64,000 bases of DNA from Spirogloea muscicola (taxonomy: Eukaryota; Streptophyta; Zygnematophyceae; Spirogloeales; Spirogloeaceae). The stretch is from NCBI GenBank assembly GCA_009602725.1, contig WELB01000127.1, positions 266,316-330,315 on the forward strand. Reading direction: 5' to 3'. Numbering within the stretch: position 1 is the stretch's first letter; each line of letters begins with the position of its first letter. Under the pieces are notes generated by a model that saw nothing but the letters and a program-made list of their open reading frames with translations, was not told the DNA's origin and searched no databases. Made by a program: the position numbers and the translations under genes. Shown here in pieces: positions 1 to 64,000 of this stretch.

Positions 1-5770
<5,770 letters not shown>

Positions 5771-5799
5771 CGAGTAAATAAAGAAGGGAGGTGAGGCAG

Positions 5800-6760
5800 C
5801 TTGCCCGGCGCCGCGGAGCTCAAGCCAGCGCAGGTGCTCGGCGAGATTATTCCGTGGCGGGCCGGCATTCCCGCTGCTGCCTGGCCGCCTGCAGACGGTG
5901 CATTGGCACTTTAGGACCAGCCACGGCGTCGTATGACAGCGGTTGTCAACTGCCGGTCGAGCAGCAGGCGCGACACGTGCTGCTCACCCGCAAGTACTCA
6001 TGAATCACCATGAACTCGGGGGCTGGCCGTCGTCTGACTGCCAGTAGCCAGCGGGCTGCTGCATGTGCCGCCTCAGACGACGTCCTCGCTTCTTCGAGGC
6101 TCGGTCATGTCAGGCAGGCTGCGCCCTCTGCCAGCAGCCGGACCGACATCTACGCGTGTCCTTGCAGGCGCCCTGCAGCTGCAGAGACCGAAGCGATGCC
6201 CCGGCAGCTCGGACGTCCGAATGTGCCGATAGTCGCGGGCATCCGCTTGGCGCGCCGGCTAGAGCACTGCTACCTACTGGACGTCGCACAGAGGGCCATG
6301 AGACGTGGCCAGGCCAGGCCGTCTCCCTGGCCAGCTCGCAGCAGGACTTGCGGCTCGGGCTCGCCGTAGCAGGCCCGAGGCCCGCGCAGGTCCTCCGGCG
6401 CCGTGAAACGCGACGGCGGCGGCCGGCCCCTCGGCAGTGGCGGCGTCGATGGCCACGGCCAGCGCCGCCGTGCCCGGAGCCCGGCAGGAGGAGCTGCAGG
6501 AGCGGCCGTCCCAGTGCACGTCGCAGCGCTGCAGCACCGGCTCCTCGGCTTCGCCACAACCGCCGCCGCCGCCGCCGCCGCGACCGCCGCCNATTAGCCA
6601 CGTCCTCCTTCACCGTCACTCCTCCTGCAGCCTCGTCAATGGCCGAGCCCGTTGATGTAGATGCTGAGACGCGCCGAGCTGCAGAGCTAGGCCTCCTCTC
6701 GCAAAGGAGCTGCCGCCGCCTCGGGCACCAAGAGAAGGGCATAGCGGTGCCGGCGGCGTG
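5800..6760. other. GC-rich divergent intergenic/promoter region
   Basis: About 1 kb between the helicase and phosphatase genes. It holds CCG-rich sequence and one N at 6592. Open frames run on both strands, but none shows a recognisable domain, so they are treated as composition artefacts. It may contain 5' exons of either flanking gene. Confidence 0.5.
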
Positions 6761-6761
6761 A

Positions 6762-10721
<3,960 letters not shown>

Positions 10722-11165
10722 TATGAGATAGTAGAGGCTTTTACAGTTCGGCACTCAAGTTTGGCATTCACTTGTCACCATATGAGTCCTGGCGCTATGC
10801 TTAGCTGAGACCAGCTTATGTTTTTTCTGCCGCCATCTTACTGTTGCAGCTAAAGTGCAGCTCGAAGCACTCAAAGTCATGCAGGCACTGATGTTGCAAC
10901 CATATTGCTTTCATTGGTAGAGCAGTTACTAGGCTGGTGATATGCTTGCCAGCTTCGGAGCTTGTTGCTTTGATCGTAGATTTGAAGACATGCAGATTTA
11001 TCAGACCCGGTCATGTCACTAGAATGCACTAGTACTACACTTGGCTCATCCCTGCATCCATGATCTGCAGAATGCAGGACATCAGCAAGTTCTGCAGCTG
11101 TTCCTAGAAACATCTCAGTAAACATTGTCTATAAGAGGAGATGAATATTCGTGGAAGGATTATGT
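10722..11165. other. Intergenic, no gene seen
   Basis: Sequence 3' of the phosphatase gene. The minus-strand frame at 10877-11125 has no recognisable motif or repeat partner in the window. Confidence 0.4.
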
Positions 11166-12360
11166 CATTTGCACTGTACAAAAGGTGCACATAAGACGGC
11201 AAAACCACACAAGCAGGATCCTAAGGGGGCTAAGGATCTCCGGGGCTGCCCGCCCACAGGGATCAAGTAGGACTGGGGTTACCAACTTTACCAATTTTAG
11301 TCCTTCACCAGAAAGCATTGCCCCGCAGGTTGTTTTGGCACCTGAGAGCAATACTATGCAATGCGCATGGCACGAGTCTACTTATTTATGGATGCGGCAT
11401 CGTCAAAATGGACGATGATCGGCCCAGCTTTGAGAAAGACCCTCATGTTGCTGCCTCCTCTATGACTTACTAGCAGAGAGCAAGTTAATCAAGTTGTAAT
11501 CTATAATCAGTGTCAACTGTACAGCAAGGACATGTGCTCTCCCTTGACAACATCACAGGACACTTTCTCGCTGACGGGCTCGAGCATGCAGTAGCACGAA
11601 AGGAAATAGCTGTGAGCACAGCAACACCCAAAGCTTTTCTTGCAATTACCCTGTGATAGTAGTGTGGCTGCAGGAGACAACCCCATGTGGCAGGTAAACG
11701 TTTGCCTACATGGACTAGCAGCACGACTGCTGACAGGACGAAGCAAGTATGGTACAGACGACACCTAACCACAAGACGCCCTCCTCCTAAGGCCATCAAT
11801 AGGGCGAGAGCATGCAAAAAGAAGGCGACTGGGCTTCCACGATGCACACTGAGAGTTGCATGTTCCCAGGGTGGCCCTGAGGACAGCCACGCATGGGCGA
11901 CCATGGGCATGGGCATGGCCGACCAGCAAGCCCGCGTAGCTTTGCAGCAGCATCAGCTTCAGGCGATGCAGCTTCAGGTGGCTGTCCTCGGGGCCACCCT
12001 GGGGACATGCAACATGCAGTGTGCATCCTGTAGCCCAGTTGCCTTTGCATGCTCTCCTTCTAGTGATGGCCTTAGAAGGAGAGCGTCCTGTGCTTAGGTG
12101 TCGTATGTAGCAATACTTGCTTCGTCCTGTCAGTTGTGCTGCTAGTCCATGTAGCGAGCTTCCGTGGGCCAAGGTCGGCTCGCTCGGCGCGCTCCTCGGC
12201 GCTGGGATCGCCGCCTCGTGCTTGCTGAGGCGCGCATCGATGTCACGGCCACCCTCGCGGCCCCGCGGGGGCTCGTCGCAGCTTCAGCCTGGTGGCGGCT
12301 GCGACAGCCTCGGTCGCCCACGCCGCCAGCCAGGCCCAGGATGCGGGACGCCATGGCCCG
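11165..12360 (-). pseudogene. Rearranged minus-strand remnant of coiled-coil family CCX
   Basis: The complement of 12356-12200 resembles the start of the CCX reading frame (MASRILGLAGG in place of MASGLLGLATA, then frameshifted). The complement of 11930-11165 matches the 3' flank found after the other CCX copies. Plus-strand 11940-12097 also encodes a CCX C-terminal tail (QHQLQAMQLQVA ... RRRASCA, stop), so the C-terminal part is present as an inverted duplicate centred near 11.93 kb. The pieces cannot make a normal CCX protein. Confidence 0.6.
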
Positions 12361-12494
12361 CTCGCGGCGGCGGTGTCAGTGGCGGCGCCCGGGGCAAGGC
12401 TTTCGGGAGCGAAGTCGCGGCAGCAATGGCGCCGGTGGCGGCGGCGGCGGTGCCGGCAGGCAGCAGGCAGGGCTGCGGAGGCGGGCGCAGGCGG

Positions 12495-12985
12495 ATGGTT
12501 GCTCCCATCATGAAATCACACTTGGTCGCAATCCACTGTCGTGTTTATGCCATAGCAGGAGTGAAGGAAGGATGCACTACTAAGAAGGAATCGGCAGAAC
12601 CACACAAGTAGGATGCAAGGGCCTAAGGGTCTCTGGGCTGCCCATGGGGACCATCTAGGACCAGGCAGTACACAACTACAAATGTAGTCACTAACCAGAA
12701 AGCATGTCGCCGCAAGTAATATTGGCACCTGAGAGCAAGATCGTGCAATATGCGTGGCACGAGGTCTACCTGTTCATAGTTTTGGAATAGACCAGATGCA
12801 CGATAACCGGGCCAGTTATGACTAAGAGACTCGATTTCATGTTGCTGCCTCTTTTATGAGGTACTAGCATACTGCACTTCTAAGAGATTGAGATCTCTAT
12901 GTTGTGCAAATGTACAGCAAGGAGATGTGCTCTTGGGCACTGATATCATTGTAAGTAAACCATGCTGCTGACGGGCTCGAGCATG
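12495..12985 (+). repeat. Left arm of a 491-bp near-perfect inverted repeat
   Basis: This segment is the reverse complement of 13943-14433; positions pair with a constant sum of 26928 and no mismatch was noticed by eye. It is the 3' flank of a CCX copy read on the minus strand, and it ends beside the single N at 12986. Confidence 0.9.
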
Positions 12986-13218
12986 NCCCTCCGCCTCCCA
13001 CCGCGCTCTCGCCAGACGCCCCTCCGCCGCCGCCGCCGCCGCCGCCGGCGCCGCTTGCGCCCGCCGCCGCCGACGCTGCTGCCGGCGCCGCCACCAGGGC
13101 CTCTGCTTCTGCGACGTCGCTCCACGTCGCTCCAGAGCAGGCACAGCGCCTGCACCAGCGCCGCGCCTTCCACCGCCCGCCGCCACGCCGGCCGCCTCGC
13201 CGCTGCAGCCGCGCCAGC

Positions 13219-13764
13219 CATGGCGTCCGGCCTTCTGGGCCTGGCCACCGCGTCCGTGGCGGGCCACCGAAGCCTGCGCAGCCGCCACCAGGCTCGGGCT
13301 GCTCCCCACGACCCACGCCGAGCCCCCGGACGGCCACCGAGGAGGCCTCGGCATCGTCGCACGCCTCCGAGAGCGCGAGGCGCGGCGTGCTCCGCGCCGA
13401 TGCGTGCGCCGAGCTGGCCGACGTCGGCCCCAGGTCGTCCTCCGGGTGGCCGACAGCCGGCGGCGGCGGCCTCTGCGGCCGGTCGAGGCCGTCCTGGGGC
13501 CGACGTCGGCCAGCTCGGCGCACGCATCGGCGCGGAGCACGCCGCGCCCCTCGCTCTCGGAGGCGTGCGACGATGCCGTGGCCTCCTCGGTGGCCGTCCG
13601 GGGGCTCGTGGTGGGTCGTGGGGAGCAGCCCGAGCCTGGTGGCGGCTGCGCAGGCTTCGGTGGCCCACGCCGCCACGAATGCGGCGGCCAGGCCCAAAAT
13701 GTCAGACGCACTCAGTGACTGCTCTCCCTCTAGTGGCCTTAGGAGTATGGCGTCTTGTGCTTAG
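13219..13764 (+). pseudogene. Palindromic copy of the CCX 5' half
   Basis: The plus strand starts like the CCX proteins (MASGLLGLATASV) after the in-frame leader seen in other copies (ACTSAAPSTARR). It loses frame after about 13 residues, although the downstream DNA stays CCX-like. From about 13490 to 13690 the same sequence returns as its own reverse complement: the minus strand reads AFVAAWATEACAAATRLGLL. The plus strand then ends with a CCX-like tail (LRSMASCA, stop at 13762-13764). The coiled-coil middle is missing, so this is an inverted-duplicated, non-functional copy. Confidence 0.7.
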
Positions 13765-13942
13765 GTGCTGTACATAGCAGTACTTGCCCCGTCCCGTCAG
13801 CAGTCGTGCTGCTTGTCCATGTAGGCGAACTTTCTCCTGCTTCAATGATTTGATCTCCTGCAGCCAACGCCACTATCACAGGGTGGTTGCGTGAATTCCT
13901 TGTGTGTTGCTGCGCTCAGAGCTATCTCCTGTCGTGCTACTG

Positions 13943-14433
13943 CATGCTCGAGCCCGTCAGCAGCATGGTTTACTTACAATGATATCAGTGCCCAAGAGCA
14001 CATCTCCTTGCTGTACATTTGCACAACATAGAGATCTCAATCTCTTAGAAGTGCAGTATGCTAGTACCTCATAAAAGAGGCAGCAACATGAAATCGAGTC
14101 TCTTAGTCATAACTGGCCCGGTTATCGTGCATCTGGTCTATTCCAAAACTATGAACAGGTAGACCTCGTGCCACGCATATTGCACGATCTTGCTCTCAGG
14201 TGCCAATATTACTTGCGGCGACATGCTTTCTGGTTAGTGACTACATTTGTAGTTGTGTACTGCCTGGTCCTAGATGGTCCCCATGGGCAGCCCAGAGACC
14301 CTTAGGCCCTTGCATCCTACTTGTGTGGTTCTGCCGATTCCTTCTTAGTAGTGCATCCTTCCTTCACTCCTGCTATGGCATAAACACGACAGTGGATTGC
14401 GACCAAGTGTGATTTCATGATGGGAGCAACCAT
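13943..14433 (-). repeat. Right arm of the 491-bp inverted repeat
   Basis: Reverse complement of 12495-12985. It forms the 3' flank of the plus-oriented CCX half-copy and leads into the small conserved reading frame at 14434. The spacer between arms is about 960 bp and is itself internally palindromic. Confidence 0.9.
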
Positions 14434-14559
14434 GCTGTGGGAAAGGCAGCTTGACGGTTGCTTGGAGAGGCTTACAGCAGGCGTGCTAACGGGGATGGCG
14501 CAACTATCAGATGTGGCGCGCGGCGTGGAGCTGCACACAGACGGCAACGGATTCTGAGC
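14434..14559 (+). CDS. Small conserved 41-aa reading frame downstream of CCX (unit A)
   Basis: ATG to TGA, starting MLWERQLDGCLERL and ending VELHTDGNGF. The same peptide recurs at the same distance after every CCX copy (20442, 26448, about 30987 and about 46462). Most differences are substitutions that leave the frame open, and one insertion is a multiple of three, which suggests coding constraint. It could be a separate small protein or the last exon of a spliced CCX transcript. No known family recognised. Confidence 0.45.
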
Positions 14560-15120
14560 CTTCGTGAAAGATAGAGATTCCCCCAGTATTTTGCAGTAGT
14601 GGCTGTTATTGGCCAGCCCAGAGGGCTCCCAGTTGACGGACGACCCCGTCGCTCACCGGTGGCAACTAGGAGGGCGGCCAATGTGCTAGATCCTGCCCTT
14701 TTCCTTAGGTCACCGGCCTGCCAAAGCAGGCAATCTTATAGCCAGTAGTGCAAGTCCCAAGTGGATTGTGATAGCTGTAGCATTGCAATCTTTATTGAAC
14801 CAAGTCATCAGCAATGCCTTCGGTGGCAGAGGGTTGAAGTGGCTTTTGTGGGGCGCTGAAGTAGATTTATGCTGCCTAGTAAATTGTCATACCTGACCTC
14901 GCCTTTGCTATTGTGGCGGCTGAGAGCTTGCATTAAGTGGCTGCATTGTTTGCTTTCTCCAGCAAGACCAATGTAGATTACCGGGATTCATCAGCAACAA
15001 TCACGTAATTTCATCTTGCTGCTGACTGTCCTCCACTTATACTACTGACTTCAGGTCGTGCTACGGCCAGGTTGAGCTTTCTCTCTCAAGAAAGGAGGGT
15101 CATAGCAAGTAAAATACGTT
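14560..15120. other. Conserved unit 3' region between convergent genes (unit A)
   Basis: Non-coding-looking sequence shared, in diverged form, by all units (also 20.57-20.9, 26.6-27.25, 31.1-31.7 and 46.6-47.2 kb). It sits between the plus-strand small frame and the 3' end of the minus-strand CDCA7-chromodomain gene. Confidence 0.5.
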
Positions 15121-15129
15121 ACAGCGAAA

Positions 15130-17443
15130 GGTGGACTGTGAAGTGGACCCCTTGGTAGTTGCTCCCTGGCTCCCAAGAGCTGTGCTCCAAGCCATAACCG
15201 TCCACTAACTGAGGACTTCCCTACTGCCTCGTCGCCCTCTCCTTGTAAGGATATGCTTGACTACGTGTACCATTTCCTTGTCCCTTTCCTTGGCTTCCTG
15301 CAAGCATGATCTGTCTTGAGTCCTGGGTCCTATATTTATCAGTACTGTTGCTGCTGAAGCAAGATGTGCATTGAGGCAACCTGGTCAACTGCCGCACGGT
15401 GCCTACTTTATGCTGTAGGGAGACTAGCTTCCGTTTGCTGCTAGAAGCCATCCTGCTCGACCCCTCTGAGCTGGGAACCGCCAAGTCTGGACTAGAGCTT
15501 GAGGAATCTTCAGGAGTCTCATCTTGTGTGACGCCTGACTCAGAGCTCATTGATTCTTCTGCTTGGCACCCTTGCTGCGTGAGGACGAGGTAATGTGCCA
15601 CCGATGTGTACCCCTCACCAACAACCTGCCAGCAGTGAAGCCAATTTGTCAACAAGAGAATCATGGACTGACAAGCTGCATCTTCTTGCAAGGTAGTAGC
15701 CTTGTAGTGATTCGCACGCCTCGGCTTCTCCTACTTACTAGCTCAGCTAGTCAAGGCGTCAGTAATGGTCGTGGCTAAGGAGTCACTCACCTTCCTGTAC
15801 AATTGGCCCGTGGGGGCCCAGCCCTTGTGCGACCTACAGAAGCTGCAGTTGCAGATGTCTTGGCAGTCTGGGCACACCCAGTCCTTGTTTGCTTGTGCCT
15901 TAAGCACATCTTCGCCATATCTGCCAACACGTGGAGGATCAGCATCTGTGAGGCGTTAGCTGACCAGCCAAAGGAGTGCAGGTTGTTTATAGCACAAGTG
16001 TGCATGAGCCCTGTGATGTTCAGGTAGTGCATGATTGTGCACAACTCTGACACTGGGAGGAAGGGCAAGAGCTGCTAAGAAACCTTACCTCATGAAGAGG
16101 CCATTACCACAGATTTGTCCACGGAGGGACTTGCACTTCGAACGGGTGTTCTGCTGGCCCAATGCCTTCTGCCTGTGCTTGCACAACCCATCAGAATGCA
16201 GCAATCATTATACCGGTCCCCATGTCTTGCAGAAAACAGTGCTTATCTATAGTGTAGCCGGCAGTGCAATCTGGCACTCAGCCACCGGTTCAAAAGCTTT
16301 GCTTAAAGCTGATAGCAGTTAAGCTATCCTCAGCTGACTTGCATTGATGACAAGTTCTCCCCTTCAGATTGTTACACACCCGTGTCTTCCCTGCGTCATA
16401 GAAGGGGACAGCACAATCAGCTGGCTACTGACCTACAACGTGCTGTAAGGGTAGGGAATGCGGAGCAAGGTTGATGAGCAGATGGGTCATCCTAAGGGGT
16501 ACTACACAACCCGCAGGGTAAAGTAGCCACTTGTGCTGCCTGCTTTCCCAAGACATCAAGAAGGCCGTCGTAAGCAGCGGCCGTTAGTGAAGGTGTCGCA
16601 TGAGCGGACAAGTCCCACAGAGCGACACTGTACTGTATGCTGTCCAGGCAAGACCTGCTGGAGATGAGCTATGCCAGACAGCTGCCGCACCATCTGGAGC
16701 GAAGCCGTCCTTGTTGAAATGCCATGCACGGGCTGCGCTGCCCAGCAACCGCTGGTGCTCGCGCGTGTACAACTTCGGCTTGCATCCGCCAGGTCGCAGC
16801 TTCTGCCGCGGCCTCTCGCCGCTGCTGGCGAGCTGTGGCCGAGCTTGCTGGGGCGATGCCGCACTGGCACTCGGCTCAGGGAAAACCTTCTGAGCTCCCG
16901 CCAATCTGGCCAGAGGCGGCAGGCAATCCCAAAGTGTCAGCCCCGCTCGGCTGGAGAGCTCGTCTTCTGGCTCTGCATGGCGGCTGTGACAGAGCAGACC
17001 AAGTGCATGGAGGAAGCGACGGAGCAAGCTGGGGACGTGACGTGATCTCCTCCCCTCGGCTCATCTGACCTTCGAATTGCTGACACGGGGTACAAAGAGC
17101 GCCCTGTCTGCCTCGCCTGTGGCTCCGCCAGCACAGTCATGAATACCCTCTGTGAATTGGAGGAGCTGTTCTTCTGCATGCATCTGGCTGGCGTATACAG
17201 CCGCTCTGCGAGTACCAGCAGCTTTCCTCGGGTCGTGATGTGAGCGGGGAGGCGCGGACCTGCTGGAGGAGCGCCTGGCGGCAGCGCGGGGCAGCGGCGC
17301 TCGCCCCGAGGCGCCGGCGGCAGGCAGCGCTTGTGACGGCAGGAGGAGGAGGAGGAGGAGGCGGGGGAGCGGCGGCGAGGAGGCCGAGCTGCAGCGGCCA
17401 GGCGCGCCTGCCGCTGGAGCTCGTACGCCGTCAGAGGCGCCAT
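15130..17443 (-). pseudogene. CDCA7-like zf-4CXXC_R1/chromodomain gene, copy A (decayed)
   Basis: Starts MAPLTAYELQRQARLAA (17443) and keeps the family exon layout, including the exon with SKPKLYTREHQRLLGSAA-type sequence (about 17027-16600), RVCNNLKGRTCHQC (about 16370), a knuckle exon (about 16180-16090), YGEDVLKAQANKDWVCPDC (about 15930-15790) and the chromodomain exon (from about 15640). Damage relative to copies B and F: in the knuckle exon one Cys reads Arg and a later Cys reads Gly, the splice-junction base after CHQC is changed, a deletion upstream of the chromodomain shifts the frame, and a stop interrupts it after REVLS. It lies convergent with the CCX half-copy. A degenerate telomere-like track follows its 5' end. 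Confidence 0.75.
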
Positions 17444-17562
17444 GGCGGGGGAGCTCGGGAGGAGGCGGGCGGGGCGGCCTTCAGGGCGCTGCGCGACGCG
17501 GGCTCCCCGCCAGCGCCCCTTGGGCCTGCTCCCGCGCTGGCGGGGGCTTGTGACGCGGTCTG

Positions 17563-17597
17563 GGGTTTAGGATCAAGGGCTAAGGGCTCAGGGTTTA
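17563..17597 (+). repeat. Five in-register degenerate telomere-type heptads
   Basis: Reads GGGTTTA GGATCAA GGGCTAA GGGCTCA GGGTTTA in perfect 7-base register, a degenerate form of the plant/green-algal TTTAGGG repeat. A related stretch lies near 23430-23455 upstream of copy B. On the minus strand it reads CTAAACCC, like the telo-box of plant promoters, just upstream of the CDCA7 copy. Confidence 0.6.
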
Positions 17598-17639
17598 GCT
17601 CGCCCTCTCCCCGGAGAAGGGGCTCAGGGTTTCATGCAG

Positions 17640-18600
17640 GGCCCTTGTCTACTCCAGTGAAAGGTCCAAGAGGCCGGAAGTGCTCTTTGGAAGGGCCCCT
17701 TCGGACCCCTTCGGACCTTGTCATTCTCATCAGGCTGCCTGTTCACAGCCCTCCACCTCCTCTGGGAGAGCCTTTCTCTAAAAGAGCTCACTTTTTCTGA
17801 GCGAAAGCTTCGGGAAAGCGCTGTCCGGGCCCCTTGGACCTTGCCCGTTCCTCTCGGCCTGGCTGTTCACAGCCCTCGCCCCTTTTGGGAGAGCCTTCCC
17901 TCCTTTCGTGGCTGCAGCCTCTGGCTGCAGACATAGGACCCGCTACCCGAAGACTACTTTCTCTGACTTGAGGCTGCTCAACGGGATACTGGAAGAACGA
18001 CTCTTCCGGTAGAGGGCCATGGCTATGATTGGCCAGCTGAAGAAGAAAATGAAGAATGAGACTACTGATATTGAGCACCCTGTGGCTACTTGAGACGCTG
18101 GGTGATTCAGCGCTTTTCTGGCCCATTCGCACTCTCTTCGTTCTCTCTTTGGGCTGGCTAATCACGAGATCGCCCTCTGTTGGAAGAGTCTTCCCCCTTC
18201 TGACGCCTTTCAGACCTTGTTCATTAAATTCTGGGCTGGCCTATCACAGCCATCGCCCTCCTTCTTCCCATTCATTCCTTTGGGTTGTCCATTCTTTTCG
18301 GCGTTGCGGCCACTTCAGACCTTGTACATTCCTCTCACAGCCACTACCTTGAAATCAGAAGAGCTGTTTCGTCTGGGCTGGCCTCACAGAGCCATTGCTC
18401 TACATTGAGGGAGTCGTTTCCTTTCCTTGGGCTGGCCTTCATAGCCATTGCCTTGCATTGGAAGAGCTGAGTTTCTCAGCCAGCGCGTTTGGCCCCTTCA
18501 TCCCTTGTCAAGTCTTTTTGCTGGCTGTATACAGCTTCTTGCCCCCTTTGAGAGAGCCACTTCTACTTTGGGAGAGCCACTTTGGGAGAGCCAGTGCTCA
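17640..18600. repeat. Array of GGGCTGGC...CACAGCC hairpin-like repeats (array 1)
   Basis: Degenerate repeats with the core GGCTGGCTGTTCACAGCCCTCGCC or GGCTGGCCTATCACAGCCAT, often followed by CCTCTATTGGAAGAG and preceded by CAGACCTTGTTCATT. Occurrences include about 17731, 17858, 18151, 18232, 18377 and 18430. The core can pair GGGCTG with CAGCCC. No gene is recognised here. It separates the divergent CDCA7 copy A and CCX copy B. Confidence 0.75.
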
Positions 18601-18871
18601 GGTGGGAGCAGCGTCCGCTGCCCGGGCGGACGTGCGGCCTCCCGGCAAGACTTGTTCGGCCTGGTGCCCCGGGAGCGCGGGCAGCCGGGCCGGGCTTGGA
18701 GGGCCAAGGCGGGAGCTTGGGCGGTGCGGGGGGGCTGGTCGCAGAGCGGGACGGGGCGCCCCGGGGGGCGCCGAATCGGATTCGTGGGCTAATGCAACTG
18801 GCAACGGCCTGCGCGGGAAACCGGCCCGCCACGTTGGCCAACGCGGCCTGAAGCTCCCCCCCCCCCTCCCT
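18600..18871 (+). promoter_or_regulatory. Conserved CCX 5' region (copy B)
   Basis: A GC-rich block from CCCGGGCGGACGTGCGGCC to GCGGCCTGAAGCTCCCCC recurs before CCX copies at 24.52, 29.08 and 42.88 kb, before the TPX2-like unit at 35.5 kb, and in part at 35.2 and 39.14 kb. Conservation upstream of different reading frames suggests promoter plus 5' leader. Confidence 0.55.
18813..18820 (-). promoter_or_regulatory. E2F-type site TTTCCCGC
   Basis: GCGGGAAA on the plus strand is the complement of the canonical E2F/DP site. It is retained at the same place in copies at 24723, 29289 and 35658, and is changed to GCGGGCAA in the unit at about 43.2 kb. Presence is seen; function is inferred. Confidence 0.45.
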
Positions 18872-18971
18872 CTCTCGCCCCACGCTCCTCCCCTCCCGCC
18901 GCCGCCGCCGCCGCCGCCGCCACCGCCNCCCGGCGCCGCTCGGCCCCGACAAGCCCCGCCGCGAGCGAGCA

Positions 18972-19841
18972 ATGGCGTCTGGCCTTCTGGGCCTGGCCAC
19001 CGCGTTCGTGGAGGCGTGGGCCACCGAAGCCTGCGCAGCCGCCGCCAGGCTCGGGCTGCTCCCGGCGACCACGAGCCCCCGGGCGGCCGCCGAGGAGGCC
19101 GCGGCATCGTCGCCCGCCTGCGAGAGCGCGGCGCGCGGCGTGCTTCGCGCCGACGCGTGCGCCGATCTGGCCGCCGTCGGCCCCAGGACGGCCTCGACCG
19201 GCCGCGGAGGCCGCCGCCGCCACCTGTCGAGCCCCCGCAGGGGGGCCTCTGCACCCACCCAGCATGGCATCCCCGTGGAGGCGGCATGGCAAGCCGCCTG
19301 CTGCCTCGCGGACGCCCTCAACGAGGCGCTGCTGCTGCGCGGCGAGGCGGAGCATGCGAGACAGCTGGCGGAGGAGTGGCAGCGGTACGCCGAGGAGACG
19401 GCGGCGGAGCGCGACGAGCTTCTCGAGTGGGGCCTGCGGGTCCTGGACGACAACAATCAGCTCCGACACACCGCGCGCAGCAGCGCGGAGGAGGCTGACC
19501 GCTGGTACCAGGATGCCAAGATCCTGGATGACTGCCGCACAGACCTGACAGGGCAGCTGGAGGCGTGCCGCCAGCAGGCGGACGCCGATGCGCTGGCGGC
19601 GCAGGCTGCGGCCTCGAGGCTCAGGTCCGACCTTGCGGGCGCGCATTGGCTGCTGCGCGCAGCAAACAGTAGAATGGGCGACCTGCAAGCCCAAGTGGCT
19701 TCGCAGGACCACCAGCTCCGGGCGCTGCGCCTGGAGGTGGCTGCCTTCAGGGCCACCCTGGAGGCATGCCACAGCCCAGTCGCACTCGGTGCCTGCTCTT
19801 CTCCTCTACAAGGCCCTAGGAGGAGGGCGTCCTGTGCATAG
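18972..19841 (+). CDS. CCX coiled-coil protein, copy B (289 aa)
   Basis: No known family recognised. Residues 1-30 form an Ala-rich, largely hydrophobic segment starting MASGLLGLATAFVEAWATEA, followed by an Arg/Ser/Pro-rich stretch (about 70-95). A long acidic/Gln-rich coiled coil runs from about 115 to 255 (for example LAEEWQRYAEETAAERDELL and MGDLQAQVASQDHQLRALRL). A Cys- and Arg-containing tail ends RRRASCA. The start matches all copies. Several copies carry a longer in-frame leader (SACTSAAPSTARR...), so an upstream exon is possible. The upstream conserved block contains an E2F-type site, and the gene converges with CDCA7 copy B. Its first 300 bp are nearly identical to copy C, showing recent duplication. 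A structural or adaptor role would be a guess. Confidence 0.65.
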   Translation: MASGLLGLATAFVEAWATEACAAAARLGLLPATTSPRAAAEEAAASSPACESAARGVLRADACADLAAVGPRTASTGRGGRRRHLSSPRRGASAPTQHGIPVEAAWQAACCLADALNEALLLRGEAEHARQLAEEWQRYAEETAAERDELLEWGLRVLDDNNQLRHTARSSAEEADRWYQDAKILDDCRTDLTGQLEACRQQADADALAAQAAASRLRSDLAGAHWLLRAANSRMGDLQAQVASQDHQLRALRLEVAAFRATLEACHSPVALGACSSPLQGPRRRASCA

Positions 19842-20441
19842 GTGTCGTAGCTTAGTTACGTACCAACACTTGCATCGCTGCATGCTCGAGCCCGTCGGCA
19901 GAAGGGCTTTCCTGAAATTCATATTTCGAAATCGTCATAGCGAGCGAGCACACATCTCCGTGCTACACATTTGACACTGCCTAGAGATCTCATCTTGTTG
20001 AAAACACTACGCTGGTACCTCATAGAGGGGGCAGCGACAAGAAAATGGTTACTCTTTGTCATGGCTGGGCCGATTACCGTGCATTTGGTTGTATGCCAGT
20101 TCCATGAGCAAGTATGATCTCGTGCAACGTGCATCGTCTTGCTCTCGCTCTCAGGTGCCAAAATCACCTGCGGAGCGATGTGCTTTCTGGTGAATGCCTG
20201 GATCTGTGGTATTGGTACTGCCTGGTCCTAGATGGTCCCCGTTGGCAGCCCAGAGATCCTTTGGCCCTTGCATCCTACTTGTGTGGTGCTGCCGACTCCT
20301 CCAAAGCAGTGCATCCTTCCTTCACTCCTGCGTACGGTAATAGGGAGAGAACAATTACTGCTTGGCTTGCTACGGTATGAACATGAAAGTGGATTGCAAC
20401 TGCATGTGTGATGATGTTACATGGTGGGAGGGTGGGAGCAA

Positions 20442-20567
20442 CAATGCTGTGGGCAAGGTGGCTTGACGGATGCTTGGAGAGGCTAGCAGCAGGCGTGCTG
20501 CCGGGGATGGCGCAACTACCATTCGAGGCGCGCGGTGTGGAGCTCCACAGAGACGGCAATGTAAGTT
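20442..20567 (+). CDS. Small conserved reading frame downstream of CCX (unit B)
   Basis: Starts MLWARWLDGCLERLAAG and ends VELHRDGNVS with an in-frame stop near 20567. It aligns without indels to the unit A peptide. Confidence 0.45.
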
Positions 20568-20903
20568 GACCCTAGAAATGGCGCCCTGTGGTGCGCTGGA
20601 GAAGACCAATTTGCCAAGTAACCTTGTCATACCTGACCTTGCATATGCTTTTGCCGCGGCTGAGAGCTTGCGACAAGTGGGTGCTCTGTTGCTTTTCTCA
20701 AGCGAGACCACATTAGACTACCAGGTCTCATCAGCAACAATCACATTCTTCCAAAAGATCTCATTGGAACATTCGACCTTTGCTGCTGACTGTCTCCTAC
20801 TTATAGTACTGACATTCAGGTCATACTACGGGCCATGTTGAGCTTTTGCTGTAATGAAGAAGGATCATGAAATTTAAAATACGTTACAGCGAAAGGTGGC
20901 CAA

Positions 20904-23277
20904 TCAAAATGACTTATTTGCACCTAGCAAGTTGCTCTCTGGCTCCCAAGAGCTGTGCTCCAAGCCATAACCGTCCCACTCAATGAGGACTTCCCTACCG
21001 CCTCGTCGCCCTCTTCTTGCAAGAATACGCTTGACAAGATGAAGATGGTACATCTTCTTGTCCCTTTTCCTGGCTCCCTGCAAGCATGATCTTGGTTGAG
21101 TCCTAGGCGTCTTCCTATGTAGATCAGTGCTGTTGCTGCTGAGGCAAGATGTGCATTGAGGCAACCTGGTCAGTTGCCGCACAATGCCTACGTCATGCTG
21201 TAGAGAGACTAGCTTCCGTTTGCTGCTAGAAGCTCTTGTAGCCCTCCCGCTGGATCCCTCTGAGCTGGACAACACATAATCTGGACTAGGGCTTGATGAG
21301 AACTCAGGAGCCTCATTCTGTGTGGCGCCTGACTCAGAGCTTGATGGTTCTTCTGCTCGGCACACTTGCTGCGTCAGGACGAGGTAATGTGCCACCGATG
21401 TGTAACCCTCAGCAACGACCTGCCAACCGTACAGCCGATCAGCCAATGAGAGAATCATGACTTGACATACCGCATCTTCTAGCCGCATCTTCTTTCAGGA
21501 TAGTAGGGCTACAGTGAGTTGCACGCCTCGCCTTCTCCAACTTTCTAGCTCAGCTAGTCAAGGCGTCGGTCAGGGTCGTGGCTGAAGACCTACTCACCTT
21601 CCTGTAGAGTTGGGCTGTGGGGGCCCAGCTCTTGTGCGACTCACAGAAGCTGCAGTTGCACATGTCTCGGCAGACCAGGCACATCCAATCCTTGTTCGCT
21701 TGTGCCTCAAGCACGTTCTCTCCGTATCTGCCAGCACGTGAAAGTATCAGCATACATGAGGAGTCAGCTGAAGGACGCCAGCCAAAGGAGCGCAGGCTGT
21801 CCATAGCAAGAGTGTGCGCGAGCTCCGTGGTGTTCAGGCAGTGCATGAATGTGCACGACCGAGATACTGGGTGGAGAGCAAGAGCTGCTGAGAAACCTCG
21901 CCTCATGAAGAGGCAATCACCGCAGGATCGGCCACGGACGGACTTGCATTCAGAACAGGTGGTCCGCTGGCCCAGCGTCTTTTGCCTGTGCTTGCACAAC
22001 CCATCAGAATGCAAGAACACTTTTGCTGGTCCCCCTGTCTTCAGACTTTGCAGAAGCCAGTGCTAGCAATGATTGTAGGCCGGCATTCCGTTCTGGCAGT
22101 CAGCCACCAACTTGTCAGCCTGCTAAGAGCTGCTCGCGGTTCTGCTATCCTCAGCTGACCTGCATTGATGACAAGTCCTCCCCTTAAGACTGTCATACAC
22201 CCGCGTCTTTCCTGCGTTGTAGAAGGTAACAGCACAATCAGCTGGCAACTGACCTACAACATGCAGCAAGGTTGGGGAATGCGAGCAAGGTTGATGAGCA
22301 GGTGTGTCATCATAAGCGGCACACAAGCTGCAGTACAGAGTAGCCATTATTTGCTGCCTGCTTCTCAAGGCGTTGAGAAAGCCGTTGTAAACTACGGCCG
22401 TCGGCGAAGAACGTGTCGCGCGAGCGGACGAGTCCCATAGAGCGACACTGGACTGGATACTGTCCAGGCTGGGGCTGGACCTAGAGAGCTGCGCACCATC
22501 GGGAGCGAAGCCGTCCTTGTTGAGTTGCCACGAAGGGGCTGCGCTGCCCAGCAGCCGCTGGTGCTCGCGCGTGTACGACTCCGGCAGGTTGCATTCCCCA
22601 GGTTGCAGCTTCTGCCGCCGCCTCTCAGTGCTGCCGGCCAGCCGTGGCTGCGCTTGCCGCTGCGATGCCGCACCGGCACTCGGCTCACGGTAGTCCTCCT
22701 GAGCCTCCGCCAACCTGGCCAGAGCCCGCGGGCATTCCCGAAGTGTCATCACTCTGTGGGCAGCTCCAGCTGAGCCCCGCTCGGCTGGAGACATCGTTCG
22801 CCGGCTCTGCATGGCGGCTGTGACAGAGCAGACCAAGTGCATGGAGAAAGCGATGGAGCAAGCTGGGGACGTGACGTGATATCCTCCCCTCGGCTCATCT
22901 GACCTTCAAATTGCCGACACGGGGTACGAAGAGCGCCCTGCCTGCCTCGCCTGTGGCTCCGCCAATGCAGTCGTGAATGCCCTCTGTGAACTGGAGGAGC
23001 TGTTCTTCTGCATGCACCTGGCTGGCGTACACAGCCGCTCTGCGAGTACCAGCAGCTTTCCTCGGGTCGTGATGTGAGCGGGGAGGCGCGGACCTGCTGG
23101 AGGAGCGCCTGGCGGCAGCGCGGGGCAGCGGCGCTCGCCCCGAGGCGCCGGCGGCAGGCAGCGCTTGTGACGGCAGGAGGAGGAGGAGGAGGAGGCGGGG
23201 AAGCGGATTCGAGGAGGCCGAGCTGCAGCGGCCAGGCGCGCCTGCCGCTGGAGCTCGTACGCCGTCAGCGGCGCCAT
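20904..23277 (-). CDS. CDCA7-like zf-4CXXC_R1 protein with C-terminal chromodomain, copy B
   Basis: Probable chromatin protein of the plant CDCA7 class, which partners SNF2-type remodellers in DNA methylation maintenance. Minus-strand order: exon 1 from M23277 (MAPLTAYELQRQARLAA, the YE..R..RL..N leader typical of plant members); a long exon (about 22842-22142) ending RVYDSLKGRTCHQCR; exon 21985-21902 (KTLGQRTTCSECKSVRGRSC, GDCLFM); exon 21727-21598 (YGENVLEAQANKDWMC, CRDMCNCSFC, APTAQLYRK); exon 21419-20904. The last exon continues the family's usual tail (VAEGYTSVAHYLVL), then a Ser-rich linker, then a chromodomain (LVKRILARRGRRGGREVLIE, WDGYGLEHSSWEPESNL). All Cys pairs of the zinc domain are present. 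The first aromatic-cage position reads His, where copy F has Tyr. The donor after CLFM reads GC rather than GT. It converges with CCX copy B. The 5' exon boundary and the middle splicing are uncertain. Confidence 0.75.
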
Positions 23278-23469
23278 GGCGGGGGAGCTCGGGAGGAGGC
23301 GGGCGGGGCGGCCTTCAGGGCGCTGCGCGACGCGGGCTCCCCGCCAGACACGGCAGGGCTGCCGCCAGCCCGGGCGCGCCCCTTGGGCCTGCTCCCGCGC
23401 TGGCGGGGGCCTGTGACGCGGTTTGGGCTTTAGGATCAAGGGCTAAGGGTCTCTCCGGAGAAGGGGCTC

Positions 23470-24510
23470 AGGGTTTCATGCAGGGCCCTTGTTTACTCCA
23501 GTGAAAGGTCCACGAGGCCGGAAATGCTCTTTGGAAGGGCCCCTTCGGACCTTGTCATTCTCATCGGGCTGGCTGTTCACAGTCCTCCACCTCCTCTGGG
23601 AGAGCCTTTCTCTTTGGGCTGGCTTGTCCAGCCCCTATCCTCAATGGGCGAGCCCTTTCTTCTTTCTCTGGAAGAGCTCACTTTTTCGGAGGGAAAGCTT
23701 CGGGAAAGCGCTGCCCGGGCCCCTTGGACCTTGCCAGTTCCTCTCGGCCTGGCTGTTCACAGCCCTCGCCCCTTTTGGGAGAGCCTTTCCTCCTTTCGTG
23801 GCTGCAGCCTCTGGCTACAGACAGAGGACCCGCTACCCGAAGAATAGTCTCTCTGTCTTGAGGCTGCTCAACGAAATACTGGAAGAACGACTCTTCCGGT
23901 AGAGGGCCATGGCTGTGATTGGCCAGCTGAAGAAGAGAATGAAGAATGAGACTATAAATATTCTGCACCCTGTGGCTACTTGAGACGCTGGGTGATTCAG
24001 CGCTTTCTGGCCCATTCGCACTTTCTTAATTCTTTCTTTGGGCTGGCTGATCACAGAGATTGCCCTCTATTGGAAGAGTCTTCCCTCTTCTGACGCCTTT
24101 CAGACCTTGTTCATTAGTTTCTGGGCTGGCCTGTCACAGCCATCGCCCTCTACTGGATTCTTTCTTCCCATTCATTCCTATGGGCTGGCCTTCTCTTGTC
24201 CATTCTTTTCGGCCTTGCGGCCACTTCAGACCTGGTACATTCCTCTCACAGCCACTACCTTAAAATCAGAAGAGCTGTTTCGTCTGGGCTGGCCTCACAG
24301 AGCCATTGCTCTACATTGAGGGAGTCGTTTCCTTTCCTTGGGCTGGCCTTCATAGCCATTGCCTTGCATTGGAAGAGCTGAGTTTCTCAGCCAGCGCGTT
24401 AGGCCCCTTCATCCCTTGTCATTCTTTTTGGGCTGGCTGTACACAGCTCTTTGCCCCCTTTGAGAGAGCCACTTCTACTCTGGCAGAGCCACTTTGGGAG
24501 AGCCAGTGCT
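23470..24510. repeat. Hairpin-like repeat array 2
   Basis: Near-duplicate of array 1, with cores at about 23567, 23612, 23747, 24042, 24124, 24286 and 24340. It includes a retroelement-end motif near 23815-23905 (AASGYRQRTRYP). It lies between divergent CDCA7 copy B and CCX copy C. Confidence 0.75.
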
Positions 24511-24519
24511 CAGATGGGA

Positions 24520-24775
24520 GCAGCGTCGCTGCCCGGGCGGACGTGCGGCCTCCGGGCAGGACTTGTTCGGCCTGGTGCCCCGGGAGCGCGGGCAGCCGGG
24601 CCGGGCCGGGAGGGCCAAGGCGGGAGCTTGGGCGGTGCGGGGGGACTGGTCGCAGAGCGGGACGGGGCGCCCCGGGGGCGCCGAATCAGATCCGTGGGCT
24701 AATGGAACGGGCAACGGCCTGCGCGGGAAACCGGCCCCCACGTTGGCCAACGCGGCCTGAAGCTCACCCCCCCCC
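24520..24775 (+). promoter_or_regulatory. Conserved CCX 5' region with E2F-type site (copy C)
   Basis: Same GC-rich block as upstream of copy B, with GCGGGAAA at 24723-24730. A single N follows at 24788 in a C-rich run. Confidence 0.5.
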
Positions 24776-24884
24776 CCCCCCTCCCTCNCCAGCGCCGCCG
24801 CGGCCGCGGCATCGCTCCTGAGAGCAGGGCCGAAGCCTTGCCCCGGCGCCGCTCGGCCCCGACAAGCCCCGCCGCGAGCGAGCA

Positions 24885-25721
24885 ATGGCGTCTGGCCTTC
24901 TGGGCCTGGCCACCGCGTTCGTGGAGGCGTGGGCCACCGAAGCCTGCGCAGCCGCCGCCAGGCTCGGGCTGCTCCCGGCGACCACGAGCCCCCGGGCGGC
25001 CGCCGAGGAGGCCGCGGCATCGTCGCCCGCCTGCGAGAGCGCGGCGCGCGGCGTGCTTCGCGCCGAGGCGTGCGCCGATCTGGCCGCCGTCGGCCCCAGG
25101 AAGGCCTCGACCGGCCGCAGAGGCCGCCGCCGCCACCTGTCGAGCCCCCGCAGGGGGGCCTCTGCACCCACCCAGCATGGCATCCCCGTGGAGGCGGCAT
25201 GGCAAGCCGCCTGCTGCCTCGCCGACGCCCTCAACGACGCGCTGCTGCTGCGGCGCGAGGCCGAGCACGCTGCCCAGCTGGCGGAGGACTGGCAGCGGTA
25301 CGCCGAGGAGACGGCGGTGGAGCGCGACGAGCTACTCGAGTGGGGCCTGCGAGTGCTGGACGACAACCAGCAGCTTCGACACACCGCGTGCAGCAGCACG
25401 GAGGAGGCTGAGCGCTGGTACCAGGATGCCAAGATCCTGGACGACTGCCGCATAGACTTGACAGGGCAGCTGGAGGCGTGCCGCCAGCAGGCGCAAGCCG
25501 AGGCTTCTCGGCTTAGGTCTGACGTTGCGGGGGCGCAGTGGCTACTGCGCGTCGCAGACAACCGCATGCGCGACCTGCAAGCCCAAGTGGCTTCGCAGCA
25601 CGACCAGCTGCAGGCGATGCAGCGTGAGGTGGCCGCCCTCAGGGCCACCCAGGGGACATGCGACAGCCCAGTCGCACTCAGCGACTGCTATCCTCTCAGG
25701 AGGAGGGCGTCTTGTGCCTAG
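24885..25721 (+). CDS. CCX coiled-coil protein, copy C (278 aa)
   Basis: Intact frame from MASGLLGLATAFVEAWATEA to RRRASCA. It is nearly identical to copy B over the first 300 bp and diverges in the coiled-coil half (WQRYAEETAVERDELLEWGL, MRDLQAQVASQHDQLQAMQR). It lacks 11 residues of copy B around the second half of the coiled coil (the DADALAAQAA region). The convergent CDCA7 gene expected downstream is missing in this unit. Function unknown. Confidence 0.65.
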   Translation: MASGLLGLATAFVEAWATEACAAAARLGLLPATTSPRAAAEEAAASSPACESAARGVLRAEACADLAAVGPRKASTGRRGRRRHLSSPRRGASAPTQHGIPVEAAWQAACCLADALNDALLLRREAEHAAQLAEDWQRYAEETAVERDELLEWGLRVLDDNQQLRHTACSSTEEAERWYQDAKILDDCRIDLTGQLEACRQQAQAEASRLRSDVAGAQWLLRVADNRMRDLQAQVASQHDQLQAMQREVAALRATQGTCDSPVALSDCYPLRRRASCA

Positions 25722-26447
25722 GAGTCGAACATAGCAATGCTTGCTTTGTTCCGTCAGCATCAATGCTGCTAGCCTTGTATGCGAAGTTTTCCGTGCTTTA
25801 TTGAATTTGTCTTCCTGCAGCCAATGCCGCTGTCACAGGGTGAGTGCGTGAGTTCCTTGTGTGTTGCTGCGCTCACAGCTGGCTCCTTTCGTGCTACTGC
25901 ATGCTCGAGCCTGTCATCAGAAAGGCTTTCTCGTGATGTTATCGTAGGGAAAGAGTACAATCTCCTCCGGCGTTCGTTTGACACTGCAGGAAGAATGTGT
26001 TCTATGAATCTGCACTAAGCTGGTACCTTACAGAGGAGGCGGCAACATGGACATCGAGGGTCTTTGTCATAGCTGGGCCGATCACCGTGCATTACGTTGT
26101 ATGCCAACTCATGAACAAGTAGAATCTCGTCCACGCATATTGCATGGTCTTGCTCTCAGGTGCCAAAGTCACCTGCGGTGGAATGCTTTCTGGTGAACGA
26201 CTACATCTGAAGAAATGGCACTGCCTGGTCCTGATTGATCCCCGTGGGCAGCCCAGAGATCCTTAGGCCCTTGCACCCTACTTGTGTGTTTCTGCCGATT
26301 CCTCCTTAGAAGTGCATCCTTCCTTCGCTCCTGTATAGTGCATAGTAATAGGGGGAGAGAACAACCACTGCTTGGCTTGCTATGCCTGAGCAAGAAAAGT
26401 GGATTGCAATTGCATGTGTGATAACGTTACATGAGGGTAGCATCGAT

Positions 26448-26570
26448 GCTGTCAGAAAGGCGGCTTGACGGTTGCTTGGAGAGGCTAGCAGCAGGCGCGC
26501 TAACGGGGATGGCGCAACTATCATCTGTGGCGCACGGCGTGGAGCTGCACAAAGACGGCAGCGGATTTTG
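26448..26570 (+). CDS. Small conserved reading frame downstream of CCX (unit C)
   Basis: MLSERRLDGCLERLAAG through VELHKDGSGF and stop. It is collinear with the unit A and B peptides. Confidence 0.45.
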
Positions 26571-27149
26571 ACCTTTTGTGAAAGAGAAAATCTTCCAGTG
26601 GATGGCTGTGATTGGCCAGCCCATAAGGCTCCCAGTTGATGGGAGACCTCGTCGCTCGTCGGTGGCGGCTAGGAGGCGGCCAATGTGCTAAATCGTACCC
26701 TTTTCCCTTGGTTATGAACGGCCTGCTAGGCAAGCGTATAGCCAGTAGTGCACATCCCAAATGGATTGCGAGAGCTGTAGCATTGCAGTATCCATTTGAA
26801 CCAAGGCACCAGCAATGCCTTGGTGGGCAAAAGCATTCTGATTTGAAATGGCGCCCTGCCGTGCGCTCGAGAAGACTAATGCTACCCAGTAACATTGTCA
26901 TACCTGACCTCGCGTCTTCTGTTGCTGCGGCTAAAAGCTTGCGACAAGTAGCTGCACTGTTGCTCTTATCAAGCAAGACCAGACTGGACTACCAAGTCTC
27001 ATCAGCAACAATCACCTATTAGCAAGATCTCAATGGGTTGTTTATACTTTTGCTGCTGACATTTTGCTGCTGACTGTCTCCCACGTGTAGTATGAACGTC
27101 TCCCACTTGTAGTAATGACGTTCAAGTCATGCTACGGGCCTTTGGTGAG

Positions 27150-27260
27150 CTTTTGATCTGATGAAGAAGGACTGAATAACATGTGAAATACAGCATAAGG
27201 TGGAGTATCAAGTGAGCTCCTTGGCGTCCAGCAAGTTGCTCTCTGGCTCAGAAAACGAAG
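27150..27260. other. Truncation junction: CDCA7-chromodomain gene missing from unit C
   Basis: Up to AGTTGCTCTCTGGCTC (about 27249) the sequence follows the 3' end of the other units, where the chromodomain stop should lie. It then switches to unrelated sequence (AGAAAACGAAGAGC...). The whole minus-strand gene of about 2.3 kb is absent here. Confidence 0.6.
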
Positions 27261-27499
27261 AGCTGACAAGCTTCGAAGGGGTCAAAAGCGCTGTCTCAGA
27301 ACTGGCGGAGGATGAGCCACTCAACAACCACGAGTAAGGAGCCGCAGATCTGAAAGACTAGCTGCCGGAAGCAGTCCCCCCTTGACGAAAAGCAGAGGCT
27401 GCCGCGGGAGCACGGCAAGCACGCAGGTGCAAGGCGTGGGCCACGGGACCGCTGAAGGGGAAAGCTTTGGAACAGCACTTGTGGACCCCTTCGTTTCTT

Positions 27500-29030
27500 C
27501 TCAGTTTTTGTCGGGCTGGCTGTTCACAGCCCTCGCCCGTTTGGGAGAGCCTTCATCTTTTCGTGGCTGCATCCTCTGTGGTTACTGAGCGGGTCAGCTT
27601 AGCAGCAGGTGACGTACATTTGTCCAATATGCTTGCCTTTGTACTTGGCCACACATGGCCTCCCCATCTCTTAATATACACGCATTTCCATTCTGGCTAT
27701 AGACAGGGGACCCGCTAGCCGGGGACTAGTTCCTCTCACCTGAGGCTGCTCAACGGCATACTGAGAGGAAGACTCTTCTGGTCCCGGGCTTACTAAGCCT
27801 CCCTCCGCTCTAGTCTCGTGCATTGCTGTGTGGTTAGGCGCCTCTCGGCTCTTTGGATCTTGTCCATTCTTGTTGGGGTGGCTTTCCAGCCACCTTCCTA
27901 AGTTGGGCGGGCTTCCTCTCAGGTAGAGGGCGATGTACGGTTGGCCAGCTCAAGAAAAGAATGAAGAATGAAAGAAATGATGAATGGCACCCAGTGGCCA
28001 CTTGAGACCCCTGCATGTTGTAACGCTTTTCTGGCCCCTTCGCACTTTCTTCATTTTCTCTTTGGGCTGGCTAATCAAAGCCATCGCCCTCTACTGGAAG
28101 GATCGTTCTCCTCCTGACTTTCTCCTCTCTTTTGTGAAGGTGGCCGAACGGAAGAAGCTGCACAAGTACAAGGACCACCTGGCGGGTGATACCTTTTACC
28201 CCCTGGCCATGGACATCCATGGGTGTTACGGGGGTCGGTGGTCCTCGTTGCTTTCGCTGCTGGCCTCTCAAGCTGACCAGCGGCGCCGGGAACAGGGTGC
28301 TGCCCTTCCCGGTGGCTCGGTGCCTTTGGGTCTTGTTTCCTGCTACCGAATGCGCTTATCTATGTGCCCACGGCGGTCCCAGGCGGTTGCTTTGCATCGC
28401 CGGGCTGGTCGCGCCCTTGCAGCAGCCTCTGGCTTGCGCAGCGGGGTTGCTCTTCCTCCCCTCAGCTCATCTGACTTCCTACTGCTGACACGGGGGTATT
28501 GAGGGCGCCCTGTCTGCCTAGCCTTTGGCTCCGTCATGAACACCTGTGTGGATCTGGCTGGCATTTCACAGCCGATTCTTCAAACATCAGCAGCCGCATT
28601 CATTCTAACTTTTTTTCCTGACGCCTTCCAGACCTTGTGCAATAGATTCTGGGCTGGCCAATCACAGCCATCGCCTCTCCCGCAATGGTCTTTCTTCTTC
28701 TCGTTCATTCCTTTGGTGGGCTGGCCTCTCTTGTCTCTTGTCCTCTTGTTTTCGGCCTTCCGGCCCTTTGAGACCCTGTACAATCCTCCTACAGAAAGTA
28801 CCTTACATATGAAAGGCTGTTTCGTTTGGGCTGGCCTCTCAGAGCCACTGCTCTACATAGGAGGAGCTACTTTCTTTCTCTTTGGGCTGGCCTTAATAGC
28901 CATTGCCTCACAGTGGAGCTTTTTCTCAGATGGAAAAACAGCTCTTCCAAGTTGACAGCAGTGGCTGTGAGAGGTCCGAGCAAAGGATGGACAAGGTCCG
29001 AAAGAAAAGAGCGCTTCCAAATTGACAGCA
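27500..29030. repeat. Hairpin-like repeat array 3 with retroelement 3' end
   Basis: GGGCTGGC...CACAGCC cores at about 27513, 28065, 28651, 28838 and 28887. A block of about 105 bp (27580-27690) recurs at 35382-35482. No host gene is seen. Confidence 0.65.
28110..28505 (+). mobile_element. Retroelement C-terminal fragment (putative reverse-transcriptase ORF end)
   Basis: Reads AERKKLHKYKDHLAGDTFYP, LAMDIHGCYGGRWSSLLSLL, a basic stretch, then RAGRALAAASGLRSG and SDFLLLTRGY with stop. The same succession recurs in decayed form at 49.88-50.31, 50.46-50.9 and, on the minus strand, 51.6-51.3 kb. The pattern (an [F/L]-PLA-D-HG-x-[G/W] block followed by an Arg/Gln-rich helix) is like the region after the reverse transcriptase domain in algal LINE-type elements. 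No catalytic YxDD is present in the window, so this is an inference. Confidence 0.4.
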
Positions 29031-29079
29031 GCGGCTGTGAGAAGCCAGCCCAAAGAATGGACAAGGTGGGAGCGGCGTT

Positions 29080-29345
29080 CGCTGCCCGGGCGGACGTGCG
29101 GCCTCCGGGCGGGACTTGTTCGGCCTGTCACCCTGGGAGCGCGGGCAGCCGGGCCGGGCCGGGAAGAGAGGGAGGGTCAAGGCGGGAGCTTGGGCGGTGC
29201 CGGGGGGCCATTGGATCGCAGAGCGAGACGGGGCGCCCGGGCTGCGCCGAATCGGATTCGTGGACTAATGCAACGGCCAACGGCCTGCGCGGGAAACCGG
29301 CCCGCCACGTTGGCCAACGCGGCCTGAAGCTCTCCCCCCCCCCCC
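29080..29345 (+). promoter_or_regulatory. Conserved CCX 5' region with E2F-type site (copy D)
   Basis: GC-rich block as in the other units, with GCGGGAAA at 29289-29296. An N at 29355 marks the junction with the reading frame. Confidence 0.5.
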
Positions 29346-29460
29346 TCCCTCCTCNTGCTTCTGCGGCGTCGCTCCCGAGCAGGGACAGCGCCTGCACCAG
29401 CGCCGCGCCTTCTACCGCCCGCCGCCGCGCCGACCGCCTCGCCGCTGCGACCGCGCCAGT

Positions 29461-30307
29461 CATGGCGTCCGGCCTTCTGGGCCTGGCCACCGCCTTCGTG
29501 GCGGCGTGGGCCACCGAAGCCTGCGCAGCCGCCACCCGGCTGGGGCTGCTCCCTCCGACCACGAGCCGCCGGGCGGCCGCCGAGGTGGCCATGCCCGCGT
29601 CGCCCGCCTGCGAGAGCGAGGCGCGCGGCGTGCTTCGCACCGACGCCTGCGTCGAGCTGGCCGCCGTCGGCCCCAGGACGGCCTCGACCGGCCGCAGAGG
29701 CCGCCGCCGCCAGCTGTCGAGCCCCCGGAGGGCGACCTGTGCGGCCAGCGAGCACGGCATTTCCGTGGAGGCGGCCTGGCAAGCCGCCTGCTGCCTCGCG
29801 GACGCGCTTAACGAGGCGCTGCTGCTGCGCGGCGAGGCGGAGCATGCGGCGCAGCTGGCGGAGGAGTGACAGCGCTACGCCCAGGAGACGGCGGCGGAGC
29901 GGGACGAGTTGGAGGCGTGGGGCGCGCGCATGCTGGAGGAGCATGCCTGACTCGAGCATCGCGCGCGCAGCAGCGCGGAGGAGGCTGACCGCCGGTACCA
30001 GGATGCCAAGATCCTGGATGACGGCTGCATAGACCTGACAGGGCAGCTGGCGGCGTGCCGCCAGCAGGCGCAAGCTGAGGCTTCTCGGCTTAGGTCCGAC
30101 CTTGCGGGCGCGCAGTGGCTGCTGCGCGCCGCAGACAGTCGCATGCGCGACCTGCAAGCCCAAGTGGCTTCGCAGGATCACCAGCTTCTAGAAATGCACC
30201 TCGAGGTGGCTGCCCTCAAGGCCACCCTGGGCACATGCCACAGCCCGGTAGCAGTCAGTGACTGCTCTCCCATTGTTGGCCCTAGGAAGAGGGCCTCTTG
30301 TGCTTAG
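29461..30307 (+). pseudogene. CCX coiled-coil gene, copy D (two in-frame stops)
   Basis: Begins MASGLLGLATAFVAAWATEA after an in-frame leader (SLPSRDSACTSAAPSTARRR). The frame is broken by TGA at 29867, where other copies have Trp of the EEWQRYA/EDWQRYA motif, and by a second TGA near 29948. The tail ends KRASCA with a normal stop. Readable as pseudogene unless the first TGA is recoded. Confidence 0.7.
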
Positions 30308-30986
30308 AGTGTCGTGTGTAGGGTCAGTAGCAATACTTGCTTCCTCCCATCAGCAGTCGTGCTGCTGGTCCATGTAGGCAAACGTTTCCCTGCTGTATTG
30401 GGTTGGTCTCCTGCGGCCAACGCCAGTATCACATGGTGCTTGCACGAAATCCTTTTGTGTTGCTTCGCTTACAGCTATCTCCTGTCGTGCTACTGCATGC
30501 TCGAGCCGTCAGCAGAAAGGCTTTCTTGTGATGTTATCATTGCCAAAGAGCACATCTCCTTGTCGGACATTTTTGCACTGCATAGAGATCTCAGCCTGTA
30601 AAATTGCACTATGCTAGTACCTCATTGACGAGGCAGCAGCGTGAAGATTGAGGGTCTTTGTCATAGCTGGCCCGATTGTCGTGCATTGGGTTGTATGCCA
30701 ATCCATGAACAGGTAGAACTCGTGCCTTGCACATTGCATGGTCTTGCTTTCAGGTGCCAATATAAACTTGCGGTGAAATGCTTTCTGGTGAATGACTACG
30801 TCTGTAGAACTGGTACTGCCTGGTCCTAGATGGTCCCCATGGGCAGCCCAGAGACCCTTAGGCCTTGCATCCTACTTGTGTGGTTCTGCCGATTCCTGCT
30901 AGGTAGTGCATCTCTCATTCACTCTGCTAAGGCATGAACACGACCGTGGATTGCAACCGAATGTGTGATTCTGTGAAAAGATGTGA

Positions 30987-31120
30987 GCAACAAGGCTGTG
31001 GGGAAGGCGGCTTGACGGTTGCTTGGTGGAGACGCTAGCAGCAGGCGTGCTAACGGGGATGGCGCAACTACCATTAGGGGCGCTCGGCGTGGAGCTGCAC
31101 AAAGACGGCAAGGGACTCTG
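30987..31120 (+). pseudogene. Small conserved frame downstream of CCX (unit D, start lost)
   Basis: Aligns as RRLDGCL...LAAGVLTGMAQ...VELHKDGKGL and stop, with an extra codon after GCL. The initiator ATG is changed to AAG. Confidence 0.4.
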
Positions 31121-31689
31121 ACCTTTTAATAGATAGAGACTCTTCCAGTATCTTCCAGTAGATGGCTGTAGCTGGCCAGCCCAGAAGGCTCCCAGTTGAT
31201 GGGAGACAAGACCCCGTCGCTCACCGGTGGCGACTAGGAGGCGGCCAACGTGCTAGATCGTGCCCTTTCCCTTGGATATAAACGGCCTGCCGGAGCAGGC
31301 AAGCCTACAGCCAATAGTGCAAGTTCCAAGTAGTTTGCGAGAGCTGTAGCATGGCAATATCCACTTGAACGAATGCATCAGCAATGTCTTGGTGGCAAAA
31401 GCAATCCGGCTTGAAATGGCGCCCTGCGGTGCGCTTCAGAAGACCAATTCTGCCAAGTATCCTTGTCATACCTGACCTCGCATCGTTGTTTCGACGGCTT
31501 AAAGCTTACAAGACTACCAGGTTTCGTCATCACAGTCACATAACCTCACAGATTCATTGGTTGTTTGACCTTTGCTGCTTACTGTCTCCCACTTAGATCA
31601 CTGACTTCAGGTCGTGCTACGGGCCATGTTGAGCTTTTTGTCCAGAGAAGAAGGATCATAACAAGTAAAATGTGTCACAGCGAAAGGTG

Positions 31690-34063
31690 GACTATCAAGT
31701 GAACTCCTTGGCGTCTAGCAAAATGCTCGCAGGCTCCCAAGAGCTGTGCTCCAAGCCATAAGCGTCACACTCAATGAGGACTTCCCTACTGCCTCGTCGC
31801 CCTCTCCTTGCAAGGATGCGCTTGACGACATATACCATACTCATGTCCCTTTTCCTGGCTTCCTGCAAGCATGATCTGTGTGGAGCCCTAGGCTTTTTCC
31901 ATATGTAGACTAGTATTGTTGCTGCCGAGGCAAGATGTGCAATTAGGCAACCTAGTCAGTTGCCGTATGGTGCCTACGTCATGCTGTAGAGTGACTACCT
32001 TCCGTTTGCTGCTAGAAGCTCAGGTCGCCATCCCGCTCGACCCCTCTGAGCTGGACACCGCCAAGTCTGGACTTGAGGAAGCTTCAGGAGTCTCATCTTA
32101 TGTGACGCCTGACTCAGAGCTTGATGGTTAATCTGCTCGGCACGCTTGCTGCGTGAGAACAAGGTAATGTGCCACCGATGTGTACCCCTCACCAACGACC
32201 TGCCAACCTTACAGCCGATTTGCCAACGAGAGAATCATAAATTGACATGCCGCATATTCTTGTTAGAATGATAGGGCTGTCATTAGTTGCACGCATATTC
32301 TTGTAGAATGATAGGGCTGTCATTAGTTGCACGCCTCGGCTTCTCCAACTCAGTAGCTCAGCTAGTCAAGGCGTCAAGCATGGAGTAAGTCGTGGCTTGA
32401 GAACCACGCACCTTCCTGTAGAGTTGCCCTGTGGGGGCCCAGCCCTTGTGCGACCTGCAGAAGCTGCAATTGCAGATGTCTCGGCAGACTGGGCACACCC
32501 ACTCCTTGTCGCTTGTGCCTCGAGCACATTCTCTCCGTATCTGCCATAACGTGAAAGGATCAGCATGTATGAGGATTTAGCCCATCAGCCAAAGGAGTGC
32601 AGGTGTGTACGAGTGTGCATATAGCACTATAGCACGAGTGTGCATGAGCCCCGTGATGTTCAGATAGTGCATGGTTGTGCACAACTCAGACACTGGGTGA
32701 ACAGCAAGAGCTGCTGAGAAACCTCACCTCATGAAGAGGCAGTCACCACAAATTGCCCACGGAGGGACTTGCACTTGGAACACTTTTGCCTGTGCTTGCA
32801 CACCCATCAGGATGCAGCAATGACTCGTACTGGTCCCCTTGTCGTCAAGCGATGCAGAAGCCAATGCTTGGCAATAAGTGTAGGCCGGTATTTGGACTTG
32901 GCACTCAACCACCAACTTATTAGCCTTGCTTGAAGCTGCCAGCAGCTCAGCTTTCCTAAGCTGACCTTCATTTGATTTGAGTTGTCCCCTTAAGATTGTC
33001 ATACACTCGCGTCTTTCCTGCATTGTAGGTGGTAACAGCACAATCAGCTGGCTGCCGACCTACAACATGCAGCAAGGGTTGGGAATGCGAGATAAGGTTG
33101 ATGAACAGATGGGTCATCGTGAGGGTTACACAAGCTGCAGAAGCCATTATCGCTGCCCTGCTTCTCAAAACGCTGAGAAGGCCGTCGTAAGCCACGGCCG
33201 TCAGCCAACATGTCGCGTGAGCAAAGCAGTCCCACGGAGCAAAGCTGGACTGTATGCTGTCCAGGCTGGACCTGTTGGCGAGATGAGCTGTGCCAGATAG
33301 CTGGGCACCATCGGGAGCGAAGCCGTCCTTGTTGAGTTGCCACGAACGGGCTGCGCTGCCCAGCAGCTGCTGGTGCTCGCGCGTTTACAACTCCAGCTTG
33401 CATTCGCCAGGCTGTAGCTTCTGCCACCGCCTCTCGCCGCTGCTGGCCAGCAATGGCCGCGCTTGCTGCGGCAATGCCGCAGTGGCACTCGGCTCATGGT
33501 AGTCCTTCTGAACTCCCGCCAACCTGGCCAGAGGCGGCAGGCAATTTGGAGTGTCAGCACTCTGTGGCCAGCTCGAGCTGAGCCGCGCTTGGCTGGAGAG
33601 CTCGTTCGCCGGCTCTGCGACGGCGACTGTGACAGAGCAAATCAAGTGCCTGAGGGACACGATGGAGCAGAGTGGGGACGTGACGTGATATCCTCCCCTC
33701 AGCTCATCTGACTGCCCATTGTTGATACGGGGCTACTGAGAGCGCCCTGTCTGCCTAGCCCGTGGCTCCGCTAACATGGTCATGTACACCTTCTGTGTGC
33801 ACCTGGCTTTCTCTTTCAGCCGCTCTCTCAATTTTGACAGCCGCGTCCCACTATCCTTTCATGTGAGCCCGGGAAGCGGACCTGCTGGAGGAGCGCCTGG
33901 CGGCAGCGTGGAGCAGCGGCGCTCGGCGCGGGGCGGCGGCGGCAGGCGGCGGCGGCGATGGCGGCGAGGGTGGCGGCGGTAAGGAGGCCGAGCTCAGCAG
34001 TTGCGCGCGGTTGGCGGCAAGGCGCGCCTGCCGCTGAAGCTCGTACGCCGTCAGCGGCGCCAT
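31690..34063 (-). pseudogene. CDCA7-like zf-4CXXC_R1/chromodomain gene, copy D (decayed)
   Basis: Starts MAPLTAYELQRQARLAANRA (34063). It retains LYTREHQRLLGSAA-type and RVYDNLKGTT-type exons, but the knuckle exon (about 32800-32730) carries a deletion removing the TLGQRTT stretch and then shifts frame. The YGENVLEAQA exon (about 32560) is frameshifted. The last exon has three stops in the Ser-rich linker. The chromodomain sequence is still readable near 31830-31740, but the cage Trp of WDGYG reads Cys (ECDAYG). Clearly non-functional. Confidence 0.75.
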
Positions 34064-34299
34064 GGCGCTCCATCACAACATGCACCCTCCGTCTTTGCAT
34101 GGCGGGGGTGCCCGGAGGAGGCGGGCAGTGCGGCCTTCTGGTCTGCGCAAGGCGGCCTTTCCCCGCCGGAACGGCAGGGCTCCCGTCAAAGCGGTCGCGC
34201 CCTCGGGCCTGCTCCCGCACTGGCGGGGGCTTCTGACGCTCGCCCTCCATGGAAGCAGGGTTTGAGGTTGAACGAATGGCCAGCCCAGACAGAATAAAC

Positions 34300-35370
34300 C
34301 AAGGGCCGGAGATAGGAAGCTCTTTGGAATGGCCCCTTCGGACCTTGTCGATGCGTTTCGGGCTGGCGGTTCCCAGCCCTCGCCCACCTTAGAAGAGCCA
34401 TGTTTTAAGAGCTTAAGAGCTTAAGAGCTCACTCCCTTTGAGGAAAGCTTTGGGAAAAGAAGAAGAAAGGGCTCGCCCAGTGAGGATAGGGGCTGGAAAA
34501 GCCAGCCCAAAACAAAGCTCTGAAATAGCGCTTCTTCCAAAGAAGGCCCTTCCAACCTTGCCAGATCTTTCCGGGCTGGCTGTTCATTGCCCTCGCTCCC
34601 TTCAAGAGAGCCTTTCCAACTTATGTGGCTGCAGCCTCTGGCTATAGACAGGGGACCCACTCCCCCGGAAACTACTTTCTCTGACCTGAGGCTGCTCAAC
34701 GGGATATTGGGAGAGAGACTCTAGAGGGCGATGGCTGTAGATTGCCAGCTGAAGAACAGAATGAAGAATGAGACAAATGACATTGAGCACCCAGTGGCTA
34801 CTTAAGACGCTGTGTATTCCAGCGCTTTTTTGGCCCCTTCACACTCTCTTCATGTTCTCTTTGAGCTGGCTAATCACAGCCATCGCCCTGTACTGGTAGA
34901 CTCTTCCCCTTCTGACGCCTTTCAGACCTTGTTCATTAGTTTCTCGGCTGGCCTATCACAGCCATCGCCCGCTACTGGAATCCTTCCTTCCGTTCGTTTC
35001 TTTGGGCTGGCATCTTTGTTCATTACCGGCCTTCCGGCAGTTCCAGACCTTGTACATTCCTCTGGAAAAGCTGTTCACTTTTGGGCTGGCCTCTCAGAGC
35101 CATTGTTCTACGTTGGATGAGCTATTTCTTCTTCTTCGGGCTGGCCTCTCGCAGCCATTGCCTTGCATTGCAGGAGCTATCCCCCATGTGGGAGCGGCGT
35201 GCGCGGACGGACGGGCGGACGTGCCGCCTCGGGGCAGGACTTGTTTTTTTCTTACATGTACTTTGGCCCCTTCGAACCCTGTCATCTCGTTTCGGGCTGG
35301 CTTCTCACAGCCCTTGCCCCCAGCGGGAGAGCCACTTCTGTTGTCTCTTCCTTTCGGCCTCTATGTGCTG
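34300..35370. repeat. Hairpin-like repeat array 4
   Basis: Cores near 34358, 34576, 34865, 34950, 35082, 35137 and 35296, with the retroelement-end relic GCTGCAGCCTCTGGCTATAG near 34629. A partial CCX 5' block lies at about 35190-35240. No gene is recognised. Confidence 0.65.
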
Positions 35371-35499
35371 ACTCGTGGTTACTAAGCGGGTCAGCTTAGC
35401 AGCAGGTGACGTACATTTGTCCAATGTGCTTGCCTTTGTACTTGGCCACACATGGCCTCCCCATCTCTTAATACACACGCATTCATTCTTTCGGCCGGG

Positions 35500-35712
35500 T
35501 GCCCGGGGGAGCGCGGGGAGCCGGGCTGGGAGGGCCAAGGCGGGAGCTTGGGCGGTGCGGGGGGGGCAGTGATCGCAGAGCGGGACGAGGCGCCCGGGGG
35601 GGGCCGGATCTTTGATTGGATCCGTGGGCTAATGCCGCCGCCGGGGCAACGGCCTGCGCGGGAAACCGGCCCCGCCACGTTGGCCAACGCGGCCTGAAGC
35701 TCCCCCCCCCCT
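35500..35712 (+). promoter_or_regulatory. Conserved 5' region of CCX type, here before a TPX2-like unit
   Basis: Same block as before the CCX copies, including GCGGGAAA at 35658-35665, but followed by a (CCG)n tract and a different reading frame. Confidence 0.5.
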
Positions 35713-35750
35713 CCTCCTCCTCCCACTCTCCCGCCAGACGCCCCTCCGCC

Positions 35751-35797
<47 letters not shown>

Positions 35798-35799
35798 AA

Positions 35800-37681
35800 G
35801 TTCAGGAGGACTGTGAAGGAGAGCGCAGGCCCTCCGACTGTGAAGGCGAGCGCAAGCCCATCAACTGTGTGCCGGACGACGGAGCCCGGCGGCTCCGGCG
35901 GCCGCCCTCGCGAGAGCTGCGACGGCCGCAACCTTGCGTGCGAGCGACCTCCGGGAGAGGCGGCGCCGCCGCCGCCGCTTCCGCCGCNCCGCTGGCCGGC
36001 CTGGGCCTCCTGCTGCTCAAGGCGCGCCACTCCTCTGCAGCCGCCGCTGCCAAGCCGCCTGCTCCCGCTCCCGCCGCCGCCGCCGCGCCTCCGCCGAGCT
36101 CTCCGCTGCCGGCCCTGGTCGCCAGCGCCGCGGGCGTCGCCGCCGACTCCACGCGCGCGCCGCCGGTGCCGCGGTACATGGCGGCCACGTTCGCGAGCAC
36201 GGCCATGGCAGCACGCTCGCCCGCGGAGGCCACGCCCAGAGACTGGCCGCTTGCGCTCCGCCAGGCTCCCGCCCGGGCAAGCCACGGCTCTCTTTCCCAG
36301 CTGTCATGTGCCTGTGCCTTGCAGCCGGCTCTGCGCGCTGCTTGTGGGCCTTGCCGCCTCTGACGCTGGCAACCTCGCAGGGGCTTGCCCACTGACGCGC
36401 CGCCACGCTCGCCGTGTCGCCGCCGACGACATCGGGTGACCAGTTGTGCCTGACGGCCCGCGCCACTCCATTGTACAGGTGTCCAAAATCTTGGCAATCA
36501 GGGTGACCGCAATTCCCCGCCCGACCCGGCCCGAGGCCGACAAGAGCGTCGGTGCTCAACATCCTGGGGCCAAGATGGTGCAACGGCGCCCGATTGTCTC
36601 ACATTCGCTTGCGAGGAAGCACCTTCTGCCGCACGCCGCCAGCTGTCAGGCGGCAGCCCAAGTACTGCCCATTCCACATCAGCTTCTGCTGCCAATCTCG
36701 ACCAATCTCGTCTGGTCTAGACAGCTCTGAAAGTCTATTTTGGTGGTCTGGTCCCTCAAGGCGTAGGTTACGGGTGTCTGGAAGGCTCTTGATGCAAGGC
36801 ACAGGATGCATAGAGATTGACAGGCTGTGTGCTCTCTGACCTGCAGATACCTGCACAGGAGAAAGGCGACGCAAAGAACGGGGCAAAGAACCCCGTCCAA
36901 GTGCTCCACCAAGGGGAGTGCAATGTAGCTGGTCAAGGCCGTACCATGACCAGAATGCAGCTGCTACCGCTGCCGATGCCGCAGAAGGCCGAGGTCAGCC
37001 TGATCCAGCAAGATGCCAGGATGCTTGATGCTTTGACCTTTCATGTCTTTTCTCGTGAACCAATGATGATGTCTTTCACAGTCCTGCCCGAGAGGCTCAG
37101 GACCCTCATCTTCCCTGGCACACCTTGTTGATTCTAACCAAGTGTGCTGGTCTCCTTGCCACAGCCGTGCAAAAGCCCCGCGCCAAGACCGTCTGGCCTA
37201 CGGTGCCCAGGTCTCCTGGCCAGCGCTGCACGCGCCCGACGGAGAAGGCTCATGCACGAGCAGGTTAACAAGCGTAGCGCTGGCGGAGCCTGCTGAACCG
37301 TTGTTAGGCAGTGTTCTCCCGTCTCCCTCACATAAAGCGACCTTGTCAGACGAGGTTTGCCGCGGCTGCAGTGCTAGTAGGTGCCGACCACGTCCTTGCA
37401 TGCTGAGTCGTCTGTCCTGCATTGGCCGCTTGCAGTCACTGCTGCATGAACCTGATCAATGCCTGCTGTTGCATAGGCGTTCACAGCATCCCCTGACTGC
37501 CGCAAAGCACCCTGACTGCGCAGGTTGCCCAGCTCCGCTTTTTGTCCGAGCTGGCAGCGAGGCAAGCCCGGGTGGAGATGCTGAAGGCAGAAGCTCAGCA
37601 AATTGCCGAGCTGAGGCGAACACTGGTGCACAAGCCCCTGCCGATGCCGTCATTCCGGCGGGTCTACAAACCCCTCCCGTG
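35800..37681 (+). CDS. Putative TPX2-motif protein, unit E (partly resolved)
   Basis: The terminal exon is the supportable part. After the acceptor CTGACTGCGCAG (ending 37523) it reads VAQLRFLSELAARQARVEML, then AEAQQIAELRRTLVHKPLPM and PSFRRVYKPLP with stop at 37679-37681. The pattern LR..LV.K..PMP.F.R.FKP is the C-terminal signature of TPX2-type microtubule-associated proteins. A candidate N-terminal exon (RYMAATFASTAMAARSPAEA, about 36170) has a relative at 39.63 kb. The middle exons are not resolved; an N at 35988 lies within. The copies at 40.6 kb (minus) and 41.5-41.7 kb (plus) are decayed relatives. Could also be a gene fragment captured by the repeat unit. Confidence 0.45.
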
Positions 37682-37689
37682 AGGCACTC

Positions 37690-39120
37690 GACTCAGCTCC
37701 ACAGCGTGCATCCATGCTGGACGCTGCACCCAAGCTTTCTCGTGCTTCTCTGCCATGGCAAAAAGTGAAAGAACAATGGCGGTCCTGCGTGTGCTGGTGC
37801 GGAATTACTGCTGAATTGCAAGAATTGTCTTCATGCTGGGTCGAGCTGACAAGGTTTCGCTGCACACCTGAGCAGGTCCAAACGGAAGCGGACAATCGCA
37901 CGACTTCCAGCATTCAAACAGCTGGCCAGCCGCAAGCACCACATATGTGCGAGGTCAGTGCTCTGTGCCTCGGATCAAACACGCCTAGCAGCACAAAGTA
38001 GCACCTTGTGGTCTTGCTTTTACTGCTGCACCAAGCTGCGGACTGTTCTTAGCATGCCTGAGCTGTCCTGGTTATTGTGCTGCTTGTTGAGGCCAGTAAA
38101 GACGTCCCATATGTAGTGCATAACCTGCAGCCATACCCCGCAAACCTTCCACCCCATGCACCTAACGGGAAAGCTGTGCTTGGTTATCGCAGTCGTGGCT
38201 TTCAGTGATAGCTGGTTTTGAGAGGCTGGACCCCACTTGGCTCAGACGACTATTGCTGGAACTCGGCTCCATCCACCTTCACGACATTCTACACTGATTC
38301 GCTAGGCAGTCTTGCACTGGTTGCTCATCCGAATCTAGCTCGCGTACCAAGCACGTTGATAGTCAATATCAATTTCATAAATAGCCTGTACAACAGAATG
38401 TAGTATGTCTTCTTCAGCCAGGCGCCGGCCTTCGGTGAGGAAAAGGAGGAGATTCACCATACCAGGCTTGGCCAACCCGAGTATCCTATTTCAGTGCAGA
38501 ATCCAAGGAGATGGCAGAAGTAGCTGAGGTGGCAGGTCAAATACCTCAGATTGCCTTAGTCCACTAGACGCTTAGAGCGCTGCTTTATCTCACCAAGAGT
38601 TGTGTTCTAATATGGGCACAGCATATGGGTACAACGCCACACCGTGTGACATTCCACTCGGTTCAAGTGCAGTGCCTTGCTCTCTCAAGTAGTCGTATTT
38701 CTGGCTGCTTACACTCCCACTCGCTTTGCTCTTGCTTGCACTCGCTTGAGTCTGGTCTGTTCTTGTCTGGCTTCTGCTTCTCCTCTCACCAACATATCCA
38801 TCACTCTAGAAATTCAACTATTGGCACGGATCCTTCTTCTGGCGAAGCTAATACTCGTAAATCGCAGAACACAGAGAGCACAGAGTTTGACGAGTCCTGA
38901 AAACTGAGCGGTCCCACTGTCAATTTGTGTACAGCGCAGCCGCTGACCTTGGCAGGTCGGCAATGGCCATAGATGAGTCCGGAGGAACACGAACCAGCTG
39001 ACAGAGGCCTGTCTTGCTGCGCAAAGGGACTCACGAAGTAGTGCCGGCTGGCCTGGAAGGCTTTTGGCAGAATGCCAGGATGTGAGCGGCCTGAACACCG
39101 GCATGCAGACAACAGGATAG
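37690..39120. other. 3' flank and gene-poor stretch
   Basis: 37.69-38.13 kb is the 3' flank shared with 41.7-42.15 kb. From 38.13 to 39.12 kb no domain, RNA gene or repeat partner was recognised. Confidence 0.45.
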
Positions 39121-39129
39121 CGCGACACG

Positions 39130-39920
39130 GCAGCGGTGTCCGCTGCCCGGGCGGACGTGCGCGTGCGGTGCCACGCCCGCCGGTGGCCAGCGGCCCGAAA
39201 CTTTGCGACAGCCTGCCTGCGGGATGGCGGGCAGCGGGGCGGCCAAGTCAACCGGAAGTTAACCAACGGGGGGCCCAAGGGAAAAGCGCGGCCGGATTGA
39301 CTGGTGGCTGGGAGAAGCCAGCCCAAAAGGAATGGACAAGGTCAGGAGGAGCCGAATGGCGCAGAAAGCAAGGGACTAAGTGCTAAGACGACAAGGAGGC
39401 TCTCAGTAAGCTCTAGTCAGCAAGTGCAGGTCAGAATAGCTAGAGGCAAGAGACGGCAAACGGCCCTCGGGGGAAGTTGGCCGCCCACGCAACCCGGGCA
39501 CCGCGGCTCCCCCTCGGCTCATTTTCTCGCCCAGGCACGCCTCCCCTCGCCGCCGTCGCCACCACCGCCGCCGCCGCCGCGCCGCCGCCATGGCCGCCGC
39601 CGCCCTAGCCGCCGCGCCGCCCACTGCCGCCGTGCATGGCGGCCACGCTCGCGAGGCACGGCCATGCAGCACACCCGGCCGCAGCGGCCGGGCCCTCACA
39701 ACAGTCGCTGGCGCTGTGGGCGGCGCCTCTCCAGGCAAGCCACGGGCCCGTCCCTTGCTTCGATATGCGCGTTGGCCTTGCAGCCGGCTCCACCTTGCAG
39801 AGTGCACTCGCCGCTTGCGGCCCTCATGTCCTGCCGACTGTGGTGCTGGCAGCCTCGCAGATCAGGTGCTTGCACCGTGTGCAGTACGGCACCAGCCTCT
39901 CGGCAACAGCGTTTTGAGGG
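39130..39920 (+). pseudogene. Unit G: partial CCX-type 5' block and Z-type N-terminal region
   Basis: 39135-39245 partly matches the conserved 5' block. After a (CCG)n tract the frame reads MAAAALAAAPPTAAVHGGHA, and from there DNA resembles 36.17-36.40 kb (ATGGCGGCCACGCTCGCGAG). The frame is not collinear with the unit E counterpart, so at least one is shifted. Confidence 0.4.
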
Positions 39921-40443
39921 CAATCAAAAGCCTCAACTGCGACCGGCCAAGCACAGGGTAAGGCTTGGGTGCATGAGGTACGAGGTGGCAGCGCATGGCC
40001 TGCAGATTGCGCACTACCTATAAGACGTCTTCTACCGGCCTGGTCAAGCGGCACAATAACCAGGACGGCCAGCGCATGCCAAGAAACGAAAGTGCTTGTG
40101 CAGCAGTAAAAGCAAGACGACAAGGTGCTACTCTGTGCCGCTCTCAGGGTGTTTTGGCTCCGAGGCACGGAGCACTGACCTGGCACGTATGTGGTGCAGG
40201 CGGCTGGCTAGCAGCTGGAGCGCTGGAAGGTGAGGAATCGTCAGCTTCTTTGCGGACCTGCTAAGGTGTGCAGCAAGACCTGGTCAATGTAACCCGATGA
40301 TGACACAAGCCATGCAAGTCCACAGTTCATTCGCACCAGCTCACGCAGGACCGGCGTTGTTCTTCAGGCAGTGCTGCAGCGGAGGCGCACAGGAAGGCTT
40401 GGCTGCAGTGGCCAGCATGCATGCACGCTGTGCGCCCAGTGCT

Positions 40444-40612
40444 TCATGGGAGGCGTTTGAATAGCCGCCGGAATGACGGCACCAGCAGCGGCTTGTGGAC
40501 TAGCGTCCTCCGCAGCTCAGCAATTTCCCGGGCTTCCTCCTTCCGCTTTTCCACCTCCCCGCCTCCGCTTGCCTCGCTGCCAGCTGAGACAAGCGGCGGA
40601 GCTGGGCAACGT
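40444..40612 (-). pseudogene. TPX2-motif exon, inverted decayed copy
   Basis: The minus strand reads VEKRKEEAREIAELRRTLVH, then KPLLVPSFRRLFKRLP and stop. The splice acceptor seen in other copies (GCGCAG) reads GCGCAC here, and an indel shifts the upstream half. Confidence 0.55.
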
Positions 40613-41521
40613 GCGCAGTCAGGGTGCTTGGCAGCAGTCAGCTTATGCTGCGGACGCCTACGCAGCAGCAGGCAACATTCAGGTACATGCTGCACCATCA
40701 GTGACTGCAAGCAACAATGCAGGACAGACGACTGAACATGCAATTACCTGGTCGGACCTTCTGACAGGCCCACTAGCACTCTAGTTGTGACAGATCTCGT
40801 CTGACACGGTGGCTCAATGTGAGGGGGGACGGGAGTATACTGCCTGACGACAATTGAGCAGGCTGCGCCAATGCTGCGCTTGTTTACCTGGTCGTGCATA
40901 TGCCTTCTCCATTAGGCGCGTGCAGCGATGTCCAGGAGAGCAGGGCGTGGCCTCGCAGGAGCTCCTGACGCGGGCCTTTTACGCGGCTATGGCATGGACA
41001 CCGGCACACTCGGGTACTTTCAGCTTCTAAGTGTGCCAGGGAGCCGCAGAAACCGAGGAGGGGCTCGGGCCCTCGTCTTTTCCTGCGCCTCCCTGGTACA
41101 CATAGAGCTGAAGTACCCGAGTGTGCCGGTGCCTTCGCCACAGCCGCCTGAAAGGAAAGGCCAGCGCCAAGAGCTCCTGCCATGCCGTGCCCTGCTCTCC
41201 TAGACAGCGCTGCACGCGCCTGATGTGGAAGACTTGTACACGACGAGGTTGACAAGTGCAGCGCTGAACCAGCCTGCTAAATCGTAGATAGGCGGTATTC
41301 TCCCTGTCACCCCTCGCACAAGCGACTATTGTTCACGAGCTATGCCACGGCTGGAGTGCTAGTAGGCCTGTAGGATGATGCCGACCAGGTCCTTGCATGC
41401 TGAGTCGCTGTCCTGCATTAGCTGCTAGCAGTCACTGCTGTTGCTGCATGTACCTGGTCATTGCCTGCTGCTGCTGGGGTCCGCAGCATCCACTGATTGC
41501 TGCAGAGCATCCTGACTGCGC

Positions 41522-41695
41522 AGCTTGCCAAGCACTGGCGCTGGTCTCAGCAGGCAGCAAGGCAAGCGGAGCAAGGCAAGCGGAAGTGGAAAAGCGGAAG
41601 GAGGAAGCCCGGCAAATTGCTGATCTGCGGAGGACGCTAGTCCACAAGCTGCTGACAATGCCGTCATTCCGGCGGGTTTTTAGACCCCTCCCGTG
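41522..41695 (+). pseudogene. TPX2-motif terminal exon, unit G
   Basis: After CTGACTGCGCAG the exon reads a frame interrupted by a 10-bp-type duplication (GCAAGCGGAGCAAGGCAAGC), then VEKRKEEARQIADLRRTLVH and MPSFRRVFRPLP with stop. The C-terminal signature is kept; the junction to the upstream frame is shifted. Confidence 0.5.
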
Positions 41696-42419
41696 AGCCA
41701 CTCGACTCAGATCCACAGCGTGCATCCATGCTGGCCACTGCACCCAAGCTTTCTCGTGCTTCTCTGCTATGGCAAATCTTGAAACAACAATGCCGGCCTG
41801 CGTGTTGCTGGTGTGAAACCACTGCTGACGCGCACGGGTTATGACTTGACGAGGTCTACGTGCACACCTGAGCAGGTCCACAAAGAAGCTGACCACCCCC
41901 CTTCTTCCAGTGTTCCAACTGCTGGCCAGCCGCCTGCACCACATAATTGCCAGGTCAGTGCTCCGTACCTCAGAGCAGACACGCCGAGTAGCACAAAGTA
42001 GCACCTTGTGGTCTTGCTTACACTGCTGCACCAACCTGATCTTTACTTCTCTCGACGTGCCTTCTCTCAACGTGCCTAAGTTGTCCTGGTCATGTGCCGC
42101 TTGACGAGGCCGGAAAGACGTCCCATATGTAGTGCGCCGCAGGCCACAACACACTGCAAACCTCTGACCTCATGCACCTGAGGTTACTGCTGTGCTTGCC
42201 TGCTTACAGACGAGGCATATTGGTTGCCCACAGAACCCTGCTGCCGAGAGGCTGGTGCCCGATTGCATTCAGCGGCGCGGCTGATGACAAGGCTTGGAAA
42301 GCTTAGGGCTCAGTCACAGAGGTGCTGGACGCACTCGAGCACATTGAGACCAGGGGATTATTGACGAGCGCTATGGAGCCCGCCGTCGAGGCGCTGACCC
42401 ATTTGTAGAGTAGGCCTCG

Positions 42420-42860
42420 TTCTTGCTGGACCCCTTGTGGCCCTCTGGGACCCTGTACAATTCTCTCACAGCCACTACCTTACAATTTAAGGGCAATTTC
42501 ATTTGGGCAGGCCTTTCAGAGTCACTGCTCTACATTGGAGAAGCCTTTCTTGCTTTTGGGCTGGCCTTCATAGCCATTGCCTTACAGTAAAAGAGCTCTT
42601 TTCTCAGATGGAAAAGCAGCCCTTCCAAATGGACAGCAGTGGCTGTGAGAGGTCAGCCCAAAGAAACGGACAAGGTCCGGAAGGGAAGAAAACAGCGCTC
42701 CCAGATTGACAGCAGTGGCTGTGAGAAGCCAGCCCGAAAAGGAATGACATCGCGCTTCAGGCTCCTCCGTCATTTGGCCCCTTCGAACCTCTGTCAAGTC
42801 TTTTCGGGCTGGCTTTTCACAGCCCTTGCCCCCATTGGGAGAGCCACTTTTCGCAAAAGG
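42420..42860. repeat. Hairpin-like repeat array 5 (short)
   Basis: Cores at about 42506, 42558 and 42805, some in inverted form (CTGTGAGAAGCCAGCCC near 42718). No gene is recognised between 42.19 and 42.87 kb. Confidence 0.6.
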
Positions 42861-42869
42861 AATGGACAA

Positions 42870-43260
42870 GGTGGGAGCGGCGTCCGCGGCCCGGGCGGAC
42901 GTGGGGCCTCCGGGCAGGACTGAGAATTTGCTCGCTCATAGGAAAAAGGACAGCGCGGCCAGATTGATAGGAACGTGGGGCTAGCAAACCCAGCCTAGAA
43001 GAGATTGGACATTTCCGGAGGCCACAAAACGGTGCCGGAAAGCAGGACTCGTTCGGCGTGGTGCCCCGGGAGCGCGGGCAGCCGGGCCGGGGGGCCGGGA
43101 GGGCCAAGGCGGGAGCTTGGGTGGTGCGGGGGGCCTGATCGCAGAGCGGGACGGGGCGCCGAATCGGATCCGTGGGCTAATGCAACTGGCAACGGCCTGC
43201 GCGGGCAACCGGCCCGCCACGTTGGCCAACGCGGCCTGAAGCTCCCCCCCCCCCCCTCCC
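42870..43260 (+). promoter_or_regulatory. Conserved CCX 5' region, unit F (E2F-type site altered)
   Basis: The block is split by about 110 bp of other sequence (42930-43040). The E2F-type site found in other units is changed to GCGGGCAA near 43200. Confidence 0.5.
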
Positions 43261-43425
43261 TCGCCAGACGCTCCTCCCCTCCCGCCGCCGCCGCCGCCTG
43301 CGCCGCCTGCGCCGCCGCCGCCGCCGCCACAGTCGTCGCCGACGCCGCTGCAGAGAAAAGGGGGGTGGTGAGAAGGTGGAGGCAAGCCGGGAAAGTAGGG
43401 GTGGGTCTGAGTATGCGAATCGCAC

Positions 43426-44815
43426 TTGTAGAACATGTCCCTGAGGACCTGCTCGCCAGTGCTGATCAGGCTCAACGCACGCGTCGTCGGCACGCCCAGG
43501 TAGTGCATTGCCTCGCTGCATGCGTACTCCCGCAGTGAGCTGCGGAGCACCGCCTTGCCATCAGCATGCCGGCTGTACGGTGTCCTCCCAGCGCCCTTGA
43601 GCTGCACATGGCTTATCGCCAAGCAGGGCAAGTACTGTAAGTAGCAGGAGACGCACTAGGGGCAATGCCAGAGAGTGAGGTAAGCACGCAAAGTTCTCAA
43701 GGAGGGGAATATCAGCCATCTCACCTGGAGCTCCCACGAGTTGCCAGTGGTATTGACGACCTCGCCGAGCGTGATAGCTCGGCCATCGCCCAGCTGGCCC
43801 GCCCACTGCCCAAATTGGTGACCGCCGTAGCACTGAGCGTACGGCTTGCTGGTAAGTGCCAAAATGAGAAGCCACCAAGCAGATTGCAGTCAAGGAAAGG
43901 CTCACCAATTTCAGCTCCTCCCAGATACAAAGCCACCTCAGGGGGCAAAGCTCGCTCTAAGTTGAGGGGGTATACGTTCGCTGGTTGCCAGATACGCCCG
44001 TTTTATTGTACTCTTTGCAAGCTCTGACAGATATGCACGATGCACTTATACTCTTGCAGATGCGTATGTTGAGAAGTCAGGTGGGGGGGTTGCCAAGCAC
44101 TGCAGACTCATCGGCTGCTTCACACACCTCCTCACCTGCCGGCAAGGGTGATAGCTCCGCAGAAGACCTGCACAAACTCGGGCTGCTCGAACCTGCCAAC
44201 CCCGACAGCCCAGCAACAGCGAGGTACTATGAATAGCGGCCGGTCAGTAGGTGCTCGAGCTGGGGCAGGCTAGAGCTAAGCCCTGAAAACATAGCTAATA
44301 AGCGTCCCACTGTGGAAGCTGGATGCTCTTCGCCGTGGTTGCCAGGAAGAAAGCTGCAGCTAGGTGATCCTCCCAGACACATGATACCCCGGATCGACTC
44401 CTCGCAAATACTTGCCTAGCTCTCTCAAGAAGCGCTGTGATGCGACAGCAGGCCAGCGGCAACTGTGGAACCACTACGAAGCCGATGATAGCTCCTACGT
44501 ATACTTCTAGGAAGACCATGGCAGAAAACCCAAGACCTAAATGAAATCAGTAAGATGTTGGGGCCTCGGGAGGTGAGGGTGCCACTTACTCGGCGGGGTC
44601 GAGGCCGATGAGCTCCGCAACGTCGGCGGACGCGGCGACGAGCACCGGATCAGTGGCCGCCGTGGACGGCCTGACGAGCGAGTAGCAGGCGTTGCGGACC
44701 TGGCGCACGGGGCCGCCGACCTGCGAGTCGCCCGGCAGCTCGTCCACGAAGGTGTGCCGCCAAGGCAGGCCCTCGAGCGCCCGCCGCGCTGGAGGCGCCG
44801 CCGCCGCCGCCGCCG
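43426..44815 (-). pseudogene. SELENOO: SELENOO/YdiU-type pseudokinase gene fragment (first four exons)
   Basis: The family transfers AMP to protein side chains, usually in mitochondria or plastids. Minus-strand exons: LPWRHTFVDELPGD to ELIGLDPAE (about 44810-44590); an exon ending ALPPEVALYLGGAEI (about 43965-43905); [19 protein letters not shown] to TTGNSWELQ (about 43853-43726); [20 protein letters not shown] to [12 protein letters not shown] (43601-43426). Splice sites look intact and the sequence is well conserved, but only about the first third of a normal protein is present. The catalytic lobe is absent, and nothing to the left matches it. The fragment lies antisense between the 5' block of unit F (43.0-43.26 kb) and its CCX frame (44.82 kb on), exactly where other units have a (CCG)n junction. 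This suggests capture by the repeat unit, or a host gene broken by it. The initiator Met is not seen. Confidence 0.75.
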
Positions 44816-44928
44816 GGGCCTCTGCTTTTGCGAGGTCGCTCCCGAGCAGGGACAGCGCCTGCACCAGCGCCGCGCCCTCTACCGCCCGCCGCCGCGCCGG
44901 CCGCCTCGCCGCTGCAACCGCGCCAGCC

Positions 44929-45696
44929 ATGGCGTCCGGCCTTCTGGGCCTGGCCACCGCCTTCGTGGCGGCGTGGGCGACCGAAGCCTGCGCAGCCGCC
45001 ACCAGGCTGGGCCTGCTCCCCAAGACCCCGAGCACCCCGGCGGCCACCGAGATGGCCATGGCAGCGTCGGACGCCTCCGACAGCAAGAAGCCCGCCGTGC
45101 TTCGCGCCGACGCGTGCGCCGACGTCGGCCCACTGGCAACCCCGACCGTCCGCGGAGGCCGCCGCCGCCAGCTGGCGAGCCCCCGGAGGACCACCCCTGC
45201 AAGCAGCACGCATGGCATCACCGTGGAGGCGGCATGGCAAGCCGCCTGCTGCCTCACGGATGCGCTCAACGACGCGCTGCTGCTGCGCCGCGAGGTGGAG
45301 GAAGCGGCACAGCTGGCGCAGGACTGGCAGCGCTACGCCGAGGAGACGGCGGGGGAGCGCGACGAGCTACTCGACGACAACCAGCAGCTCCGACACGCCG
45401 CGCGCAGCAGCGCGGAGGAGGCTGACGGCCTATACCAGCAGGCGCTCCACCTTCAAGGCCTCCGCCGCCACCTGGCGGGGCAGCTGCAGGAGTGCCGCCA
45501 GCAGGCGCACGCCCATGCGTCCACGCTCAGGTCCGACCTTGCGGGCGCGCAGTGGCTGCTGCGCTCCGCTGGCAGTAGGATGGGCGACCTGCAAGCCCAA
45601 GTGGCTTCACAGCATCACCGGCTCCAGGCGATGCACCTGGAGGTGGCTGCCCTCAGGGCCACCCCTGGCAACATGCCACAGCCCGGTCGCACTTAG
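44929..45696 (+). CDS. CCX coiled-coil protein, copy F
   Basis: Begins MASGLLGLATAFVAAWATEA, preceded in frame by the leader SLPSRDSACTSAAPSTARRR. The coiled-coil half is intact (LAQDWQRYAEETAGERDELL, MGDLQAQVASQHHRLQAMHL). A small indel just before the end replaces the usual RRRASCA tail by a short different one (TPGNMPQPGRT), although RRRASCA can still be read in another frame at 45717-45734. The N-terminal variable region differs more from copies B and C, so this is the older branch. Convergent with CDCA7 copy F. Confidence 0.6.
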   Translation: MASGLLGLATAFVAAWATEACAAATRLGLLPKTPSTPAATEMAMAASDASDSKKPAVLRADACADVGPLATPTVRGGRRRQLASPRRTTPASSTHGITVEAAWQAACCLTDALNDALLLRREVEEAAQLAQDWQRYAEETAGERDELLDDNQQLRHAARSSAEEADGLYQQALHLQGLRRHLAGQLQECRQQAHAHASTLRSDLAGAQWLLRSAGSRMGDLQAQVASQHHRLQAMHLEVAALRATPGNMPQPGRT

Positions 45697-46454
45697 TGAC
45701 TGCTCTCCTCTCAGGAGGAGGGCGTCCTGCGCTTAGGTGTCGTAGGTGTAGCAACACTCAGCTTCGTCCTTGTCAGCAGTCGTGCTTCTAGTGCATGTAG
45801 GCAAGGTTTACCCGCTATATTGGGATGGTCTCCTGCAGCCAACGCCCCCGTCACAGGTTAATAGCATGATGGCCTTGTGTGTTGCTGCGCTTGCAGCGAG
45901 CTCCTTTCGTGCTACTGCATGCTCGAGCCTGTCAGCAGAGAGGCTTTCTTGTGATGCTAGACTACCATAGGGAGAGAGCACATGTCCTTGCTGTACATTT
46001 GACACCGCATAGAGATCTCAACTTGTTGACATTGCACTGTGCTGGTACCTCACAGAGCAGGCAGCAACATGAATTAAAGGGTCTTTGTCATTGTTGGGCC
46101 AATTCACGTGCATTTGGTTGTATGCCAGACCCATGAATAAGTAGAAGCTCGGCCACGCATATTGCATGGTCTTGCTCTCAGGTGCCAATATTACCTGCGG
46201 TGGAATGCTTTCTGGTTAATGACTACATCTGTAGAAGTGGTACTGCCTGGTCCTAGATGGTTCCCATGGGCAGCCCAGAGATCCTTAGGCCCTTGCATAC
46301 TACTTGTGTGGTTCTGCCAATTCCTCCTCAGGGGTGCATACTTCCTTCACTCCTGCGCATAGTCATGGGGACAGAGAACAAGTACTGCTTGGCTTGCTAT
46401 GGCATGAACACGAAGTCGATAGCAACTGCATGTGTGATGATGTTACATGATGGG

Positions 46455-46568
46455 AGCAACAATGCTATCGAAAAGCAGCTTGACGGATGCTTGGAGGGGC
46501 TAGCAGCAGGCGTGCTAACGGGGATGGTGTGCGGCATGGACCTGCACAAAGACGGCACCGGGAATTGA
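46455..46568 (+). CDS. Small conserved frame downstream of CCX (unit F, possibly start-shifted)
   Basis: The frame reads NAIEKQLDGCLEGLAAGVLT, then GMDLHKDGTGN and stop. One base is missing relative to unit C near the start, putting the ATG out of frame, so it would need an upstream exon to be translated. It also lacks about six codons in the middle. Confidence 0.35.
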   Translation, partial: SNNAIEKQLDGCLEGLAAGVLTGMVCGMDLHKDGTGN

Positions 46569-47188
46569 CCCTTGTGAATGACAGAGACTCGTCCAGTATC
46601 TTCCAATAGATGGCTGTGGTTGCCAGCCCAGAAGGCTCCCAGTCGATGGGAGACCTTGTCGCTCATCAGTGGCGGCTAGGAGGCGGCCAATGTGCTAGAT
46701 CGTGCCCTTTTCCTTGGTTGTGAACGGCCTGCCGGAGCAGGCAAGCGTATAGCCACTAGTGCAAGTCCCAAGTGGATTGCGAGAGCTGTAGCATTGCAAT
46801 TCTTTCTCGAACCAAGGCACCAGCAGTGCCTTGGTGGGCAAAAGCATTTAGGATTGAAATGGCGCCCTGTGGTGCGCTTGAGTAGGGTAATGCTACCAAG
46901 TAACTTTGTCATACCTGACCTCGCAATTTCTATTGAGGCGGTTAAAAAGCTTGCGGCAAGTGGCTGCATTGTTGCTCTTTTCAAGCAGGGTCAGACTAGA
47001 TTACCTGTTCAATCAGCAACAATCAAAATCTCGAGATCTCATTGGGTTGTTTGACCTTTGCTGCTTACAGTTGTTCTTTCAAAATCATATCACTGAGACT
47101 TCAGTTCGTGCTACGGGCCATGTTGAGCTTTTGCTCTAAACAAGAAGGATCATAACAAGTGAAATATGTTACAAGATAAGGGGAAATG

Positions 47189-49413
47189 TCAAGCGAACTT
47201 CTTGGCGTCTACCAAGTTGCTCTCTGGCTCCCAAGAGCTGTGCTCCAAGCCATAACCGTCCCACTGAATGAGGACTTCCCTAGTGCCTCGTCGCCCTCTC
47301 CTTGCAAGGATATGCTTGACGACGTATACCATTTTCTTGTCCCTTTTCTTGGCTTCCTGCAAGCATGACCGGTCTTGAGCCCTGGGCTTTTTCCTATATA
47401 TATTAGTACTGTTGCTGCTGAAGCAAGATGTGCATTGAGGCAACGTAGTCACTTGCCGCATGCTGCCTACTAAATGCTGTAAAGAGACTAGCTTCCGTTT
47501 GCTGCAAGAAGCTCTTGTAGCCATCCCGCTCGACCCCTCTGAGCTGGACACCGCCAAGTCTGGACTAGAGCTTGACGACTTTTCAGGAGTCTCATCTTGT
47601 GTGACGCCTGACTCAGAGCTTATTGTTTCTTCTGCTCGGTACTCTTGCTGCGTCAAGACGAGGTAATGTGCCACCGATGTGTACCCCTCAGCAACAACCT
47701 GCCAATTGTGCAGCCAATTTGCCAAGAAAAGAATCATGGACTGCCGAGCCGCATACTCATGTGGACTAGCAGGGCTGTGGTGTGTTGCTCGCCTCCAACT
47801 TAGGAGCTCAGCTAGTCAAGGCGTCGATCATGGTCGTGGCTAAGGACTCACTCACCTTCCTGTAGAGTTGGCCCGTGGGGGCCCAGCCCTTGTGCGACCT
47901 GCAGAAGCTGCAATTGCAGATGTCCCTGCATACTGGGCACACCCAATCCTTGTTCGCTTGTGCCTCAAGCACATTCTCTCCATATCTGCCAGTATGTGAA
48001 AGTATCAATGAATGTGAGGAGTCAGCTAACCAGCCAAAGGAGCGCAGGGCTGTTTATAGCAAGAGTGAGCATGAGTGATGTTCAGGTAGTGCATGGTAGT
48101 GCACAGCTCAGACACTGGGTGAACAGCAAGAGCTGCTGGGTAACCTCACCTCATGAAGAGGCAGTCACCACAAAATTGCCCACGGAGGGACTTGCACTTA
48201 GAACAGGTAGTCCGCTGGCCCAGCGTCTTTTGCCTGTGCTTGCACAACCCATCAAAGTAGAGCAGTGACTTATACTGGTCCCCCTGTCTTCAGAAGATGC
48301 AGAAGCCAGTACTTAACAATAAGTGTAGGCCGGCGTTGCATTCTGGATTCAGCCACCAGGCTAATAGGCTTGCTTGAAGCTGATAGCAGTTCAGCTAAGA
48401 TCAGCTGACCTGCATTGATGACAAGTTCTCCCATTTAGATTGTCATACACCCGCGTCTTTCCTGCGTTGTAGGTGGTAACAGCACAATCAGCTGGCTGCT
48501 GACCTACAACATGCAGCAAGGGTGGGAATGCGAGCAAGTTTGACGAGCAGATAGGTCATACTCAGGGGTACACAAGCTGCAGTATAGAGCAGAGTCTTGC
48601 TGCCTGCTTCCCAAGACGTTGAGAAGGCCATTGTAAGCCACGTCCGTCGGACGAGTCCCACGGAGCTACACTAAGACTGTTTGCTGCCCAGGCTGGACCT
48701 GTTGGCGAGACGAGCTATGCCAGAGAGCTGCGCACCATCGGGAGCGAAGCCGTCCTTGTTGAGTTGCCACGGATGGGCTGCGCTGCCCAGCAGCCGCTGG
48801 TGCTCGCGCGTGTACAACTCCGGCCTGCATTCGCCAGGCTGCAGCTTCTGCCGCCGCCCCTCTCCGCTGCTGGCCAGCCGTGGCCGCGCTTGCCGCGTCG
48901 ATGCCGCATTGGCGCTAAGCTCACTGTAGTCCTTCTGAAGTCCCGCCAATCTGGAAAGAGGCGGCAGGCATTCCCGAAGTGTCAGCACTCTGTGGGCAGC
49001 TCGACCCTCAGCTCATCTGACTGCCTTCTGCCGATACGGGTTACTAAGAACACCCCGTCTGCCTAGCCTGTGGCTCCGCTAACATGTTCATGAAACACCC
49101 TCGGTATGTACCTGGCTGGCTTGCACAGCCGCTTTTTCAATATCAGCAGCCGTATTGTGGATTTCTGATGTGAGCGGAGAGGCGCGGACCTGCTGGAGGA
49201 TCGCCTGGCGGCAGTGCGGGGCAGCGGCGCTCGGCGCTCGGCGGCGGCGGCAGGCGGCGGCGGCGACGGCGACGTCAGAGAAGAAGCGGCTGCGGCAGCA
49301 GGAGGAGGGGAAGGTGGGGAAGCGGCGGCGAGGAGGCCGAGCTCCGACAGGCGCGTGCGATTGGCAGCCAGGCGCGACTGCCGCTGAAGCTCGTACGCCG
49401 TCAGCGGCGCCAT
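47189..49413 (-). CDS. CDCA7-like zf-4CXXC_R1 protein with C-terminal chromodomain, copy F (best preserved)
   Basis: Starts MAPLTAYELQRQSRLAANRT then RLSELGLLAAA, matching the YE..R..R...N..RL..LGL leader of plant CDCA7-class proteins. Further exons: LYTREHQRLLGSAAHPWQLN (about 48830-48760), TTYNAGKTRVYDNLNGRTCH-QCR (about 48480-48410), QKTLGQRTTCSKCKSLRGQF-CGDCLFMR (about 48230-48150), YGENVLEAQANKDWVCPVC-RDICNCSFC...APTGQLYRK (about 47990-47860), and the last exon from 47699 (VAEGYTSVAHYLVL, Ser-rich linker, chromodomain). The chromodomain (about 47330-47195) has the full Tyr/Trp/Tyr cage: MVYVVKHIL and IQWDGYGLEHSSWEP. Donors after CHQCR and RLANR are of the AG/GTC type. The zinc domain binds DNA in the family and the chromodomain binds methylated histone tails; using both in one protein is an inference. 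An E2F-type TTCCCGCC lies just upstream (49474-49481). Confidence 0.8.
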
Positions 49414-49473
49414 GGCGGGGGAGCTCGGGTGGGGGCGGGCAGTGCGGCCTTCTGGGCGCTGCGCGTCGCGGGC

Positions 49474-49481
49474 TTCCCGCC
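49474..49481 (+). promoter_or_regulatory. E2F-type site TTCCCGCC upstream of CDCA7 copy F
   Basis: The motif, followed by AAAAA, lies 61 bp upstream of the start codon of the minus-strand gene. CDCA7 is an E2F target in animals; the site here is a motif match only. Confidence 0.35.
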
Positions 49482-49879
49482 AAAAAGGACAGGGCTCCCG
49501 CCTCTGGCTCTGGCCAGGGGACCCACTTTCAGGAGCCTAGCGTCTCTGACCTGAGGCTGCTTAGCAGGGCTTACTGAGTGATACGTAGCAGCTTTCTTTC
49601 TTTGTGTGCTTGTTATTCTTAGCGCTTCCCCTGGGCTGGCTTTGCCAGCTCTTCTTCTCTATGGGCGAGCCCCCTTTCTTCCTGGCCCCCTTCTCGTCCT
49701 TTGTGAGTCTTTTTTGGGCTGGCTTTGTCGGCCCCTATCCTCAATAGGCGGCGCCCTTTCTTCTTTCTTCCCACGCCTTCCAGACCTTTGCTCACTTCAG
49801 CGCTTTTAGCGCTTCACCGTTTCTCTGGCTTGCCTTCCAACTCTACAGTCTTTCCAACTTCATTATCTTCCCCCACGCG

Positions 49880-50310
49880 CCTACTTTACGGACGTGGTGA
49901 CGACTGACGCGTTCGACCGGGCCAACTCCACTGTATCTGCCTCAAAGGCAGCGCATGCAATTGCCAGTGCAGCTCGAGGCAAGGAGGCAACATGCTGATC
50001 ATCCGCCGGAGGACAACTTTCTTCGCCTTGCCATCGACGTCCAAGGGGCGCTCGATGGCTCGAGCTCCTGCACCGGCTAGCGCGCAGTGCTGTGTCCGGA
50101 TCTTACCCGGGGAGCAGGCCGATTTCCACGCGCAGGCTCTCTTGCCCAGGTGTATCGCATGCGCCTGTGAGTGTCGCTGCAGGGGTCAATGGCACACGCG
50201 TTGCATCTGCGTGCAGTCGCGCTTTGGCTGCAGCCTCTGGCTATAGACAGGTGACCCGCTACCTGGAAATTAGTTTCCCTGACCTGCGGCTGCTCAACAG
50301 GGGATATTGA
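49880..50310 (+). mobile_element. Retroelement C-terminal fragment (frameshifted)
   Basis: Reads FTDVVTTDAFDRANSTVSAS then KA..AI..AA..KEA. After a frameshift it reads ADHPPEDNFLRLAIDVQGAL, and ends RALAAASGYRQVTRYLEISF and PDLRLLNRGY with stop at about 50308. Collinear with the fragment at 50.46 kb. Confidence 0.4.
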
Positions 50311-50459
50311 GCATCCAGTGGCCAATTGAGTCGCTGATGCTACAAGCCTTTCTGGCCTCTTCAAAATTTGAACATTCTTTTTACTGGGCTGGCCGATCAC
50401 AGCCATCGCCCTCTACTGGAAGAGTCTTGACGGTCCCTCCGAAATCTCACTCTCTTTCT

Positions 50460-50920
50460 GGGCTGGCCTACCACACAACGCGCGTTCTTGCTGACGTGGT
50501 CATCACAGGTGTAATTGACCGCTTCAATGCAGGGCTCTCTGCATCGAAGGCTGGGAAAGCTGCAGCGAATGCCGCTTATGCCAAAGAGGCCAATTTCGCG
50601 GACCATCCAGAAGAAGGCGAGTTCGTTCTACTGGCGTATTATGTGCACGGGGCTTTTGGGTCTCAGTGGCTAGACCTGTTGACCCGGCTTCCGCGCTGCG
50701 TTGTGTCCCGCAGGCGGGGTGAGCAGGCCGACTGGCTCTCTTGCCGCTTACTCACTTGCGCAGGTGTTTCGCATGCGCCTACCCATATTCCTCCAGTGGT
50801 CCATGTCCCACGCCTGCACCTGCGTGCTGGCCGTGCTCTTGCTGCAGTCTCTTGCTTTCGTCAAGGGGACTGCTTTCTGGCGGCTAGTTCTTCGACTTGC
50901 GGCTGCTATCTAGACTTTAC
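50460..50920 (+). mobile_element. Retroelement C-terminal fragment
   Basis: Reads LADVVITGVIDRFNAGLSAS, KAGKAAANAAYAKEANFADH, FVLLAYYVHGAFGSQWLDLL, then FRMRLPIFLQ and RAGRALAAVS in different frames. Shares its core with 28.11 and 49.88 kb. Confidence 0.45.
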
Positions 50921-51280
50921 TAAGTGAGTATCCTACATGGTACTTGCTCAATTGTGTGTTTCAGCCCTTTTCAGCCCTTTCGAGAATTATCATTTCTCTT
51001 CGGGCTGGCTTTTCACAGCTCTCGCCCCTTTCTGGAAGAGCCACTTTCTCTACACCCCTTGTCCTTCTGGACATTTGAGCTCATTCAGAGGGGCGAGGGC
51101 TTTTATACGGCAGCCTGAAAAGTCTGACAAGGTACGAAGGGGTTGAAAAGCGCTGCATCACACAATTAAGCTAGTATTATTTAGGATAACCTGTCGACAA
51201 TATAAGTACAGGCTGCTTCTACACAGCTACTGCAAGACAGGCAGTGTCACAACGGCACCGAGAGGAGTAGAGGGTTTCCA

Positions 51281-51660
51281 TCACCGCAGGCTCCCAGGCC
51301 TTGGTGTAGCGTAAGCCGTTTCCCGTCTCCCTGCAGAGAGAAGGCGCGCGCTGCGCATGACATTGAAAGGAAGGCCAATCCTAGCCTTACAAAAGTCCTG
51401 GTAACGGGGTATTGAGCTGGCTGAGGGGGACACTAGATATCCTCGAGTGAGCACATATATATCTGATAAGCTAAGCCGAGGAGCCAGACCACCACCACGG
51501 AAGCCATTAGCCTGGTGTAATGCACGCCCAGCACGCTGGTGTATCGCGACTGCCTGGGAGCGCTGTAGACTCAATGATAGCCGCATTCATAGCAGGCCAC
51601 GAGAGCTTGCGGGACGCTAGAATGCCCTGAGCTACCCGCTTGACTACGTCGGCGGGCATC
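51281..51660 (-). mobile_element. Retroelement C-terminal fragment, minus strand
   Basis: The minus strand reads a frame with PADVVKRVAQGILASRKLSW, then MRLSLSLQRSQAVAIHQRAG, RALHQANGFRGGG and SLSDIYVLTRGYL. It is the oppositely oriented member of the family and lies just upstream of the ARM-fold gene promoter. Confidence 0.4.
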
Positions 51661-51699
51661 ACCTGCAGCGTTCCATGGCACACGCCTTGTGTCTCCAGG

Positions 51700-51783
51700 C
51701 TGGCCTGAAATCTCTCGCCGAGGCACTCTCCCGTTTGTGAACGTAGGGCTGAGTTGGCACTACCGCCGCCGCCCTAACTCCGC

Positions 51784-51823
<40 letters not shown>

Positions 51824-52004
51824 GGACTTCGCGGCGCCGGGCCCGCCGCGAGCTCCGCGCCTCTGCGCCTCCCTCGTCGTCAGCCTTGCGACGCTCATGG
51901 CTGCTCGCTCGGGCGGTCGACGTGTGGCGCCCGGGCCGGACGTGTCAGGAGCTGGCGGGTAGGCCGCCGCCGGCGGCCGGCTCGCCTGCTGCGGCGGCTT
52001 CGCC
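51700..52004 (+). promoter_or_regulatory. GC-rich 5' leader of the ARM-fold gene
   Basis: Contains an interrupted (CCG)n run (about 51765-51825) and further GC-rich sequence up to the start ATG. Open frames on both strands are composition-driven. Confidence 0.35.
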
Positions 52005-55000
52005 ATGGCGGTGGGCAAGGCGGCGGCCGCGGCGGCGGCGGCGGCCGCCTCCAAGTCGTCGCGGCAGCCGGGCGTCGGGCCGGAGCCGCTGCGGCGGGCG
52101 ATCGCGGAGTGCACGCAGCACCACCTCCCGACCAGCGTGCTCGCCTCCGAGGGCCTCCGCATCCTCATCGTGAGCGCCTCCTGTTCGCCTCTGAGCAGTC
52201 CCCTCTCCAACTGGTGCTGAGTTGCTGCCGATCACTTAATGGAATGATAGATATACTGACACAGCAGCAGAGGTGGCAAGTAGTTGTTTATCCACTGGAA
52301 GTGGAGTGAATTGTGGTTTTGTTGATTCAACTTCCTATTCTCTCGCTTGGACATGGCTCGCGTCATTCGCTAGCGGCACTTGATGAAAGCCCTGCCGCTC
52401 TGGCTTGCTTACCCTCTTCCGGTCCGTCGGCGTGGCTGGCCAGGAGTACCTGTCCAACCCCGGCACGGTGGATGTCGCTTACAACCTCATCCTCGAGCAT
52501 GCCATGGCTGAGCGCGACCGAAGGTGCTCACAACAAGAATATGCCGACACACCCTAGCAGCATATAGTAAGCACGACTGTCTTGTGGGCTTAGGATATTC
52601 CTGCTCACCCTTTCCCGTTGCGTTGCGTGCTCGCAGTCCCCCGGTGACAGTGCGCTGTGTCGCCCTTTTGAAGAAGTACCTTTTCAGGTAAAAGCTCTCA
52701 CACACACGGCCTATGATGGCTGATTTGAGGTGCTTGCCGAGCTGGGTGTTGGCAATTTCTTCACACATATCCTTGTTTTGCAAGCTGCTTATGCTAAGTA
52801 GAAAGCAGGTCATTGGTTTGTCATGTCACGTCTGCAAGATCAGGCTAATGTACTCAGATTGTTCAGATCAGCACGCTCTGAGTTGCACACTACCTGGTGC
52901 AGATATGTGCCGCCTGTGACGGCCCTTCAGCAGATAGACTCATTCTGCGTGCGGCTGATTGCGGACACTCAAGAAGCAAAGACCGTGTCAGTCAAAGAGA
53001 CTCTTGTGCGAGGTGCAAACCCGGCTGCCACGTCTGCTGCCGGCTCGTCAGCAGGGCTCGTCAAGTCGCTGGCTTATGTCCGAGCTCTTGTTGCAAGGCA
53101 TCTTCCGAAACTATATGTGCAAGCTCAAGCTGCAGATGTCAAGGTAAGGCTTACATCTATCTAACTCACGATCTGCAGCGGGGCACTGCTATTAAACTGC
53201 AGTCTGACTTCATGGGATGTGTTAGTTCCAAGACTTATGACCATCTCAGAGCCAATGGACTCGCCACAAGACAGCATATACTGATCTTCACTCTTTCTTT
53301 GGCAGTTTGGTATGCTGCTCACCTGCAATCTGCCCTTTTGTGTCCATGCAGCTGCTGAGACCAGAAAGTCCACCGAGGCCCAGAGCAAAGGGGCCTGCTA
53401 GCTCCTTGAAGCGAGCGAGTCTGGCTGAGTGGGACTTTGCCAAGGCCTCAGCTCTGGCAATGGCTGGGAGTCCAGAGACAAAGCCAAATGACAACAGATA
53501 CATTCTCACCGACATCCTCAAAAGGAGATGGAAACTCGACTGGGCTCCATCACCAGTAGTGACAGTCTCGTAAGTCCACATTGATTGCTTCAGGTGCTTG
53601 GCACCTGGCTCACTACTTGTCCTCGTCCGTGTGCCGTCTGCCGGTGCTACTTGTGTCGCCGTGAATGGCCATCAGGGGTCATCTCTTAGCTGGTCAGACT
53701 GGATCAGTACCAAAAGCAGGATGCTTCGACGACTCTCCTTCTGACCTCCCGTTAGCATCTATGTGTGCACGCTAGTCCTGTAGAGCCAGTCATGAGCTTC
53801 TCGGCTTTAGTTGGGGTCTACAATTCGCTTGATACTTGTCGACGTTGTCATTGTCTGTGGTGTGAGCAGGGGCAATCTTGCTTGTCCACAGCCGAAGGCC
53901 AAGCACACCCTGGCAGACACTGGAGCAGCCGCAGTCTTGGTTCAAAATCACAAGCTGGGAAGCCTGCAGGTTGGAGTTCCTTTTCCTCATGGCGACTTCC
54001 TGCATAGCTCGGAGGTCATCACTTTGTCAAACTCTGAGATGGTCAGCACACACTTGAGGACAATCGCCGCCAATAAGCGGCTCAAGGGGCCTGCTCTTGC
54101 AAAAGGGTAAGCCCTTGCAGTTAGCTGGCATGTAATGTGACTTGCAAGATGTGACCATACATGTTTTGCTTCGTGAATCATCATTATCATCTAATTTAGG
54201 AGGTCCTGCTGTGCTCCTAGTCATGGTTGGAGACTCCTACTACGTTGGAATGCCACTGCTGTCCTTCTTGTCATGTTTACCTTGTGGACAAATTTACCAC
54301 TAAGACCTGACTCGAAGAAGCTGTGCAATCTGTGCAGCGAAGGTGATGGGTTTGCAACCATTCGAAGACGTGTTAGGCCTCCGTTCCAGTACCGTCATTA
54401 CAGGTATATTGGGCATTGCCAATACTTGCTCTCCCAAGGATTAGTGACGTAATTGATAAAGCTCAAAGATGCTGCAAAGTGGGCTCATGTAAGACACAGT
54501 GCTGTGCTACATGTTGTGGACATTGTGTCTTTCTACACAACATCCCATTCAGCTTCCTGACCGGTTCAACAGTACGCTTCTGTTCATTACAGTGAGCAGC
54601 AGCCCCTTCGTTTGAGCGAGATAGAGATGGAGGAGGTCATTATAGCTGTCAGCAGTGCAAGTCCTGGCGTGCCTGGAGGCCCTCACTTGACCGGGCATGC
54701 AAAGTTGGCAGCAGAGGCGGCTGATGTTGCAGCCTCTGTTCTTATCAAACTCTTCATTGACATGTAAGATTGTGGGGTCCATGTAATCTGCTATTAGAGT
54801 AATATGGCACTCCTGAATTTGCGTTTGTGCTGAGGTTTTGGCTGAAGACCTCATTTGGGTTAGATTCCGTAGTCAGGTGGCACTTTGTGTTAAACAATGG
54901 CTCTTTGAGTTATGTACTTGTTAACAGGTATATGTTTGATCCCGAAGTTGCGGCCCCAATGACATTATCTGTGCTTGAGGTTAGTATCAGGTCTTTCTTA

Positions 55001-58000
55001 TCCCACTACATGTGCAAGACCTGGTCTGCATACTGAGGTAGGAAGCTGCTGAGCTCTCATAATACTGGCTGTTCTTGAGAAGAGTGAGGGACTCCTTGGT
55101 TTGAACAAGTCACCTCATTGTGTGTCGCTGCATACCCAGGCAAGTCAGCAGCTCAGGTGCTCAGCCTGCAATCACTCGGAGACTGCCTTTGGTTTGAGCA
55201 TGCAAAGCAGCGCTGGTTGGCTTGTTGTGCAGAGCATGTTGGCGTCACACGCTTCGCCTATCCGATCCAGGGCATTCGACCTCATCTTGAACCTGGCTGT
55301 GCACGCACACCTCTTGGAGCCCCTCCAGGCCGAAGACCACCCTGGAGGCGAGATTGACGGCCGAACAAAGTCCTCAGAGTGGCTCTCGCATGACCATCCC
55401 CACCCCCACGACTCAACTGCGGCTCTCGGTCTGCCAGCTTACAAGGCCTTTGAGGCATGGCTGCTCAACATTGCCAATGAGATGCTACTTTACCTGGTGC
55501 AGGTGAGAGCCTGTGAGTTATTGTTTTTAAACCATGCAGATCTGATTGAGTTAATAGCCAGCTATGTACCATTTGTCTCTGAGTCGTGGTCTTCCTAGAG
55601 GCTCCTCCCTAAATGAGTCGTTGCATGCCTTACCATACACGGCCCTGCTACATCTCAACTGCTTAGTGTATTATACATCTATTGAACATGTCAATCACTC
55701 TGAGTGCACATCTCCCAAATTGAGGGTCTGCAGATAGAGGAGAGCGAGGAAGTTGTCTGGGCATCAGCTCTGAGCTCCTTCCTCTACCTCGTGGCCGACA
55801 GAGGTCAAATCATTGCTGCCAGGCTGTCTCGCTTGGATGTGCGGGTGAGTTGCAGGTATGACGTTCTTTAATACAGTGTGCAATGCATTGGAAGAGCATG
55901 TGGACCTGCAGATTCAACAAGTTAGCATCTTGTACTAGCCTGTGAGCGACTAGCTGATGTATCACACTGAGAAGGATCCTATACTTGGAATGCAAGTCAG
56001 GTCCTTGGCATCTTACTGGAGATGAGCCGAGAGCATGGATGGGCGGAGGAGCTGCACACGCGCTTAGTCCAGATGCTGTCGAACGTGCTGTACTGTGATC
56101 CGCTTGGTGCACAGTATAGTGACAATGATGACCATGGCATTGACGCAAACGGGAAGGCTGTGTTAGACTTGGCCAGATTGGAGCAGCTTGGAGGAATCGC
56201 ATTTATCTCGACTGAGGTAGTATTTACTTGAGTTGCCCACATCTGTCTTCACTCAGTGATCCATCATCAGAGACCACTAAGATCTTTGTGTTTGAGACCT
56301 GTCTGAGGTGCTTGTGGATGACAAAAGCAACACACTATATCAGATCTAACTACAGATTTGGCATCTGGTTTGCAGTATGACCTTGCTCCATCCTCTGAGG
56401 CTAGGCGCAACCTCTTTGCAGTTCTGGTGGACTACGTTCTGCTGAGTTTCAGCAAAGCTGCCAGGTTGGCTGGGAAGACGATTCCGCAGGAATACATCTC
56501 CGGCGTGTGCTCGGTGCTGGCACAGGCGGATAGCGCAGACTCTATGGTCCTGGCTTTCAAGTGCGGGTTGCTCAACTGCTCTCCTGCTGGAACGTTAGGC
56601 GAGCAAATTGCAGATTGCATTGTGACGGCCATGAGCAGGGACGTGGAGACAGGCCGATTCAACACCGAGGTGAGATTGATATCGAGGACGCACACCACTC
56701 TCATCTTGACGATTATTTCAAGAAGCAGTAATTTGTATAAGCTGCTTGTGCAGAAATGTAATGTAATTCACTCATGCAAAGTTACTGATTTGTAGCCTGC
56801 ATGCAGCCCTGACGAGGGCTCCTCCTGCAATGCAGCTGCTGAGGGACGTGATGGGGGCGCTCGATGAGCTGGCTGCAGCCCACAGCAGGGTCCCAGCGGC
56901 ATTCGCCCCGGCCCTGGAGCTGACGCTGGCGACGGACACCACCGGCACCGGCGCCGACGGCTCGGAGGCGGCCGCTGCCTGGCACACCCTCGGGCTGCTG
57001 CTGCACTCGGCGCGGGCGGCGGACCGGGCTATCGGGCGCCACTGGCTCCTGACGCTGCTGAGTCATGACCTGTCTCGGTCCGCTGGGGCGTCCGCCGGCA
57101 GTGGGCTGTCCCAGGAGGCGCGCCTGCTGCGCCAGCTGTCGCTTGTGGAAAGCGTCTCCAAGGAGGAGAAGGGCTCTCCTGGAGGGTGAGGCCTTCTCAA
57201 AAGAGCCCCCATACTAGCTAATGGCTGCTCTTTATGCTCTTTACAGGACCCAGATTCATTGCACCAAGACTATCTAGAGGTCCTCAGCATGTCGTGTCAG
57301 ACACAATGATGGTTTGTGGTTTGCATAGCACTAGGAAAAACCCGTATGTGTCAGATGTGGTACTAGCCAGTCTGCCTCCTACTGCTATTGTGCAAATTGT
57401 CTTATAGTTTAGTAGATCCATGTATTAAAGCCAGAACCTCAGCTTAGTGTGTTTTCTTCTTCCAGTAGCTCACGTTCTCGTCCAACCTGCTCCGTCCTGA
57501 TGCCTCAAGCAGGTCGGACAAGGAAGCTGGGAAAGCCGACGAGGTGCTGCTGTCAGTGAGAATGCTGTGCGCGCTGCTCCAGGACAAGCGGCCACTGGTG
57601 CGACGGGAGTTCGTCTTGCTGACGGAGCGGATCCTTCTCCAGTACAATGCAGCCCAGTCGCAGCACAGGATCAGTGAAAGTCTTGCGGAGGGACTCGAGG
57701 ACGGCCACAAGGCGATGGCGGAGCATGGGGATCCAGATAGGGCGATTGGCCTGCTCATGCTCATGTGCAACTGCCTGTGGCAGGTTGTCTCTGCAAATGA
57801 CACTGACCGCGTTCTCATACTTCAGGTCAGAAATCAGTCAGAACATTTGTGCAATCAAACACTTTGTTGATGTTTGATGCTGCAACTATTGCTGAAAGCA
57901 ATGTCAATCGTCAACTTTTGCAGCATGACTTCTAGCCCTTTGTCCTCGAGTGACTCTGTTATGGAAGGAGACCGATGCTGAGAGCTCAATCAGTGTTCTG

Positions 58001-59798
58001 ATGCTCCCATTAGCAGATCTTTTGCACTACAAGGGCTGACCATATCCACGTTTCTGTGGCAGATGTGCAACCTGATGTTCTCGCAGCTGTGCCTCCCCAC
58101 CATTGCTCCGACTGATTCGTCCCTGCACTCAAGATCAGCTGCAGTGCCCCAGTTACCTGCCAGCCACAGGCCCGCTGCGGTTAGTGAAGGGGTTGTGGCA
58201 GCCAGCTCCCCCAGCCTCATGCCAACATTGGCGGCCACCATCTCCTCTACGCTGTCGCTATCGCTCCTGCTCGTTCAAGGACTTGCGCTGTCACCACGGA
58301 AGCTCGTGGCGCAGATGCCGACCGCGCTTCTGTACTGGCCCCTCATGCAGGTGGTGATACACAACCCTTTGGGGTGTCCCTCAATCAACCCTCTCCTCCC
58401 TGTTTCCAAAACATGTCAACTTGACATGTCTTCAGTTGTGGTCCCTCAATCAAGCCTCGATCCAGGAACCTAGCTTTCTAAGACCCGTGCTTTAAACGTG
58501 AGTACTTGTGAAGCTCAGGCTCTCTTAGGAAAGAAAGATAGGCTCTTTGCCCAGAAAATCACGAGTTTCCTTGTAGTGCATCAGGTTATCACTTGTGCAG
58601 CTTGTGATCCTAAAGTTGTTCTGAGGCAAAATGCAAAAGGCCGACTACACGTTCTCAAGCCACACCATTGCTACGAAGCCCAGAGTTACAGGAGAAGAGT
58701 GTCTGCTGCAAGTTGATGATATTGTTTTGACTGAGTCAGTGAGACAAAGTACATACTAAGAGCTGTGTGTTCATGGTGTAGTTGGCGCCGAGCCCCAGCG
58801 ACGATACTGCACTGGCAACGGCAGTGGGTTCCAGAGGAGGTGCAGGTGTGGGTGCTGCTGGGGACGCCCGAGCTGCGCTCTTGCTACTCCTCATTGGGAA
58901 GACGTTGAAGTCGGAGCCAGCAATAGAGGAAGTAGGAGGCGACGATTTCTTCAGGTGCTTTTGATCTAGCTGACGTCAGCTTGGAGGACTGTATATTAGT
59001 TTTTAAAGTTGCAGATGTTGAAATTAAAGCCCAGCAAAGATTGCGACTACATTCTGCAAAGGCAGCAAGCCGGCGTACACGACTCTTTTGAGCCGCTGAT
59101 TGTTGTTTGAATATTTGCGTGTGCCAGATCCCTACTCGACGATCCTGATGCTAGAATTGCATATCTCAGCAGCGCCTTCTTGTTGAAGGTGAGCACGCCC
59201 TTTTTAAAATGAAGGACTTCTGTTCATACCAGCTGCTTCGATCATCTATAGCAACACTTCTGGATCTACTCGTAACTGCTACTGTTGCTGCTTGTTTGAT
59301 CTGGTGAGCAGCGGATGATGACGGAGAACGCCGAGGAGCATCAACGGGCCCTCCACCGACTCGTCTTCAAGGCTCAGCAGGTGCAGCCCATTTGACTTGT
59401 ACAGGACTCCACTTTAATGAAGATGCAGCTGCAACAGGGCAGCTTTTGGAGGAAAACTTGTTGCTAGTGTTGCGTCAACTCACTCGAGCCACTTGTGGAG
59501 ACCCCTTTTCTGTGACAATATTACTCCTTTCCAATGGAAAAGAGTGCATATAATTCAAAGTTCAGGTTTGATTTGACTAATCTGCATCTATGTGCTTTCA
59601 TAACAAGGCATACTCTCAGCAAGTCAACGTGCACATATGCAGTGGTGCTTTGACTTGACAAACTGAGCAACACCACCCACCTCTCATCTTGTGCTGCAGA
59701 GCAACAATGAGAAGCTCCTGGTGAATCCCTACCTACAGATACACGGCCTCCTTCAGGCGACGCCCGAGCCGCAGCAGCCTGGCACAGTTGCTGCTTAG
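52005..59798 (+). CDS. Conserved green-lineage ARM-fold protein (At3g12590-like), 20 exons
   Basis: Uncharacterised plant-type armadillo-fold protein; molecular role unknown. Exons read collinearly with the plant family: 52005-52169 (PEPLRRAIAECTQ), 52444-52523 (LSNPGTVDVAYNLILEHAMA), 52637-52687 (VALLKKYLFR), 52903-53143 (LQQIDSFCVRLIADTQ, GLVKSLAYVRALVARHLPKL), 53352-53569 (ILTDILKRRWKLDW), 53892-54106 (STHLRTIAANKRLKGPA), 54338-54403 (RPPFQYRHY), 54593-54763 (SEQQPLRLSEIE), 54928-54979, 55233-55502 (RSRAFDLILNLAVHAHLLEP), 55734-55844 (EVVWASALSSFLYLVADRGQ), 56001-56216, 56376-56669, 56836-57185, about 57469-57825 (DRVLILQ), 58063-58350 (LVAQMPTALLYWPLMQ), 58782-58954 (AALLLLLIGK, IEEVGGDDFFR), 59128-59188 (RIAYLSSAFLLK), 59312-59380 (LHRLVFKAQQ) and 59700-59798 (NNEKLLVNPYLQIHGLLQ). 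All have GT-AG borders. The start is preceded by an Ala-run and a (CCG)n 5' leader. Appears intact and single copy. Confidence 0.88.
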
Positions 59799-59989
59799 CC
59801 CATCCACCTTCCCTTGAGAAGTGTCACCGCTGGCCAGCTTTCAGCTGCATCCTCAGCAGCTGCCATGCATAAGGCATGTGCAGCGGTAATGTATATGCAT
59901 GCTCTGTCCTCCGTAATTGACTGTCACACCCCTATTCACCTTCGTTGCTTACTTCTTGTGCTACCAATTGATATTCGGCCCTTTGAACA

Positions 59990-60050
59990 TTGATGACTCT
60001 TTTCGGGCTGGCTGTTCACAGCCCGCGCCCCCTTTGAGAGAGCCACTTTC
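59990..60050 (+). repeat. Single hairpin-like repeat
   Basis: CGGGCTGGCTGTTCACAGCCC followed by GAGAGAGCCACTTTCTC. A lone copy of the array repeat, lying between two convergent single-copy genes (intergenic 59.80-60.42 kb, otherwise empty). Confidence 0.7.
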
Positions 60051-60422
60051 TCCCGATGAATACACAAGCCATGGCCCTATTTGATGTTGCTAGCACCAAA
60101 TGCATTGTGTGCACAAACCGGCAGGATCTTCACTGACTTGCCTGGAAAAACATTTGACAATATAAGTACCTTGGTGAATTGTTTGGAAGCATCTCATGAT
60201 GCATCCAGCTTCTCGAGTGCCTTGAAAGCAAGCAAGAGCTGGGCCTGGAGGATGTACAGAGAGTCCTTCCACAACTTCCCCAAGTGCAGCTTGTCTTGGG
60301 CGGGAGTCCTCATCTCAGCCCGCAGTTTCTCATGCCTAAGCTGCTCTGTGGCAAGACAAGTGAGGCAGCCACCCCATCCTGCCCCTTATGACTAATGGAA
60401 GCCTTGAGTCACCTAGGACTTC

Positions 60423-63922
<3,500 letters not shown>

Positions 63923-64000
63923 AGTCAGCGCCGCTGCATCATAGCCCCGCCCGCGAGCGGCGGCGGGCCGTCGTCAAGGCAGCTCGCCTCGCCGCTGCCG

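Follow-up and report, generated by a model that had tools for sequence, protein, structure and literature searches.

Does a single gene of the alga Spirogloea muscicola join a CDCA7-type zinc finger to a chromodomain, and what could a protein built in this way do? The locus lies in a stretch of 64,000 nucleotides, here called the window, on contig C127 of the assembly. An initial annotation had placed such a gene at 47189–49413 on the minus strand, and this placement was correct: six exons running from 49413 to 47189 join into an open frame of 1257 nt and 418 aa with zero internal stops, and all five introns are of the GT..AG type. Two details required amendment, as the last intron, given as 47860–47699, spans 47855–47699, and the host, approached as a chlorophyte, is a streptophyte alga (Zygnematophyceae). 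The gene is composed of the following parts:

49190–49413, minus strand: exon 1, with the start codon and an N-terminal motif of the DDM1/HELLS-binding type, followed by a Pro/Ala-rich stretch
49395–49333, minus strand (aa 7–27): the N-terminal motif, with E8, R11 and N18
48736–48950, minus strand: exon 2, conserved among plant CDCA7s (YTREHQRLLG..W..DG) and preceding the zinc finger
48410–48503, minus strand: exon 3, where zf-4CXXC_R1 begins (TCHQC); it more likely starts at an acceptor 42 nt downstream
48150–48233, minus strand: exon 4, with Q179, cysteines 3–6 and G196; the R178 and R206 codons are split across its two junctions
47856–47985, minus strand: exon 5, YGEN..W.CP.CRDICNCSFC, with cysteines 7–11
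47189–47698, minus strand: exon 6, with the GYTSVAHYLVL tail of the zinc finger, a Ser-rich linker, the chromodomain and the stop, in one open frame of 510 nt
47660–48447, minus strand (aa 166–262): zf-4CXXC_R1, spread over exons 3–6, placed by Pfam scan and key residues
47204–47326, minus strand (aa 374–414): chromodomain core, with cage positions Y374, W395 and Y398, and V373 and V412 at clasp positions

When the joined protein is scanned against Pfam, PF10497 covers residues 166–262 (136.3 bits, 4.2e-40, cut-off 22.7) and matches the whole profile, positions 1–99 of 99, while PF00385 covers residues 374–414 (37.3 bits, 2.6e-9, cut-off 25.1) and matches positions 1–42 of 53. Both domains thus score in profile searches of the spliced protein, the zinc-finger domain is complete, and the plant-type leader, the GYTSVAHYLVL tail and the Ser-rich linker that had been described are all present. 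The zinc-finger tail and the chromodomain lie in one intron-free exon, so no splicing is needed to join them, and an account by two adjacent genes was ruled out on this ground. A retrogene or transposon chimera was also ruled out as the whole account, given that the gene has five introns and that its structure recurs intact in three copies.

The beginning of exon 3 allows two readings. With a start 42 nt later, the protein has 404 aa in an unchanged frame; this splice is used in the published gene model P0003, and aligned plant CDCA7s match the later acceptor better than the earlier one. By this comparison, the later acceptor is the likelier true exon start. The 14-aa stretch between the two, QQPADCAVTTYNAG (48503–48462), appears in the models of two copies and is skipped in P0003 by the later acceptor; it is possibly a misannotation or an alternative splice.

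The zinc finger carries the residues by which CDCA7 proteins are recognized. Class I zf-4CXXC_R1 domains are defined by eleven cysteines and three ICF residues; in Arabidopsis, the fourth of these cysteines is displaced by two positions (PMC10538959, available text). All eleven signature cysteines are present (C174, C177, C188, C191, C199, C202, C222, C225, C229, C231 and C234), in the Arabidopsis class I spacing, including the two-residue shift of the fourth. In an alignment of 29 proteins, 27 of them from other genomes, ten of the cysteine columns are invariant; C234 varies, being His in some green algae. The ICF residues R274, G294 and R304 of human CDCA7, numbered by our own count on the alignment with PDB chains, correspond to R178, G196 and R206 and are invariant in 29 of the 29 rows. 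Equally invariant are Q179 and S232, the equivalents of Q275 and S330, which touch hemimethylated CpG DNA in the human CDCA7 complex (PMC11343034, available text). Against the PDB, the finger matches CDCA7 chains only (three sequences, best E 6.7e-27). Judged by these residues, the zinc finger is a canonical class I domain and the gene is the CDCA7 of Spirogloea muscicola, so that the earlier assignment to the CDCA7 class passed every residue-level test (cysteines, ICF residues, Q275/S330 equivalents).

The N-terminal motif is in turn the predicted HELLS/DDM1-binding helix, a motif named HLBH in the available text of PMC11343034. Its residues E8, R11 and N18 are invariant in the alignment and pair with E32, R35 and N42 of Arabidopsis protein P0148. 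Arg35 and Asn42 are predicted contacts in the DDM1-binding part of the Arabidopsis protein, and their mutation left binding undisrupted (PMC12711577, available text).

A genome search with PF10497 gave 19 candidates, all scored, and 11 matches, ten of which are exons of the fusion family. With a Mesotaenium class I finger as the query, all 14 candidates were scored, and every one of the 12 matches falls in the family. Neither search turned up a class I CDCA7 free of the fusion, and the fusion family therefore appears to be the only class I CDCA7 of the assembly. The eleventh PF10497 match (G000:C376:21902-22144) is divergent, lies beside a masked stretch and is not class I as read. DNMT1-RFD, SRA and PRC2-type CXC domains are also encoded in the genome; a PF00145 search returned 71 matches, mostly weak, among which chromomethylases are not separable.

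The gene belongs to a small family. Exon 6 DNA was found at eight places in the genome, namely four on C127 (all in the window), three on C89 and one on C43. Each of these contigs holds one intact copy with no internal stop, and the exon lengths of the intact copies are 224 (230 on C43), 215, 94, 84, 130 and 510. Stops or frameshifts interrupt several exons in four of the five other copies, and the fifth, at 21 kb, is partly decayed. Flanking DNA upstream and downstream of the three intact copies still aligns within the stretches compared. A whole-genome triplication of Spirogloea muscicola was found by Cheng et al. 2019, as mentioned in the available text of PMC9065682. DNMT1-RFD exons also occur on three contigs (C168, C234 and C256), as expected for MET1 after triplication, and the three intact copies together with these three contigs fit such an event.

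Within the window, four copies form a tandem array on the minus strand in about 34 kb, one intact, one partly decayed and two clearly decayed. The three accompanying copies are:

31701–34063 (ends approximate), minus strand: decayed tandem copy with stops and frameshifts, and Cys at the cage Trp position
20904–23277, minus strand: partly decayed tandem copy with a net frameshift in exon 1, GC for GT after exon 4, an open exon 6, and His at a cage Tyr
15158–17443 (ends approximate), minus strand: decayed tandem copy with a frameshift within the chromodomain

Other repeats accompany the array. A coiled-coil-like frame at 44675–45736 on the plus strand, with zero Pfam matches, is repeated alongside the CDCA7 units, similar DNA being found near 18.6–19.9, 24.5–27 and 29–31.5 kb. 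A block of approximately 1.1 kb occurs three times (37112–38202, 39927–41042 and 41114–42198) at about 75% identity, with one of the three inverted.

The three intact copies permit an estimate of constraint. Exon 6 keeps its 510 nt in all of them without a single indel, against 17, 12 and 19 indel runs in the five introns as a whole when the copies are compared pair by pair. In the chromodomain core, 5, 7 and 8 of 123 sites differ (4–6.5%), compared with 137/935, 123/948 and 175/927 (13–19%) in the introns of the same pairs (one-sided Fisher p 0.0003, 0.01 and 0.0002). The core diverges less than the introns and is therefore under constraint. In a neutral simulation on a star tree, with 20000 runs at each of three rates, 38, 45 and 52 amino-acid differences in the core, summed over pairs, were expected and 10 were observed; conservation as strong as this occurred in 0/20000 runs at each rate. 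The core pN/pS of 0.17–0.43 comes from just ten variable sites (binomial p 0.047). The zinc domain, with dN/dS of 0.05–0.10, is far more strongly constrained than the chromodomain, and the linker is hardly constrained (dN/dS 0.46–1.21, third-position excess absent). The last four residues of the protein vary among copies. Together, the conserved cage and core speak for a chromodomain that is in use. That one gene encodes both domains, as had been proposed, is well supported by the shared exon, the three intact copies and this constraint.

The chromodomain was originally described as full, with a Tyr/Trp/Tyr cage. The cage stands: Y374, W395 and Y398, identified by alignment with CBX8, occupy what we take to be the aromatic cage positions of chromodomains, and all three are retained in the three intact copies. 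The word "full" does not, because the stop follows only seven residues after WEPESNL, which makes a C-terminal helix of full length impossible; PF00385 profile positions past 42 are unmatched. In a medium-confidence AF2 model this helix is absent, and a short helical turn may be present. Against the PDB, the best matches of the chromodomain are CBX8, CBX6 and CBX2 (E about 2e-9), and the same medium-confidence model superposes on CBX8 5eq0 at 0.9 Å over 39 columns, with an identity of about 30–38% among its structure matches. A search with the Chromo_shadow profile gave no matches, its positive control being likewise unmatched. In CBX8 and CBX6, V and L stand opposite V373 and V412, the V412 position being Leu in the two other copies of the fusion; we take these to be the positions of a Polycomb-type hydrophobic clasp. 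Hydrophobic as against polar clasp contacts are described in PMC12035754. Such Polycomb-like residues hint at H3K27me3 as the possible target of the chromodomain.

Does the mature message contain the chromodomain at all? PF00385 is absent from four published models of the family (P0001–P0004), and the fusion is therefore hidden in the annotation. Among the closest protein records is SM000127S26667, locus s127:311745:315728, whose end at 315728 is the start codon of the fusion gene (49413 + 266315). P0002 departs from exon 6 early and continues into sequence antisense to the neighbouring frame, and P0003 and P0004 each fuse two tandem copies into one protein. A hidden intron or an early transcript end could remove the chromodomain part of exon 6, as these models imply and the weak linker constraint would allow, and 252 GT..AG pairs of at least 50 nt, conserved in the three copies, can be drawn before the chromodomain. 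On a crude donor score with a maximum of 6, the best conserved GT of exon 6 reaches 4, compared with 3, 4, 4, 5 and 6 for the real donors of the gene; since it scores no lower than some real donors, donor strength is not decisive. However, 93 of the 252 pairs leave the chromodomain in frame, and P0001 keeps the reading frame through the linker and breaks off immediately before the chromodomain, with no stop codon. The freedom of exon 6 from indels and the low divergence of the core across the three copies also speak against such a message, which we consider improbable.

A different question is where the chromodomain came from. It may have been taken from the integrase of a Ty3/gypsy element (chromovirus) and may still target retrotransposon chromatin, in which case CDCA7 would follow the elements that are being silenced; we regard this as a minority possibility, the integrase origin as such being compatible with our best explanation. 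In a genome search for Chromo domains, 50 loci (49 distinct places) were inspected first, of which five belong to the fusion family and the rest are of element type. These 45 loci outside the family (44 distinct) and 20 more among those scored are all element-type sequence, many of them, not all, with a GPF integrase motif in frame upstream. The number scored was at least 150 of 509 first-look candidates, a lower bound from a list in which the weaker chromodomain of the fusion itself does not appear, so that host chromodomains may have been missed. The integrase chromodomains of this genome share with the fusion the stretch GYG-x-EH-xx-WEP, and 17 of them are 38–44% identical to it. In contrast, they have a loop longer by 3–4 residues, mostly Glu where the fusion has Val before the first cage position, and an integrase context, whereas in the fusion gene GPY/F and integrase are absent upstream in frame and the CDCA7 linker and zinc finger stand there instead. 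Moreover, the fusion chromodomain scores about equally to CBX8 and to the elements (40.2 and 42.8 bits), and no firm tree could come from its 41 residues.

The fusion could also be made without its chromodomain reading methyl-lysine, as a basic module contacting DNA, RNA or protein, or as a tolerated degenerate remnant. The truncated C-terminal helix and the basic runs KKRDKK and ARRGRRG of the protein point in this direction, as does the finding that the CBX8 chromodomain contacts DNA through an arginine-rich basic patch (PMC6411926, available text). For silencing, Arabidopsis CDCA7 alpha does not need its C-terminus past the zinc finger (PMC12711577, available text). Such a terminus is therefore a harmless site for a new module, and a degenerate one might be tolerated there too. 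The Y/W/Y cage retained in all three intact copies, and a core conserved beyond introns and neutral simulation, argue against this alternative, which we too regard as a minority possibility.

The explanation we favour, with some reserve, is that the protein acts as a CDCA7/DDM1 adaptor with an added chromodomain that reads methyl-lysine or the nucleosome. In this scheme, the zinc finger would sense hemimethylated CpG on nucleosomes and the N-terminal helix would recruit the DDM1/HELLS remodeller, both as in Arabidopsis and animals, to judge from the conserved residues. The chromodomain would have been fused, in the Spirogloea lineage, onto the normally variable C-terminus of CDCA7. It most likely holds the CDCA7–DDM1 complex on methylated heterochromatin, where it may bind a methylated ARKS site on H3, K27me3 or K9me3; its very basic face probably touches DNA and would aid H3 binding. 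The coupling of a DNA-side with a histone-side signal in one protein, as originally envisaged, would follow from such an arrangement. We infer expression of the gene, binding of DDM1, of hemimethylated DNA and of methyl-lysine, and the specificity of the last.

A more ambitious and less probable version is that the only CDCA7 of this alga is a bivalent reader, which would recognize, on one nucleosome, both hemimethylated CpG and the methylated tail of H3 (H3K27me3, in the manner of Polycomb) and bring DDM1 to it. If this were true, the maintenance of CG methylation would be physically tied to a histone mark in a lineage sister to land plants. What directs DDM1 to its target nucleosomes is called unclear in the available text of PMC12718391, which also reports that nucleosomes rich in H1, H2A.W and H3K9me2 rely heavily on CDCA7. 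A natural class I CDCA7 with a chromodomain, apparently the sole CDCA7 of this zygnematophyte, offers a ready-made test of whether a histone mark can guide DDM1.

How does this protein compare with known systems? It shares with Arabidopsis CDCA7 alpha/beta and human CDCA7 the N-terminal motif, the eleven cysteines (in plant spacing), the ICF residues, the Q275/S330 equivalents and the tail of the zinc domain. For the Arabidopsis class I CDCA7 proteins, the available text of PMC10538959 describes no detectable domain beyond the zinc finger, whereas the Spirogloea protein has PF00385 at 374–414. Among homologues, PF00385 occurs in 0 of 179 distinct proteins (precomputed domains, mostly land plants, the best 120 of 376 and the best 120 of 778 matches), a survey in which rarer fusions are possible beyond these best matches and faulty gene models could hide others. 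When we scanned 29 of these homologues (27 from other genomes) against Pfam ourselves, PF00385 appeared in none and a Tudor domain in one. A query of linker and chromodomain (residues 275–418) found only two models among 219 candidates, both from the Spirogloea genome.

The initial annotation knew of no description of the fusion, but zf-4CXXC_R1 together with CHROMO has already been published for Acanthamoeba castellanii XP_004340890 and Taphrina deformans CCG81269 (CDCA7F), both class II (PMC10538959, available text). By this published description, and leaving domain order aside, these proteins hold the same pair of domain types as the Spirogloea fusion. They differ in having class II fingers, in which the ICF glycine is replaced, and in belonging to an amoeba and a fungus, while the Spirogloea protein is class I and from the green lineage. 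In a search of largely open literature, PMC10538959 was the one paper seen to report the two domains together, and no report of class I zf-4CXXC_R1 with CHROMO, nor of a green-plant case, was found; CDCA7 orthologues with extra domains are flagged in the source tables of PMC10538959, which lie outside the text searched. The pairing is thus already known with class II fingers, and what appears new, in the literature searched, is the class I finger and the green lineage.

On the side of the chromodomain, the aromatic cage and, in alignment, the Val and Val/Leu at the putative clasp positions match CBX8, CBX6 and CBX2, from which the Spirogloea domain differs in its truncated C-terminal helix. 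A parallel in layout is P0117, a CDCA7-like protein with the N-terminal motif and zinc finger of the fusion and a fold of the chromatin-reader type at its C-terminus. In P0117 this fold is a PTM_DIR17 Tudor domain (1.1e-13), whereas in Spirogloea the same end of the protein carries a chromodomain.
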